Shown here: one piece after another, positions 1-64,000 of the stretch | Numbering within the stretch: the stretch's first letter is position 1 | Layout: the number at the start of each line of letters is the position of its first letter | Origin: Enterobacterales bacterium | GTDB taxonomy: Bacteria > Pseudomonadota > Gammaproteobacteria > Enterobacterales > Enterobacteriaceae | DNA length: 64,000 bases | Direction: 5' to 3' | Assembly (NCBI GenBank): GCA_015655145.1 | Contig: JAATFO010000140.1 | Coordinates: 1 to 64,000, forward strand | The notes under the pieces: generated by a model | What the model was told of the DNA's origin: nothing | What the model saw: only the letters and a program-made list of their open reading frames with translations | Databases searched by the model: none | Position numbers and translations under genes: made by a program

Positions 1-245
1 CGAAAAGTTATCGGCTGGTCAATGCAACCCCGGATGACAAAAGATATTGTCCTGAACGCATTACTGATGGCGGTATGGCGGCGTAATCCTCAAAAACAGG
101 TACTGGTTCACTCTGATCAGGGCAGTCAATACACCAGCCATACATCGAAATGTTTTATAACTGTAGACGTCGGCATGGTTCAAGTAATCAGATGCCACCG
201 GCTGAATATGAAAACCAGTATTATCAACGGCTCGAAAGTGTCTAG
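1..245 (+). pseudogene. IS3-family transposase (OrfB) remnant, cut by the window edge and internally deleted
   Basis: The frame is open from base 1 and reads the end of an IS3-type DDE transposase core, with VIGWSMQP followed by VHSDQGSQYTS, which holds the second catalytic aspartate. At about base 146 the reading jumps frame and continues in another frame from 147 to the TAG at 243-245 with the typical IS3 C-terminal pattern (EMFYN, RRRHGSSNQMPP, YENQYYQRLESV). About 60-70 residues, including the catalytic glutamate region, are missing between the two parts. I infer an internal deletion that made the element immobile. The 5' half lies outside the window. Family assignment is from motif recognition; the exact IS name is not certain. 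Confidence 0.8.
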
Positions 246-246
246 A

Positions 247-339
247 TTATCCGTAGCGATTCAATGCATCGGTTCGCCCCTCCCAGTGACGGTAATATTC
301 CCGTACTCTTTCTTTTGTCTCTTTTAGATTATCTTTCAT
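247..339 (-). CDS. 30-residue ORF beside the IS3 remnant, possible gene fragment
   Basis: A 30-codon frame starts at 339 and stops at 247-249, two bases beyond the transposase stop. It reads MKDNLKETKERVREYYRHW and then a short tail. It lies downstream of the DUF1493 gene on the same strand. It may be the N-terminus of a third gene in that cluster, cut by the IS3 element. There is only a weak ribosome binding site. I do not recognise a family, and it could be a chance frame. Confidence 0.25.
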   Translation of the reverse strand: MKDNLKETKERVREYYRHWEGRTDALNRYG

Positions 340-356
340 TGAATATCTTATCGTCT

Positions 357-695
357 TTAATCATACAACCATTTGCCAGCTTTGGCGGACTCAGCAAACA
401 TTTTGATTGTTAGCGGCTTTCTGAGCCGCTTCATCTCATCGTTAATCTGTCGGCTTTTAAACAACCTGCTGAATAGCGAAGCGTCTATAGATGGATAATA
501 TGCCTGGATATTCATTGCCGAAATATCAACACTGAATTTCTCGCTGTAATCGTCTATAGCATATGGAAGTTCATCTAACTCAGCGTAGTCCTGTAAGACG
601 GTATCCATCTCAAGCGGAATTCTTCCTGTTTTCCAAGACACAGGTATAGATAACTCCTCTCTGAAAAACTCTAAAACCTCGGTTTCCGTTACCAT
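357..695 (-). CDS. DUF1493 family protein
   Basis: This 112-residue protein is acidic in its first half and ends in KAGKWLYD. The pattern is that of the DUF1493 family (small cytoplasmic proteins of Salmonella and Escherichia, function unknown): a start of the type MVTETEVLEFFREEL, a central PYAIDDYSEKF and a C-terminal KPLTIKMFAES. Its ATG overlaps the stop region of the preceding gene by 7 bases (ATGGTAA), which suggests translational coupling. The usual partner in this family is the small membrane protein gene found directly upstream, which is frameshifted here. Length is normal for the family and no lesion is visible. Confidence 0.75.
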   Translation of the reverse strand: MVTETEVLEFFREELSIPVSWKTGRIPLEMDTVLQDYAELDELPYAIDDYSEKFSVDISAMNIQAYYPSIDASLFSRLFKSRQINDEMKRLRKPLTIKMFAESAKAGKWLYD

Positions 696-1148
696 ATTTT
701 ATCCGTCCCACGAGCAACAGAATTGTAATGAGTTATAGTACGATACGTTATTTCAGCAACGTCTTTTGAAAGCAGTACCCAGCCAACTACTGGAATAGCT
801 CGACCAATAAAAGTGCTGACCTTATGGGTCATAATGACGCTAAGCGTCCGTGGAGGGTAGCCACCGATCACTGTGGGAAGCTCTACCCCCCCAGGGGAAT
901 TTTGCTTTAGGAAATACTCTCCTTGCACCACGAGAGGCAATAGAAGTCCCAGGGGTTGCACCTGCAAATTTCCCTCTTGTTGATAAAATATTGAGTCCTG
1001 AGACTATGGCAGCAATAGCGGCAAAATCATCTACTCCGACCTGTTCGGCAAATTCTTCACAGAAGATCATGAATAATAGTTCATTCGCTTTAGGGTTTGG
1101 CCTGCCCGCATAGAAGTAGGTTCCGTTTAGTTCTTCTGTCGTATCCAT
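689..1148 (-). pseudogene. Membrane-protein partner of DUF1493, frameshifted at a C7 run
   Basis: Two overlapping frames together read one protein of about 152 residues. The first part (from ATG 1148) begins MDTTEELNGTYFYAGRP and is good to about residue 87 (KFPWGG). The second frame then continues PTVIGGYPPRTL and VVGWVLLSKDVAEITYRT to the stop at 689. Both join cleanly if one C is removed from the run of seven C at 886-892. The gene starts after a good Shine-Dalgarno (GAGAGGGA). The family is the unnamed small protein commonly encoded next to DUF1493 genes. The lesion could be a real mutation, a sequencing error or slippage; it cannot be decided here. Confidence 0.65.
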
Positions 1149-1218
1149 ACCAAATCCCTCTCATTCATGAATTCTGCTAATGATAAACTTTTTCTTCTAT
1201 CAATCAAGTGAGGGTAAA

Positions 1219-1344
1219 TCACTCATACGGGCAGTCGTCGCTCTCATCCTCCTCTAACTCGTCACGATGGAACACCCTGTTAATCACGAAGCCCACAACC
1301 AACCACAACACCCGCAGAACGATAGCGCCCAGCACCCACTTCAT
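1219..1344 (-). CDS. Small membrane protein, 41 residues
   Basis: The frame is open from 1401, but the ATG at 1344 is preceded by GGAGGT six bases upstream, so I choose that start. The 41-residue product begins MKWVLGAIVLRVLWLVVGF, a single membrane-spanning segment, and ends in a very acidic tail (DELEEDESDD). It is not recognised. It shares an intergenic region and an inverted repeat (1401-1421) with two divergently oriented small ORFs. It could be a regulatory microprotein or part of a small-protein cassette, but there is no direct evidence of function. Confidence 0.5.
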   Translation of the reverse strand: MKWVLGAIVLRVLWLVVGFVINRVFHRDELEEDESDDCPYE

Positions 1345-1400
1345 AACCGGACCTCCATAGACCATAACTTCGCATTTCGCCCTAAGACTACACTTAAACA

Positions 1401-1421
1401 TTGATCGTTATTATCGATCAA
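1401..1421. promoter_or_regulatory. Inverted repeat between divergent small genes, operator-like
   Basis: Perfect 7-base arms TTGATCG and CGATCAA are separated by TTATTAT. The repeat lies between the minus-strand 41-residue gene and the plus-strand 26-residue gene, where a shared operator would be expected. No binding protein can be named. Confidence 0.4.
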
Positions 1422-1464
1422 TAATATAGTACAGATCGATTAAACCTATTAAAAGAGATTTCAA

Positions 1465-1545
1465 ATGTCGAGGCGAACTGCATGGATACTGGTGCTAATG
1501 TTCAGTGTTGCTGTATGGGGATTGGTGTTATGGATAGCGTTATAG
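1465..1545 (+). CDS. 26-residue hydrophobic peptide
   Basis: ATG at 1465 follows AAGAGA. The product reads MSRRTAWILVLMFSVAVWGL and ends in VLWIAL, a basic N-terminus followed by one full membrane-spanning segment, typical of single-pass small membrane proteins. The next ORF starts at 1530 inside its 3' end, so the two could be translationally coupled. No family is recognised. The very hydrophobic composition and ribosome-binding site support a real gene, but its size leaves doubt. Confidence 0.4.
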   Translation: MSRRTAWILVLMFSVAVWGLVLWIAL

Positions 1546-1682
1546 ATGAGCCAGAGAGCAAGAAGCCAGCACCATTCGCTGACTGGCAACTTACTGACAA
1601 ACAGAGAGAATTTATCGAATCGTTGATAGAAGATGCGGAGTTAACTCCAGTCGAGGCCGTCAATGACATAGCAAACACTTGA
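1530..1682 (+). CDS. Small acidic protein, 50 residues
   Basis: The frame starts at ATG 1530, inside the end of the 26-residue ORF (16-base overlap, other frame), with GGGGAT upstream. It reads MDSVIDEPESKKPAPFADWQ and continues with a predicted helix (LTDKQREFIESLIEDAELTPVEAVNDIA). Composition is soluble and acidic. An ATG at 1482 would give 66 residues but lies inside the upstream ORF without a good ribosome site. The 3' end overlaps, on the other strand, the end of the broken integrase. No family is recognised. Confidence 0.4.
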   Translation: MDSVIDEPESKKPAPFADWQLTDKQREFIESLIEDAELTPVEAVNDIANT

Positions 1683-3329
1683 TAATGGGAAAGTATGGAG
1701 GTAGCGCCGGGTTATGCCCGTACCGGTTTTCTCATGACCAATAACCTGTTGCAGATGTGCAATATTTGTCACCCAGGCACTTAACGCCGTTGTGACTACG
1801 CTATGTCTGAAGCTATGAAGCAATCGGCGCTGTCCGTGGTCGTCTGTATAAGGAATGCCCAGTTGATCGCGAATGTCAGAAACCGATTTGCCTATCATGG
1901 TCATGTTTTTACCTGCCACTTCTGAGAAAACCTGGTCTTTCCACTGGCTATTTACGTAGTCCAGGAATCCCAAATCAATAAGGTGCTGGTGCAATGGAAC
2001 CTGCCGTGTAGCATTTTCGGTTTTCCCCTGCCCGCCCTCAGCAATCAGCAGGTAGTGCCTTTTACTATCCTCATCAAAGCGGATCTGTGATTTTGTCAGT
2101 CTGGCTATTTCTGCCCGCCGCGCTCCGCTATAGCCAAGCTACAGGATGATCCATTTCAGCCAGTCTCGCTTTTCTTCGTTGATAGTGTATGAGACAAATT
2201 TCCTCATTTCAGACGGAGTGCAGGCACCGAAACGAGCATTTGACGGAGGAGCCGATATTCCATCCGTAGGGGATTTTTCCAAGATGTTTTTAGAGTCGGT
2301 CAGATAGGTTTTAAACAGCGATTTGTAAATTTTCAGATGCTTATGAACCGCCTCAATCCCTAAAAGCTGGTCATCGGGGATATCCTCAAGCGCGATCATC
2401 TGCTGTATAGTCATAGCCCTGAAAGGCTGCACAACACGTTTAGGCAAACCCGACACCACGCCCATAACCTTTTGAATATCCTGTCTAGTAATCAATGCAA
2501 CATCGCGCTCATGGCTCAACACAGCAAAAATCACCTCCATAAAACGCTCATTTGCTGCGCTAATTGGCCCGGTCCAGCCTTGCTCTCTATCGCGTTTGTA
2601 GTCGCGCCAGGTATCCACCAGCGTCACTCCTACGCCATTTGACACATCACCAAACAAACCGGGTTTAACAGTAGGTTTCAGGGCCTCTAATGTCTGTCAG
2701 TAGCCGTTGATATCACCAGAATAAAACTGCTGATATGCTTTATGTAACATCGCCCGATTCATATCAATTTCCACCGCTGCCGAATCCACGTCAAATGGCA
2801 ACTGTTCGCCGCTTTTTCCCTGGAGATTCAGAACAGATTCAATCAGGCGTTTAGTTCCCGCACTGCCATTGACGTACTCATTAACATACAGCTCATTAAC
2901 CTTCCCGGCTGTAGCTGCCTGCTCAGCACCTGAGATTGGCTCATCAGCTATTTTTCTCGCTAATGGTGCTGTATTCGGGATTCGTTGGGCCTCCTGATAA
3001 TCACCAGATAGGAACTTGTGCAAGACCTCATCCAGTTCAGCCCTGGTTATTGGTTTGTGCGAGTTATTTTTAATGCTGACAGCCTGAGCGGTTTCGACCT
3101 CATTGTTGCCAGATAAAACCTAGTCAACGCGCAAACGAAAATCCTCAACGGGCATTGAGCCAGTTTGCACGAACGGGATGAATGCGGAGAGTTGCGCCAT
3201 GAATATGGCGGCCTGTTTGGCACTGTCAGTTTTCAGGGATTTTTTGAAAAGTTTTTGGTTCGAGTCACGAAACTGGAGGTAGAAGGTTCCGTTCCGGTTG
3301 AGCGTGTTTTTAATAGATTTTGATCCCAT
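1641..3329 (-). pseudogene. Tyrosine site-specific integrase with three in-frame stop codons
   Basis: One continuous frame of about 560 codons runs from ATG 3329 to 1641 and is interrupted only by stops: TAG at 3120-3122, TGA at 2697-2699 and TAG at 2139-2141. No frameshift is needed. The catalytic set is recognisable: the arginine in GYSGARRAE just after the third stop, the HSFRHS box, the histidine in LQQVIGHE and the tyrosine in TRRYLHTFPL. The N-terminal part resembles the arm-binding region of phage-type integrases. The stops can be explained by single transitions (for example CAG to TAG). The gene lies about 80 bases downstream of a TPP riboswitch on the same strand. I infer a dead integrase of an older island. 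Confidence 0.85.
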
Positions 3330-3405
3330 AGCAGATCTCTCACCTTATCCCATAACTGTTTGATTGATAAGGTAAGTTATGCAAACCAAAGAAATAAAGT
3401 AATCA

Positions 3406-3486
3406 ATGTTACCCCTACGCTGGCATTATCCAGTTCAGGTTCAACGGGTATTTCTCAGCCTTCATACGAAGGGCACCCCGAGTCAT
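3406..3486 (-). ncRNA. TPP (thiamine pyrophosphate) riboswitch, probable orphan thiMD leader
   Basis: Read on the minus strand, the segment has the conserved TPP aptamer elements in order: CUCGGGGUGCCCUUC, the CUGAGA bulge, AAAUACCC, GAACCUGA, CUGGAUAAUGCCAGCG and the closing UAGGGG. The 5' flank AUGACUC and 3' flank GUAACAU can form P1. The sequence is close to the leader of E. coli thiM. In E. coli, thiMD lies on the same strand a few kb from mrp-metG, so I infer this is the old thiMD leader. No thiamine gene follows: the next frame downstream is the broken integrase starting at 3329. Confidence 0.93.
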
Positions 3487-3790
3487 TTAAAGTAAATCTC
3501 TCATTACTTTTCACCAGCATAAGGGAAGTGTCGCTTGCAAGGCAAGCTTGTCCGAGCATCGCCTTCTTAATCGCCGGTTGGCGATAATCGCCAAATACGC
3601 TCCCTTTACCCAACAAGGAAATATCCATCAGGCATGAAAAATGTCCGCTGTCAAGCTACTTGTTAACAAGGTAGTGAGGCAATAGTCCAAGCCCGACAAT
3701 AGCTTAGGTCATATTCTGACCCTTCCCTACCTTTTGCCTTCAATGCGCCGGGTGCCGCATAGGTGCATTGCGACGGAAAACTTTGAAGCG
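3487..3790. other. Intergenic DNA upstream of the riboswitch, island junction zone
   Basis: About 300 bases hold no convincing gene. The riboswitch promoter should lie near 3490-3540 on the minus strand, but no clear -35/-10 pair stands out. Base composition shifts sharply to GC-rich at about 3740, so the left junction of the next island is probably here. Confidence 0.4.
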
Positions 3791-4062
3791 ATGCAGCGAA
3801 CTCTGGCGCAGGCCGCGAAGGACATTGCCGCCGAAACAGGACTGGCGCATCGGCCCGTGGCAGACGGGTAGCGCGTGGCCAGCATTTACCGGCGCTCGGT
3901 CATGCTGGCGAGCGGGCGCTATTGCCACGCTTGATGACGGCATGCGCTTCTTGCTCGTGCCGTGGCGGCCTGTGATCGAGCAGAGGTTGGGGCAGCAGCT
4001 TGCCGCCACGGTGCGGGGCGGCGCGGGAGATCGGACGGCAGCGTGGCCTGTGCGCGGACTAA
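3791..4062 (+). pseudogene. Decayed C-terminal end of a DUF3363 (VirD2-type) relaxase
   Basis: Pieces in three frames read in order the end of relaxase-associated DUF3363 proteins: AAETGLAHRPVADG then a TAG stop, RVASIYRRSVMLASGRY, a frameshift into LDDGMRFLLVPWRPVIEQRL and GQQLAATVRGG, and a last shift into EIGRQRGL before TAA at 4060-4062. This family belongs to conjugative or mobilisable elements such as Tn4371-like ICEs. The N-terminal catalytic part is absent. The remnant marks the GC-rich segment up to 9,500 as mobile-element DNA. Assignment is from motif memory. Confidence 0.6.
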
Positions 4063-4159
4063 TCAGTGCAGTCAAAAGCATATTTAGTGCAGCGAAACAG
4101 CTTGACGGCAGCACATTTTATGATGCGATTCATATACGATTTATATATGGTTGAATTTT

Positions 4160-4372
4160 ATGGGTATCGTGAACATTGATGATGATCTGCACGATCAAAT
4201 TCGAAAGGCTAGTGCTGTGACGTGTCGATCAATAAATGCTCAAGCCGCCTTCTGGATCAAAATCGGCATGCTGTGCGAAACGAATCCGACGCTGAGCTTC
4301 AATGAAGTGGTCACCCGTGAACTACGGGCCGCAGGCGTGGTGGCACGGCCCGTCAAGATGGGGGCGGCGTGA
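4160..4372 (+). CDS. ParD-like family protein (antitoxin-like), partner of MetAP
   Basis: The 70-residue protein starts at ATG 4160 (MGIVNIDDDLHDQIRKAS), then SINAQAAFWIKIGML and SFNEVVTRELRA. This is the ribbon-helix-helix-like pattern of the ParD-like family (PF11903 type), annotated as an antitoxin by similarity to ParD. The last four bases (GTGA) overlap the GTG start of the methionine aminopeptidase gene, so the two are translationally coupled. No ParE-like toxin lies next to it. The frame also opens from a TTG at 4151, without a ribosome site. The family call is fairly firm; a toxin-antitoxin role for this pair is inference. Confidence 0.7.
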   Translation: MGIVNIDDDLHDQIRKASAVTCRSINAQAAFWIKIGMLCETNPTLSFNEVVTRELRAAGVVARPVKMGAA

Positions 4373-5175
4373 TCAAACGACCCGAAGAAATCGCACTACT
4401 GGCAGAGTCGGGCCAATTGTTGGCGCAGGTATTCGATCACCTTGATGAGTTAAACCTGATCGGCATATCCACAATGCAGATCAACGATCTGGTAGATGAC
4501 CTCATCGTCCATGAGCTCCATGCACGCCCGGCCAGCAAAGGGCAATACGGCTACGCCTATGCACTCAACGCCTCCCGAAATCATGTGGTCTGCCACGGTG
4601 TTCCCTCCGCTGAGGACATCCTGCAAGACGGGGATATTGTCAACTTCGACATCACGCTGGAGAAGAATGGCTACATCGCTGATTCCAGCAAGACTTATCT
4701 GGTCGGCAATGTGGCGCTCCCGTCACGTCAACTGGTGAGGGCTGCCTACGATGCGATGTGGAAAGGTATTCAGACCGTCCGCCCCGGTGCCACGCTCGGC
4801 GACGTAGGTCACGCCATAGAGTGGCACGCCCGCAAGAATGGCTATTCGATCGTCAGAGAGTACTGCGGACATGGAATCGGGCGCGAAATGCACGAGGAGC
4901 CTCAGGTTCTTCATTGGGGCAAGCCGCGCACAGGCGTCGTATTGCGTGAGGGCATGGTGTTCACGATCGAACCGATGCTCAACCAAGGGCGGCACGCCGT
5001 TCAAACTGAGGATGATGGCTGGACAGTCGTCACGCGCGACGGTCAACTATCAGCACAGTTCGAACACACGGTGGCCGTAACACGGACTGGTGTTCGGGTT
5101 TTAACGCTGCGCGCTGAAGAGAGATCAGGTGCGTTGAAAAGAACAATCAAATTCAATGATGCGCTGAACACCTAA
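4369..5175 (+). CDS. map: Type I methionine aminopeptidase, accessory copy
   Basis: The 268-residue protein removes N-terminal methionine from nascent proteins. All five metal ligands of the family are visible: D94 (VNFDIT), D105 (IADSSK), H168 (CGHGIG), E201 (FTIEPM) and E232 (QFEHTV). The substrate-side histidines H76 and H175 are also present, so it should be active. Length is normal for type I enzymes (about 264). The start is GTG at 4369, inside the stop of the ParD-like gene. It is almost certainly a second copy: the essential map gene of enterobacteria normally sits beside rpsB, and this one sits in mobile DNA of foreign composition. Confidence 0.9.
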   Translation: MIKRPEEIALLAESGQLLAQVFDHLDELNLIGISTMQINDLVDDLIVHELHARPASKGQYGYAYALNASRNHVVCHGVPSAEDILQDGDIVNFDITLEKNGYIADSSKTYLVGNVALPSRQLVRAAYDAMWKGIQTVRPGATLGDVGHAIEWHARKNGYSIVREYCGHGIGREMHEEPQVLHWGKPRTGVVLREGMVFTIEPMLNQGRHAVQTEDDGWTVVTRDGQLSAQFEHTVAVTRTGVRVLTLRAEERSGALKRTIKFNDALNT

Positions 5176-5249
5176 TGTAATGGCGGTAGTTTTTTTCTCG
5201 GCTGTGGGTCAAAGGGATAGAAAATCCGAAAGGATGCTCGGAAAATGGC

Positions 5250-6093
5250 ATGGATCTTCGACACCTGAAGTGCTTCTTGGCAGTCGCCGCTGTCGCGTAC
5301 CATCAAGGAGCTGGAAGAAGATCTGGGTGAACAGTTGTTCGTTCGCACCAGCCGCAGTACGCGGCTAACCCGTGCGGGCAAGCTGCTCTTTGAGCATGTG
5401 CCACGTATCTTCACCGCCTTGCAGCAGGCGCGCGATAGCGTGAACGCTGCCGCCAACGGCTTCCATGGTCAGTTGCGTACGCACTGTCCGATGGGATCAC
5501 GCCCTCGCGCCTTCCTTCTTTGCTGGCGTTATGTCGGCAGGAAGAGCCCGAGGTCGAGGTTCGCCTGTTCGAGGTATCGCTGTCGCAGCAGATCAAAGGG
5601 CTGCATGACGACCTGTACGACGTGGGCTTTGCACAGTCCGATGACGTGGACGAAGGCATCGCGACCGAAGCGGTATGGAGCGATGCACTCATGGTTGCGG
5701 TGCCTGCACGACATCCGCTGCTCAAGCACAACCGCATCCCGCTGGAAGAAGTGCTGCGCTATCCGCTGGTGATGTGCGACCCGCACGTCTGCGAGGGCTA
5801 CTGCCGCCAGATCACGCGCGTTCTTCGCGCCGTGGATGTCGAACCACTGGTGGCAGAGGAAGTCGCCTCGCTCGACCTGATGCTGACCCTGGTTTCGGCT
5901 GACTATGCCCTGGCGCTGGTTGGGGCTTCGCAGGTCGCTGCCTGCCGCACTGCCGACGTAACCCAGCCGCCCGCTGGCCGGGGGATCGCCTCGGCTCAAT
6001 ACCTACCTGCTGCGGCCCGACAAGGCCGCCTCCGAGCCGCTGGCCCGGTTCATCGCGCGTGCCGTTGCCGCGTCATCTTCCCCGCGCTCCTGA
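5250..6093 (+). pseudogene. LysR-family regulator, HTH deleted and twice frameshifted
   Basis: The reading starts MDLRHLKCFLAVA at 5250. The next in-family segment is QSPLSRTIKELEEDLGEQLF, so about 15 residues of the DNA-binding helix-turn-helix are missing. The deletion point sits on the string CAGTCGCC (5275-5290), which can encode both sides, as expected for recombination between two short repeats. A one-base loss near 5480 and an extra G in the run at 5980-5984 change frame twice more. After those, the effector-binding domain reads well to the TGA at 6091-6093. It cannot make a working regulator. Confidence 0.8.
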
Positions 6094-6626
6094 AGAAGAC
6101 CCTTTCCGACGTTTGACGCCATGCAGCCGTGGCGCTGTGTGGCGCGCTGCGGCGTGGGTAGCACGCAACCAAGCCAGCCGCCATGCGGCTTTGCGCCTTC
6201 TGACGGCACGGTGCTGCGATATGGCGCGTGCCGTGCTAACCCCATATGCAGACAGGCCTTGCGCGCACCGTGGTGCCACGCCCTTTAATCTTGCCCTGCA
6301 TCTTTTCCCGGCCTGACGGCACGCGATTTCGATGCAACGGCGGCGCGGCATGCGCCGCTGCCTGTACGTTGGATGGCGACGCCGAGTGCAGTGAGGTATG
6401 CAGTGCGAATGCACGCGTAATGACAGGCCGACGACACGTTGCAATGCATGGGGATGACTTCATTGCGCGCAATGATGAAACCTGTGGTCACGCTTCTTGC
6501 TGACAGGTGTTCAGATACTTCCACCCCTGCTTTGCAAACGCCAATGTGTGCAAAACAGAGGTGGAACCTTTGCAGCTACGAATGCAATCCACTGACAGAA
6601 AACGCCCCAAAGCGGAAGTTGGGTGT
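6094..6626. other. GC-rich stretch with no convincing gene
   Basis: About 530 bases are open in several frames on both strands, as often seen at high GC, but no frame shows family motifs, a ribosome site or a credible composition. It separates the LysR pseudogene from the 3' end of the flavoprotein gene. It probably holds decayed island DNA. Confidence 0.4.
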
Positions 6627-7742
6627 CTACGAAACCCTAGTCGGTTCACCCGCTATCGAGAACCACTGGGCAAACCCATCGATACAGCGCGCAGCGATAG
6701 GAGCGACTCGCTGCCGCATGGTTTCCTCGCAGGCGCTGATGGCTTCATCCCAATGTGGCGTTGAGACCAGTGCTTCCGCCAGTTCGGCAGCATCGAGCAT
6801 GGCCGTGTTCACGCCTGCGCCCAGCGGTGGCATCACGTGCGCTGCATCACCGATCAGCGTGAGTCCTCGTCGATGTGGCCAACGGAAATCTGCAGGCAAC
6901 GCGTTGATCGGTCGTGGGGCCACGATGCGATCCGCATCCGTGATCAGCGCCAGCAGGGAAGGCGCCCATCCATCGAAGCGCTTCACGAGATCGGTAGTGC
7001 TGATGCCGGCCAGCGTTTGATCGGTGCGCCCGGTTTCCTCGGCGGTTGTCTTGAACGCGGCGTAGACGCGGATCGTGGCTTCGCCATTGCGCTGGGCAAA
7101 AATCCCCGCTTCGCCGTGGAGCGAAAACAGGGTGCCATGCCCGACCAGTTCGGCAAGCGCTGGGTGGCGCTGATCCACATCGCGTAGCCATAGCTCCATG
7201 AAGGTCACGCCGGTGTACCTCGGCCGCACGTCGGACAAAGCGGTACGCACGCGTGACCACGCGCCATCGGCGCCGATGACGATGTCGAAGGGACCCAGCG
7301 TGCGGTGCTGCAAGCGGATGTCGTAACGCCCATCCGGGCGATCGGATATGCCCTGCACGGGGGAATCCCATAGGATCGCGCCAGCGTCCAGGCGCTGCAG
7401 CAGGAGCTGACGCAAGACTACACGGTCGACTTCCGGCCGGTTGCCGGTGCCTGGTTCCGGGATTTCGATATGCAACACTTTTCCCGAGACTGCATCAACA
7501 TCCCGGCTTTCCTGGTCCTCATGACGCGCGAGAGACAGGAATTCCTGAAGCAACCCTGCTTTCGCCAAGGCCAGTTGTCCGTCGTCAGGATGCAGGTCCA
7601 GGGAGCCACCTTGATCGCGGCTGGTTGGCGTGGCATCGGCTTCGATGACGGTGATGGGCCAATCGTGCTGACCCAGGATATTTGCGGCGGTCAGGCCCGC
7701 CGGACCGGCACCGATGATGGCGACATTCGGGTATTGCTGCAT
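6627..7742 (-). CDS. FAD-dependent monooxygenase, TetX-like
   Basis: The 371-residue protein belongs to the class A flavoprotein hydroxylases. The FAD-binding GAGPAG is at residues 11-16 after a beta strand. An acidic residue ends the second strand (VIEAD), and the second FAD motif IGDAAHVMPPLGAGVN sits near the C-terminus. The pattern SRDQGGSLDLHPDDGQLAL resembles the TetX group of tetracycline-modifying enzymes and their relatives. Such enzymes add oxygen to aromatic or polyketide substrates using NAD(P)H. The start ATG 7742 has AGAGGA upstream. The gene is divergent from a MarR regulator across a 50-base region with two operators, so it is probably induced by its substrate. Whether it inactivates an antibiotic cannot be told. 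Confidence 0.85.
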   Translation of the reverse strand: MQQYPNVAIIGAGPAGLTAANILGQHDWPITVIEADATPTSRDQGGSLDLHPDDGQLALAKAGLLQEFLSLARHEDQESRDVDAVSGKVLHIEIPEPGTGNRPEVDRVVLRQLLLQRLDAGAILWDSPVQGISDRPDGRYDIRLQHRTLGPFDIVIGADGAWSRVRTALSDVRPRYTGVTFMELWLRDVDQRHPALAELVGHGTLFSLHGEAGIFAQRNGEATIRVYAAFKTTAEETGRTDQTLAGISTTDLVKRFDGWAPSLLALITDADRIVAPRPINALPADFRWPHRRGLTLIGDAAHVMPPLGAGVNTAMLDAAELAEALVSTPHWDEAISACEETMRQRVAPIAARCIDGFAQWFSIAGEPTRVS

Positions 7743-7753
7743 TGTTGATCCTC

Positions 7754-7782
7754 TTGATAATATAGGCTCCTATCAATAATAA
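7754..7782 (+). promoter_or_regulatory. Predicted promoter of the marR-type gene
   Basis: A -35 TTGATA (7754-7759) and a -10 TAATAA (7777-7782) are 17 bases apart. The predicted transcription start, about 7789, lies only a few bases before the ATG at 7793, so the transcript would be leaderless or nearly so. Both operators lie in or beside this promoter. Confidence 0.45.
7762..7773. promoter_or_regulatory. MarR-type operator 1
   Basis: The dyad ATAGG-CT-CCTAT is perfect in both 5-base arms. It lies between the -35 and -10 of the marR promoter and upstream of the divergent flavoprotein gene. A near copy is centred 21 bases away, two helical turns, on the same face of the helix. Confidence 0.7.
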
Positions 7783-7794
7783 ATAGGCACCTAT
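7783..7794. promoter_or_regulatory. MarR-type operator 2, overlapping the marR start codon
   Basis: The dyad ATAGG-CA-CCTAT has the same arms as operator 1. Its last two bases are the first two bases of the marR-type start codon (7793). Binding here would block transcription start and explain autorepression. Confidence 0.7.
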
Positions 7795-8260
7795 GAATAG
7801 TCAAGATGATACAGCTTCCAATGACTGGCTGCCGCACACGCTCCCGATCTTGGTCATCGGTCATGTCGCTAGGCAACTATCGAAACTGGTCGATCAGGAT
7901 CTGAAAGCTGTTGGCATCACGGCGTCGCAGCTTCCGGTGTTGGTGGCGCTGAAAAACGGTGAGAAGCGTACGCAGATGGAGCTGGCCAGAATCGCGGGCG
8001 TCGAACAGCCGAGCATGGCGCAACTGCTGGCACGCATGGAGCGGGATGGGTTGCTTCGCCGAGAACCGTCAGTGATGGATGGACGAAAGAGTCTCGTCAT
8101 GCTTACAGAGACGGCACTTGACCGGCTTGAACCCGGCCGCGCGGCATTGAAGCAAATCGATGCGGAAGTCTGTGCTGGGCTTAGTCAGGAAGAAAGAAAG
8201 CGCTTCCTCAGCACGTTATTGCATATCTCAGAGGTTCTGAATCGGGAAGTACATAGTTGA
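7793..8260 (+). CDS. MarR-family transcriptional regulator
   Basis: The 155-residue protein has a winged helix-turn-helix in the middle (MELARIAGVEQPSMAQLLAR, then a wing with the DGRKSLVMLT pattern) and helices at both ends for dimerisation. MarR proteins usually repress a divergent gene and themselves and release DNA on binding a small phenolic or antibiotic-like ligand. The arrangement fits: a divergent flavoprotein monooxygenase and two matching dyads in the 50 bases between them. There is no Shine-Dalgarno before the ATG, in line with the predicted leaderless transcript. It was probably brought in with the island. Confidence 0.9.
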   Translation: MNSQDDTASNDWLPHTLPILVIGHVARQLSKLVDQDLKAVGITASQLPVLVALKNGEKRTQMELARIAGVEQPSMAQLLARMERDGLLRREPSVMDGRKSLVMLTETALDRLEPGRAALKQIDAEVCAGLSQEERKRFLSTLLHISEVLNREVHS

Positions 8261-8284
8261 CGGAACTTCCGCTCCTGGCCGAAT

Positions 8285-9499
8285 TCAGTCGCTGCTGACG
8301 TTGTCATCTCGCGGTTGCTTGCCCATGACCACCGTTTGGCGACGTTTCGCAACCAACTCCGCAGCCTCGCGCACCGGCTTGTCCTCGGTATGGACGTAAC
8401 GCATGAACATCGCCACGGTCTTGTGCGCCGTTAGCGCCATTCCGACCTTGACCGGAATACCAGAGTTGGCAATGTCGGTTGCAGAGCGGTGCCGGATGCC
8501 GTGCGTGCCCACATGGATCACACCGGCGCGCTTGAGGATGCGCGTCCAGCCGCCGTAATACTCGCCCGCGGTCAGATGCTGCCCCGGATGGTTCGGTGAC
8601 GGGAGCACATGCGGGCAGCCGCCCTGACGGGGCGCGCTGGATAGCAGCCGATAGGCTTCCTCGCTCAGAGGTTTGGACATGCCACCGGTCTTGCTGTCGG
8701 GCCAAACTACGCGCCGATTCTCCATATCCACCCAATCCCATTGCAAGGTGATGATTTCGGAGCGGCGGCCAGCGAACTCGAATTGCAACCGAATCGCCAG
8801 CGGCAGAACCGCATGATGCAGTCCCAGGCCATCGGTTTCCAGATAGTCGAGATACCGGAACAGCTTGCCCATTTCTTCATCGCTAATGAGGTGGGTGGCT
8901 TGGCCGTTGGGGTACATGGGAACGTGGCGGCACGGGTTGGTGCCGTCCGGCCGTTAGCCCCAGACTTCGGCTAGATTGAACATCTTGCGCATCACGCTGA
9001 AGGTGCGGTTCGCGTCGCCGGGCTTGTGCGCCATCTTCTTCATCGCCCCGGCCACGTCCGGGCATTTCACATCCTGCACTTTCATGTGGCCCAGCATCGG
9101 GATGATGTTGCGCTTGATGCTCTTCTGGTAGCCGACCTGCGTACTGGGCTTGTTGCGCTGCTTGGAGTGATCTTCCATGAACTTTACGTACAGTTCGGCA
9201 ACGGTGGGAGCCTTGCGCGCTTCAGTCTTAGCCGCGCCGGGATCACCACCCCGGCGAACCTGGGCCAGCCATTCCTGCGCCAGCGAGCGGGCCTGTTTGA
9301 CGATCAATTCTCCGTACTGGCCCAAAGCGGGCTTGCGGCGCTCGCCAGCGTTCGTGCAGTACTGGAGCATGAACACCTTGCGGCCCGCTGGGGTAATCTT
9401 GCACAGGAAACCGAGCACCAGCGTATCCCGGAGTTCGACGGCTTGCGCCTGGGGGTGTGCCGCATCGAGAGCGGACTTGGTGAGCTTGATTTTCGCCAT
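8285..9499 (-). pseudogene. Tyrosine integrase of the GC-rich island, one in-frame stop
   Basis: One frame of about 405 codons starts at ATG 9499 (GAGGAG five bases upstream) and ends at 8285. It has a single TAA at 8954-8956, where related proteins have a tyrosine (EVWG, stop, RPDGTNPCRH). The N-terminal arm domain (residues 1-100, DUF4102 type), core-binding domain and catalytic domain are otherwise complete: FAGRRSE, HGIRHR, LTAHKT and the MRYVHTE tyrosine. It stands at the right edge of the GC-rich DNA and was probably the integrase of that element. If the stop is real, the enzyme is split; the second half has an ATG at 8917. Confidence 0.85.
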
Positions 9500-9677
9500 G
9501 ATGACTCCTCGGAACGGCCCGATTTCTGGGAGTCTCATAGGAGCCTTCAGCGGGAAAGTCGGGTCAGGTTTCGGAAAGCACCGGCATATGTTGAAATCGC
9601 CTAACCAATTGATAACCCTTCTGTATCTGGCTTCGGCGAACTTCAGCGAAATGCGGCTCTGGAGTCATGGTGAAATG

Positions 9678-9702
9678 AAAAAACCCCGCCGAAGCAGGGT
9701 TT
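9678..9702 (-). terminator. Rho-independent terminator, minus strand
   Basis: Read on the minus strand: CCCTGC, loop TTCG, GCGGGG, then six T. It lies about 180 bases upstream of the integrase start, near the right end of the GC-rich element. It may belong to whatever gene originally lay to the right, now replaced by an IS1-like remnant. Confidence 0.7.
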
Positions 9703-9762
9703 ATATTAATGATATCTGAGATACACTTATTTATTACCTGTTGCAACGGTGGCTGAATTAGT

Positions 9763-10381
9763 GGTGACTCCAATGAGTAGAACATGTACTTCTCAATGAA
9801 GGCTCCGATGACTTTTTCATGAAGCCCAATCGAACGTGAGAAGCAGATTGTTTTCCGGGCCAGACGTTTAATACGTGTTCTCAATGTCAGGTTGTTGCGC
9901 TCAATACGCTGAGTAAATATCTTGCCGCTCATATAATTACATTTCAGAACTTCTCCGGCTGATTATCATGCCTGTGTTAAGGTCGTGAAATATGTAAGCC
10001 AGTACACCCCCATTTTCGGTGTTAACTCCATACCAGAGCCCGTTCTGCCGATAAAACTCCATGTTGATCAGGCTTGCAGATGAGCGCCGCATCAGCACCC
10101 GGCGATGAAGTTATCCGTCCTGGTGAGCGTTTTTAAAGTACGAATGACAGTATTAATGCCGACTTTCAGCGTTCTGGCCGTATCCCGAACCCAGGCCCGT
10201 TGAAACCCTGTCGGTGCGCGATGCTTTACTCCCCGGCTTACGGGCTTCATAAGCGTAAGTAAGCGGGAACACCCGAAGGTCGTCACGGCCGAGAAATTTG
10301 CTATGGCCTTTGGGATTCAGGCCATGAAAGAACCTAAAAGCGAGCATTACGGGTCATAGGCTGCCAATTAGAGGCATCACC
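9763..10381 (-). mobile_element. IS1-family insertion sequence remnant
   Basis: Fragments of both IS1 proteins are present on the minus strand: InsA (TYAYEARKPGSK, then in another frame VRDTARTLKVGINTVIRTLK) and InsB (LWYGVNTENGGVLAYIF, TQRIERNNLTLRTRIKRLAR). The ends resemble IS1 termini (GGTGATGCC at 10381 read inward, GGTGACTCCAAT at 9763). The element is about 620 bases, shorter than the usual 768, with several frame breaks, so it is dead. No clear target-site duplication was found. Confidence 0.8.
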
Positions 10382-10497
10382 GATCTCTTCAGCCAGGTAA
10401 TATCATCCCGCCCAACTCCCGTGTATGCGAAATAACGTCATTGAATACGGGCAACCATCAATCTGGATGGATTTAATAACAGCATGATCATTTACAG
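10382..10497. other. Short intergenic segment
   Basis: Nothing recognisable lies between the IS1-like end and the lipoprotein gene. Confidence 0.3.
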
Positions 10498-10965
10498 TCA
10501 ATATGTATTACACACAGTTTGCCATCCAATCCGATTACAGTAGGTTGTTTTAGGCATCGTGTTTTGAATATTTTGTAGGCTTTGATTAAGTTGCTGCTGT
10601 TGTTGTATTTGTAATTGTTGTTGCTGGTAAGCTTGCTGATCTTGCTGTTGTTTTTGAATAATATACACAGCAAATTCCTCACACTGTGCTTTATTTGGCG
10701 GCTGGACTTCGGCACCGCCAGAAACATTTAAGAATACTGTTTGATACACCGCCGGGTCATATGTCCAACTATTAAGAGCGCGCGCTGCAAGATTTTTACC
10801 CGATGCAGCAGTTTGGTAATCAATGTAACCCAGGGCTACACATTTGTTCGCGGTAACCTCCATACTGGCTATACGATTGTAGTTTTCAAAAGGAATAGCA
10901 GGTTTTGAAGCAGTGCAACCAGAAAGAAAGGTTACAACTGCCACAACAAAAATGGTGTGCTTCAA
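10498..10965 (-). CDS. Glutamine-rich lipoprotein of unknown function
   Basis: The 155-residue protein starts at a TTG (10965) with AGGAG upstream. It has a lipoprotein signal peptide: basic MKHT, a hydrophobic core and the lipobox LSGC with Cys17. The mature part has several cysteines and then, from about residue 104, a segment that is almost entirely glutamine-rich (QQQQDQQAYQQQQ-like), ending in CNRIGWQTVCNTY, where two cysteines could form a disulfide. Membrane anchoring is firm; function is not known. A role at the cell surface near the polysaccharide genes is only suggested by position. Confidence 0.7.
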   Translation of the reverse strand: MKHTIFVVAVVTFLSGCTASKPAIPFENYNRIASMEVTANKCVALGYIDYQTAASGKNLAARALNSWTYDPAVYQTVFLNVSGGAEVQPPNKAQCEEFAVYIIQKQQQDQQAYQQQQLQIQQQQQLNQSLQNIQNTMPKTTYCNRIGWQTVCNTY

Positions 10966-11622
10966 CGGTATCTCCTGATGCCCACATATTCAGAACATTC
11001 TTATTCTGATATGTTCTACCATACGTAAACAAAAGTAAATGTATCATTAAAATATCGGCATTAGAAACTTATTAACCGTCTGTTTTTTATCTTATTTTTA
11101 TATATTGACGGCAAAAAATTAATGAGCAACCGCCAAACAATCGGTATCCCGCAGCCAGCTCATTTACAACCAGAAGACATCGTGTACCTGCCCGTGATGT
11201 CAACAAAAGAAAAGAAGAGAATCACCGTTTGAAGCAGATATTCACTAACCTGATTCTGCCGGTACAAGAGGCGTCCTGTCAGGCATCAAACAGATTCATA
11301 CAGCTGGAGTCATGCGGGGCAATGACCATATCAATGCGCATTCAGCCTGTTTCAATGTGGCATGCTAAAAGACCTGCATTACCGTTTACAGGCCTGTTTA
11401 TTCGTTTCTGTACATTTTTCATCAGCATACCCTGGGATAAAATGCTTCGTACTCAGTACAGTATCCACCAGACGGAGGGGCAAAACCATTCGGGCTCATG
11501 TCCAACGCGATTTCTTAACTACGGCAACATGCCAGATTATCATTTTACATATCAATATCAATTAGTTATGTTTTTTAGTTCTTGAGATGCTTAACACGCT
11601 TGCTAAAAGAGGGCATTAATCT
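10966..11622. other. AT-rich intergenic region
   Basis: About 650 bases hold no recognisable gene. A 36-codon frame at 11122-11232 (MSNRQTIGIPQPAHLQ start) and a TTG-started 118-codon frame at 11229-11585 exist, but neither has a ribosome site or family pattern. Confidence 0.35.
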
Positions 11623-11761
11623 AGCGCCTGGCCCATCAGGCAAATTTTACTTGCCACTTTGGCCCTGGGCAGGGCGCGAAATCCTCACGTACTACGTGTA
11701 TGCGACGGTTTCTCCGCGCTGCCCGTGTCCTGCGACAATAATACCGACTGGGCCAGGCGCT
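11623..11761 (-). repeat. Dispersed repeat copy A (about 139 bp, inverted ends)
   Basis: The element begins and ends with the same 13 bases in inverted order (AGCGCCTGGCCCA). Inside is a palindrome around CACGTAGTACGTG and the conserved string GTGGCAAGTAAAATTTGCCTGATG. Two further copies lie at 13303-13451 and 19231-19377 in the opposite orientation. Compared with them it lacks 8 bases near GTCAATTTG. It codes for nothing, so it looks like a MITE-type or intergenic repeat unit. Confidence 0.8.
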
Positions 11762-11870
11762 TAGTGTTACTGAGGAAAATATATTTAATACGCAACAGAA
11801 TTTTCTCACATTTACCTTACAACAATAATGTGATATAACTTTCATTTTAAAATAACACAAGAAATGTAAA

Positions 11871-13004
11871 ATGGTAATCTACTGGTACGTAAGCATTTTC
11901 ATATCCGCGATAGCCATGGTAGAAGTATTTCTTTCGAAGCAAGAGAACACCATTAAATTAAGGTTATACCTTTTTATTCTTTGTGTTTTTCTGCTTTTTA
12001 CCTTCGGAGGGATCCGTGGACTTGGTACAGGATTAGATGACTTCCAATACAGATCTTTCTTCACCGAATTCAGAGCAAAAATAGCGGTTGAAGGATTATT
12101 ACAAACCATTAGCGATTTTCGTTTTGAACCTGGTATTTATCTTATTGCATACCCGGTAAGTGTTTTTACAAAAAACCCAGATATTTTCATGTATGTTTTC
12201 TGCTTAATTGCAGTATGTGTTAATGCGTATTATTTTAAAAAGTTATCACCATTACCCACTGTCGCTTTAGCTATTTACTCAGCTCATTTATTTATAAACA
12301 AAGACATTAATCAAATAAGGTTTGGATTAAGCTCAGCGTTTTTTCTTGGCTTTGTATATCATGTATACAATAAAAATAAGTTAAAATCACTTTGGCTATT
12401 TATATTATCATTCATAAGTCATGCCACCGGGATTACCGCTATTTTAATACCTTTAGCATTAATTATAAGAAAAAATAAATATATTCCAACAATCATCGTA
12501 TTGGCCAGCATTCCAATAGCTTTCATGGGAAGTCAGATTATTATCTCTGTGTTATCTGAACACTTAGGTGCTCTCGGGGAACGTGCCATGTCTTATTCCA
12601 ATCGAGATTCAGCACAAGAACAAGGTATACTGACATTATCTAACATTAAAAATATCATATTAGTTATCGTCTTTAGTTATATATTACTGAGCAATAAATT
12701 GAAAAATGAAAACCCGGAGAAATTTTCTTTTTTCTATATTCTGGTTATAAGTTTTGCTATCGGAAGCGGGCTAAGAATTGCATTACAAGATTATGCTTCA
12801 GGAGGAAGACTAGCCAATTATTTACTGCAAACAGAACCGGTATTAATCTCTATATGTATATATGAAACAAAGAAATTAAAGAAGATGGCAGCGATCGTAA
12901 TTACGCTAATGATGGTATTATATTATCTGTATTATAATACTATAGCGCATAACCAATCGATCGAAGGATACACAGTATCCCCTACGTTCCAAATAGTTAA
13001 CTAA
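11871..13004 (+). CDS. EpsG-family / Wzy-like polysaccharide polymerase
   Basis: The 377-residue integral membrane protein has about ten hydrophobic segments over its whole length. Family patterns of EpsG proteins are visible: GGIRGLGTGLDDFQYRSFF near residue 46 and DINQIRFGLSSAFF near residue 145. EpsG-type proteins polymerise repeat units of exopolysaccharide or O-antigen at the inner membrane. The gene is AT-rich, as usual for Wzy-type genes, and follows repeat copy A. The ribosome site is weak (AGAAATG). No other assembly genes (wza, wzc, wzx, glycosyltransferases) lie beside it, so it may serve a pathway encoded elsewhere or be a stranded gene. Confidence 0.8.
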   Translation: MVIYWYVSIFISAIAMVEVFLSKQENTIKLRLYLFILCVFLLFTFGGIRGLGTGLDDFQYRSFFTEFRAKIAVEGLLQTISDFRFEPGIYLIAYPVSVFTKNPDIFMYVFCLIAVCVNAYYFKKLSPLPTVALAIYSAHLFINKDINQIRFGLSSAFFLGFVYHVYNKNKLKSLWLFILSFISHATGITAILIPLALIIRKNKYIPTIIVLASIPIAFMGSQIIISVLSEHLGALGERAMSYSNRDSAQEQGILTLSNIKNIILVIVFSYILLSNKLKNENPEKFSFFYILVISFAIGSGLRIALQDYASGGRLANYLLQTEPVLISICIYETKKLKKMAAIVITLMMVLYYLYYNTIAHNQSIEGYTVSPTFQIVN

Positions 13005-13056
13005 AAATATCCATACTAAATGTTATTTTAATTACACAAAAAAACAGGTTAATCAT

Positions 13057-13088
13057 CCCTAATAACTTATTGAGGTAAGTTATTAGGG
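13057..13088 (+). terminator. Long hairpin after the Wzy-like gene
   Basis: A perfect 13-base stem (CCCTAATAACTTA / TAAGTTATTAGGG) with a 6-base loop lies 50 bases after the stop codon. There is no T run, so it may end the transcript poorly or protect its 3' end. Confidence 0.55.
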
Positions 13089-13302
13089 CGTATCTATTCG
13101 TATAATATATATAAATTTATTGTGTGTATCCCCTACCGCTGCTCCCTCAATATCAAATCGTCATTGGCAAATCAGCCATGCACAATGACATATGTTGGAC
13201 GACAACTAAACTAAATGTCATCATCAGATATAAGACACTCACGTCAGAGAAAGGCATTTTCCCGTAGCCAATCCTGTTTATATTTAGAGAAAAAAGCGGC
13301 TA

Positions 13303-13451
13303 TTGCAACTACCCGGTAGGTATTATTGTCGCAGTCAATTTGGACACGAACAGCGCGGAGAAACCGGAGTGTGCTCGCAGTACGTGAGGATTTCGCGCAC
13401 TGCCCTGAGGGCCAAAGTGGCAAGTAAAATTTGCCTAATGGGATAGGCTCT
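13303..13451 (+). repeat. Dispersed repeat copy B
   Basis: Same element as at 11623-11761, opposite orientation. It reads CCCGGTAGGTATTATTGTCG, the GGAGAAACCGG core and GTGGCAAGTAAAATTTGCC, and ends GGGATAGGCTCT. The left end is degenerate, so the exact start is uncertain. It follows the Wzy-like gene, which is therefore bracketed by two inverted copies. Confidence 0.8.
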
Positions 13452-13697
13452 TATCTGAGTATAAATCTACGATTAATGGCGATTACCAACGCTGGTTGAG
13501 CTCACGCTCAGTGGTCACACAATAACAGAGACATTCAACAATACTCAGGCCCTCTTCGCATTAAACCTGGTGGATACCCTTTGTGAGACAGCTTATGTTG
13601 ATTCATTTTTTGTCCCATGAATCTCTTCTGGATGTGGGTTTATTTACTTAGCGCATATTCTGCATCAGTGGAAAGAATGAAACCGAGCACCAGGGAG

Positions 13698-13732
13698 AAA
13701 AAAAGACAATTGCCGGACAAGGCCCGGCAATT
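13698..13732 (-). terminator. Rho-independent terminator of the acyltransferase gene
   Basis: Minus strand: a 9-base perfect stem AATTGCCGG / CCGGCAATT, loop GCCTTGT, then GTC and seven T. It lies just after the acyltransferase stop codon. Confidence 0.85.
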
Positions 13733-13750
13733 ATAGCAAGTAAATTTAAG

Positions 13751-14779
13751 TCAAATAACAGATGTTTTTACTTCCATTTCTGGAATTTTTTTCCTTTTTA
13801 GAAACCTGTTTTCCAGGAAATTCCACGACAATATTGCCAAAGTCAACGAAATTAAAATGGTCAGGAGCAATCCGACGAAAGGGTGTCTATCATATATACC
13901 TAAATATATTAATATCTGAATAACTGGCCAATGGTATAAATATAATCCATAAGAAAAATCACCATATTTACCAATAGGTATCTCTTTAAACACTCCGGTA
14001 CAGAACAGGATCACAACAGAAGAGTATGCAATAGGTTGTATAAAATGCGTTAACTCCGTCTTTTTCGTCACGAAGAAAATAACCAATGATACTATTGTTA
14101 TTATTTTCAGTTGTTTGAATATATTTTCATTTGTGGCCAGCAATGTTCCAAAGAAGAAATAACTTGACAAGCTAATGAATTGTTTTGCCAACGTATCAGC
14201 TTTCCCGCCTGAATAAATATAAGTAAAGAAATAAAACCATGCGCAGGATATTAAGTAAATTACCACGTACGATAATAATGGTTTTTTCTTAAGCAGCGGA
14301 ATCAAAAAAGGTAATAATACATACAGTGCTATTTCAGATTTTATCGTCCAAAGAGAACCATCCATCGGTTGGTTTGGGTTGTGTTCAAACACACCAGGTA
14401 ATGATGGCTGTATAAAGTTCATAAAAGAAAAGTTAGCCAGAATATATTTTATTGTTTCTTTGTTTGTTATAAAATCTGATAAAGGAAGGGATGTAACGAA
14501 CACACCGATGATCAGGCACATTATTATTGTAAAAATATAGGCGGGTAAAATTCTTTTACATCTCTTTGTTATATAACTAGAAAGCGACGAGCTCCGGATA
14601 TAACTTTTTGCTATTAAAAAACCACTTATTACGAAGAAGCCCTTAACAGCAAAATCACTGTCCAAAAAATATGTCAAAAATCGAAGTTCTGCATTTCTTG
14701 TGACTTCCGCTGAATGAACCAGCAAAACTATAAATGCCATGACCAGCCGAACTATATCAAAATTATTTTTTTCTTTCAT
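13751..14779 (-). CDS. Acyltransferase family 3 (OafA-type O-acetyltransferase)
   Basis: The polytopic membrane protein of about 342 residues has the family signature at its start: NFDIVRLVMAFIVLLVHS, in which an arginine is followed ten residues later by the active histidine (R-X10-H). Later come FFVISGFLIAKSY and MDGSLWTIKSE, also typical. Such proteins transfer acetyl or other acyl groups to extracellular sugars, most often O-antigen or capsule. There are two candidate starts in one frame, ATG 14791 and ATG 14779, separated exactly by a run of nine G (14781-14789). Loss or gain of one G would disconnect the upstream ATG. It ends before a clear terminator. Confidence 0.88.
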   Translation of the reverse strand: MKEKNNFDIVRLVMAFIVLLVHSAEVTRNAELRFLTYFLDSDFAVKGFFVISGFLIAKSYIRSSSLSSYITKRCKRILPAYIFTIIMCLIIGVFVTSLPLSDFITNKETIKYILANFSFMNFIQPSLPGVFEHNPNQPMDGSLWTIKSEIALYVLLPFLIPLLKKKPLLSYVVIYLISCAWFYFFTYIYSGGKADTLAKQFISLSSYFFFGTLLATNENIFKQLKIITIVSLVIFFVTKKTELTHFIQPIAYSSVVILFCTGVFKEIPIGKYGDFSYGLYLYHWPVIQILIYLGIYDRHPFVGLLLTILISLTLAILSWNFLENRFLKRKKIPEMEVKTSVI

Positions 14780-14780
14780 T

Positions 14781-14789
14781 CCCCCCCCC
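14781..14789 (-). repeat. G9 homopolymer between two candidate start codons of the acyltransferase
   Basis: Nine consecutive C on the plus strand (G on the coding strand) lie between ATG 14791 and ATG 14779. At this length the two ATGs are in frame; at eight or ten they are not. The run would also alter the ribosome-binding context of the downstream ATG. Confidence 0.9.
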
Positions 14790-14799
14790 ATTCTTTTCA

Positions 14800-15715
14800 G
14801 GAATTATTTATTAAAAATTATCCCTGTTGTTTTTAACAACAAAAGGGTGAATAACATTGGTGACAATCTGTTTAAAACAATAAAAAACCATGTCCATTAT
14901 TCTAATTACACTAGTTGCACACTACTTTGTAACATTTAAGTTATATTATTGATACAACAAAATATTATTGTCAAGAACTTTTGTTTTTGTTAGGAATTTT
15001 CTCAAGAAAATAATCAATCTGAAAATGTAACAAAAAGATAATGCACAGGATCAGAACTTATGCCCTTCCTGAATATGTTGATCAGCTATCACCCTTTGAT
15101 ACAAAGCAAGTGTCAAAATGAGCATAAGGAACAGACCTTGTAATTAAGATAAAGCTTACGGTTTCACTGTTCGAGTCAGCATAAACATTGATCGGTTGCA
15201 AGGACACCGACTTTGCATATTCAGATGAAACATTCGTTGTGGCTTTCGGGAAAGGGAATACGCTGGAGGAAGTATATACACCATAAGTACACGCCACACG
15301 CGAAGTACAGACGGGTGACTGCTGTAAAGACGATGAACAAAAGTTTCCCATACGTGCAAAAAGTCATCAGTGCTGGTTATTTTATGCATATGATCATATT
15401 TCTATGCACATTTTTTCCTTCTGAAGTGCCGGCTGAAACCGCATCTTCTGCCATCACTGAGTGTACTCAACACCGTATCGTAGATAACAGGCACGCATAA
15501 GGTTAATAAGTTATACCGTTTGCAAAAAATATATCTAATAGAATGAGTGGCATAACCTAAATCCGCTGATACAACGGATGATGTGTTTTTAACCTCTGCC
15601 ATAAAGTCTGATAAAATCATTAGCAACTATCTGACAATTCATCACGCTTATTGAACCAGTGTTACACGCTATATTCCTATAAATATCAGCCAATTCTGTT
15701 GTCAACCACGACAGA
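14800..15715. other. Long AT-rich intergenic region
   Basis: About 900 bases hold no recognisable gene. The longest frames (15082-15351 minus, 15213-15500 plus) lack ribosome sites and overlap one another on opposite strands. The region probably holds decayed DNA and the promoters of the flanking genes. Confidence 0.4.
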
Positions 15716-15899
15716 ATGAAAATTAAAAAAATGATTATTGATAATAAACCTGTTGTCGACAGTGGCAACTGGCAGCATGTGAATTATACTTACTTTCATC
15801 AGTCCAATGAACCAGTCAGACTGGCATGAAATTATCCCCATAACAGAATGGCAGATCTTTGATATAGATAGGTTCGCAGTTTACAGACATAAAAAATAA
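15716..15899 (+). pseudogene. Short unrecognised gene broken by one frameshift
   Basis: A frame from ATG 15716 reads MKIKKMIIDNKPVVDSGNWQ and continues to VRLA before TGA 15827-15829. An overlapping frame continues with HEIIPITEWQIFDIDRFAVY to TAA 15897-15899. Both halves have credible protein composition and join with a single base change in length near 15822, giving about 60 residues. No family is recognised. The idea that it was once one gene is inference. Confidence 0.35.
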
Positions 15900-16164
15900 A
15901 CTTCACCAACGTTCAAACCAATATACAAAAGTTATTAATAACACTGATAGTATTGCAAATATTATACCTGGAACTCTATCTGGATACCGTCGTGAAAAAA
16001 CAATACGGAAGATTATTACGGCATGTAAACAAGCAATTTCTCACATTAAAATAAGAGATGTAATTCCATAACCAATTGAAATAATTTACTTGTTACTGAA
16101 AATATTCATGAACAATCTATGCTGAACAGCTCACTCACCCCAGGAAAATTAATGGAGAATAACC
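15900..16164. other. AT-rich leader region of the tailspike-like gene
   Basis: Bases between the broken small gene and ATG 16165 are very AT-rich and hold no gene. The promoter of the following gene is expected here but cannot be fixed. Confidence 0.3.
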
Positions 16165-17892
16165 ATGAAGAAAACAATTGTAGCTGGATTTGCCGATCTG
16201 AGAACCTTGAAACCTTCACAAAATGGGCAAAGCGTATCCCTCGCCGGATGGGAAAAAGGTAGCTCGGTTGGTGGCGGCGAGTTTATTGGCCACTATGGAA
16301 ATGAAGTTGATGACGGCGGAGTTATCGCCAGCGGAGACGGGTTCTGGTGGCAACGAAACATGAATCCCGACCAACTGGACGTGACCCATTTTGGTGCACT
16401 GACAGGAACAACATCATCAACTGACTGTATTAATGCGGTAGAATGCATGTTTGCCTGGAGTCAGAAAAATTATCCGTCTATTGGCGTGCAGTTCCCGTCG
16501 GGATCATTTTATCTGTCATCATGGGATATCAGCGAAACTTATTATAGTTATTTCCGTTTCATCGGTGCGGGAAGTAATAAAGCATGCGGACAGTTTAGTA
16601 ATACCATTTTGAATAGTGACAAAGTTGGCCTGTATATTTTATCCGTTAATGCCAGAAGGACGGAGATATCCGGATTTGAGATAAATGGTGAGTATAATAC
16701 CATCGCTAACACTCAGGGATTTTTCAACAACATTTGTCAGGAAGGACAATACGGTCATTTTTTCAATTTGCGTTTAACATACATGGGCGGTGTTGGTTTA
16801 AATCTGATGGATACGCTCGATTGCCAGATAAAAGAGTTTTATGGTTCGAATAATTATGATAGCGAAATTCGTTGCAGGTACTCCGATATAAAAAGCTGGG
16901 ATCACTGCACAGCCGTTAAAATTGTTGATGGTCATATTCTCAAAAATAATGGGGTAAACGCCTGTATTGATGCTCCCCGGACAACACAATCAATGATAGA
17001 AAACTTCTGGCTGGAAAGTATTTACAACGCGCCGCCAATGGATATCAATAACGGAGACTGGAGCTGGTTTAAAGTGAGTGTAGAGGATTGCAATATTGCG
17101 ATAAATGCGCAGTCATGTAGTTTAATTGAAGAAGGAACTAACTTTCAAGGGCCATCCTCTCTTGATGACAGCGTGTCGGCGACTGCATGGTTATCTGGAT
17201 GGGAACATGGGCGAACCCGTCTGCAAGCGACAGGAACTAATATCCATGGTTTTTTTGCTGCAGACATTGTTACCAGCCGCACAGTGATGGATAATCAAGG
17301 TTCAAAGAGCGCATGGTTTAAAGTAGGTCGTGCTTATATTGGTCTGATCAACGAAGAATTAGAAATTGAAATACTTGGCACGCGTGGATTTAATTCTCTG
17401 CCGGTATCTATGGTAACGATAAATGGTGGTGGTGATGCTCGGGGATTAACGAAAATAGCAATACAACGTGTTGATTTAAATAAATTCAAAGTAACAGCCA
17501 GTTTTGAAGGCTCACCTTGCATTTCATCTGTTAAATATACCGTAAATGAATCCTATGTTACTGTATACGTTCTCATTGATAACTACACCAGAAATGCGGC
17601 TGTGTTTGCCCGAACAAATGGGCCGAATAGATTTACCTCTGGTGCATGGGCACAATGGGTTCCAGCCGGCACAGTATTGAGTGAGGAACCCATGGGGACG
17701 CTGGCGCAAAACCGGGTGTCTGTTCATAATCAACTGGCCGGTATCGGCGCAAACGAAGATGGGAATCTGGTGGCTAAAACTCATGCAGTTGCTATTACTG
17801 CTCTTGACGGTTACAGCATAGCGGGAATGATGCAAATAGTTATTAATGGGTCACTTCATTACGTACCCTACTACAAAGCCGCAGAAATATAA
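16165..17892 (+). CDS. Tailspike-like protein with beta-helix body (polysaccharide-binding or -degrading)
   Basis: The 575-residue protein starts after GGAG. Residues 5-70 match the N-terminal linker found in many phage tailspikes: ADLRTLKPSQNGQSVSLAGW, then GGGEF, then VDDGGVIASGDGFWWQRN and FGA. The rest is rich in short beta-strand repeats with Asn and Gly turns, as in right-handed beta-helix depolymerases and in exopolysaccharide proteins of the AmsF/WcaM kind. There is no signal peptide and no phage structural gene nearby. It is either a stranded phage tailspike or a polysaccharide-processing protein of the local surface-sugar genes. Catalytic residues cannot be assigned by eye. Confidence 0.7.
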   Translation: MKKTIVAGFADLRTLKPSQNGQSVSLAGWEKGSSVGGGEFIGHYGNEVDDGGVIASGDGFWWQRNMNPDQLDVTHFGALTGTTSSTDCINAVECMFAWSQKNYPSIGVQFPSGSFYLSSWDISETYYSYFRFIGAGSNKACGQFSNTILNSDKVGLYILSVNARRTEISGFEINGEYNTIANTQGFFNNICQEGQYGHFFNLRLTYMGGVGLNLMDTLDCQIKEFYGSNNYDSEIRCRYSDIKSWDHCTAVKIVDGHILKNNGVNACIDAPRTTQSMIENFWLESIYNAPPMDINNGDWSWFKVSVEDCNIAINAQSCSLIEEGTNFQGPSSLDDSVSATAWLSGWEHGRTRLQATGTNIHGFFAADIVTSRTVMDNQGSKSAWFKVGRAYIGLINEELEIEILGTRGFNSLPVSMVTINGGGDARGLTKIAIQRVDLNKFKVTASFEGSPCISSVKYTVNESYVTVYVLIDNYTRNAAVFARTNGPNRFTSGAWAQWVPAGTVLSEEPMGTLAQNRVSVHNQLAGIGANEDGNLVAKTHAVAITALDGYSIAGMMQIVINGSLHYVPYYKAAEI

Positions 17893-18011
17893 TAGATCAT
17901 ACGTATTATAGAAATAATATTATTGAGTAGGATAACTAATTAGAATTTATCCAGATACACCAAGTTTTCCTCATGAAAGGAAAATGTCAATTACGTTAAT
18001 TTATATTAGTT

Positions 18012-18060
18012 CTGGTAGTTACCACTTAATCCTACAGGTAACTACCAGGTTATTTCTTAA
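18012..18060 (+). terminator. Hairpin after the tailspike-like gene
   Basis: A perfect 12-base stem (CTGGTAGTTACC / GGTAACTACCAG, 18012-18023 and 18037-18048) is followed by a T-rich tail (GTTATTTCTT). It lies about 120 bases after the stop codon. Confidence 0.65.
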
Positions 18061-18113
18061 CTTAAGCATTTCTCTTTAGCAGGCTGGCAAGAACACAGGG
18101 TTATTGACAGGTT

Positions 18114-19052
18114 TTATTTAATCGCCTGTTGCCAGTTAAAAAACATCTCAGGCCAGTATTTTATCGCCCCTTTATTCGCACTACCAATAGAAAATCCATG
18201 ACCACCCTGATGGAACAGATGCATTTCAACATTTATTTTATTTTTATTTATTGCATTAAAAAGTAAGACGGAATTTTTCGACGATGCGACACCATCATCT
18301 AACGCATGAACGATAAAGGTGGGCGGTGTTTCTTTTGTTACCAGTAATTCCTGTGAGTATTCCTCAATAGTCTGTTCACCAGCATTTTTACCAATCAATG
18401 CCGACCGAGTGCCTTTATGGGTGATGCCATCTTTCAGGGAAATAACAGGGTAGATCAAAGCAGAAAAATCTGGCCTGGCCGTAACTTTATCGATATCATC
18501 AACGGCATCATGATATTTTTTGTCAAAGTTATTACTTAAATTTGCTGCTAAATATCCCCCGGCAGAAAATCCCATGACACCAATCGATTGTTTATTGATA
18601 GCGTAATAATCCGCTTTGAATCTTATCAATCGTAAAGCTCGTTGAACGTCGGAAAAAGAATCATCTCTGGCATTAATATCGCCATCATGTGGCAGCCGAT
18701 AGATTAAAATAAAGGATGAATAACCATGATTACTCATTTTTTTCGCCACATTAATTCCCTCAGCATCCATCATTATATAACTGAATCCTCCACCGGGAAC
18801 TATTAATATCGCTGAGTGGTTACTCTTTCCTTTGGGTGGTATATATATCAATTCCGGGGAAATAACTTTTTTCACAGCTCTGTTTTTTACAGCATTATTC
18901 TTACTAAAATCAATGCTTTTATAACTTCCCGCTTCAGCCTCTGTTCCCCATAAAGATATTTTTTCATAAGAAAACGAAGTCACTGGGTAAACCAATATAA
19001 GAAAACAGAGGTAAACTTTAAAAAGACTTTTTTTCAAATTTAAAAAAAACAT
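18114..19052 (-). CDS. Secreted alpha/beta hydrolase, acetylesterase-like
   Basis: The 312-residue protein has an N-terminal signal peptide (basic start, hydrophobic residues 10-25, cut probable after SFS). Then come the oxyanion segment VPGGGF (85-90), the nucleophile elbow GFSAGG with Ser163, an acid in HALDDGV and the histidine in GGHGF near the C-terminus. The arrangement is that of small secreted carbohydrate esterases (acetylxylan- or pectin-acetylesterase-like, BD-FAE type). It may remove acetyl groups from plant or bacterial polysaccharide in the periplasm or outside. It lies in the same segment as the acyltransferase, so the two may act in opposition; this is inference. AT-rich, no lesion. 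Confidence 0.8.
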   Translation of the reverse strand: MFFLNLKKSLFKVYLCFLILVYPVTSFSYEKISLWGTEAEAGSYKSIDFSKNNAVKNRAVKKVISPELIYIPPKGKSNHSAILIVPGGGFSYIMMDAEGINVAKKMSNHGYSSFILIYRLPHDGDINARDDSFSDVQRALRLIRFKADYYAINKQSIGVMGFSAGGYLAANLSNNFDKKYHDAVDDIDKVTARPDFSALIYPVISLKDGITHKGTRSALIGKNAGEQTIEEYSQELLVTKETPPTFIVHALDDGVASSKNSVLLFNAINKNKINVEMHLFHQGGHGFSIGSANKGAIKYWPEMFFNWQQAIK

Positions 19053-19230
19053 ATTTCCCCCTGATAATGATAAAAATAAGGAATAAAAATATCACAGAAC
19101 TAACAAACCGCGCAGAATAAAAATGTAAAACACGTTACATAAGGCATGTGTACCCAAGTAACGGCGCGGGGCAGCCAACACTTCTGCATCCTGAAGCACG
19201 ACGGGGAGATACCGAAGAAGATGAAGGCTA
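19053..19230. other. Intergenic segment before repeat copy C
   Basis: Nothing recognisable beyond AT-rich upstream sequence of the hydrolase gene. Confidence 0.3.
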
Positions 19231-19377
19231 AGAGCCTATCCCGGTAGGTATTATTGTCGTAGTCAATTTGGACACGGGCAGCATGGAGAAACCGGAGCGT
19301 ACACGTAGTACGTGAGGATTTTGAGCACTGCTCAGGGACAAAGTGGCAAGTAAAATTTGCCTGATGAGACAGGCTCT
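19231..19377 (+). repeat. Dispersed repeat copy C (about 147 bp)
   Basis: This is the best full-length copy in this orientation. It starts AGAGCCTATCCCGGTAGG and ends CCTGATGAGACAGGCTCT; the ends are imperfect inverted repeats of about 18 bases. It shares the central ACACGTAGTACGTGAGGATT and GTGGCAAGTAAAATTTGCC with copies A and B. It marks the boundary between AT-rich accessory DNA and the ygbI operon region. Confidence 0.85.
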
Positions 19378-19489
19378 ATGCTTAGATAACAATAGTGGAT
19401 ATACAGCGACTTAACATTCTGTTTTTCTCAGTAACCTCTCCGCGCAGGCTTGCTGCGGTGGCTATCCTCAACCGCGATTAATTGAACGT

Positions 19490-19514
19490 GCCTTTACTCA
19501 CGCTAAGTAAAGGC
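19490..19514. terminator. Hairpin downstream of ygbI
   Basis: A perfect 9-base stem (GCCTTTACT / AGTAAAGGC) with a 7-base loop lies about 125 bases past the ygbI stop. No T run follows, so termination is not certain. Confidence 0.4.
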
Positions 19515-19640
19515 TCAGCCCGCGATGAAACCGATGACAAATTGCTTCTGACCACGCAGAGACGTCATGCGAATTGCTGACAGGTAACCTTGTGGCGCCG
19601 CTATACAGTGTATTATCGGTGTTGACTCCGGCCTTTACCA

Positions 19641-20399
19641 TCACGCAATCACCAGTTCCAGTGGCCGTTCTGCCAACGCATGCTGTGCGGCGAGAGGTAA
19701 ATGACTGTCGGTAATCACACAATCGAAGGCATCCAGCGGCAGGGCAAGAAACGTGGCAATCTTGTTATATTTCGAGCTGTCGCTCAGCAACACACGTTTG
19801 GTACTCACCTGGCTGGCCATATTTTTTACCGTAACCTTACTTTCATCAGGCGTAAAAATACCACGCGGCCCCCAGCAAGAGGCGGAAATAAAGGCCACAT
19901 CAATGGCCAGATGGCGCAAGGCTCGTGCAGCGGCTTCGCCAACGCAAGAACGGTTTTCACGACACAATGTGCCACCAGTATGAATCAACCGGCACTGGCT
20001 GGATTCAGTGAGCATACTGGCAATGACAAAATCATTGGTAACCACCAGAATATCGTCACGGACCACCAATTCCCGCGCCAGAGACAATGTGGTCGTCCCG
20101 GCATCAAGGTAGATACAGCTGTTGCGGGAAATATGATGGGCCGCACAGCGACCAATAGCCATTTTTTCTGCACTGGACATGGTGGTTTTATCCAAATGCG
20201 AAGGCTCCGCTGCCAGGCGTTCAGTGGTGCGAACCCCGCCCGAGACCGATAAGACTTCCCCCTGGTCTTCCAGTTTCTGCACATCGCGCCGGATGGTCAT
20301 GTGTGAAACACCGAGTCGCTCTGTCAGCTCGGCAATACTTACCACACCGCGTTCCGCCACGAGGGCTAAGATTTGTTTATGTCGTTCAACAGGTATCAC
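19641..20399 (-). CDS. ygbI: DeoR-family regulator of the threonate-type locus (YgbI)
   Basis: The 252-residue repressor-type protein has an N-terminal helix-turn-helix (VSIAELTERLGVSHMTIRRD, residues 17-36) and a sugar-phosphate sensing domain with YLDAGTTT near residue 95. I choose the GTG at 20399, with GGAG six bases upstream, over the GTG at 20411; the product then begins MIPVERHKQIL, like E. coli YgbI. It is divergent from ltnD across 277 bases and very probably controls that operon in response to a phosphorylated four-carbon intermediate. Codon use fits the core genome. Confidence 0.88.
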   Translation of the reverse strand: MIPVERHKQILALVAERGVVSIAELTERLGVSHMTIRRDVQKLEDQGEVLSVSGGVRTTERLAAEPSHLDKTTMSSAEKMAIGRCAAHHISRNSCIYLDAGTTTLSLARELVVRDDILVVTNDFVIASMLTESSQCRLIHTGGTLCRENRSCVGEAAARALRHLAIDVAFISASCWGPRGIFTPDESKVTVKNMASQVSTKRVLLSDSSKYNKIATFLALPLDAFDCVITDSHLPLAAQHALAERPLELVIA

Positions 20400-20586
20400 G
20401 ATGATCTCCACGGGAAAAGAGTAATCCCTTGCATTTTACGTGAACGCCAACCAACGTCTATCAAAAATTCACAAATCACAGCCTCCACAATTTTATCTAT
20501 TTTATTGATTTTTAACTTAAAAATAAAAATACGCACAAAATGAGTATTAATTATTGTTATGTTGATTGATCATTTTTGTTCTAATT

Positions 20587-20602
20587 TGGGATGTAAATCA
20601 CA
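20587..20602 (+). promoter_or_regulatory. CRP site of the ltnD operon
   Basis: TGGGA-N6-TCACA matches the CRP consensus TGTGA-N6-TCACA at nine of ten positions. Its centre lies 41-42 bases before the start predicted from the -10 box at 20624-20629, the spacing of a class II activator site. Confidence 0.65.
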
Positions 20603-20623
20603 ATTTACCCCCTTATCGATCCG

Positions 20624-20629
20624 TACAAT
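20624..20629 (+). promoter_or_regulatory. Predicted -10 box of the ltnD operon
   Basis: TACAAT lies downstream of the CRP site and about 48 bases before the ltnD start codon. No good -35 box is present, as expected for a CRP-dependent promoter. Confidence 0.5.
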
Positions 20630-20676
20630 CTCACAATACAAAACAAATAATCACTAAATTTAACATAGGAGCGCGT

Positions 20677-21591
20677 ATGACAGACGCATTAGTACGCAAT
20701 GTAGGTGTAGTCGGGCTGGGTTCTATGGGCATGGGCGCCGCACAATCGTGTATCAAGGCCGGGCTTAACACCTGGGGTGTTGATCTTAACCCTGTCGCGC
20801 TGGAAACCCTGCGTAACAGTGGCGCTCGCGATGCACAAACCAGTGCAGCACCCTTTGCCAGCCAGTTAGATGCTGTATTGCTGTTAGTGGTCAATGCCGC
20901 ACAGGTAAAAGCCATTCTGTTTGGCGAAAACGGTCTGGCCGCACAACTGAAGCCCGGCACAGTTGTGATGGTTTCATCCACTATCTCAGCCGAAGATGCG
21001 CAGTTTATTGCCAAAAAACTGGCCGAATATCAACTGCTGGTCCTTGATGCCCCAGTATCCGGTGGTGCCGCGAAAGCCGCCATTGGTGAAATGACGGTAA
21101 TGGCGTCAGGCAGCGATGCTGCCTTTGACAAACTGAAACCGGTGCTTGATGCCGTGGCATCGAATGTTTACCGCATTGGCAGCGAAATTGGCCTGGGTTC
21201 AACCGTTAAAATCATCCATCAGTTGCTGGCGGGCGTACATATCGCCGTGGCGGCGGAAGCCATGGCGATGGCCGCACGCGCCGGAATCCCGCTGGATATT
21301 ATGTACGAAGTAGTGACCAATGCCGCCGGTAATTCCTGGATGTTTGAAAACCGCATGCGACATGTGGTTGATGGTGATTACACACCAAAATCCGCCGTGG
21401 ATATTTTTGTTAAAGACCTGGGCCTGGTGACGGATACCGCTAAAGCACTGCATTTCCCGCTGCCGCTGGCGTCTACCGCGCTGGCCATGTTCACAGAGGC
21501 CAGCAATGCCGGCTACGGCAAACTCGACGACAGCGCCGTGATCAAAACATTCAATGGCATTACCCTGCCAGAAAAACAGGACCAAAACTAA
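20677..21591 (+). CDS. ltnD: L-threonate dehydrogenase (LtnD)
   Basis: The 304-residue enzyme is of the 3-hydroxyisobutyrate dehydrogenase family. It oxidises L-threonate to 2-oxo-tetronate with NAD. The NAD-binding motif GLGSMGMGAA lies near residue 13; the substrate segment LDAPVSGGAAKA and the catalytic lysine region VKIIHQLLAG follow. The frame is open from 20566, but ATG 20677 has AGGAG five bases upstream and gives the family N-terminus. The stop overlaps the otnK ATG by one base. It is the first gene of an operon matching E. coli ygbJKLMN. Confidence 0.93.
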   Translation: MTDALVRNVGVVGLGSMGMGAAQSCIKAGLNTWGVDLNPVALETLRNSGARDAQTSAAPFASQLDAVLLLVVNAAQVKAILFGENGLAAQLKPGTVVMVSSTISAEDAQFIAKKLAEYQLLVLDAPVSGGAAKAAIGEMTVMASGSDAAFDKLKPVLDAVASNVYRIGSEIGLGSTVKIIHQLLAGVHIAVAAEAMAMAARAGIPLDIMYEVVTNAAGNSWMFENRMRHVVDGDYTPKSAVDIFVKDLGLVTDTAKALHFPLPLASTALAMFTEASNAGYGKLDDSAVIKTFNGITLPEKQDQN

Positions 21592-22853
21592 TGCGATTAG
21601 GTGTTATTGCCGACGATTTTACGGGCGCCACCGACATTGCCAGTTTCCTGGTACAAAACGGTATGTCCACAGTGCAACTGAACGGCATACCGGCTGAACA
21701 GGAAAACATCAAGGCAGATGCCATCGTTGTTAGCCTGAAATCACGTTCCTGCCCGGTGGAAAAAGCAGTAAACGATTCGCTTCAGGCCCTGCGCTGGTTG
21801 CAGCAACAGGGTTGTGAACGTTTTTACTTCAAATATTGCTCAACATTCGACAGTACTGCGCAGGGCAATATTGGCCCGGTGACCGACGCGCTACTCACGG
21901 CGTTGAACAGTACTCAGACCGTGATTTCACCTGCGCTGCCGGTTAACGGACGCACGGTCTATCAGGGCTATCTGTTCGTGAATGAGCAACTGTTGTCCGA
22001 GTCCGGCATGCGCAACCATCCGGTAACCCCCATGACCGACAGTAATTTGATGCGTCTGATGGCGCGTCAGGCTCAGGGCAAAGCCGGCCTGATTCCGACA
22101 GCCATCATCGATCAGGGTGCGACGGCGGTGAAACAGCGGCTGGCGGAGCTGCAAGCTCAGGATGTCCGTTATGTGGTGCTGGATACTCTTAACGAACATC
22201 ATTTGCTGACACAAGGCGAAGCGTTGCGTGACATGACGCTGGTGACGGGCGGTTCCGGTCTGGCCATTGGTCTGGCGCGTCAGTGGGCCTCCGTGGGCCT
22301 TGATAAACATCAGGCGCAAGCCGCTGGGATGCCGCAAGGTAAACGTGCGGTGGTGATCTCTGGTTCATGTTCAACCATGACCAACCGTCAGGTGACTGCT
22401 TATCGTCAACAAGCGTCGTCACAGGCCGTAGATGTCGCGGCCTGTTTAGCCGACCAGGCCGGGTACGCCACCGAGCTCTGCGACTGGGTGGAAGCCAATG
22501 CCGATCAACCGCTGGCGCCATTGCTGTATGCCACCGCAGATGCGGCAGAATTGCAGGTCATTCAGCAACGTTATGGCGCGGCGCGCAGCAGTGAAGCAGT
22601 GGAACAGCTTTTCGCCGCTGTGGTGCGTGAATTGAAAGCACGAGGCTTTGCACGGTTTATCGTCGCCGGCGGCGAGACCTCAGGCGTGGTGGCACAAGCG
22701 CTGGGGATTCGGGCCTTTCATATCGGACCGGTCATTTCTCCGGGTGTCCCCTGGGTACGCGACACGCAACAGCCGCTCTCTCTGGCGCTGAAATCAGGCA
22801 ACTTTGGTGATGAGAATTTCTTTGCCCGCGCACAAACGGAGTTTCCGGTATGA
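21591..22853 (+). CDS. otnK: 3-oxo-tetronate kinase (OtnK)
   Basis: The 420-residue protein is of the four-carbon acid sugar kinase family (formerly DUF1537). It phosphorylates 3-oxo-tetronate with ATP, after oxidation and isomerisation of threonate. The N-terminal motif GVIADDFTGATDIA holds the substrate-binding aspartates. The later FYFKYCSTFDSTAQGNIG and the C-terminal nucleotide-binding VAGGETSG and PGVPW segments are typical. Length matches E. coli YgbK. It overlaps ltnD by one base and otnC by four, so the genes are translated together. Confidence 0.94.
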   Translation: MRLGVIADDFTGATDIASFLVQNGMSTVQLNGIPAEQENIKADAIVVSLKSRSCPVEKAVNDSLQALRWLQQQGCERFYFKYCSTFDSTAQGNIGPVTDALLTALNSTQTVISPALPVNGRTVYQGYLFVNEQLLSESGMRNHPVTPMTDSNLMRLMARQAQGKAGLIPTAIIDQGATAVKQRLAELQAQDVRYVVLDTLNEHHLLTQGEALRDMTLVTGGSGLAIGLARQWASVGLDKHQAQAAGMPQGKRAVVISGSCSTMTNRQVTAYRQQASSQAVDVAACLADQAGYATELCDWVEANADQPLAPLLYATADAAELQVIQQRYGAARSSEAVEQLFAAVVRELKARGFARFIVAGGETSGVVAQALGIRAFHIGPVISPGVPWVRDTQQPLSLALKSGNFGDENFFARAQTEFPV

Positions 22854-23473
22854 CTGAACAACATGCACGTCTTGAGATGGTGAGGCTGGGAGCCTCGTTT
22901 TTCCAGCGTGGTTATGCAACCGGTTCGGCGGGGAATCTTTCCATGTTGCTGGATGACGGCCATTTACTGGCGACGCCCACCGGATCCTGTCTGGGTGAGC
23001 TGGATCCCGATGCCCTGTCGAAAGTGACCCTGGATGGCGAATGGGTGTCCGGTGATAAGCCGTCAAAAGAGATCAGTTTTCATCGGGCTATCTATCTCAA
23101 TCGTCCCGACTGTAAAGCGATCGTACACCTGCACTGCCTTTACCTGACTGCCCTTTCTTGTCTCGAAGGGCTGGATACCAAAAACTGTATCCGCCCGTTT
23201 ACGCCTTATGTGGTGATGCGCGTAGGTGATGTTCCTGTGGTGCCTTACTACCGTCCAGGCGATCAACGCCTGGGCGAGGACCTCGCCAAACTGGCACCGC
23301 ATTACAAAGCATTTTTGCTGGCTAATCACGGTCCGGTGGTGGTGGGTAAATCGCTGCGTGAAGCGGCGGATAATACCGAAGAACTGGAAGAGACCGCGCG
23401 TTTGATTTTCACGCTCGGCGATCGCCCTGTCCGTTATCTTAACGCGGCGGAAATTGCGGAATTAAGGAGCTGA
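22850..23473 (+). CDS. otnC: 3-oxo-tetronate 4-phosphate decarboxylase (OtnC)
   Basis: The 207-residue protein is of the class II aldolase/adducin family. It cleaves 3-oxo-tetronate 4-phosphate to dihydroxyacetone phosphate and CO2. Metal-binding histidines appear in IVHLHCLY and in the C-terminal [11 protein letters not shown]; the phosphate-binding TGSAGNLS lies near residue 25. It starts within the otnK stop codon (ATGA overlap). Confidence 0.93.
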
Positions 23474-23475
23474 TG

Positions 23476-24261
23476 ATGCCAAAGTTTGCGGCTAACTTAT
23501 CAACACAATTCAATGAAGTCCCGTTTCTCGATCGCTTCGCTCTCGCGGCACAAGCCGGGTTTCGGGCGGTAGAGTTTCTTTTTCCTTATGATTATTCGAT
23601 CGAGGTATTGAAAGCAAAACTGAATGAAAACCAACTTCAGTTAGTGCTGTTCAACACCGCACCAGGGAATGTCGCTCAGGGTGAATGGGGCGTTTCGGCG
23701 ATCCCTGGCAGAGAAAACGACGCGCGCCAGGATATCGATCGCGCGCTCGAGTACGCCATTGCCCTTAATTGCCCGCAAGTGCATGTGATGGCCGCTACCG
23801 TACCGCAAGAGGCCGATCGGGAAACCTATTGTCAGACCTTTATCAACAATATGCGTTACGCGGCAGAACGCTTCGCCAGACACGGCAAGCTACTGCTGAT
23901 TGAAGCGCTTAACCCGGGCACCAAACCGAATTATCTCTATGCCAGCCAGTACCAGACACTGGAAATGGTGAACCGTATTGATCGGCCAAATGTCTTTACC
24001 CAACTGGATCTGTTCCACGCGCAATTGGTGGACGGTAATCTCAGCCACCTGATTCGCGACTACCGCGATTGTTACCGTCATATTCAAATAGCATCAGTAC
24101 CTGATCGTCATGAACCGGATGAAGGTGAAGTTAACTACCCCTGGCTGTTCACGCTGTTGGATGAGGTGGGCTATGACGGCTGGATCGGCTGCGAATACAT
24201 ACCACGTGGTAAAACCCAGGATGGATTGGGTTGGCTTTCCCCGTATAGTTCAGTGAAATAG
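23476..24261 (+). CDS. otnI: 2-oxo-tetronate isomerase (OtnI)
   Basis: The 261-residue protein is of the hydroxypyruvate isomerase family (TIM barrel, AP-endonuclease-2 fold). It converts 2-oxo-tetronate to 3-oxo-tetronate. Metal-binding residues lie in [14 protein letters not shown] and GCEYIPRG. Two adjacent ATGs are possible (23473, 23476). I prefer 23476, with AAGGAG six bases upstream and the family start [10 protein letters not shown] hairpin follows before the transporter gene. Confidence 0.93.
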
Positions 24262-24278
24262 ATCGAAGAGAAAGAAAA

Positions 24279-24313
24279 GCGCCGGACGCTTCGCCCGGCG
24301 CCAGGTATTTTTT
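24279..24313 (+). terminator. Hairpin with T run between otnI and ygbN
   Basis: A perfect 7-base stem (GCGCCGG / CCGGCGC) is followed by six T (24308-24313). It has the form of a Rho-independent terminator inside the operon and would lower expression of the permease gene, or ygbN has its own promoter in the next 95 bases. Confidence 0.65.
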
Positions 24314-24407
24314 GCCTGAATAAACGCTAACACCAGGAATATCATTTTACTTACATAACGCTAACTCACTAAGAAATATAATCATTTTCACGTTCGAGGT
24401 CCGGATA

Positions 24408-25769
24408 ATGTCTACCGCCCTGCTTCTCAGTATCACTGTCGCCAGCATTTTATTGCTGCTGTTGCTGGTCATTAAAGCCAAAGTTCACCCTTTTGTTGCC
24501 TTATTGATTGTCAGCCTGGTGGTTGCCATCGCCACAGGCATTCCCACCGATCGCATTATGCCGACCATCACCAGCGGTATGGGCGGCTTATTAGGCGGTA
24601 TCACCATCATCATCGTACTGGGTGCGATGATCGGTGCAGTGATCGAAGCCTCTGGCGGGGCCGAATCGCTTGCCCAACGCTTCAGCAAAACGCTCGGAGT
24701 GAAGCGTACTGTTGCGGCGCTGACCATGGCGGCCTTTATTCTCGGTATCCCGGTATTTTTTGAAGTCGGTGTTATTATTGTTATCCCGCTGATTTACGGT
24801 TTCGCCAAAGTCGCCCGGGTATCGCCAGTGAAATATGGTCTGCCCATGGCAGGCGTGATGTTGACAGTGCATGTTGCGCTGCCGACTCACCCAGGCCCTG
24901 CGGCCGCGGCCGGTATCCTGCACAGCGATATGGGGATGTTGATGCTGCTGGGGATTCTGGTGTCGATCCCGGTTGGGATTGTCGGTTATTACGTCGCCAG
25001 ATCCATGAACAAACGCCAGTATCAGCTTTCTGTTGAGGTGCTGGAACAGTTGCAGATGACCGACACCGAAGGAACGGTGACAGCAAAGAACACGGAAAAA
25101 TCACCGCCGGGCGCACTGTTAATTGCCACCCTGATTGTCGTGCCGATTATTCTTATCGTGCTGGGAACCATGTCCCACAGTATGTTGGCTGAAGGAAATA
25201 TCCTGCGCCAGGTGATGATGGTGATTGGCACCCCGGCAATCGCGCTGTTAATCGCTCTGGCTCTCTCTGCCTGGTTTCTGGGCATCCGTCGTGGCTGGAG
25301 TAAAGATAAACTCGGCGATTTAACCGGCCATGCCATCCCCAGTTCAGCCAGTGTTATTCTTGTTGCCGGAGCGGGCGGCGCCTTCGGTAAAGTGCTGGTT
25401 GAATCCGGCGTGGGTAAAGCACTGGCGCTGGCGCTGGAAACCATCCACCTGCCCCTGGTGCCTGCGGCCTTCGTTTTATCCCTGGCGCTCCGGGCTTCAC
25501 AAGGATCGGCCACAGTCGCCATCCTCACCACCAGCGGGCTGTTGACCCAGGCTGTCACTGGACTCAGCGATATACAACTGGTTCTGGTGACCCTCTCTGC
25601 CTGTTTTGGCGGGCTTGGTTTGTCACACGTCAACGATGCCGGTTTCTGGGTTGTTACGCGTTATCTCGGCTTGACCGTCGCCGATGGGTTGAAAACCTGG
25701 ACCGTGCTGACCACCCTGATGGGCATGACCGGTTTCCTGATCACCTGGTTAATTTTTACCCTGGTATAA
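24408..25769 (+). CDS. ygbN: GntP-family sugar-acid permease (YgbN)
   Basis: The 453-residue integral membrane protein has about twelve hydrophobic segments, in the gluconate:H+ symporter (GntP) family. Family patterns include FEVGVIIVIPLIYGFAK, LPTHPGPAAAAGIL and SHVNDAGFWV near the C-terminus. By position it imports the four-carbon sugar acid used by the ltnD-otn enzymes. The ribosome site GAGGT precedes ATG 24408. It is separated from otnI by 146 bases with a terminator-like hairpin. Confidence 0.92.
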   Translation: MSTALLLSITVASILLLLLLVIKAKVHPFVALLIVSLVVAIATGIPTDRIMPTITSGMGGLLGGITIIIVLGAMIGAVIEASGGAESLAQRFSKTLGVKRTVAALTMAAFILGIPVFFEVGVIIVIPLIYGFAKVARVSPVKYGLPMAGVMLTVHVALPTHPGPAAAAGILHSDMGMLMLLGILVSIPVGIVGYYVARSMNKRQYQLSVEVLEQLQMTDTEGTVTAKNTEKSPPGALLIATLIVVPIILIVLGTMSHSMLAEGNILRQVMMVIGTPAIALLIALALSAWFLGIRRGWSKDKLGDLTGHAIPSSASVILVAGAGGAFGKVLVESGVGKALALALETIHLPLVPAAFVLSLALRASQGSATVAILTTSGLLTQAVTGLSDIQLVLVTLSACFGGLGLSHVNDAGFWVVTRYLGLTVADGLKTWTVLTTLMGMTGFLITWLIFTLV

Positions 25770-25787
25770 CAACGCCTCGTTAATGAC

Positions 25788-25812
25788 TGACAGCGGCAAT
25801 CTGCCGCTGTCA
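25788..25812. terminator. Strong hairpin after ygbN
   Basis: An 11-base perfect stem (TGACAGCGGCA / TGCCGCTGTCA) with a 3-base loop lies just after the ygbN stop. There is no T run; it probably ends or stabilises the operon transcript. Confidence 0.55.
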
Positions 25813-26061
25813 GTGGCTGGCTGATAAGCCCATCGGTACTCATCAACCTCATACCCGTGAGCAAAAATTCGCTTTTGCGCACTTCCTTTCCTCATTATTC
25901 AAAATATCACCGGTTAAGGCCGTCATTCACGCCGAGCCATTCCCCTCGCCACGTGGATATTGACTGCCGAGCCAGACATTCCCTGCTTCATCTCCCAATC
26001 CCAGACTAAAAAAACGCCGATATCGCGCAGAAGCCTGTCCCTTTGATTTCGCACAAAATAC

Positions 26062-26131
26062 CCATGATATATGCATGGTATAGAAGGCGAACATTTTGTC
26101 TGTTATGCAGATAACGCAATGGAAACCATTG
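26062..26131 (+). promoter_or_regulatory. Two dyads upstream of the torYZ-like operon
   Basis: CCATG-N7-CATGG (26062-26078) and CAATGG-AAA-CCATTG (26117-26131) lie 28-97 bases before the start codon of the cytochrome gene. They may be regulator sites. A weak FNR-like TTGAT-N4-CACAA at about 26043 is also present but poorly conserved. The rest of 25813-26158 shows nothing else. Confidence 0.35.
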
Positions 26132-26158
26132 TTGTATGGTGCAAATTAAGGAGTCGTT

Positions 26159-27346
26159 ATGAGCAAACCAAAAGATCCCGGCAAACGTAAAAAGTTATGG
26201 GGCTGGCGTGGGATCGGCGTTTTATGCGTGGGTCTTGTGGCAGCCATGCTGTTGCTGGCGGGTGGCGCAACCGTTCTGCATAAAACCAGTGATACGGCAT
26301 TCTGTGTCTCATGCCACAGCATGGAACAGCCGCTGGCGGAATATCAAGGCAGCATACATTTTCAAAATCACGCCGGTATTCGCGCCGAATGCGCCGATTG
26401 TCATATTCCCGGCCAGCCGGTCGATTATCTGCTTACTAAAATCGGCGCCATTAAAGACATCTATGGCGAAATCACCGGTAAAATTGATACGCCAGAGAAA
26501 TACAACGCGCACAAACTGGCGATGGCGCAATCCGTCTGGGATACCATGAAAAAGAACGACTCTGCGACCTGCCGTTCCTGTCACAGTTTCACCGCCATGG
26601 ATGTCCTTGCCCAACGTACTGAAGCACGTAAAGAACATCCAGTCGCTATGCAACAAGGGCAAACCTGCATTGACTGTCATCGTGGCGTCGCCCATATACC
26701 GCCGGATATGAGTGAGAGCAATTCCGCTGGTGCGGTGCAATTATCTGCCGCTGCCGCACAAACGCCCGTTGGCGCCAGCCCGCTCTATACCATCAGTACC
26801 CAACCTTTTAGGCTGGAAAATGCCACCGAGGCATCTGCCGGCACCCTCCTGCCCACCACCGAAGTCGTCGTACTACAGCGTGACGGCGATGTTCTGCAAG
26901 CTCGCATTAACGGCTGGCAACAAGATAATGTTAAAAGCGTCATCTACGCCGCCCCAGGCAAACGTATTATCAGCGCGTTGCTCGATGAAAGCGCCATCAA
27001 CCGCCTTAACACGCTGAGTTCAAAAACCGATGCCGCGACCGGACTGGTCTGGCACCAGGTGGCACTTGATGTGTGGCTAACGAAAAATGCATTGATTCAG
27101 GACCCGCAAAAAATCTGGCAATACGCCTCAACGCTGATGACGGCAAACTGTACTGGCTGCCATGGGTTGACAGCACTTAATCATTTTAACGCTAATCAGT
27201 GGATTGGTGTGATGAAAGGTATGGCCCCACGGACATCGCTCGATCAGGAACAACTCCGCTTACTCACGCAATATGTGCAGAAACATGCCAGCGATATGGC
27301 AACGCCAGGAAACTCCACAGCACAGGACGCCGATCATGAAAAATAA
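26159..27346 (+). CDS. torY: Pentaheme c-type cytochrome, TorY/TorC type
   Basis: The 395-residue protein passes electrons from menaquinol to a periplasmic N-oxide or S-oxide reductase. It has one N-terminal membrane anchor (residues 15-40). A NapC/NirT-type tetraheme domain has CXXCH motifs at 49-53, 78-82, 138-142 and 170-174. A C-terminal domain has a fifth motif, CTGCH at 331-335. The flanking text (HKTSDTAFCVSCHSM, RKEH, CIDCHRG) is closer to TorY than TorC in my memory of both. AAGGAG precedes ATG 26159. The end overlaps the next start by 11 bases. Confidence 0.88.
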   Translation: MSKPKDPGKRKKLWGWRGIGVLCVGLVAAMLLLAGGATVLHKTSDTAFCVSCHSMEQPLAEYQGSIHFQNHAGIRAECADCHIPGQPVDYLLTKIGAIKDIYGEITGKIDTPEKYNAHKLAMAQSVWDTMKKNDSATCRSCHSFTAMDVLAQRTEARKEHPVAMQQGQTCIDCHRGVAHIPPDMSESNSAGAVQLSAAAAQTPVGASPLYTISTQPFRLENATEASAGTLLPTTEVVVLQRDGDVLQARINGWQQDNVKSVIYAAPGKRIISALLDESAINRLNTLSSKTDAATGLVWHQVALDVWLTKNALIQDPQKIWQYASTLMTANCTGCHGLTALNHFNANQWIGVMKGMAPRTSLDQEQLRLLTQYVQKHASDMATPGNSTAQDADHEK

Positions 27347-29810
27347 TCGTCTTAACTCACTGTCCCGACGTCGTTTTCTTCAGGCCAGCAGCGCGCTACT
27401 TGGCATCAGCGCGCTTGATTTATTTTACAGTAAATCGGTGTTAGCTCAGGCGATCGCCACCGCCTTGCCACAATTTACCGCGCTGCGTCCGGCGCAAAAA
27501 GGCATTTTGACCAGCGCGCACTGGGGTGCGTTTGAAGCTATTGTTGAAAACAACCAAATGACGGGCGTACAGCCGGTGCAGGACGATCCGGCACCGAATG
27601 ACTTGATCACCATGGCGCCTTATCAGGTCCATGCGGCGAACCGGATCAAATATCCAATGGTCCGTAAAAGCTGGCTGGAAAATGGTCCTGGCAGTCACCC
27701 TGAATTGCGTGGTCACGATGCATGGGTACGTGTTAGCTGGGACAAGGCCATTGAACTGGTCAGTAATGACATTCAACGATTACAAGACACTTATGGCCCC
27801 GCGTCCATTTACGCCGGCTCTTATGGCTGGAAAAGTACCGGGATGCTGCATAATTGCCGCGCACAACTTAATCGCCTGATGAATCTGGTGGGCGGGTTTC
27901 TCAGCTACAGCGGCGATTACTCCACTGGCGCGGCTCAGGTTATCATGTCGCACGTGGTCGGTTCCATGGAGGTCTATGAACAACAAACTACCTGGCCAAA
28001 TGTCATCGACAACTGCGAACTGGTTATCCTGTGGGGATGCAACCCACTGACTACACTTAAAAATAGCTGGAACGTGCCCGATCATGTCGGTTTGGAAGGC
28101 TTCGCGGCGCTGCAACAAAAAGGCACGCGGGTTATCTGTATTGATCCCATCTATAACCCCAGCGGCAAGGCGCTGAATGCCGAATGGATTGCGCCGGAAG
28201 CCTATACCGATGCCGCTATGATCCTTGGCATGGCGCATACGCTGCTCAGTGAACAACGTCATGATGCGCAATTTCTGCAACGTTATACCGTCGGCTTTGA
28301 TAAATTCCAGGCGTATTTACTGGGAGAGGATGACGGGATTGCCAAAACAGCCGAATGGGCCAGTGACATTTGCGGCATCAACGCGGACACCCTGCGCCAG
28401 TTAGCCCGTGACATCGTCAATCATCGCACCATGATCATGGCGGGTTGGGGTATTCAACGTCAGCACCATGGCGAACAACCTCACTGGTTACTGGTGACGC
28501 TGGCGGCCATGGCCGGGCAGATTGGTTTACCCGGCGGTGGTTTTGGCTTTAGTTACCATTATTCCTCCGGCGGTAGCCCAACAGCCAAAGGGGGAATACT
28601 TTCCGGTATCAGTGCCGGAGAGGCACCGAAGAATGCGCCAACACCGATTCCGGTCGCCCGAATCGCCGAGTGTCTGACCAGTCCAGGAAAAACCATCAAT
28701 TTCAACGGCAAAAAAATCACTTACCCTGAGGTGAAAATGGTTTATGTGGCTGGCGGTAACCCGTTTCATCAACACCAGGACACCAACAATTTATTGCACG
28801 CCTGGCAACGCCCGGAAACGATTATCGTTCATGAACCCTACTGGACTGCATCGGCGAAACACGCGGACATTGTTCTCCCTTGTACCACCTCGTACGAACG
28901 TAATGATCTGGACATGGGCGGCGATTATTCACAACTTTATGTCTTCCCGATGCATCAATGCGTACCACCGCAACATGAAGCGCGGAATGATTTTGATATA
29001 TTCCGGGCGATTGCCGCTCGTCTGGGTGTTGAATCCGCCTTTACTGAAGGTAAAGACGAGATGCAATGGCTCAAGTCACTGTATGACAATATGAAAGATC
29101 AGGCACGGAATGCTGGCGTAGCATTACCGCCGTTCGATATGTTCTGGCAATCGAATAATTACATTCGTTTCCCTATACCAGAAACCAATAATCACTGGGT
29201 GCGCTTTGCCGATTTCCGCGAAGATCCGTTACTGAATCCGCTGGGAACCCCCTCAGGTAAAATTGAGATCTACTCGCAGGCTATCGCCAATATGCACTAT
29301 GACGATTGTCCCGGTCTGCCGGGATGGCGTCCGCCCCATGAATGGCATGGCAGCCCGGTCGCCAGCAAATATCCACTCTCGCTGAATACCGCGCACCCTA
29401 CTCACCGATTGCATTCACAGTTGGACAATACACCGTTGCGTGAAAAATATGCCGTGGCTGACCGCGAAGCGCTGCTGATCAACCCCGCTGATGCCGAAAA
29501 ACGGGGTATTCGTTCCGGTGATGTCGTGCGCGCATTTAATGATCGCGGGCAAATACTGGTGGGAGCCAGCGTAACGGCAGAGATACGCCCGGGCGTCGTG
29601 CGTATTAGTGAGGGTGCCTGGTATGATCCCGCCGATCCCACGCAGCACAAAACGTTATGCAAAAACGGCAACGTCAACTGTCTGACATTTGATATTGGCT
29701 CATCGGCGCTGGCACAAGGCAACTGCGGCCATATGGCACAGTTGGAAATTGAAAAATACCCGGGTACGCCGCCCGCCAATACCGCACATACAATTCCTCA
29801 GGGCGCCTGA
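27336..29810 (+). CDS. torZ: Periplasmic molybdopterin N/S-oxide reductase, TorZ/TorA type
   Basis: The 824-residue molybdoenzyme of the DMSO reductase family is the catalytic partner of the upstream cytochrome; it reduces TMAO or sulfoxides such as biotin sulfoxide. It has a twin-arginine signal (SRRRFL, residues 10-15). The segment YSGDYSTGAAQV (191-202) holds the molybdenum-ligating serine of this group. IYAGSYGW, MAGWGIQRQHHGEQPHW and the C-terminal HRLHSQL are typical. The frame opens at 27273, but ATG 27336 gives the Tat start. No torD chaperone gene or torSTR regulators lie nearby. Confidence 0.88.
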   Translation: MKNNRLNSLSRRRFLQASSALLGISALDLFYSKSVLAQAIATALPQFTALRPAQKGILTSAHWGAFEAIVENNQMTGVQPVQDDPAPNDLITMAPYQVHAANRIKYPMVRKSWLENGPGSHPELRGHDAWVRVSWDKAIELVSNDIQRLQDTYGPASIYAGSYGWKSTGMLHNCRAQLNRLMNLVGGFLSYSGDYSTGAAQVIMSHVVGSMEVYEQQTTWPNVIDNCELVILWGCNPLTTLKNSWNVPDHVGLEGFAALQQKGTRVICIDPIYNPSGKALNAEWIAPEAYTDAAMILGMAHTLLSEQRHDAQFLQRYTVGFDKFQAYLLGEDDGIAKTAEWASDICGINADTLRQLARDIVNHRTMIMAGWGIQRQHHGEQPHWLLVTLAAMAGQIGLPGGGFGFSYHYSSGGSPTAKGGILSGISAGEAPKNAPTPIPVARIAECLTSPGKTINFNGKKITYPEVKMVYVAGGNPFHQHQDTNNLLHAWQRPETIIVHEPYWTASAKHADIVLPCTTSYERNDLDMGGDYSQLYVFPMHQCVPPQHEARNDFDIFRAIAARLGVESAFTEGKDEMQWLKSLYDNMKDQARNAGVALPPFDMFWQSNNYIRFPIPETNNHWVRFADFREDPLLNPLGTPSGKIEIYSQAIANMHYDDCPGLPGWRPPHEWHGSPVASKYPLSLNTAHPTHRLHSQLDNTPLREKYAVADREALLINPADAEKRGIRSGDVVRAFNDRGQILVGASVTAEIRPGVVRISEGAWYDPADPTQHKTLCKNGNVNCLTFDIGSSALAQGNCGHMAQLEIEKYPGTPPANTAHTIPQGA

Positions 29811-29961
29811 GTTTTATCCGATTAACGGGGCTAACACATGTCAGGCCCCACTTATTGATACAGTTCGTCACATCCCAACCGGGGCGGATGCCGCCCCATT
29901 AACCATGACAACGTGTTGCCCGGCCGCGGTCGATATTACCGGTGTAGCCTGGCGGGGAGGG

Positions 29962-31071
29962 TTACAACGCGCGAAAGGCGATTTCTCCGGGAATGACATC
30001 GCCCTGCCAGTAGAGTTGCGCGGCAACCCTGCCCGCCAGTTGCCGGTACAAGGTGGTCAATTCGCTGTCCGGACGCCGAATAACCGTCGGCTGGCCTTCA
30101 TCCAGATCCTGTCTCAAGGTCATGTGCAGCGGTAACTGGCTTAGCAGGTGCGTATGCGCTTGTTGTGCCAGTATTTCGGCGCCTCCGCTACCGAATATCG
30201 CTTCGTGATGGCCACAATGGCTGCAAATGTAGCCGCTCATATTCTCCACCACGCCCAACACCGGCACATTCACCTTCTCAAACATCACAATGCCTTTGCG
30301 TGCATCGATCAAGGCAATGTCCTGCGGCGTGGTCACCACGACCGCGCCGGTTACCGGAATGTTTTGCGCCAGCGTCAACTGGATATCACCGGTTCCTGGC
30401 GGCAGATCAATGACCAGATAATCCAGCGCCGGCCACAATGTTTCGTTCAGTAATTGCATTAACGCCTTGCTGGCCATCGGCCCGCGCCACACCATGGCGT
30501 TATCTTCCGTCACCAGATAGCCGATTGAGTTTGTCGCCAGCCCATAGGCCATAATCGGCGCCATGTGTGTGCCATCCGGCGAAGACGGGCGTTGTTCTTC
30601 CGTTCCCAACATGGAGGGAACCGACGGGCCATAAATATCCGCATCAAGTATCCCAACGCGCCCCCCTTCCGCCGCCAGCGCCAGCGCCATATTGACCGCC
30701 GTACTGGATTTCCCTACCCCGCCTTTACCCGAACTGACTGCGATGATGTTCTTCACACCATTAACACCCGGCAGATTTTTCACCCGTTTCAGGGTGGCTA
30801 TCTCATAACTCAGGCGCCAGTTAATCGCCTGAGCGCCGGTTTGGCGCAACAGCGCTGCATTGGCATGTTCTTTCAATGCGGCAAAGCCGCTCGCCCAGGC
30901 AAACGGCATCTCAATGTCGATATGTAAGCAGTTATCCATCAGCGCCACATGGCGCAATGCTTTCAGGGAGGTCAAATTATGCTGCAATGTTGCATGCTCA
31001 AATGAGGTCAATACCGCCTTCACCATGGCGAGCAGCACGTCTGGCGAATGATGCTGGGAAGATGAACGCAT
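29962..31071 (-). CDS. mrp: Iron-sulfur cluster carrier ATPase (ApbC/Mrp)
   Basis: The 369-residue cytoplasmic protein binds and transfers Fe-S clusters. It has an N-terminal MIP18-like domain (about 1-95), then the deviant Walker A SSGKGGVGKSSTAVN near residue 115, the switch motif VIDLPPGTGD, and the cluster-binding CSHC pair in YICSHCGHH. Length equals that of E. coli Mrp (369). It is divergent from metG, as in E. coli. The segment 29811-29961 between torZ and mrp holds no gene. Confidence 0.95.
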   Translation of the reverse strand: MRSSSQHHSPDVLLAMVKAVLTSFEHATLQHNLTSLKALRHVALMDNCLHIDIEMPFAWASGFAALKEHANAALLRQTGAQAINWRLSYEIATLKRVKNLPGVNGVKNIIAVSSGKGGVGKSSTAVNMALALAAEGGRVGILDADIYGPSVPSMLGTEEQRPSSPDGTHMAPIMAYGLATNSIGYLVTEDNAMVWRGPMASKALMQLLNETLWPALDYLVIDLPPGTGDIQLTLAQNIPVTGAVVVTTPQDIALIDARKGIVMFEKVNVPVLGVVENMSGYICSHCGHHEAIFGSGGAEILAQQAHTHLLSQLPLHMTLRQDLDEGQPTVIRRPDSELTTLYRQLAGRVAAQLYWQGDVIPGEIAFRAL

Positions 31072-31264
31072 CCCGACTCCTTAATATTATCATGGTGCGT
31101 TTCTGCCTGATGGCATCGCACGGAAATCTATTGCGCTAATCATACCAGAAGCCGGAGAATTTGACTGTTGGCGTACGCCGTGACAAACCCCTTGTTTACG
31201 TAGGGCGGACCTTTCGGTTAACATCTAAGCCCCCTTTTCCCAATCAGGTGTAGTAAGTTCTACT

Positions 31265-33298
31265 ATGACTCAAGTCGCGAAAAAAATGATGGTAACGTGC
31301 GCTTTGCCGTACGCTAATGGTCCTATTCATCTTGGGCACATGCTTGAGCATATCCAGGCGGATATTTGGGTACGTTACCAGCGAATGCGCGGCAACCAGC
31401 TTTACTTCATTTGTGCTGATGATGCACACGGTACGCCCATTATGCTGAAAGCCCAGCAGTTGGGTGTGACGCCAGAACAGATGATTGCTGAAATGAGTCA
31501 GGAACATCAGGCCGATTTTGCTGGTTTTAATATCAGCTACGACAATTATCATTCGACCCACAGTGATGAGAATCGGGTGCTGTCTGAGCTGATTTATTCG
31601 CGGTTGAAAGAAAATGGCTTTATCAAAACGCGGACCATTTCTCAGTTGTACGACCCAGAAAAAGGCATGTTCCTGCCAGATCGCTTTGTCAAAGGGACCT
31701 GCCCAAAATGTCAGGCTACCGATCAGTACGGCGACAACTGTGAAGTCTGCGGTGCCACGTACAGCCCGACAGAGTTAATCAATCCCCGTTCCGTGGTCTC
31801 CGGCGCGACGCCCGTCATGCGCGATTCAGAACACTATTTCTTCGATTTACCGGCTTTTAGCACCATGCTTCAGGCCTGGACCCGTTCTGGTGCCTTGCAA
31901 GAGCAAGTGGCCAATAAAATGCAGGAGTGGTTTGAGTCAGGTCTGCAACAGTGGGATATCTCCCGTGATGCGCCTTATTTCGGTTTCGAGATCCCCGGGG
32001 CGCCGGGCAAATATTTCTACGTCTGGCTGGATGCCCCCATCGGTTATATGGGTGCGTTCAAAAACCTGTGTGATAAACGCGGCGATTTGGATTTCGATGC
32101 ATTCTGGAAAAAAGACTCAGACACCGAGTTGTATCACTTTATTGGTAAAGACATTGTTTACTTCCATAGCCTGTTCTGGCCAGCCATGCTGGAAGGTAGC
32201 CAGTTCCGCAAACCCAATAATCTGTTTGTCCATGGCTACGTGACGGTTAATGGCGCCAAGATGTCGAAATCGCGCGGCACCTTCATTAAAGCCAGCACCT
32301 GGCTGAAGCACCTTGATGCTGACAGTCTGCGTTATTACTATGCGGCAAAACTGTCTTCGCGTATTGATGACATTGATCTCAACCTGGAAGATTTCGTGCA
32401 ACGGGTGAATGCCGATATCGTGAACAAGGTGGTTAATCTGGCTTCGCGCAATGCCGGTTTTATCAATAAACGCTTTGGCGGGAAACTGGCTGCGGAACTG
32501 GCCGACCCCGTGTTATACCAAACCTTTATTGATGCCGCGCCGCGTATTGGCGAAGCCTGGACGAGCCGTGAGTTTAATCGTGGTATTCGCGAAATCACGG
32601 CGCTGGCTGACAGCGCTAACCGTTATATTGATGAACAAGCCCCGTGGGTGGTGGCAAAACAAGAAGGACGGGATGCCGAGCTACAGGCTATCTGTTCAAT
32701 GGGCATTAATCTATTCCGGGTGCTGATGACTTACCTGAAACCCGTATTGCCCTCACTCAGCGAGCGCACCGAAGTCTTTCTTAACCAGCCACTGACGTGG
32801 GATGGTATTCAACAGCCTTTGTTGTCCCATCAGATTGCGGCATTTAAAGCACTCTATAACCGTATTGAACTCAGCACGATCAACGCATTAACCGAAGACG
32901 CCAAAGAGGATGTCGCGGCGGCGATAGCGCCGGCAGTCAGTAGCGCACAAGCCCATGAACCGGTCGCTGATACCATCAGCATTGAGGACTTTGCCAAAGT
33001 AGATTTGCGGGTGGCCTTAATCAAAACGGCAGAACGGGTAGAAGGTTCGGATAAATTGCTTCGTCTGGTGCTTGATGTCGGTGGTGAAACCCGGCAAATT
33101 TTCTCCGGTATTCGTGCCGCCTATCCTGACCCTTCGGTGCTGGAAGGGCGGATGACCGTTATCGTCGCTAACCTGGCGCCGCGTAAAATGCGTTTTGGCG
33201 TTTCAGAAGGAATGGTGTTATCCGCCGGACCCGGTGGAAAAGATCTGTTTATTCTGGGTGCTGACGGTGGCGCGCAACCCGGTATGGCAGTGAAGTAA
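31265..33298 (+). CDS. metG: Methionyl-tRNA synthetase
   Basis: The 677-residue enzyme charges tRNA-Met and initiator tRNA. The class I signature HLGH ([11 protein letters not shown]) is near residue 20. A zinc knuckle of CPKC and CEVC type lies near 145-161, and KMSKS lies near 335. The C-terminal EMAP-like tRNA-binding and dimerisation domain (about 575-677, [25 protein letters not shown]) is complete. Essential gene, full length. Confidence 0.98.
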
Positions 33299-33485
33299 GC
33301 TGAGGCCTTCAGCCTTTCCCCGAAACGGAGAGGCTGAAGGACGATCATAATGCCATCAATAACAACGCATACTATTTTTTGACCATGTCACGTCTTTTGC
33401 CGAATACGACGTCCGATAACGGCTAACCGATAGCACCCCTTCATTTTTGATCGTATGATTAACACATCAAAATCAGGAGCCTGCC

Positions 33486-33869
33486 ATGCGTACCGCATTA
33501 TCTGTTTGCTGGCATTATTTACGCGCCTTTATCATTATTTATGCTTGTCTGTATGCCGGTGACGGTATCGCCGCACTACTGCCGCTCGCTATCCCTGGCA
33601 GCATCATTGGCATGTTGCTTCTCTTCGCACTGCTCGCTTCACAAATCATGCCGGTAACATGGGTCAGACCCGGTTGCCGTATGCTGATCCGTTATATGAC
33701 GCTATTATTTGTCCCGATCAGTGTCGGGATTATGGATTACACCGACATTCTGCGTGCGCAGTTTGGTCCGATAGTGGTTTCCTGTGTGGTTAGCACTCTA
33801 CTGGTATTGCTGATTGTCGGATTCGGTTCCCAGCGTCTCCAGGGTGAACGCAGCAGCAAGGGGCAATAG
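33486..33869 (+). CDS. yohJ: LrgA/CidA-family membrane protein YohJ
   Basis: The 127-residue protein has four hydrophobic segments, with [15 protein letters not shown] typical of the LrgA/CidA (holin-like) family. It pairs with YohK (LrgB type), the next gene, as in E. coli, where the pair lies upstream of cdd. The family has been linked to murein hydrolase control and to export of small carboxylates. AGGAG precedes ATG 33486. An imperfect dyad TTTTGAT-N14-ATCAAAA lies just upstream (33446-33475). Confidence 0.9.
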
Positions 33870-33870
33870 C

Positions 33871-34563
33871 ATGAGTGATATTTGGTGGTCGCTGCCGTTG
33901 ACGCTGCTTATTTTCTTTGCTATGCGCCGTCTGGCGCTCAGGATAAAACGCGCTTTTTTTAATCCTTTGCTGATTTCAATGGCAATCATTATTCCCCTGT
34001 TACTGTTGATCAACATGCCTTACAGCCGTTATTTCCAGGGCAGTGCCATACTCAACCATCTGTTACAACCTGCCGTTGTCGCCCTGGCATTACCCCTGTA
34101 TGAACAAATGCATCAAATTCGCGCCCGCTGGAAATCAATTATCACTGTCTGCTTCATTGGCAGTATGACCGCGATGATTTCCGGCACCGCGATCGCTTTG
34201 TGGATGGGCGCTTCCAGAGAAATTGCCGCCACCATTCTGCCCAAATCCGTCACCACGCCAATCGCGATGGCAATCTCCGGCTCCCTGCATGGCATTCCGG
34301 CAATCAGTGCGATTTGTGTTTTGCTGGCCGGTATCCTTGGGGCGATATTTGGCCATCAATTACTCAATATGTGCAATATTCAGAGTAAAGCCGCGCGCGG
34401 TCTGGCCATCGGTAACGCTTCGCATGCACTGGGTACTGCGCGCTGTGCGGAAGTTGATTTTCAGGAAGGAGCGTTCAGTTCCCTGGCGTTGGTGATTTGC
34501 GGCATCATTACTTCACTACTGGCTCCGTTTGTATTTCCGGTGCTATTACGCCTTTTCAGCTAA
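33871..34563 (+). CDS. yohK: LrgB-family membrane protein YohK
   Basis: The 230-residue polytopic protein is of the LrgB/CidB family. LPKSVTTPIAMAIS and ARGLAIGNASHALGTA are the conserved family segments. The frame is open from 33814, but ATG 33871, one base after the yohJ stop with GGGG upstream, gives the usual N-terminus MSDIWWSLP. It probably forms a complex or carrier with YohJ. Confidence 0.92.
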   Translation: MSDIWWSLPLTLLIFFAMRRLALRIKRAFFNPLLISMAIIIPLLLLINMPYSRYFQGSAILNHLLQPAVVALALPLYEQMHQIRARWKSIITVCFIGSMTAMISGTAIALWMGASREIAATILPKSVTTPIAMAISGSLHGIPAISAICVLLAGILGAIFGHQLLNMCNIQSKAARGLAIGNASHALGTARCAEVDFQEGAFSSLALVICGIITSLLAPFVFPVLLRLFS

Positions 34564-34656
34564 GTAAACCCGGTATCCGTAAGGTGAGGGGTGTCAGCGT
34601 GCGCTAACCGATTGCCCCTGACAGTCACGATCAATATTGTCTGCGAGAAACCTGCC

Positions 34657-35547
34657 ATGCATTCACGTTTTCATTCTGCTTTTGCCCGTTTATCGACAGA
34701 TTTACAGGCCGCACTACATCCAGTAATGGATGATGTCGCTTTTTCAGCCTCATTCACCGCGCAGCATATTCAGACAATAAAACAGCGTACCCAACTGAAT
34801 GATGACGCGCTGGCGCTGGTATTATTACCGCTGGCTGCCGCCTGTGCCGTGACGCCGTTATCCGCTTTCAACGTGGGCGCCATCGCGCGTGGCAACAGCG
34901 GTCACTGGTATTTCGGCGCCAATATGGAGTTCGCCGGAATCCCCCTGCAACAAACCGTACACGCCGAACAAAGCGCGATAACACACGCATGGCTGAAAAA
35001 CGAAACCTCACTGGACGCCATTACGGTGAATTACACGCCTTGCGGGCATTGCCGCCAGTTTATGAATGAACTCAACAGCGGCACCGCATTGCGCATCATG
35101 TTGCCGGATCGCCCGGCGGCGACACTGGGCGATTATTTGCCGGCGGCCTTTGGCCCACATGATTTAGCCATTGAAACACGGCTGTTTGATCCGGTTGATC
35201 ACGGTTATATCGTCACCGGCGACCCACTGACACAAGCCGCTATCCAGGCGGCGAATCGCAGCCATGCGCCCTACAGCCAGGCACACAGTGGTGTGGCGCT
35301 GGAAATGCGCAGCGGCGCCCATTATACCGGCCGTTATGTGGAAAATGTCGCCTTCAACCCGAGCCTGCCGCCGTTGCAAGCTGCGTTGATTCGGCTGAAT
35401 ATGCATGGGGAAGACTGCCGGCATATTAAACGCGCGGTGCTGGTGGAATCAGCGGATGCCCGGATACAACAATGCGCCATGACCCAAATAACGTTAGCAT
35501 CCCTTGGCTGTCATGAGTTTTCCACGGTTTCATTGCACAAAGCGTAA
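34657..35547 (+). CDS. cdd: Cytidine deaminase
   Basis: The 296-residue enzyme deaminates cytidine and deoxycytidine in pyrimidine salvage. The N-terminal catalytic domain has the zinc site HAEQ (TVHAEQSAI) and PCGHC ([11 protein letters not shown]). The C-terminal domain is the inactive copy found in enterobacterial enzymes. The frame opens at 34591, but ATG 34657 gives [12 protein letters not shown], like the E. coli start. Length agrees (294 in E. coli). Confidence 0.96.
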
Positions 35548-35800
35548 TCGATCACGTGTCACAAAATATCGCTTATTTTGTTATCAATCATTAACAATAG
35601 CTGTACTTTTGCATGAATTTTCATAGGATTGGAACACGCAGCCGCCGATTATGACCGGCATGGTTGTGAACAGGATTCGCCTGACCTGTCGGGTACGGCG
35701 AAAATTCTCCCCGTGGAAGGCTGCAACATAAAAAAACAGCCATTCCGGCAGCTCAGATTAACCCTGCCTTACTGAAGCCAGGAACTGGAGCACACACTGT

Positions 35801-37498
35801 ATGGAACTCGAATACGAGAGTAAACGTCCGCTTTATATCCCTTATGCGGGTCCGATTTTGCTGGAATTTCCTCTCCTGAACAAAGGTAGCGCATTCTCAG
35901 TCGCAGAACGCAACGATTTTAACCTCAACGGCTTGCTACCTGAAACCGTTGAAACCATTGAAGAACAGGCAGAACGCGCCTGGCGACAGTTTCAGGACTT
36001 TAAAAACGATAACGATAAACACGTTTATCTACGCAATATTCAGGATACCAACGAAACCCTGTTCTACCGCTTGCTCGACAACCATCTTGAAGAGATGATC
36101 CCCATCATCTATACCCCGGCCGTCGGCGCCGCTTGCGAACACTTTTCTGAGATTTATCGCCGCGCCCGCGGGCTGTTTATCTCCTACCCCAACCGGGCCA
36201 ACATTGAAGATATGCTGCAGAATGCCACCAAGCAAAATGTCAAAGTCATTGTCGTGACCGATGGCGAACGCATCCTTGGTTTGGGTGATCAAGGCATTGG
36301 TGGTATGGGGATCCCCATTGGTAAACTGTCTCTGTACACCGCCTGCGGCGGGATCAGCCCGGCTTACACATTACCGGTTGTGCTGGATGTCGGCACCAAT
36401 AATCAACAGTTACTGAATGATCCGCTGTATATGGGCTGGCGACACCCACGCATCACGGGTGAAGAGTATGAAAATTTTGTTGCTGAATTTATTCAGGCGG
36501 TAAAAAGCCGCTGGCCAAACGTGTTATTACAGTTTGAGGATTTTGCGCAAAAAAATGCCATGCCGTTGCTGGATCGCTATCGTGATGAGGTCTGTTGCTT
36601 CAATGATGATATCCAGGGAACCGCGGCGGTGACTCAGGGTACCTTGATGGCCGCCAGTTGGGCTGCCGGACGCCAGTTGCGTGATCAAACCGTGGTGTTT
36701 CTCGGTGCCGGGTCCGCAGGCTGTGGTATTGCCGAGCAAATTATCGCCCAGATGAAATTTGAAGGGCTGAGCGATGACGAGGCGCGTGCGCACATTTATA
36801 TGGTTGACCGCTTCGGTCTGCTGACCGATAAACTGCCTAACTTGCTCAACTTCCAGAACAAGCTGGTGCAGAAAAGCGATCGCCTGAGCACCTGGAACAC
36901 CACCAGTGACGCTATTTCGCTGCTTGATGTGGTGCGCAATGCTAAGCCGGATATTCTGATTGGCGTTTCAGGCCAGCCGGGGCTGTTTAGCGAAGAGATC
37001 ATTCGTGAAATGCATCAATATTGCCCGCACCCGATCGTCATGCCCCTGTCAAACCCGACATCACGGGTAGAAGCAACACCCGCTGATATCATCGCCTGGA
37101 CTGACGGCGCGGCGCTGGTAGCGACAGGGAGCCCTTTCCCGCCCGTACGCTGGAAAGATAAGGTCTACCCCATTGCTCAATGCAATAATGCCTATATTTT
37201 CCCGGGTATTGGCCTCGGTGTCGTCGCGTCAAAGGCAATGCGTGTCACCGACACCATGCTGATGGCGGCCAGCCGGACGCTGGCTGAATGTTCGCCTCTG
37301 GCGAATGAAGGTCATGGCCCGGTGTTGCCAGAAATTAAAGATATTCAGGGTGTATCAAAACTGATTGCCCTGGCCGTAGGCAAAGCCGCGCAACTGGCGG
37401 GAGTCGCGGTGGTGACATCAGAAGATGTCTTGTCAAAATCGATTGCCAACAATTTCTGGGTCCCCCAATATCGCGATTATCGCCGCACCTCGATCTAA
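35801..37498 (+). CDS. maeA: NAD-dependent malic enzyme
   Basis: The 565-residue enzyme makes pyruvate and CO2 from malate. The segment YTPAVG holds the catalytic tyrosine region. [15 protein letters not shown], the metal-binding [14 protein letters not shown] and the NAD-binding [16 protein letters not shown] are all intact. Length matches E. coli MaeA (565). ACTGGAG precedes the ATG. The 250-base leader (35548-35800) holds no gene. A hairpin follows at 37517-37549. Confidence 0.97.
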
Positions 37499-37516
37499 CG
37501 CGAAAACCTCGTCAAT

Positions 37517-38369
<853 letters not shown>

Positions 38370-38400
38370 TACATAGTGACGCCCCGATTTATCCTAACCG

Positions 38401-39564
38401 CTATGACACAGGATGATCAGTTGCCCTGGCCTGACCGGCTGCGAGCAGGGTCAATTTGCGCCACAACCACTCCATTGGCCCATGGCGGAAATAGCGTAGC
38501 CAGACAGAAGAAAACGCCAGATTTACTCCCCAAATCAGCGGCACAATGGCAAGAAGCTGTAACCGATCAAACGCCATAAACCAGCCGAAACGATAAAAAA
38601 TCGTGGTACAAATTAACGTCTGCAACAGATAGTTAGTTAATGCCATGCGGCCGACACAACAGATGGCATGGGTGATTTTCAGTCTGGCCAATGATGACCA
38701 GAACCCCAAACAGAGCGCAGCATACCCCAGACTTTGCAGCGGTGCGGCAAGGTCACGCGGGGCCTGGAGAAAAAAACCGCTCCAGCGGAATGCCCAGTGG
38801 AGCTTCCATTGCATAAAAATCGCCGGAATTTGTATCAGGCAACTTAATACAATAAGTCCACAGGCCAGACGGCGGTAATGTTGCGGGCTGAATGCGCCGA
38901 GCAACCAGCCATTACGAGTCAATGCACTGCCTATCATCATCAGGCCAGCCAGTTGCCAGCCATATTGCACGCCCAGTGATACCAATGAAGAGGTGAGATG
39001 ATCGAGCCGGTTTTGTACCGCTTCCCAACCGCCGCCGACTTTCCAGAAAGCTTCATACTCAAGGTCTGCCGCGCCGGGCAACCATGTCCGCACCGGATGC
39101 GGCGATGAGATAAAGCCAAAAACCAGCAATACCGCGACACCGGTAAGGTAAAGCATGACGCCAGTGTTAAGCAGAGAACGCGTGGCGGGCACATCCCAAA
39201 TCATACGCCAGGTCACCAGGCCGATAAGACCATAATCGAGCAGAATATCCCCTTCCCAGAAAAACACGCTGTGGATAAAGCCCAAAATTACCAGCCAGGT
39301 CAGGCGGGATTGCAGCCAGCGTTTACCTCGAGGTTGCAACATCTGCAAACCCGCGCCAAACAACAAGGCAAATAATGTCAGAAATTTGGCCTGGGCAAAG
39401 AGATCAAGGAGAGCCCATGTCCAGCTATCGCTGGCTGAAGGCAGACCATGCCAGGCTGGATTCAAATAGGCTGCGCCCGGCAGGGCAAAACCACTGATAT
39501 TAAGTAACAGGATCCCCAACATGGCGAGACCGCGAATAAAATCCAGCGTGATATTGCGTTGCAT
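38401..39564 (-). CDS. yeiB: YeiB, DUF418 membrane protein
   Basis: The 387-residue polytopic membrane protein has an N-terminal heparan-alpha-glucosaminide acetyltransferase-like pattern (TLDFIRGLAMLGILLLNISG) and a C-terminal DUF418 domain (GRMALTNYLLQT). Its function is not known. It lies directly downstream of folE on the same strand, as in E. coli, with 54 bases between them. Length is usual (385). Confidence 0.93.
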   Translation of the reverse strand: MQRNITLDFIRGLAMLGILLLNISGFALPGAAYLNPAWHGLPSASDSWTWALLDLFAQAKFLTLFALLFGAGLQMLQPRGKRWLQSRLTWLVILGFIHSVFFWEGDILLDYGLIGLVTWRMIWDVPATRSLLNTGVMLYLTGVAVLLVFGFISSPHPVRTWLPGAADLEYEAFWKVGGGWEAVQNRLDHLTSSLVSLGVQYGWQLAGLMMIGSALTRNGWLLGAFSPQHYRRLACGLIVLSCLIQIPAIFMQWKLHWAFRWSGFFLQAPRDLAAPLQSLGYAALCLGFWSSLARLKITHAICCVGRMALTNYLLQTLICTTIFYRFGWFMAFDRLQLLAIVPLIWGVNLAFSSVWLRYFRHGPMEWLWRKLTLLAAGQARATDHPVS

Positions 39565-39618
39565 AGCGCGTTTCCCGTTACCACCAGAAAAGCGGACAAT
39601 ATACGCCCGCCCAACAAA

Positions 39619-40284
39619 TCAACTGTGCTGTACCGCGCGCAAAAATTCCTGGCGGGTATTCTGGCTGGATTTGAATAACCCGCCAAGAGAGGTGGTCGTG
39701 GTGGCGCTGGTGGCATCACGAATACCGCGTGCCTTCACGCAGTAGTGCACAGCATCAATCGATACCGCAACATTTTGGGTGCCGACTAATGTCTGTAACG
39801 CCACCAGAATCTGCTGGGTCAAGCGCTCCTGCACCTGGGGACGTTGTGCGAAAAACTGCACAATCCGATTCATTTTCGACAGGCCAATGACTTTATCTTT
39901 GGGAATATAAGCAACGGTGGCTTTGCCATCGATGATCACGAAATGATGTTCACAGGTACTTGTCAGGGTAATATCGCGCACCGTCACCATTTCATCCACT
40001 TTCATTTTATTTTCGATCAGCGTTATCTTCGGAAAGTTCGCGTAATCAAGCCCTGAGAACACTTCATCCACATACATTTTGGCAATACGATGCGGCGTTT
40101 CCGCCAGACTGTCATCGTTTAAATCCAGGTTTAACAGTTGCATGATCTCGGTCATATGACCCGCAATCAGATGCTTGCGCGTTTCGTCATCCACTTCACG
40201 CGCCGGCGTACGCAATGGGGTTTCCAGTCCGCGCGCCAATAGCGCTTCATGCACCAGGACCGCTTCCCGACGTAATGTCGTCAT
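39619..40284 (-). CDS. folE: GTP cyclohydrolase I
   Basis: The 221-residue enzyme makes dihydroneopterin triphosphate, the first step of folate synthesis. The zinc and active-site segments STCEHHF and CVKARGIRD are present. The frame opens at 40332, but ATG 40284 gives the usual length (222 in E. coli) and the start of the conserved N-terminus. Together with yeiB it forms the conserved folE-yeiB pair. Confidence 0.97.
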
Positions 40285-40418
40285 ATGATCTCTTCTCCGC
40301 AGGTGTTTCATCCGGTTGATGCAGCGATACATTCACCGGGGTGCCATACTGAGCGCGTATTTTGAAACACTCTGCCGGGTTAATCCAGTGAATCCCTTTA
40401 ACTGGCATTGAAACTCTT

Positions 40419-41546
40419 TCATGTAGCACGACGCCAGACCAACGCTCCGGCCAGTAATAACCCCAAACCGGCCACAGAGAGCGCGGGTTCAAGCCCCCCC
40501 GTCAGTCGTATCGATACCGAAGACAGCACGGGCCCCAGTAACTGGCCGATGGCATAACCGGTGGTCAGCAAACCGGCCAGATAGCGCGTATGCTCTGGCG
40601 CCAGTTCACGCCCGTAGAGCAGCGACAATTGCACCACACAAAGGAAACCGCCGCCAACCAACACCGCGCCCAGCACCAGTCCGCTCATCCCCGGCAAGAT
40701 GCTCGCAGCAAAAACTCCAAACGCCTGCGCCCACAACGCCCAGGCCAGACGAATATGACTGGAAGACCAATGACGCGTGATAATGCCCAAAACGATGCCC
40801 GTCACCGCGGCGCCACCAAAAATAGGCCAGATAAACTGGGCAAATAGACTGCCGGGAAAACGCGTTGTCGCCATCTGCGACAAAAAAGTGGCAGGCAAAA
40901 TATAACCACAGCCCGCCAGGCTGTAACTCAATACCAGCCGTTTCAGGTTGGCATTCAGCACCAGTGGCTCCGGCACCGTTTCTGGCCGATGCATCTGCCC
41001 GCTACGCGGCAAATTACGGGCAATCAGCGCGATCAGTATTAGCGACAACAAACCATAAGCCTGCCAGGCAACTGCGGCATTTACCCCCAGGGAGTGCAGC
41101 ACCACCGCCAGCATACCACTGATAAATATGCCCGTGCCCGGCCCGGCGAATACCGCGGCGGACAATCCCGGTCGCCCATGATGGAACAATTGTTCATTGC
41201 TCCATGCCGCCACCAGCACCATGGCCCACCCACTGGCCCAGCCAATCAGGAATCGTAATACGCCATGCCACTCGGCTGTGGTCACCCAGGCGGAAAGTAA
41301 CGTCAATATCACGGCCGCCCAGATGCCAATCTGCAAACGCAACTCGACATAACGCCGCGCACGCATCGCGTCAAAGGAACCGCACAGGTAACCCAAATAA
41401 TTGCATGCCGCCACCAGGCTGGCGCTGGTCAGTGTCAGTTGTTGATCATTGATCATCAACGGGATCTGGGGCGTAAAGGCGAAACGACCGATGCCCATCG
41501 CGACCACCAGTGATAAAAAGGCGCTGATTGCGACACGTAATGCCAT
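40419..41546 (-). CDS. YbfB/YjiJ-family MFS transporter
   Basis: The 375-residue protein has about twelve membrane segments. The start GIGRFAFTPQIPLM and the GWASGWAMVLVAAWSNEQL segment are typical of the YbfB/YjiJ group of major facilitator proteins, whose substrates are unknown. It is divergent from a LysR-family gene 148 bases away, which probably controls it. It is not part of the E. coli order between folE and yeiG. No lesion. Confidence 0.85.
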   Translation of the reverse strand: MALRVAISAFLSLVVAMGIGRFAFTPQIPLMINDQQLTLTSASLVAACNYLGYLCGSFDAMRARRYVELRLQIGIWAAVILTLLSAWVTTAEWHGVLRFLIGWASGWAMVLVAAWSNEQLFHHGRPGLSAAVFAGPGTGIFISGMLAVVLHSLGVNAAVAWQAYGLLSLILIALIARNLPRSGQMHRPETVPEPLVLNANLKRLVLSYSLAGCGYILPATFLSQMATTRFPGSLFAQFIWPIFGGAAVTGIVLGIITRHWSSSHIRLAWALWAQAFGVFAASILPGMSGLVLGAVLVGGGFLCVVQLSLLYGRELAPEHTRYLAGLLTTGYAIGQLLGPVLSSVSIRLTGGLEPALSVAGLGLLLAGALVWRRAT

Positions 41547-41694
41547 AACTCATCTCCTGAAACTGACCAGACATCGGCGCATCGCCATATCATCGGGTAT
41601 CAGCGAAAAACCAAACGTTGCCAGTATGATGCACGTTAGTTAAAATCACGAAAAGTGAATATTTATAACCAAGTTGCTCACGGGAAAAGAACAG

Positions 41695-42606
41695 ATGGAT
41701 TTAATCCAGTTACGGATGTTCTGCTCAGTAGCGGAAACCGGTTCAGTTGCCCGGGCAGCCGAACAGCTTCATCGTGTCCCGTCCAATCTGACGACACGCT
41801 TACGACAACTTGAGATTGAGTTGGGCACCGACTTATTTATCCGCGAAAAGCAGCGCTTACGTCTGTCGCCGATGGGTCACAATTTCCTTGGCTATGCACA
41901 ACGTATTCTCACGCTGAGTGAAGAAGCCCTGAATATCGCACATACCGGGGAACCTGCCGGCAATTTTGCCTTAGGTTCAATGGAAAGTACCGCCGCAACC
42001 CGTTTGCCAATGCTGCTGGCTGCTTATCATCAACGTTTTCCAACGGTTGCTCTTTCATTGATGACTGGCACCTCAGGAGAAATGATTGATCGGGTGCGCG
42101 AGGGCACATTAGCGGCAGCGCTGGTTGACGGGCCGGTAAACTATAACGAACTGAACGGGTGTGTTGCGTTCCATGAACAAATGGTGGTGATTTCCAGTCC
42201 CGATCACCCGCCGATTCATAGCGCCAAAGACGCCAGCGGCGATACATTATTCACATTTCGCCCGCGTTGTTCCTATCGCTTACGCTTTGAATCCTGGTTT
42301 CGGGAAAGTGCGGTGCAACCCGGCAAGATTATGGAAATTCAGTCCTATCATGCCATGATGGCCTGTATTGCCAGCGGCGCCGGACTGGCGATGATGCCGC
42401 AAGCTGTTCTCACCCAAATGCCCGGACAAAGCCGGGTACAGCGCCATCCGTTACCGCCGGCTTACCGTGATATGACCACCTGGCTTATCTGGCGGCGCGA
42501 TGCATTCACCCCCAATATAGAGGCACTAAAATACCTGATTATCGAACAGTCCGACAATACAGACGAAAACGCCCGGTCAATGCCGCTGGCAACCAGCGTA
42601 AGATAG
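41695..42606 (+). CDS. LysR-family regulator, divergent from the MFS gene
   Basis: The 303-residue protein has an N-terminal helix-turn-helix (GSVARAAEQLHRVPSNLTTRL, residues 16-36) and a substrate-binding domain. The HTH text VPSNLTTRLRQLE resembles regulators paired with YbfB-type transporters. The frame opens at a TTG (41674). ATG 41695 has GGAAAAG upstream and gives the usual start MDLIQLRMFC. It probably activates the divergent MFS gene in response to its substrate. No ligand can be named. Confidence 0.88.
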   Translation: MDLIQLRMFCSVAETGSVARAAEQLHRVPSNLTTRLRQLEIELGTDLFIREKQRLRLSPMGHNFLGYAQRILTLSEEALNIAHTGEPAGNFALGSMESTAATRLPMLLAAYHQRFPTVALSLMTGTSGEMIDRVREGTLAAALVDGPVNYNELNGCVAFHEQMVVISSPDHPPIHSAKDASGDTLFTFRPRCSYRLRFESWFRESAVQPGKIMEIQSYHAMMACIASGAGLAMMPQAVLTQMPGQSRVQRHPLPPAYRDMTTWLIWRRDAFTPNIEALKYLIIEQSDNTDENARSMPLATSVR

Positions 42607-42706
42607 ACACCATTGCCCGGCCAATTAATACAACACTTACACTGATACATCATGCGAACTCGCGGTGTTCAGTGGTGAATTTCATGACCTCATCGAGGGG
42701 AGAACC

Positions 42707-43549
42707 ATGTCATCTACATTGACCTTACTGGAAGAACATCGTTTTTTTGGCGGCTGGCAAAAACGTTATCGTCACTCGTCATCGACACTGAATTGTTCAA
42801 TGACATTCAGTCTTTTTTTGCCCGCTGCCGCTGCTCAGTCACCCTTGCCGGTGGTCTGGTTTCTTTCCGGGCTCACCTGCACCGATGAAAATTTTGCCAC
42901 CAAGTCCGGCGCGCAACGAATTGCGGCTGAACTGGGATTAATTATCGTAATGCCAGACACCAGCCCGCGCGGTAACGAGGTGGCTGATGATGATGCTTAT
43001 GATCTGGGCCAGGGAGCCGGGTTTTACCTCAATGCAACCCAGACGCCGTGGGATAAACATTTTCGGATGTACGACTACCTTAATCAGGAGTTGCCTGCAC
43101 TGATTAGCGATAATTTTGATGTGAGTTCCCGCCAGGCCATCGCCGGTCACTCAATGGGCGGGCATGGCGCGCTTATTCTCGCATTGCGTAACCCCGGGAG
43201 ATTTACCTCGGTTTCCGCATTTGCCCCGATAGTTAACCCCAGTGAGGTTCCGTGGGGAGAGAAAGCATTTCACCATTATCTTGGCGAAGATAAGCACAAC
43301 TGGCGGCAGTATGACAGCTGCTGGCTGATGCGTCAGGCAACACAGACACTGCCGGTATTAATCGACCAGGGCGATAATGATCAATTCCTTGCCAGCCAGT
43401 TGCAACCGGAGCGTCTGGAGGCAGTGGCGAGGGAAACCAGCTGGCCATTGACATTGCGTCGGCAACCCGGTTACGACCACAGCTATTATTTCATTGCCAG
43501 CTTTATAGAAGACCATCTGCGTTTTCACGCCCGGCACTTGCTACCATAA
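42707..43549 (+). CDS. yeiG: S-formylglutathione hydrolase YeiG
   Basis: The 280-residue esterase of the esterase D family hydrolyses S-formylglutathione to formate and glutathione in formaldehyde detoxification. The nucleophile is in GHSMGGHGA, the acid in DQGDNDQF and the histidine in PGYDHSYYF. The oxyanion segment [13 protein letters not shown] is typical. The frame opens at 42665, but ATG 42707 with GAGGGGAG upstream gives the family start. No formaldehyde dehydrogenase gene is beside it, as in E. coli yeiG. Confidence 0.95.
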
Positions 43550-43556
43550 TAAAGAT

Positions 43557-43574
43557 GGCGGCGACATCGCCGCC
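43557..43574. terminator. Hairpin between convergent yeiG and ABC genes
   Basis: A perfect 8-base stem (GGCGGCGA / TCGCCGCC) with a 2-base loop lies just after the yeiG stop. No T run follows. Confidence 0.45.
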
Positions 43575-43712
43575 CATTGCTGGTTTGCTGTCGCGGACTG
43601 TGTCACAGTATGGCTATTGTCTCGGCCGCGTGCCCGGTGAAATTTCCCGGCGTCGCCTGTGGGTGCTTCGTGTTCAATCCGCGGTAATGGTAACACTGAA
43701 CAAAGCAGACGC

Positions 43713-44501
43713 TCAAACGGCCGGTTCTGTCACCAGTCCATCAATAATGACCTGCAACGTGCCCTGCGAACATCGTTCAATACGCCCTTTTACGCCATAG
43801 ACCCGCGCCAGACTCTCCGGCGTAATAACCAGCTCAGGCAAACCATCGGCAATAAGCTCGCCATGTTGCAACATCAAAACATGCTGACCATGACGCAAGG
43901 CGATATTAATGTCGTGTACCACCACCACCGTAACGATATTGCGCTTTTCCGTTTCCCGTCGAATCAGCGCCATGACATGAAACTGGTAATTTAAATCAAG
44001 CGCACTTAATGGCTCATCGAGCAATAACAGCGCCGGACGCCGAATTAACGACTGCGCTAACCCCACCAGTTGTTTTTGCCCACCAGATAGCTGATCAAGA
44101 TAGCGTAAAGCCAGATGGGCAATCCCCAGTTGCTCCAGCAATGTCATGACATCCTCTTCCGGAGCCACTTTACTGTGACGGCCAGAAGCCCGCTGCGCCA
44201 CAATGATCGATTCCAGCACGTGCAGGTGAACCCCTGCCGGCAGCGACTGGGGTAAATAAACCACCTGTTCCGCACGTCGCGCAAACGGCAATGACATCAG
44301 TTCATGTCCATTGAGCCACACTTCGCCCTGTGCCCGATTAAGCCCGGACAGTGAACGCAACAACGTGGACTTGCCACACCCATTTGGTCCCAGCAACACG
44401 GTAATCTTACCGCACGGCAACCGTGGCACGGTGAGATTGTTAATCACCGTATGTTTGCCATAACCGGCAGTAAAGCCACGAATTTCCAGCCCTGATGACA
44501 T
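43713..44501 (-). CDS. ABC transporter ATPase, FecE type (iron/siderophore uptake)
   Basis: The 262-residue ATP-binding protein has Walker A GPNGCGKST (residues about 38-46), signature LSGGQKQ, Walker B LLLLDEP and the switch histidine in VVVHD. It resembles FecE/FepC-type ATPases that energise uptake of iron chelates or haem. Its start overlaps the permease stop by one base (TGATG), so the two form one unit. A Fur box lies upstream of the pair. No binding-protein gene is present. The substrate is not known. Confidence 0.9.
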   Translation of the reverse strand: MSSGLEIRGFTAGYGKHTVINNLTVPRLPCGKITVLLGPNGCGKSTLLRSLSGLNRAQGEVWLNGHELMSLPFARRAEQVVYLPQSLPAGVHLHVLESIIVAQRASGRHSKVAPEEDVMTLLEQLGIAHLALRYLDQLSGGQKQLVGLAQSLIRRPALLLLDEPLSALDLNYQFHVMALIRRETEKRNIVTVVVVHDINIALRHGQHVLMLQHGELIADGLPELVITPESLARVYGVKGRIERCSQGTLQVIIDGLVTEPAV

Positions 44502-45583
44502 CAGACGTTCCCCCGATGGCGTAAAATAATACTCAGGAAGAACGGCACACCCACCAGCGAGGTGACAATGCTGACCGGAATAATAATGCCTGGAATTAGA
44601 TTTTTTGATGCCACCGAGGCCATTGACAGCACTAATGCGCCGATTAATGCACTGGCCGGAAGGTAAAACCGGTGATCTTCACCAAAAATCAATCGCGCAA
44701 TGTGGGGGGCAACCAGACCAATAAAACCAATGGGTCCGACAAAGGCCACGGCCAGCGCGGAAAGAATACTGATGCGCAATAATGAGCCGAGGCGTAGACG
44801 ACGGACATCAATACCAAAACTGACGGCGCGGTCTTCTCCCAGACGAAGCGCGGTCAGCTTCCAGGCATTCAGTAGCGAAAAGGGTAACAGCAGAGCGAAA
44901 ACGAGCACCAGGATAGCCAGTTTTCCCCATGATGCACGCGCCAGACTGCCCATGGTCCAGAATACCAGTCCTTGTAAGGTATCTTCGCTGGCAATGAACT
45001 GCATCATAGAAACCAGCGCATTAAAGGTAAACACCAGCGCAATACCAAACAGTACCACGCCCGAGGTAGCCACCCGTGTCCAACGCGTGACCACATCAAG
45101 CATTAATGCCGCCAGCAACGCAAAGATGAAAGCGTTGGCTGAAATGAACCATTGTTCGGAAATACCCGGGATGCCAATGTTGAGAACAATGGCCAGTGCG
45201 GCGCCAAACGCGGCAGCAGAAGATACACCCAGAGTAAACGGGCTGGCCAGTGGATTATTTAAGATGGTTTGCATTTCTGCGCCCGCCAGACCCAATGCCA
45301 GCCCCACCACCACCGCCATCAAGGCATAAGGCAGGCGAATATCCCAGACAATCACCCGTGTCCCCGCCTCCACATTTTCCGGCTGTAACAACGCATGCCA
45401 CAACGTATCCAGCGACAACCCCGACGGGCCGAGGGTAAAATCCAACACCAGTGAGGCAACAATCGCCAACACCAATAGCGCCATCATCAACAGGCGATGG
45501 CGTAATATCTGGTGATAGCGCCCCATCACACCCGGCGGTGTTGTTTGTTCGGTGTACGGCACCGGATCCTGTGTCACACTCAT
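44501..45583 (-). CDS. ABC transporter permease, FecCD family
   Basis: The 360-residue permease has about nine or ten membrane segments. Family patterns are DIRLPYALMAVVVGLALGLAGAEMQ, NPLASPFTLGVSSAA, the ATPase-contact segment LGEDRAVSFGIDVRRLR, and GFIGLVAPHIAR. It moves an iron chelate across the inner membrane together with the ATPase that follows. It is a single permease, so it probably acts as a homodimer. Fur control is indicated by the box at 45732-45746. In E. coli, cirA occupies this position between yeiG and lysP. Confidence 0.9.
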   Translation of the reverse strand: MSVTQDPVPYTEQTTPPGVMGRYHQILRHRLLMMALLVLAIVASLVLDFTLGPSGLSLDTLWHALLQPENVEAGTRVIVWDIRLPYALMAVVVGLALGLAGAEMQTILNNPLASPFTLGVSSAAAFGAALAIVLNIGIPGISEQWFISANAFIFALLAALMLDVVTRWTRVATSGVVLFGIALVFTFNALVSMMQFIASEDTLQGLVFWTMGSLARASWGKLAILVLVFALLLPFSLLNAWKLTALRLGEDRAVSFGIDVRRLRLGSLLRISILSALAVAFVGPIGFIGLVAPHIARLIFGEDHRFYLPASALIGALVLSMASVASKNLIPGIIIPVSIVTSLVGVPFFLSIILRHRGNV

Positions 45584-45731
45584 ATGCGCTTGTTATATCC
45601 TTTTTATTGTTGACGCTGCACAGCATAGAGTGCATGCGTTTATCGCTGCCACGGTACGTGCGATGCAACACGCGTTTAATGGGCAATACTGTTGTAGGGT
45701 ATCGATTCAGTCAACACCACCATAAAGAGAA

Positions 45732-45746
45732 CAATAATTATTATCA
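45732..45746 (-). promoter_or_regulatory. Fur box upstream of the FecCD-type genes
   Basis: On the minus strand, TGATAAT-A-ATTATTG matches the 7-1-7 Fur consensus TGATAAT-N-ATTATCA at 12 of 14 positions. It lies about 150 bases before the permease start, so the pair is expected to be expressed in low iron. The rest of 45584-45829 holds no gene. Confidence 0.75.
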
Positions 45747-45829
45747 ATGAGTTTCACTGACCGTCGAAAACAGTGTGAGAGGGCGGCGTAAGAACCTGTC
45801 GACCACAGGTCGCCGCCCGGAAAGAGAAC

Positions 45830-47296
45830 TCAGTCTTTGAATATCGGGAAGGTCATTTCACCGTATTTGACGAAGTGTGTCCCACGTACCAGCTTGTAAC
45901 CAAACCAGATAATCAGGAATAGCGGAATACCAATATAGGTGGCAGTAACCGCATACCAGTCAATATGGTCAGCAAGAAATGCCTGATAGTTTTGTCCGAG
46001 GGTGATAATCAGGCACAAAATGAAGGCGAACACCGGCCCTAAAGGAAAAAGACCTGAACAATAGGGCAAATCAGCGGTGTCGTTACCTTGCGCCACATAG
46101 CCACGACGGAAACGATAATGACTGATGGCAATCCCCAGCCAGGCGATAAAACCGGTCATGCCGGAGGTATTCAGTAGCCACAAATAGACCTGCTGGTTAC
46201 CAAACATGGAGGTGAGAAAACAGAGCGCGGCCACCAGCGTCGTGGCATAAAGCGCATTGCGTGGTACCCCTCCCGCTGACAATCTGGCGAAGATACGCGG
46301 TGCTTTGCCTTCGCTCGCCAGCATAAATAACATCCGCGTTGATGCATACATCCCGGAATTACCGGCCGACAATACCGCCGTCAGGATCACCGCATTCATT
46401 ACCGCTGCCGCTGAAAGCAAGCCCGCATGCTGAAACACCAGGGTAAACGGGCTGACGCTGATATCTTTCACATCATTACGCAACAGGCTCGGGTCGGTAT
46501 AGGGAATGATTAAACTGATAATCAGGATCGCGAAAACATAGAATAGCAAAATACGCCAGAAGATCTGCCGCACAGCACGTGGAATATTTTTCGCTGGATC
46601 GGCCGATTCCCCCGCCGCAATACCGATCAACTCCGTTCCCTGAAAAGAGAAACCGACAATCATCGCCACGCCAATCATCGCGGAAAAACCACCGGAAAAC
46701 GGCGCGTCATCGATTTGCCAGTTGTGCCAGCCCGCGTGTTCCCCACCCCGCAGAATGCCAACAATCATCAGCACGCCCACAATGATAAAAATAATAATGG
46801 TGGTCACTTTTATCAGGGAAAACCAATATTCCGCCTCACCGAACCCTTTCACTGAAATGTAGTTGAGCAGGAAGATGACGCCAAGAAACAATGCGCTCCA
46901 GATCCAGCCGGGCGTATCCGGAAACCAGTAATTCATCACCAGTTGCGATGCCACCAAATCGACAGCAATAGTCACCGCCCAGTTGTACCAGTAATTCCAG
47001 CCCAGTGCGAAGCCAAAGCCTTCTTCCACGTATTTGGCGCCATAGGTCGAAAAAGACCCCGAGACCGGCATAAACGCCGCCAGTTCACCCAGGCTGGTCA
47101 TCAGGAAATAGACCATCAGACCAATCAGAATATAGGAGAGTAATGCGCCTCCCGGCCCCGCCTGAGAGATGGTTGCGCCTGAGGCCACAAACAAACCCGT
47201 ACCGATGGAACCACCGATGGCAATCATGGTTAAATGGCGGGCTTTTAATTCACGGCGTAATACCGGTTGTTGCTCTGTTTTTGTGTCCTGATCCAT
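45830..47296 (-). CDS. lysP: Lysine-specific permease LysP
   Basis: The 488-residue amino-acid permease of the APC family has twelve membrane segments and follows E. coli LysP nearly throughout: RRELKARHLTMIAIGGSIGT at the start, then GFSFQGTELIGIAAGES. It imports lysine with protons and in E. coli also binds CadC in the acid response. The frame opens at 47347. ATG 47296 gives the usual N-terminus. It stands between the iron ABC genes and yeiE, as in the E. coli order. Confidence 0.96.
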   Translation of the reverse strand: MDQDTKTEQQPVLRRELKARHLTMIAIGGSIGTGLFVASGATISQAGPGGALLSYILIGLMVYFLMTSLGELAAFMPVSGSFSTYGAKYVEEGFGFALGWNYWYNWAVTIAVDLVASQLVMNYWFPDTPGWIWSALFLGVIFLLNYISVKGFGEAEYWFSLIKVTTIIIFIIVGVLMIVGILRGGEHAGWHNWQIDDAPFSGGFSAMIGVAMIVGFSFQGTELIGIAAGESADPAKNIPRAVRQIFWRILLFYVFAILIISLIIPYTDPSLLRNDVKDISVSPFTLVFQHAGLLSAAAVMNAVILTAVLSAGNSGMYASTRMLFMLASEGKAPRIFARLSAGGVPRNALYATTLVAALCFLTSMFGNQQVYLWLLNTSGMTGFIAWLGIAISHYRFRRGYVAQGNDTADLPYCSGLFPLGPVFAFILCLIITLGQNYQAFLADHIDWYAVTATYIGIPLFLIIWFGYKLVRGTHFVKYGEMTFPIFKD

Positions 47297-47484
47297 AGGT
47301 AAACACGATATCTTAATAAAAATAAAGGCGCGATTGTAGCAACTCACCCCGACAAGTATAGTGATAACGCGGCGCCATAAGTTTCCTTCATAATTACCGC
47401 GCTATTATTAGAAAAAAACAAAACTGACCTCACGTCAGGTGGACATTGACGGTTTTCACCGGCTGACGCAGGCCCGGACTTCTG

Positions 47485-48351
47485 TTACTCAATGCGATAA
47501 GACAGAAATCGCGCTAACGCTTTTGAAATGTGTTTCTGGCGATGATGAATACAATAAAGCGTCCGTGATAAAGCCGGCAACGGGATATTTACTTCCACCA
47601 GGGTTCCCATCGTCAATTGTTCTGCAATAACTCTGCGCGACAAACAGCTAATCCCCATGCCATGTCGTACCGCATGTTTGATGGCTTCGGAATTGCCCAG
47701 CTCCATCGCTAACTGGAATTGCGGCAAATGCGATAACAACAAGTAATCGACAATTTCACGCGTACCGGAACCGCGTTCACGCAGAATCCATGGTGCGCCG
47801 GCCAGGGTTTCCAGCGTCACTGCCTGTTGTAAGATCGCGGCATCCGGCGCGGCGAACACCACCAGTTCATCATCCAGCCAGGCTTCGCTCACCAGTTCGC
47901 TCATATGGCAAGGCCCTTCTATCAAACCAAGATCAACACGAAAATCAGCCACCGCCGTGATGACATCCTGGCTATTCCCAACACTCAGTTCAAAGGGTAG
48001 CCTCGGGAAGTCACGCCGATAGCGGGCAATCATGGCGGGTAAGATGTAATTACCAATCGTGCTACTGGCATAGAGGCGAATTGCGCCATTTTCTTCACGA
48101 AATAGCTGTTCGATTTCAGTGGCTTGTTCCAGTAACCCCAACGCCCGCGGATAAAGCAAGCGACCGTATTCATTCAGCACCAGCCTTTTGCCGACACGAT
48201 CAAACAGTTGCACGCCTAATTGTCCTTCCAAATCAGATAGCGCCGCACTGATCGCAGATTGCGATAATGCCATCACCTGTGAAGCTTGCGTGGTTGACCC
48301 ACATTTCAGCACTTCCGTAAATACTTCAACCTGCCGCAATGTAATGTGCAT
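47485..48351 (-). CDS. yeiE: LysR-family regulator YeiE
   Basis: The 288-residue protein has an N-terminal helix-turn-helix ([20 protein letters not shown]) and a CysB-like effector domain. It is divergent from yeiH across 255 bases, as in E. coli and Salmonella. As I recall, YeiE has been linked to sulfite sensing and to iron and motility control in enterobacteria. Its binding sites are expected in the shared intergenic region, but I cannot place them. Confidence 0.93.
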
Positions 48352-48606
48352 TATCTATCCTCCTGAGATTTGTTGCTTCACCAGGCAAAAGGGACGCCCA
48401 CCCGATTGATGCATCGGATTGTTGTCATTAGCGTTAATCTGGCGCTAACCACTCACCGTACCGTCATTGTCGTATGCCGCCTGACGACGACATCATGCCT
48501 TGCTCTTACCTCATTACTTATTCCGATTGATTATAAACATATAATCAATTTCTTTTTTAAGCCAGTTCACCGCATTATATCGTCTATCACATAAGGAGAG
48601 ACATCA

Positions 48607-49662
48607 ATGGCTGAACTGGCATTCACTCGATATCATCATCCCGGCCATTTTCTACCCGGATTACTCCTCACGGCGTTAATTGCCGGTAGTGCCATCTGGC
48701 TGGGTAATCTACCTGTCATCGAGGGCTTAGGCCTGGGCGCCCTGACGCTGGCCATTGTTCTCGGTATCGTGGCCGGTAACACGCTCTATCCCAGACTCAA
48801 CAGAACCTGCAATGACGGCGTTATTCTGGCAAAACAGCATTTATTGCGATTGGGCATCATTCTGTATGGTTTTCGCCTCACTTTTCAGCAAATTGCGGAA
48901 GTGGGCGTCAACGGTATCGTGATCGATATATTCATCCTGAGTTCCACCTTTTTTGTCGCCTGTTGGCTCGGACGCACAGTATTTGGTCTTGATCGCGATA
49001 CCGTCTGGCTGATTGGCGCTGGCAGCAGTATCTGTGGTGCTGCCGCAGTACTGGCTAGCGAACCGGTCATTAAAGCAGCACCGGAAAAGGTTGCGGTCGC
49101 CATTGCGACAGTAGTGATTTTCGGCACACTGGCTATTTTTATTTATCCCTTACTGTATCCGCTTATCGTGACAATATTCCCCTGGATAACGGCGACGCAA
49201 TACGGCATTTATACAGGTTCGACAATGCACGAAGTCGCCCAGGTCGTCGCGGCGGGCCATGCGATTAGTCCTGAAACGGAAAACGCGGCGGTAATTACAA
49301 AAATGCTGCGGGTGATGATGCTTGCCCCGTTTCTGTTGTTTCTCGGCGCGAGAATAAAACACAGCACGCCGGCGGACAGCCGCCCCCGGGGACGGATGGT
49401 TTTCCCCTGGTTCGCACTGATCTTCATACTTGTCGCCTTACTGAACTCGTTTCACCTGTTACCCCATCATGCCGTAGAGGCCATTAATCAGTTTGATACC
49501 TTATTGTTAGCAATGGCGATGGCTGCACTGGGGTTAACCACTCATCTCAGTGCCCTGAAACGCGCCGGGCTACGCCCATTGCTACTGGGTTTGGTCCTGT
49601 TTATCTGGCTGATTATTGGCGGAGGAAGCATCAATCTGTTAGTTCATCATTTTCTGCCCTGA
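48607..49662 (+). CDS. yeiH: YeiH, UPF0324 family membrane protein
   Basis: The 351-residue protein has about ten membrane segments and the family patterns [21 protein letters not shown] and [14 protein letters not shown]. The family is annotated as putative sulfate or sulfite exporters. Divergence from yeiE supports a link to sulfur compounds. GGAGAGA lies before ATG 48607. Length agrees with E. coli (349). Confidence 0.93.
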
Positions 49663-49721
49663 CGGGTTCGGTTATGATGACCGGCTTGCAGCCGCGCAAA
49701 ATTATCATCAGGAGAATCGGC

Positions 49722-50567
49722 ATGAAATTCATCGGAGCCCACGTCAGCGCTGCGGGAGGCGTAGATAAAGCAGTTATCCGCGCCCATGAGCTGGCAGCCA
49801 CCGCCTTCGCACTGTTCACCAAAAACCAGCGTCAGTGGCATGCGGCGCCGCTTACTACTGAGGTTATTGCTGCTTTTCGTGCCGCATGTGAAAAATACCA
49901 CTTCACCTCACAGCAGATCCTGCCCCACGACAGTTACCTGATTAACCTCGGTCATCCGGTCACCGAAGCGCTGGAAAAATCGCGCGCTGCATTTATTGAT
50001 GAGATGAGCCGTTGCCAACAGCTAGGACTGTCGCTGCTTAATTTTCACCCGGGCAGCCATCTGCAACAAATTGATGAACACACCTGCCTGCAACGTATTG
50101 CCGCCTCGATTAATCTCGCACTGGAAAACACCACCGGCGTGACCGCTGTGATTGAAAATACCGCGGGTCAGGGCAGTAACCTCGGTTTCCGTTTTGAACA
50201 TCTGGCGGCGATTATTGATGGCGTTGACGATAAATCACGGGTAGGCGTCTGTATTGATACCTGCCATGCCTTTGCCAGCGGTTATGATTTGCGTAGTGAA
50301 AAGGACTGTGAAGAGACTTTTGCAGAGTTTGACCGTATCGTCGGCTTTAATTATCTGCGCGGTATGCATCTGAATGATGCGAAAAGTGAATTTAACAGTC
50401 GTGTTGACCGACACAATAGCCTTGGCGAGGGCAACATTGGGCAAACCGCCTTTCGCTGGATAATGAAAAACCCGCGCTTTGACGGTATTCCGCTGATCCT
50501 TGAGACCATCGATCCAACTATCTGGAAAGATGAAATTGCCTGGCTGAAATCAGAACAACACGCTTGA
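49722..50567 (+). CDS. nfo: Endonuclease IV (Nfo)
   Basis: The 281-residue AP endonuclease cuts DNA at abasic sites and removes blocked 3' ends. It is a TIM barrel with the zinc ligands spread over segments such as [38 protein letters not shown] and ILETID. The frame opens at 49674. ATG 49722, with AGGAGAATC upstream, gives the family start [13 protein letters not shown]. In E. coli the gene belongs to the SoxRS regulon; no SoxS box was looked for in detail. Confidence 0.96.
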
Positions 50568-50601
50568 CCAAACAGGGCAGCATCCTGCCGCCCTGAGTTC
50601 A

Positions 50602-52296
50602 TCAGGCTTTCTGTGCCTCAACTTCCGGACGTTTCAGCACCGCATACCCCAGCCCCGCCAACAACATACCCGCGATAATCGCCAGTAAATAGCCAATAAC
50701 CGGCGTGATAGCGCCAGGAATCAACAGCACAAACAAACCGCCGTGCGGTGCCATCAATTTAGCGCCAATCGCCATTGAGATAGCGCCGGTAACCGCACCA
50801 CCTATAATACAGCAGGGCAACACGCGAAACGGATCCCGGGCAGCAAAAGGAATCGCCCCTTCAGTGATAAAGCATAACCCCAGCACCAGCGCCGCTTTAC
50901 CGCCTTCCTGTTGACCCTTATTGAATTTCTTACGCGCCACCAACGTTGCCACCCCCATCGCGAGAGGAGGAACCATCCCGGCCGCCATAATTGCCGCCAT
51001 TGGCGCATACGTTTGTGAACTCAATAAACCAACCCCGAACGCATAGGCAACTTTGTTCACTGGCCCGCCCATATCCGTGCACATCATGCCGCCAAGCAAT
51101 GCGCCCAGTAATACGGCATTAGCCGTCCCCATATTAGCCAGCCAACCGGTAAGGCCTGACATGATGCCAGCGACAGGCTTACCGACGACGTAAATCATCA
51201 ATAATCCGGTAATCAGGCTGGCAAATAGCGGAATGATGAGAATCGGCTTTAATGCATCCATACTTTGCGGCAGCCTGACCTTGCCACTGATCAATTTCGC
51301 GGCGTAACCAGCAATAAAACCGGCGATAATCCCGCCGAGGAATCCCGCATTAATACTGGTCGCCAACATGCCGCCAATCAGCCCCGGTGTCAGCCCTGGA
51401 CGGTCAGCAATTGAGAAGGCGATGTAACCGGCCAGTACAGGCACCATCAGGGCGAAAGCACTGCCGCCGCCAATCTGCATCAAGGCCGCAGCCAATGTTC
51501 CCGGCTCTTTAAAGGCGGTGATCCCGAAAGCAAACGACAGCGCAATACACAACCCACCCGCCACCACCATCGGCAACATGTAAGAAACACCGGTTAACAG
51601 ATGGCGATAGGCACCAGCATGCTCTTTTTTCTGTTCATCCGCTGTCGCGGCGGATTGCGCGTTTTTCGGCTGATAAACTTTCGCTTCCACCAGCGCTTTA
51701 TCCAGTTCTTGCGCAGTTTTTTTCAACGCCAGACTGGTTGAGGTGTGATACATGGGTTTACCGGCGAATTTCGCCAGATCAACGTCAATATCCGTTGCTA
51801 CAATAACCAAATCAGCGGCGGCAACTTCTTCTGGCGTGATGGCATTACCCGCACCCACAGAGCCGCGCGTTTCGACTTTCACCCACCAGCCGCGTCGGGT
51901 CGCTTCCGCCTGAATCGCTTCGGCGGCCATAAAGGTATGCGCCACGCCGGTTGGACAGGCCGTTATGGCTACAATGCGTTTCGTTTCCCCCTGACTGGCG
52001 GCCGTCGGAGCGGCTATTGCTGTCGTCTTCCAGAGTGTGGCTTCTGTTTTCACACTGGCGAGGAAGTGTTCCGGCTGGCGCAAAAATGCGTCAATTCCGC
52101 CGAGATAAACCGCTTTACCCACCAGCGCCGCATCATTCGGGATCACAGTCCCGATAACCGCGACTTGTTCAGCCTCCGCCGGATTTTCGGTTAGCGTCAC
52201 GCCCGCTTTGTCCGCCGCCGCTGCGGCAAGACGTTTTGCCATATAACTGGAGGCCAGCCCCAGCGAAGAATCAATTATCAGCAGCGTTTTCATCAC
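50602..52296 (-). CDS. fruA: Fructose PTS enzyme IIB'BC (FruA)
   Basis: The 564-residue permease imports fructose and phosphorylates it to fructose 1-phosphate. It has an N-terminal IIB' domain, then a IIB domain with the phosphocysteine in ITACPTGVAHTFMAAEAIQ near residue 113, and a IIC domain of about eight membrane segments from residue 230. Last gene of fruBKA, 13 bases after fruK. Length matches E. coli (563). Confidence 0.97.
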   Translation of the reverse strand: MMKTLLIIDSSLGLASSYMAKRLAAAAADKAGVTLTENPAEAEQVAVIGTVIPNDAALVGKAVYLGGIDAFLRQPEHFLASVKTEATLWKTTAIAAPTAASQGETKRIVAITACPTGVAHTFMAAEAIQAEATRRGWWVKVETRGSVGAGNAITPEEVAAADLVIVATDIDVDLAKFAGKPMYHTSTSLALKKTAQELDKALVEAKVYQPKNAQSAATADEQKKEHAGAYRHLLTGVSYMLPMVVAGGLCIALSFAFGITAFKEPGTLAAALMQIGGGSAFALMVPVLAGYIAFSIADRPGLTPGLIGGMLATSINAGFLGGIIAGFIAGYAAKLISGKVRLPQSMDALKPILIIPLFASLITGLLMIYVVGKPVAGIMSGLTGWLANMGTANAVLLGALLGGMMCTDMGGPVNKVAYAFGVGLLSSQTYAPMAAIMAAGMVPPLAMGVATLVARKKFNKGQQEGGKAALVLGLCFITEGAIPFAARDPFRVLPCCIIGGAVTGAISMAIGAKLMAPHGGLFVLLIPGAITPVIGYLLAIIAGMLLAGLGYAVLKRPEVEAQKA

Positions 52297-52309
52297 GCCT
52301 CTCCTGCTG

Positions 52310-53248
52310 TCAGTTAAAGGGTTCCAGTTTGACGCGCGTCATCATCGCGGCCAACTGTGTACGATCGGTAATGCCAACATTGCTCTGACTTACTGCCATC
52401 GCTGCCACTGCGGTCGCAAGCCGCAGGGTATGCTCGCTGGATTCTCGCATTAACAGACCATAAATCAGCCCGCCCACCATGGAATCGCCAGCGCCAACAG
52501 TGCTAACCACTTCACAGACCGGCGGTTTCGCTATCCACTCGCCTGAGGCGTTCACCCACAATGCGCCTTCGGCACCGAGAGAGATCACCACATGTGCAAT
52601 GCCTTGCTCACGCAAGGCATGTGCTGCGTCAATCACATCTTGTAACGTCGGTAACTTACGTCCGGCCCATATTTCCAACTCGCGACGATTGGGTTTTACC
52701 AGCCAGGGCGCGGCCTTTAATCCGGCAGTCAGCGCTTCCCGGCTACTGTCGAAAATGATGCAAGGGCAATGGGTTCGCAGATCTTTCATCCAGCGGGTGA
52801 AGGCATCCGGCGGTACACCTGCCGGTAAACTGCCGCTGACGCAGACCATATCAAACTGCCCCAGCCAGCTGAGTGAGTCAGTGGTGAAACGTTCCCAGTC
52901 TTGCGAACTGACATCAAAACCAGAAAAATTCAGGTCGGTGACATCACCATCCTTTTCGGTCAGTTTAACGTTGATACGGGTACGGCCAGGCACGACATGG
53001 AAACGGTTTGCAATACCCAGTTCGCTGAATAAAAGCTGAAAACCATCCTGATTCTCTTTGCCAAGAAACCCCCCTACCGTGACATCAATGCCGAGATCCT
53101 TCAGCACCTTAGCAACGTTAATCCCTTTACCTGCAGCGTGGAGACCGGTGGTCTTCACCAGATTAACTTCACCACGTTCGATTTCCGCACAGTAACCCAC
53201 CAAATCATAGGCTGGGTTAAGAGTGATTGTGGCTACACGCCTGCTCAT
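52310..53248 (-). CDS. fruK: 1-phosphofructokinase (FruK)
   Basis: The 312-residue PfkB-family kinase makes fructose 1,6-bisphosphate from fructose 1-phosphate. [23 protein letters not shown] and the C-terminal catalytic GAGDSMVGG (aspartate base) are present. Its start overlaps the fruB stop by four bases. Length matches the E. coli protein (312). Confidence 0.97.
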
Positions 53249-54378
53249 GCTGCCCCCTCGCCTAAGCCCGCTGCAATCGCTGCGCCAATGGCATCCAGCG
53301 CCTGTTGGGCATCACTACCACTGGCGGTAAAACGCAGGCGATGACCTTTCTTCACCCCCAGAGCCACCACTTTCATCAGACTACGACCATTGGCCGGTTG
53401 ACCACTGCCATCCAAATTGGTAACGGTGATATCACTGTTAAATTGTTTAATGATACTCACCAAAGTGGTGCCCGGACGCGCGTGCAAACCATGTTCATTA
53501 CGGATAGAGAATTCCGCCGTTAGCGCATTGGCTTGTTCATTCACTTCGCTAGTCAACAATGCCAGCACGCCCACCGTATCGGCTTGCAACAACCGTTCGG
53601 CTTTATGTTCTGTCAACAATGCGCTGAGATAATTCAGCACATTCAGTGGTTGATCATCAGTAACCGCGACCGTAATGAGCATTGACGCGGACTCACCATC
53701 GACATCAAAAGGGTGCGCGACGCGACTTACTGCCACCGCACTGGCGAGGTTACCCTCAGGGCTATCACTCAGCCAAATCCCCTGCCCCAGGTTCAACGGC
53801 TTTGTCGCAATAACATGACCGATAAAGTGAGCATCCACCGCGCCAGCTTGCTGCAGACGACCAGCATTCAATGCCTGAAGCGTGATCAAGTCGCTGGCGG
53901 CAATGTCCAGGGTAATCAGTGAAGCATCAAACAACAACTCAGCCCCCTGCTTTTCACCCAGCAGGATGCTGCGCAAGTTGTCAGCGGAGGTCGTTACTTT
54001 TAATTCTTCCGTAACACGGTCATCGCTCAGGACATGTGTCAACTGACGCAGTAACGCCAGGTGCTCATCAGAACGGGCGGCGATACCGAGAACCACATAG
54101 GCTGTCTGTGAGTCCCCCCAGGCAATACCCTGCGGAAACTGAAACACCTGCACCCCGGTCTTCTGTACCAGATCGCGGGTCTCCGTGGTGCCATGCGGAA
54201 TAGCAATACCATGACCAAGGTAAGTTGAGGTCTGTTTCTCACGGGCAAACATCCCTTCAACATACCCACTGTCAACATTGCCAGCGGCAGTTAACGCTGT
54301 GGCTACCTGGCGAATGGCGTCATCTTTATTGGCGGCGGTGGCGCCAATATGGATGGCGCTCAAATCAAGTTGGAACAT
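53245..54378 (-). CDS. fruB: Fructose PTS diphosphoryl transfer protein (FruB)
   Basis: The 377-residue protein has an EIIA-type domain at the start (phosphohistidine in [13 protein letters not shown] near residue 62), a middle domain, and an HPr-like domain (about 287-377) with phosphohistidine in HGLHARPGT. It relays phosphate from enzyme I to FruA. First gene of the operon. Two Cra sites lie upstream, so the operon is repressed until fructose 1-phosphate accumulates. Confidence 0.97.
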
Positions 54379-54401
54379 AAATTCGTCTCCCCTGCTGAAA
54401 T

Positions 54402-54413
54402 TGAATCGTTTCA
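54402..54413 (-). promoter_or_regulatory. Cra (FruR) operator, proximal
   Basis: TGAATCGTTTCA is a near-perfect Cra site 24 bases before the fruB start codon. Confidence 0.85.
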
Positions 54414-54458
54414 GCTACATTGCGAAAGAAATGTTTCCCTTACGAAAAAAAATAACGC

Positions 54459-54470
54459 TGAAACGTTTCA
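54459..54470 (-). promoter_or_regulatory. Cra (FruR) operator, distal
   Basis: TGAAACGTTTCA is a perfect 12-base palindrome and strong Cra site, 57 bases from the proximal one. The E. coli fru operon also has two operators. Confidence 0.88.
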
Positions 54471-54780
54471 ATTAGTGTGATACATACTTAGCTCGCGAAG
54501 CAAGTTATTAAGCAACCTGACGTAGCAGATTTTTGACATCACGCACATTTCATCAGAAATATGCCGAACGAAATCGACTACATCGTCAAAAAGCTGAAAT
54601 CGTGTTGAAGCATAATCTATTCATACCATCTCCGTCAGCTAAACGTCAGCAAAAATGCCTTGTGTTGGGCAAAAAATGCGAAAATCGGCAAAGCAAATAC
54701 AATTCAACTGAAACAGCTGTTTAAACAAGTGAGCGCTATGTACCATTTGGCGGTTCTGTTTATTTGGTTGATTCCTCCCT

Positions 54781-55959
54781 ATGCAAACACCGGTTACGTC
54801 TACTCGCCACCTGCCCGACCTTCATTCGGCAGCGTTTCTGGTCGTGGCTTTCTTTTCCGGTATTGCCGGCGCTTTGCAGACACCAACACTCAGTTTATTT
54901 CTTTCCAGTGAAGTTCATGCCCGCCCATTGATGGTCGGTTTGTTCTTTACGGTCAGTGCCGTAATGGGGATTGCAGTTAGCCAGCTACTGGCGGCCCAAT
55001 CTGACCGTCGGGGAAATCGCAAGGCATTGATTTTCCATTGTTGCTTATTAGGTGCTCTGGCCTGCGTTCTGTTTGCATGGAATCGGAACTATTTTGTCCT
55101 GCTGATTATCGGTGTCTTGCTCTCAAGCTTTGGCACCACCGCCAACCCGCAAATGTTTGCATTGGCACGGGAATATGCTGAACATACCGGACGGGAAACG
55201 GTCATGTTCAGTTCAGTAATGCGAGCGCAGGTCTCGCTTGCCTGGGTCATTGGCCCACCTATCGCTTTTGCCCTGGCGCTGGGCTATGGCTTCCAGGCGA
55301 TGTATCTGTCTGCCGCTATCGCTTTTGTCGTCTGTGCATTCATTGTCAGATATCTGCTGCCATCAATGGAAAAAGTGCAGATAAAAACCACCGACACGCG
55401 CCAATCGCCTGCCCGTAATCGTCGCGATACGCTGCTGCTATTCGTTGCCTGTACATTAATGTGGGCATGCAACAGTATCTATCTGATCACCATGCCGCTG
55501 TATGTTGTTCATGAGCTGAGTTTGCCGGAAAAACTGGCCGGTGAATTAATGGGGCTGGCGGCGGGGCTGGAAATACCCGTCATGTTGTTTGCCGGGTATA
55601 TGACCCACCAGGTGGGTAAGCGTCGCATGATGCAATGTTCAATCTTCGCAGGAGTGGTATTCTATGGTGGCTTGTTGTTTATCCATAGCGCCATACCATT
55701 AATGTTATTACAACTGCTGAACGCGATTTTCATCGGTATTCTTGCGGGTATCGGTATGGTTTACTTTCAGGATCTGATGCCTGGTCAGGCTGGCGCGGCA
55801 ACCACTTTATTTACCAACTCAAGCCGTGTTGGCTGGATCATCGCGGGTGCGCTGGTGGCGGTCGTCGCCGAGGTATGGAGCTACCACGCGGTGTTTTACT
55901 TTACGCTGTTGATGATCACCGCTACGCTTTATTGTATCTGGCGGATTCATGATGTCTGA
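54781..55959 (+). CDS. setB: Sugar efflux transporter SetB
   Basis: The 392-residue MFS protein has twelve membrane segments and the Set-family pattern [20 protein letters not shown] near the start and RVGWIIAG near the end. It exports sugars and analogues such as lactose or glucose. ATG 54781 has no Shine-Dalgarno and is the first start after an in-frame stop. A 12-base palindrome AAACAGCTGTTT lies at 54711-54722. The gene converges on yeiW with a 13-base overlap. Confidence 0.94.
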
Positions 55960-56216
55960 TGTTCAGGGGCGGTGTCCGCTTCAAGCTGTAACAGATAAAT
56001 CATCGCCTGTGCCCGGTGCTGACCACACATTTCCGCTGATGGCCGCAAGCTTGCACAGACCGCCGGGCGTAATGAAGAAGCGAAAATTTTGCAGCGCTGA
56101 TGTTCATCCAACTGTATACAAGCCGTATTCGCGGGTTTGCCGTCGGGCATGCCGGGGATCGGAGAAGAAATGGATGGCGCAGTACAACAAGCCCCGCAAT
56201 CGCTACGACATATCAT
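55947..56216 (-). CDS. yeiW: YeiW, small cysteine-rich (YkgJ-like, UPF0153) protein
   Basis: The 89-residue protein starts [10 protein letters not shown] and has further cysteines in [22 protein letters not shown] and EMCGQH, the cysteine pattern of the YkgJ (zinc/iron-chelating) family. The frame opens at 56342. I choose ATG 56216 because family members begin two or three residues before the first CxxxCxxCC cluster. Its position after setB, on the opposite strand, is as in E. coli. Function unknown. Confidence 0.8.
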
Positions 56217-56397
56217 CAGTACCTGGCCCGAAATCCGCAGAAGCCCCATTGTACTGAAAGCGAACCACTGTTGCTGGGTTTTATTGCGTAACTGTGCGCA
56301 ATTTTCACTTTCTTGCCGAGCGGACACTTGCCTGAATGTCACACCGCGAGTACCTTGGCGCGATAAATTTTAATGACAGTGGCTGGAGAGAGCGACA

Positions 56398-56970
56398 ATG
56401 CCAAGAGCAAACGAGATTAAACGCGGTATGGCCGTAACATGGAACGGGAAATTACTGCTGGTGAAAGACATTGATATTCAGAGCCCAAGTGCTCGCGGTG
56501 CAACCACTTTGTACAAAATGCGCTTCACTGATATTCGTACCGGTTTGAAAGTTGAAGAACGTTTCAAAGGTGACGATATCCTTGATGCCATCTCGTTGAG
56601 TCGCCGCATGGTCACTTTCTCTTATCTGGATGGTGATGAATATGTCTTTATGGATGATGAGGACTACACGCCTTATTCTTTCAAGCGGGAACAGATTGAA
56701 GAAGAATTATTGTTCATTCCACCAGCCGGTATTCCCGGCATCCAGGTTCTGACCATGGATGGCCAGGTATTGGCGCTCGAACTACCGCAAACGGTAGATA
56801 TGGAAATTGTGGATACCTCACCGGGTATCAAAGGCGCATCTGCCAGTGCCCGCACTAAACCTGCCGCAATGAGTACCGGTCTGGTGGTTCAGGTACCAGA
56901 GTACCTTAGCAATGGCGATAAAATCCGTATCCATATCGCTGAACGCCGTTATATGGGACGTGCGGATTAA
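56398..56970 (+). CDS. yeiP: Elongation factor P-like protein YeiP (EfpL)
   Basis: The 190-residue paralogue of EF-P has three domains: a KOW-like start ([20 protein letters not shown]), the central OB domain and the C-terminal OB domain ([22 protein letters not shown]). It acts on ribosomes stalled at difficult sequences. The tip loop differs from EF-P: it reads [13 protein letters not shown], with an arginine where EF-P carries the modified lysine. Length matches E. coli (190). Confidence 0.96.
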
Positions 56971-57021
56971 ATCTGCTACGGTTTCCGTCATCGGCACAGG
57001 CCGTCGGTTTGAGGAGAGAAC

Positions 57022-58005
57022 GTGACAAAAGTTAACCTGGTTACTGGCTTTCTCGGTAGCGGCAAAACCACCCTGCTGCGCCACTTGCTGGCACATAAGC
57101 CCGAAAATGAAAAATGGGCGGTGCTGGTCAATGAATTCGGCGAAATTGGCATAGATGCCGCTTTACTGGCAGATAGCGGAGCGGTGCTCAAAGAGATCCC
57201 CGGCGGCTGCATGTGCTGTGTGAATGGTCTACCGATGCAGATTGGCCTGAACATGCTATTGAAGCAAGCCAAACCGGATCGCCTGCTAATCGAACCGACC
57301 GGCCTTGGCCACCCTAAACAGATCCTTGAGATGCTGACGGCAGACGTTTATCAACCCTGGATAACCCTGTATGCGACCCTGACCGTGCTTGACCCACGTC
57401 AGTTACGTGATGCACGCATTGTGAAGGACGAAAACTTTCGCGATCAACTCGCCGCTGCCGATATCATTATTGCTAATAAGCATGATCGCTGGGAACAACA
57501 GGATTATCACGCGTTGCTTAACTGGCAGCAAATGCACCGTGGCGAACGTCAACAAATTACCGCTGAATATGGCCGAATTGACGTTGCTCTGCTTGATACG
57601 CCACGCCGTAATCTCCATCCACTCCCCGATGCACAGCATCATCCACACAGTCATTCGACATCGGGCCAGGCATTGTTGCGCCTGGAGAAGAATGCCCGCT
57701 GGCGTCGGGCGCTGAATCACGGGCAAGGCTACTACGCTTGTGGCTGGGTTTTCGATAAGGACACTTGCTTTGATACCGTAGGGTTACTTGAATGGGCGCG
57801 TCTGGCTCCGGTCAACCGGGTAAAAGGGGTACTTCGCATCCCGGAAGGATTAGTCAGTATTAACCGTCAAGGCCTCGATTTCCACATTGAAACCCGGCAA
57901 TCGATACCGCCAGACAGCCGTATTGAATTAATCCATGAAGAAAATACCGAGTGGAACACGCTGCAAACAGCGCTGTTGAAGCTTCGTTTAGATACTGCAG
58001 CATAA
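57022..58005 (+). CDS. yeiR: Zinc-binding COG0523 GTPase YeiR
   Basis: The 327-residue G3E-family GTPase is of the metal chaperone type. Walker A GFLGSGKTTLL (residues 9-19), the metal-binding GGCMCCVNG (CXCC, about 66-74), the switch IEPTGLGHP and the base-recognition NKHD are intact. The linker before the C-terminal domain contains a histidine-rich stretch (AQHHPHSHS, near residue 206). GAGGAGA precedes the GTG start at 57022. It lies between yeiP and lpxT as in E. coli. Confidence 0.94.
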   Translation: MTKVNLVTGFLGSGKTTLLRHLLAHKPENEKWAVLVNEFGEIGIDAALLADSGAVLKEIPGGCMCCVNGLPMQIGLNMLLKQAKPDRLLIEPTGLGHPKQILEMLTADVYQPWITLYATLTVLDPRQLRDARIVKDENFRDQLAAADIIIANKHDRWEQQDYHALLNWQQMHRGERQQITAEYGRIDVALLDTPRRNLHPLPDAQHHPHSHSTSGQALLRLEKNARWRRALNHGQGYYACGWVFDKDTCFDTVGLLEWARLAPVNRVKGVLRIPEGLVSINRQGLDFHIETRQSIPPDSRIELIHEENTEWNTLQTALLKLRLDTAA

Positions 58006-58041
58006 TCTGCTTCGTTATTTTATTCATCAGTGCGAGTCTTT

Positions 58042-58755
58042 ATGAGCGTAAAACGTTTCGCGACCATTTTGCTACTCAACGCCATTGGGATCACCTTGTT
58101 TTTATCCTGGTACCTCCCGGCTAACCATGGATTCTGGTTTCGGATTGATCAATCGGTCTTCTTTTGGTTCAACGACCGGATGGTTGACAACCCGCTTTTT
58201 GCCACCTTCGTGGCGATCACCAACTTTCGGGGGTTTGATCTGGTATCTCTACTGGCGATGGGGCTGCTCTACCTACACTTCTGGTTTCGTGAAACACCAC
58301 AAGGGCGCCGTCGTATGCTGGCAATTGGCATCGCCATGCTCATTATCGCTGTGGTACTTAACCAGTTGGGGCATCTGATACCGGTGAAACACAGCAGCCC
58401 GACACTGTTTTTTAACAACATACATCGCGTGAGCGAACTCACTGGAATCCCGGCTAAAGATGCCTCAAAAGACAGTTTTCCGGGCGATCACGGGATGATG
58501 CTAATGATCTTCACGTGTTTTATGCTGCGCTATTTCAGCAAGAAGGCCTTTATAGCAAGCCTTATCATTGTGGTTGTGTTTGCCTCGCCACGCGTGATGG
58601 CTGGGGCACATTGGCTTACTGACATTATTGTCGGCTCGCTTTCTGTGGTATTGGTAGGCCTGAGTTGGTGCCTGCTCACGCCCGTGAGCGACTGGCTGGT
58701 CAACGGGTTGTATCGTTATTTACCGGGTAAACATAAACCGCCAGCACAACACTAA
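58042..58755 (+). CDS. lpxT: Lipid A 1-diphosphate synthase (LpxT)
   Basis: The 237-residue inner-membrane PAP2-family protein transfers phosphate from undecaprenyl pyrophosphate to the 1-position of lipid A at the periplasmic face. The phosphatase motifs are KxxxxxxRP-like (KDASKD), PGDHG (SFPGDHGMM) and the final SR-x5-H-like (SPRVMAGAHWLTD). The frame opens at a GTG (58030). ATG 58042 gives 237 residues, equal to E. coli LpxT. Confidence 0.94.
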   Translation: MSVKRFATILLLNAIGITLFLSWYLPANHGFWFRIDQSVFFWFNDRMVDNPLFATFVAITNFRGFDLVSLLAMGLLYLHFWFRETPQGRRRMLAIGIAMLIIAVVLNQLGHLIPVKHSSPTLFFNNIHRVSELTGIPAKDASKDSFPGDHGMMLMIFTCFMLRYFSKKAFIASLIIVVVFASPRVMAGAHWLTDIIVGSLSVVLVGLSWCLLTPVSDWLVNGLYRYLPGKHKPPAQH

Positions 58756-58789
58756 TCTTTCCATTGTTGAAAACGGTTTATGTCGATTT

Positions 58790-59022
58790 GTGACGGGGAA
58801 ACAGCCTTTCTCCGTCACCGTCATTATTCATCCGCATCACTGATCTCAGCAGGCGTATTGGGATGTTCTCGGTTTTTGTCTTCCTGTAATACGAAACCAT
58901 CAGATATTTTACTAAATTGATAATTAGCCTGCTAATCACATTCAACCAAAAGAATTTATTATGATAACCTTTGAATCAAATTGACTTTCACTGCGCAACA
59001 TTTAAGCCAAAATGGCTTAAAT
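58790..59022. other. Hairpins in the lpxT-mepS intergenic region
   Basis: The region between lpxT and mepS is 610 bases without a gene. It holds a hairpin GTGACGG / CCGTCAC at 58790-58818 after lpxT, and a perfect inverted repeat ATTTAAGCC-N5-GGCTTAAAT at 59000-59022. The long AT-rich remainder (to 59365) should hold the mepS promoter and leader, but I cannot fix them. Confidence 0.45.
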
Positions 59023-59365
59023 ATTCTTTATTCCACCAGATAACCGTACGATTTTTACCGGAACTCTCCATCATTTACTTAAAATCGCCGACAAATTAAC
59101 CAAAATATTACACTTTGATTTCACATCAAAAAAAGCTATCAAAAAATGAATAAAACCCCTCGCCACAACACGTCTAATCGGGTAATCTCAGGATGGTTTT
59201 GGTCAATACGTGCAGTTCTTTTGTTTTTGACAATTAAAATGTGCGCTTTAACACATTTTAATAATTCAGGAATTGTCTTACGTAATCGCCTTAATTAATC
59301 TCATTCTGTTTTGCAATTTTACTAATGGCATCTGCCGTTAAGGACTTCAAGGGATAACAAACATA

Positions 59366-59935
59366 ATGGTCAAGTCTCAACCTATTTTGAGATATATCTT
59401 ACAGATATTACCCGCTGTCGCGCTGGCGACACTACTCTCAGCATGCAGTAACGGTGGCTACAACGCACAAACTGAGACCCGTGCAGTTAACAACCAGAAT
59501 GGTTTTTTACTTCAAGCGTCTCAGGATGAATTTGAACAGATGGTTCAAAACGTGGACATCAAGTCGCGTATCATGGATCAATATGCAGACTGGAAAGGCG
59601 TACGTTATCGTCTGGGTGGCACCACAAAACGTGGTATTGATTGCTCTGCATTTGTACAAACGACTTTCCGTGAACAGTTCGGCCTGAATTTGCCGCGTTC
59701 TACATCAGAACAGCAAGGTTCCGGTAAGGAAGTTTCACGTAACAGACTACGTCCAGGTGACCTGGTGCTGTTCCGTGCCGGTTCTACAGGTCGACATGTC
59801 GGAATTTATCTCGGCAACGACAACTTTGTTCACGCTTCCACCAGCAGTGGTGTCGTCATTTCCAGCTTAAATGACAATTACTGGAAAAATCGTTACCGGG
59901 AAGGCCGTCGAGTATTGAGTCGAACGCAGAGTTAA
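59366..59935 (+). CDS. mepS: Murein DD-endopeptidase MepS (Spr)
   Basis: The 189-residue outer-membrane lipoprotein has the lipobox LLSAC and an NlpC/P60 domain with the catalytic Cys in IDCSAFVQ, His in GRHVGIYLG and the third residue in FVHAST. It cuts peptide cross-links in the cell wall to let new strands in and is degraded by Prc/NlpI in E. coli. Length is typical (188). A terminator follows at 59971. Confidence 0.96.
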
Positions 59936-59970
59936 TGCCCGATCCTTCTGAAGTCTGCAAGACATGAGAT

Positions 59971-60003
59971 AAAAAAGCGCTGCCTGATATGGCGGCGTTT
60001 TTT
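59971..60003 (+). terminator. Rho-independent terminator of mepS
   Basis: A GC-rich stem CGCTGCC / GGCGGCG with one wobble pair is flanked by A-rich sequence and a run of six T. Confidence 0.85.
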
Positions 60004-60450
60004 ATACCCGTCATTACGTGGCCGACAACATCAGACATTCTTTGCGTTTTTTGGAAAAAAAGTTTATTAATCATAATAATAACAAGACAGTCCCCCTCAA
60101 TCGTTATATCCTCCATCATCTGTTGATATCTTAGTCAGCTTTCTCGTTGCAGAGACAGTGGTGGTATGCGGTCATTTTCATCGCAGTAACACGTTAAGTT
60201 CATCAGGATCTGCTTACTTTCCGTCTTCCTGCACTGCGCAATCTCGTAGATGTTGTGTAAAATTTGAGAATAAATGCCCTATCTTACCCAGGCGGGCATC
60301 ATTGACTTTTAAACTGCGCGCAGAAACCGACGTGTTCGTGCGCAAAATAGACGAAGATCGCGTTACTGGTTCCGGCGCGAAATGGTATGTCGACATCGAC
60401 TTAAAATGATACAGGCTCTAAAACCAGGCTAAAACGGGAGATAATACCCA
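60004..60450. other. Intergenic region before pdeN
   Basis: About 450 bases hold no convincing gene. An 83-codon frame at 60158-60409 lacks a ribosome site and family pattern. The pdeN promoter is expected in the second half. Confidence 0.4.
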
Positions 60451-62022
60451 ATGCCACTATCAACAAAAATTACGCGTTATGCCACAACTCCGCGTAAAAT
60501 AGCGTGGATAAGCGCGGCAATTGGATCCACATTTTTCCTGCTTTTTATTACTTTGTCACTCACCATCGTTACTCATAAACGAGCGCTGCTACATGATCGC
60601 CTGATGGTGACAATGCACAGTTATATGCTCAATACTCTTTATGATTTAAAAACCACGCTCACACCGTTATTACCGTATATACAACAATCATGTCCCCAGG
60701 TTAACCATGAACTCACGTCTCAGGCCGCCCTGAACAGACATCTCAACATGATTTTATTAGTGCGTAACGGAAATGCCTATTGCTCCTCAGCCACCGGAGC
60801 CGTCTCACTGGATGTCAATGTTCTGTCACCACACACCTATCAGAACAAAGAGACCGATATAACTCTGGTCCCGGATACGTCTGCACATCCCAGAGGGCCC
60901 TCACTGGTGTTGTGGCTTAAACAGCCAGGCAAGAATAAAAATGGCATCCTGGCAACACTTAACCTCGACTTTATGCCTTCCTTTCTACTGGCATACCGCT
61001 ATCAGGAAATCCAGGGTGTTGCGCTGGTGACAGGGGATAAGGCGCTGACAACCTGGGGAAATCAGGTCATTCCCGCTACCGATTTACCCTCTCACCCCTT
61101 GCGCCAGTTCACTGTTTCCGGTTATCCCCTTTCCTTCTTTTTATACGGAGATACTCTACCTGTCGGCGATATTTATCTGATGCTACTGGTGGGATTACTA
61201 CTGGCAATATCCGTTGGCAGTGGTTGCTTTTTGCTTCTCACGACACAATATCGACCCGGAAGGTCAATTTTAATGGCCATTAAACGGGGGCAATTTCATG
61301 TTGTATATCAGCCAATCATAGACGCGATAACTGGCCGGACTTACGGCATCGAAGCTCTGTTGCGCTGGACACATCCGATTAGAGGTCAAATTTCGCCGGA
61401 AATATTTATCCATCAAGCCGAAGAACAAAATTTGATTATTCCACTCACTCGTCACTTGTTTGAGCTGGTTTCTCAGGATGCTCATCGTCTCCGGCACTTC
61501 ACGCCAACAGGTTTGCGGATAGGACTCAACCTGTCGCCCCATCATCTGCTCGCCGCCAGTTTTTACTCAGATGTCAACATATGGCTCGCTGCCATGCCGC
61601 CAGCACATTTTAATTATGTTTTTGAGATCACTGAACGTACCATGGTGTCTGAAAAGAACGCGGCTGAGATCTTTGACTGGATACACCAACAAAACATCCA
61701 GATTGCGATTGATGATTTCGGTACCGGACACAGTGCGCTGATTTACCTTGAGAAATTTTCCTTTGATTACCTGAAAATTGATCGGGATTTCATTCAAAGT
61801 ATTGGTTCGGAAACCGAGGCGACAACAGTACTGGACGCGGTGCTGAATCTGGCAAAACAACTCAATCTGAAAACGGTTGCAGAAGGCGTAGCAACCAGGG
61901 AACAAGCCACCTGGCTGATTAGCCGTCATGTTACTTGCCTGCAAGGCTACCTGTTTAGTTATCCCCTGAATATACAAAAATTAATTGCGTATTTTCAAAA
62001 AGAACAAGGCACCTTATCCTGA
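60451..62022 (+). CDS. pdeN: Cyclic di-GMP phosphodiesterase with CSS sensor domain (PdeN, Rtn)
   Basis: The 523-residue protein has a membrane segment at about 18-40, a periplasmic CSS domain (NAYCSSATG near residue 112), a second membrane segment near 235-265 and a C-terminal EAL domain. Catalytic residues are present: EALLRW, the Asn in GLNLSP, EITERT, DDFGTG, LKIDRDF and VAEGVA. It should hydrolyse c-di-GMP and so favour motility over biofilm, with the CSS cysteines sensing periplasmic redox state. Position before yejA matches E. coli rtn. GGGAG precedes the start. Confidence 0.94.
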   Translation: MPLSTKITRYATTPRKIAWISAAIGSTFFLLFITLSLTIVTHKRALLHDRLMVTMHSYMLNTLYDLKTTLTPLLPYIQQSCPQVNHELTSQAALNRHLNMILLVRNGNAYCSSATGAVSLDVNVLSPHTYQNKETDITLVPDTSAHPRGPSLVLWLKQPGKNKNGILATLNLDFMPSFLLAYRYQEIQGVALVTGDKALTTWGNQVIPATDLPSHPLRQFTVSGYPLSFFLYGDTLPVGDIYLMLLVGLLLAISVGSGCFLLLTTQYRPGRSILMAIKRGQFHVVYQPIIDAITGRTYGIEALLRWTHPIRGQISPEIFIHQAEEQNLIIPLTRHLFELVSQDAHRLRHFTPTGLRIGLNLSPHHLLAASFYSDVNIWLAAMPPAHFNYVFEITERTMVSEKNAAEIFDWIHQQNIQIAIDDFGTGHSALIYLEKFSFDYLKIDRDFIQSIGSETEATTVLDAVLNLAKQLNLKTVAEGVATREQATWLISRHVTCLQGYLFSYPLNIQKLIAYFQKEQGTLS

Positions 62023-62211
62023 CACGGCGAAACCGTTATGATAGGCCACCACGAAGGATGGCCGATATCCAGTCCGCCAGCGAGTATATGCCGAACCGTG
62101 ATGTGGATGAACGCGTGCTGCTACCCCATCTGCAACGTAATATGAGTGCCATATCCGTTTGTGATAAAGAAAAACGGGTGGTTTTATTTTGCTTTAGGAG
62201 CCTCTGCTACC

Positions 62212-64000
62212 ATGTTATTGCGCCTGGTTACCTCGTTTTTACTTAGCGTCATCGCTCTGACCGCGCAGGCGGAGATTATCAATAACAGCAGTGCGTTATC
62301 TCAACTGGGCGCCCCCAAATATGCCACTCACTTTAGTCACTACGATTATGTTAATCCGGCGGCGCCGAAGGGTGGAACCATGACCCGGGCGGCAATCGGG
62401 ACTTATGATAATTTTAATCGTTATGCCTCTCGGGGAAACCCCGGCGCTGCGACCGACACCCTGTATGACCCCCTGTTCACCACCTCAGACGATGAGGTGG
62501 GCAGCTATTATCCGCTGGTTGCTGAGTCAATTCGCTACCCCGACAATTTCCAGTGGGCAGAAGTTACGATCAATCCACGCGCGCGCTTTCAGGATGGCTC
62601 ACCGATCACCGCTGAAGATGTCGCCTTTACCTTTGATAAATTTATGACGGAAGGCGTCCCACAGTTTCGTCTCGTGTATAAAGGTGTGACGGTAAAAGCT
62701 GTGTCACGGTTAACCGCACGCATTGAACTACCCAAACCCGATAAAGATCAGGTACTGGGTTTGATTAGCTTACAGATCATTCCAAAGAAATTCTGGGAAC
62801 ATCATAAGTTTAATGAACCTCTCGGTTACCCGCCATTGTCAAGTGGCCCCTATCGCATCACTGCTTACAAAGTGGGTCAGTACATCACCTATTCCCGCGT
62901 GAAAGATTACTGGGCGGCAGATCTGCCGGTCAATAAAGGCCGGTTCAATTTTGACACCCTGCGTTATGATTATTATCTTGATGATAATGTCGCCTTTGAA
63001 GCATTTAAATCAGGTGCCTATGATTTTCGTGCGGAAAGTTCGGCAAAAAAATGGGCGACGCAATACCGAGGCCGCAGCTTCGAAGAGCATCAAATCGTTA
63101 AAGAGAACCGTCCTAATACGGTTTCTACCGACACCAGCTGGCTGGCGTTTAACAATGAGAAACCCCGTTTTGCCGATCGTCGGGTGCGCCAGGCGCTGAC
63201 GCTGGCGTTTGATTTCGAATGGATGAACAAAGCACTGTTTTATAACGCCTACAAACGCACTAACAGCTACTTTCAGAATACCGAATATGCAGCGCCCGAT
63301 TACCCTGATGCGAAAGAAATCACTATCCTGAACGCCTATAAAAACAAAATTCCTGATGAAATTTTTACTGCCCGCTTTCATCCACCCATGTCCGACGGCA
63401 GCGGCTATGCGCGCGACAACCTGTTAGCTGCGCTCGGACTACTGCAGCAAGCCGGCTGGGAGGTGAAGAATCAGCAACTGATCAATCGCCAGACCGGGAA
63501 ACCCTTTCATATTGAGTTGCTGTTACGCAGTGGGGAAAATATCGGGTGGGTGTTGCCATTTCAGCATAATCTCTCGCGCCTGGGTATCACCCTCGATTTA
63601 CGTCAGGTTGATAGCTCGCAGTACCTGCGCCGCATGCGTGAAGGCGATTACGATATGATCCCCGGCAGCTATTTCGCGATCCCCTGGCCGAATACCTCAC
63701 TGCAGATCATGTGGGATTCGCAATATATTAATTCCTCCTGGAACCGGCCCCGGGTTAAAAGTCCGGTGGTGGACAGCCTGATCGCGCAAATCACCCGGCA
63801 TCAGGGCGATAAAGCCGCGTTACTTCCTCTGGGGCATGCATTAGACCGTGTCTTACTGTGGAACTATTACATGATACCAATGTGGTATAGCGCAGAAGAT
63901 CACTATGCCTACTGGAACAAATTTTCCATGCCATCCATGGTACCCACCTACACGGTGGGTACCGAAAACTGGTGGTACGATGTCAACAAAGCCGCGCAAT
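62212..64000 (+). CDS. yejA: Peptide ABC transporter substrate-binding protein YejA, cut by window end
   Basis: The frame is open from ATG 62212 to the last base, 596 codons, with no stop. The start has a signal peptide (MLLRLVTSFLLSVIALTAQA, cut after AQA) and AGGAG at 62196-62200. The rest is an extracellular solute-binding protein of family 5, with PAAPKGGTM near the start, DGSPITAEDVAFTF and the C-terminal WYDVN. YejA binds peptides for the YejABEF importer, linked to microcin C uptake and resistance to antimicrobial peptides. The last few residues lie outside the window; yejBEF should follow. Confidence 0.93.
   Translation, partial: MLLRLVTSFLLSVIALTAQAEIINNSSALSQLGAPKYATHFSHYDYVNPAAPKGGTMTRAAIGTYDNFNRYASRGNPGAATDTLYDPLFTTSDDEVGSYYPLVAESIRYPDNFQWAEVTINPRARFQDGSPITAEDVAFTFDKFMTEGVPQFRLVYKGVTVKAVSRLTARIELPKPDKDQVLGLISLQIIPKKFWEHHKFNEPLGYPPLSSGPYRITAYKVGQYITYSRVKDYWAADLPVNKGRFNFDTLRYDYYLDDNVAFEAFKSGAYDFRAESSAKKWATQYRGRSFEEHQIVKENRPNTVSTDTSWLAFNNEKPRFADRRVRQALTLAFDFEWMNKALFYNAYKRTNSYFQNTEYAAPDYPDAKEITILNAYKNKIPDEIFTARFHPPMSDGSGYARDNLLAALGLLQQAGWEVKNQQLINRQTGKPFHIELLLRSGENIGWVLPFQHNLSRLGITLDLRQVDSSQYLRRMREGDYDMIPGSYFAIPWPNTSLQIMWDSQYINSSWNRPRVKSPVVDSLIAQITRHQGDKAALLPLGHALDRVLLWNYYMIPMWYSAEDHYAYWNKFSMPSMVPTYTVGTENWWYDVNKAAQ

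Follow-up and report, generated by a model that had tools for sequence, protein, structure and literature searches.

A run of nine G in front of an O-acyltransferase gene is best read as an over-extended Shine-Dalgarno (SD) sequence for the conserved start codon ATG 14779; the acyltransferase would form, with a Wzy polymerase and an acetyl esterase, an unlinked module for an EPS of the stewartan/amylovoran type. We give this combined reading a probability of roughly 0.62. The run would direct initiation at ATG 14779 of an EPS O-acyltransferase, and a second ATG at 14791 would be a little-used by-product. Slippage of the run, if it occurs, would shift the SD-to-start spacing by one base and change expression slightly, without a frameshift. 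The acyltransferase is expected to work with the neighbouring Wzy and acetyl esterase (together, the trio), which would polymerise and acetylate an EPS whose main cluster lies elsewhere in the genome and has no wzy. Sequence, homology, start conservation and gene presence or absence in the genomes searched are the observations behind this reading; SD use, the substrate, the effect of length changes, and EPS structure and acetylation are predicted from them. Positions are those of the window, the whole stretch of 64 kb that was analysed. The features at the acyltransferase gene are as follows.

13751..14779, minus strand: membrane O-acyltransferase (PF01757), 342 amino acids from the conserved start; 107.5 bits, cut-off 31
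14777..14779, minus strand: ATG 14779, the conserved start codon (MKEKNNFD), aligned with the starts of the three close homologs described below
14781..14789, minus strand: run of nine G, from the sequence; read as an over-extended SD for ATG 14779
14789..14791, minus strand: ATG 14791, a non-conserved, in-frame upstream ATG that shares a G with the run, from SD and homolog comparison
14945..14974, minus strand: promoter-like TTGACA-18-AATAAT about 165 bp upstream of ATG 14779, from a consensus scan (11 of 12 positions) that found 20 such sites in the region where 14.0 are expected
13706..13734, minus strand: terminator-like hairpin plus T run 3' of the acyltransferase, from a consensus scan (13-pair stem)

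The gene was described in an earlier note on this DNA as a complete O-acyltransferase with the family signature, and the description stands. The Acyl_transf_3 profile (PF01757) covers the protein at full length (profile positions 3-323 of 326) with a score above the curated cut-off. R15 and H26 of an R-X10-H motif, which we take to be the conserved Arg/His motif of this O-acyltransferase family, are invariant in all eight aligned proteins, as are 47 columns in total; that alignment excludes three weaker relatives (L006, L007 and L030). Searches at the DNA level gave no match to the locus in a collection of 5,426 E. coli genomes and none in phages. Above strict E-value limits, the acyltransferase was found in 4/392 genomes of the family and 2/394 of the order, own genome included, and all matches other than that of the own genome are at most 40% identical; the genus is represented by this one genome. 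Plasmids carry one relative at 64% identity and four below 60%, phages a single one at 32% (Halomonas phage), and the viral contigs searched have none. Two of these relatives are cargo of small plasmids, one of 7.9 kb from Klebsiella quasipneumoniae (L028, NZ_CP092402.1, 1226-2263) and one of 4.3 kb from Aliivibrio salmonicida (L029, NC_011316.1, 2335-3300).

Around the tract the minus strand reads CTGAAAAGA ATG GGG GGG GGA ATG AAA GAA, with AAAAGA directly 5' of ATG 14791. Nine G at 14781-14789 ahead of the acyltransferase are thereby confirmed. The G of ATG 14791 is the first of the nine. The run had been said to sit directly against ATG 14779, which is not strictly so: a single A at 14780 separates the two. 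Frame arithmetic bears out that translation from ATG 14791 enters the acyltransferase frame with nine G (MGGGMKEK...) and not with eight or ten: at eight G its ORF ends after 4 codons with a TGA that overlaps ATG 14779, and at ten G a stop follows after 9 codons. The frame upstream of ATG 14791 is open for only four codons before a stop, and the frame of ATG 14779 is independent of the length of the run.

Which of the two ATGs starts translation can be judged from the closest relatives. By tblastn these are the Enterobacteriaceae metagenome-assembled genome UBA2655 (L003) and Pantoea dispersa (L004), the two closest chromosomal relatives at 67-68% identity, and the ColRNAI-type K. quasipneumoniae plasmid NZ_CP092402.1 (L028) at 64%; in the multiple alignment the values are 67%, 65% and 63%, respectively. 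The start codons of all three correspond to ATG 14779 (proteins MKEKNNFD, MNEKNNFD and MNAKNNFD), and none of the three has an equivalent upstream ATG that is open into the gene. In leaders read by eye, the upstream ATGs visible in UBA2655 and P. dispersa are out of frame, and an ATG 15 bases upstream in the plasmid is immediately followed by a stop. A comparable G run is absent from all eight relatives whose leaders were inspected, these three included. ATG 14791 is thus not a conserved start, as judged from aligned sequences, although initiation may occur there.

SD pairing points to the same codon. In a duplex model that leaves mRNA folding out, the anti-SD duplex for ATG 14779 weakens from -10.0 to -8.9 and then -7.8 kcal/mol as the spacing grows from 3 to 4 and 5 bases, and ATG 14791 has no SD (best pairing +0.4 kcal/mol). 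The three close homologs pair at their own starts with only -1.3, -0.9 and -2.7 kcal/mol. Initiation does not always track SD strength. The stretch that gives -7.8 kcal/mol contains no more than five of the nine G; the gain or loss of one G should therefore leave an adequate SD. Since ATG 14791 lacks an SD and the run pairs in register for ATG 14779, a change in length should tune translation rather than abolish it. The claim that the reading frame set by the run matters is therefore not supported: the three close homologs start at ATG 14779, which is always in frame, and the other ATG has no SD.

How unusual such a tract is was assessed in the window, the genome and the family. No other G/C run in the 64 kb exceeds 7, and for C9 on the plus strand the run statistics of the window itself extrapolate to about 0.085 expected occurrences. 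Genome-wide there are nine runs of at least nine G in 4.18 Mb (20 overlapping matches, merged by us), or about 0.14 per 64 kb. Two are G14 runs at contig ends (the end of C5, L008, and the start of C113, L019), at or at most 2 bases from the end, and look like sequencing or assembly artefacts. A G10 lies inside ftsZ (L026, 1501-1510) and a G9 inside hflC (L018, 1501-1509); of the others, one falls in an ORF with a methyltransferase domain and three in ORFs that are short or unnamed, and the ninth is the tract studied here. Because two of the nine runs lie inside ftsZ and hflC, tract length alone is not evidence. The same counts led us to reject the idea of a unique hypermutable tract.

Compared with other genomes, G runs are somewhat more numerous here than usual: the 20 overlapping G9 matches exceed those of 26 of 29 others (range 0-61), and G9 runs are present in 23 of 30 genomes, own included. 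Of 372 family genomes, 112 have runs of at least nine G that end 1-7 bases before an ATG (243 matches), and 85 have a reversed control pattern (140 matches); without the outlier G026 the totals are 224 and 138, and one run can count several times in them. Such runs are mildly enriched before ATG and recur in the family. In the own genome the pattern matches twice, at the studied tract and inside hflC, and so does the control.

These backgrounds lend some weight to the view that the run is a neutral accident, either a chance string of G without regulatory effect or a slightly wrong consensus length in a draft assembly. Nine such runs in 4.18 Mb, two of them artefact-like and contig-terminal, and the occurrence of G9 runs in most of the genomes compared are what this view would lead one to expect. 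However, the run occupies the place of an SD ahead of a complete gene, its anti-SD pairing is far above that of the leaders of the three close homologs, and it lies well within a contig of 65 kb. We consider such an accident unlikely.

Phase variation, in which slippage of the run switches or strongly grades the acyltransferase and yields cells with and without EPS acetylation, would require either that much initiation occurs at ATG 14791 or that the exact SD spacing is critical. The frame logic is exact, with ATG 14791 stopping after a few codons at eight and at ten G. The tract adjoins the start of a gene for surface modification in a mobile-looking island, the genome is comparatively rich in G9 matches, and the tract length is that from which a phase-variation screen counts poly-G/C tracts (PMC5953494). 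As the earlier note had it, phase-variable acetylation of surface sugars has precedent in other bacteria; one case is Haemophilus influenzae (PMC11868660). Against this, no change in length takes ATG 14779 out of frame, ATG 14791 has no SD, the tract is absent in the three close homologs, and comparable tracts lie inside ftsZ and hflC. Phase variation is possible, unsupported and, in our estimate, decidedly unlikely. Coupling through a leader peptide, whereby translation begins at ATG 14791 and the ORF from there is the acyltransferase gene at nine G, allows reinitiation at the TGA overlap at eight and ends downstream at ten, agrees with how the reading frames are arranged, but it needs efficient initiation at a non-conserved ATG without an SD and is highly improbable.

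The second part of the preferred reading, the unlinked EPS module, concerns the island in which the acyltransferase lies. The GC content of the island is lower than that of the window (42% versus 50%), and its further features are as follows.

8285..9538, minus strand: phage-type tyrosine integrase split over two frames, from ORFs and profile matches; island edge
11871..13004, plus strand: EpsG-type Wzy polymerase (PF14897, 108.3 bits), the sole such homolog found in the genome
16165..17892, plus strand: tailspike-like EPS depolymerase (WceF/phage type; phrog_4250, 4.4e-144), without the N-terminal signal and head region
18114..19052, minus strand: alpha/beta-hydrolase acetyl esterase, the third gene of the trio; PaeX-like, under the cut-off of that model

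In UBA2655 and P. dispersa the esterase, wzy and the acyltransferase are adjacent; their Wzy proteins are 70% and 65% identical to that of the window, and both esterase partners are 53% identical. The order of the trio in the window differs, and the tailspike-like depolymerase lies between two of its genes. The depolymerase matches PDB 6tgf (E 3e-92, chain residues 173-733) and is 34-35% identical to Erwinia phage depolymerases. The split integrase and, beside it, a transposase fragment (9564-9932) flank the trio region on one side. Among eight island proteins scanned, the only genes bearing on a prophage were these two and the tailspike-like gene, and we rejected a reading of the island as an intact prophage, as only fragments are present. 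Two further observations concern the surroundings. Beside the integrase, at 6627-8260, an FAD-monooxygenase-like gene is divergent from a MarR-like regulator (ORF reading only). About 1.1 kb between the acyltransferase and the tailspike-like gene (15000-16160) holds no ORF of at least 100 amino acids and is possibly a remnant of decayed genes.

The genome's own EPS cluster was located through Wza on contig C60 (L050, G000:C60:2500-22400). By tblastn it matches locus L045 in GalT, wza, wzc, three glycosyltransferases and wceF; gene names other than wza and wceF follow our ORF reading, which also gave wzx-like, pyruvyl-transferase-like, galF-like and galE-like genes. A second, full-length depolymerase copy, WceF, sits in this cluster. 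The cluster has no wzy of the EpsG type, wzc and GT1 being about 105 bp apart, and the other L050 ORFs of 230 amino acids or more, read by eye, include no further polymerase-like gene. The possibility that this cluster has an EpsG-type wzy was accordingly rejected. The EPS cluster of UBA2655 (L052) likewise lacks wzy. Both genomes encode a single wzy homolog at E <= 1e-5, that of the trio, and in the own genome it is on contig C52, outside the EPS cluster on C60.

Among the 392 family genomes, Wzc is 71-79% identical in nine besides the own and at most 63% in the rest of the matches listed. All nine have a wzy homolog 190-1161 bp from wzc, which is 45-47% identical to that of the window in four and 33-36% in five; the adjacency was seen directly in L045, L046, L048 and L053. 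Downstream of wzy, L045 also carries, by our reading, genes for an SGNH-like hydrolase and then for another acyltransferase. L046 shares this arrangement, which indicates that polymerase, deacylase and acylase can occur together. The hydrolase/acyltransferase pair has no match in L048 and L053. In one further genome (G309), a 3-kb contig bears a wzy homolog (38%) and Wzc reaches only 54%; this genome is neutral for the pattern.

The absence of wzy from the cluster in two trio genomes, and its presence beside wzc in 9/9 others, lead us to infer that the trio is an unlinked polymerisation and acetylation module; the wzy-less pattern covers two genomes (the own one and UBA2655), and P. dispersa also has the trio. 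The small island thus seems to supply the polymerase that is missing from the slime-polysaccharide cluster, with the qualification that the own genome is a draft, 91.7% complete, so an unrelated wzy might be missed. Among the titles and abstract beginnings of the literature matches listed, we found no report of a stewartan cluster lacking wzy; this counts as weak evidence. A bolder version, a mobile 'EPS seroconversion' module, holds that the island swapped the cluster polymerase for an unlinked Wzy that brings along an O-acyltransferase and a matching deacetylase, and that a slippery poly-G ribosome binding site dials acetylation from cell to cell and thereby alters sensitivity to phage tailspikes; we regard this as quite improbable.

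If the trio does polymerise and acetylate a stewartan-type EPS, then polymerase and decoration would be swappable as one unlinked, horizontally spread unit, and the swap of such a unit for slime polysaccharide would parallel what phages do for O antigen. For the tract itself the lesson is one of caution: a string of G next to a start codon does not alone make a switch, and what counts is which start is conserved and for which start the SD is in register.

Several known systems can be compared with this locus. The run just reaches the poly-G/C cut-off of at least nine used in a Neisseria phase-variation screen (PMC5953494), and a change in its length breaks the frame for ATG 14791 only, leaving the conserved ATG 14779 unaffected. 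The LOS O-acetyltransferase gene oafA of non-typeable H. influenzae is phase variable (PMC11868660). Like oafA, whose on/off state changes the surface, the gene in the window encodes a putative surface-sugar acyltransferase; here, by contrast, the run lies outside the conserved coding sequence and its length does not affect the conserved start.

Erwinia ams is the amylovoran EPS cluster. The stewartan EPS cluster of Pantoea stewartii is wce-I (PMC7949094). Like both clusters, the own genome has GalT, wza, wzc, glycosyltransferases, wceF and a wzx-like gene; unlike them, its cluster lacks wzy, and the single homolog in the genome is part of a separate island, together with an acyltransferase and an esterase. 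The tailspike-like protein resembles WceF of P. stewartii and the Erwinia phage depolymerases (33-35% identity, own full-length WceF included) and differs from them in having no N-terminal head region.

The seroconversion cassette of Pseudomonas phage D3 combines a new Wzy, an O-acetylase and a polymerase inhibitor. PMC8787464 mentions that D3 carries a cassette. Unlike the D3 unit, the island is no intact prophage, the cluster wzy is missing rather than inhibited, and the likely target is EPS, not O antigen. Like the D3 cassette, it is a mobile-looking unit that pairs a polymerase with an O-acyltransferase.
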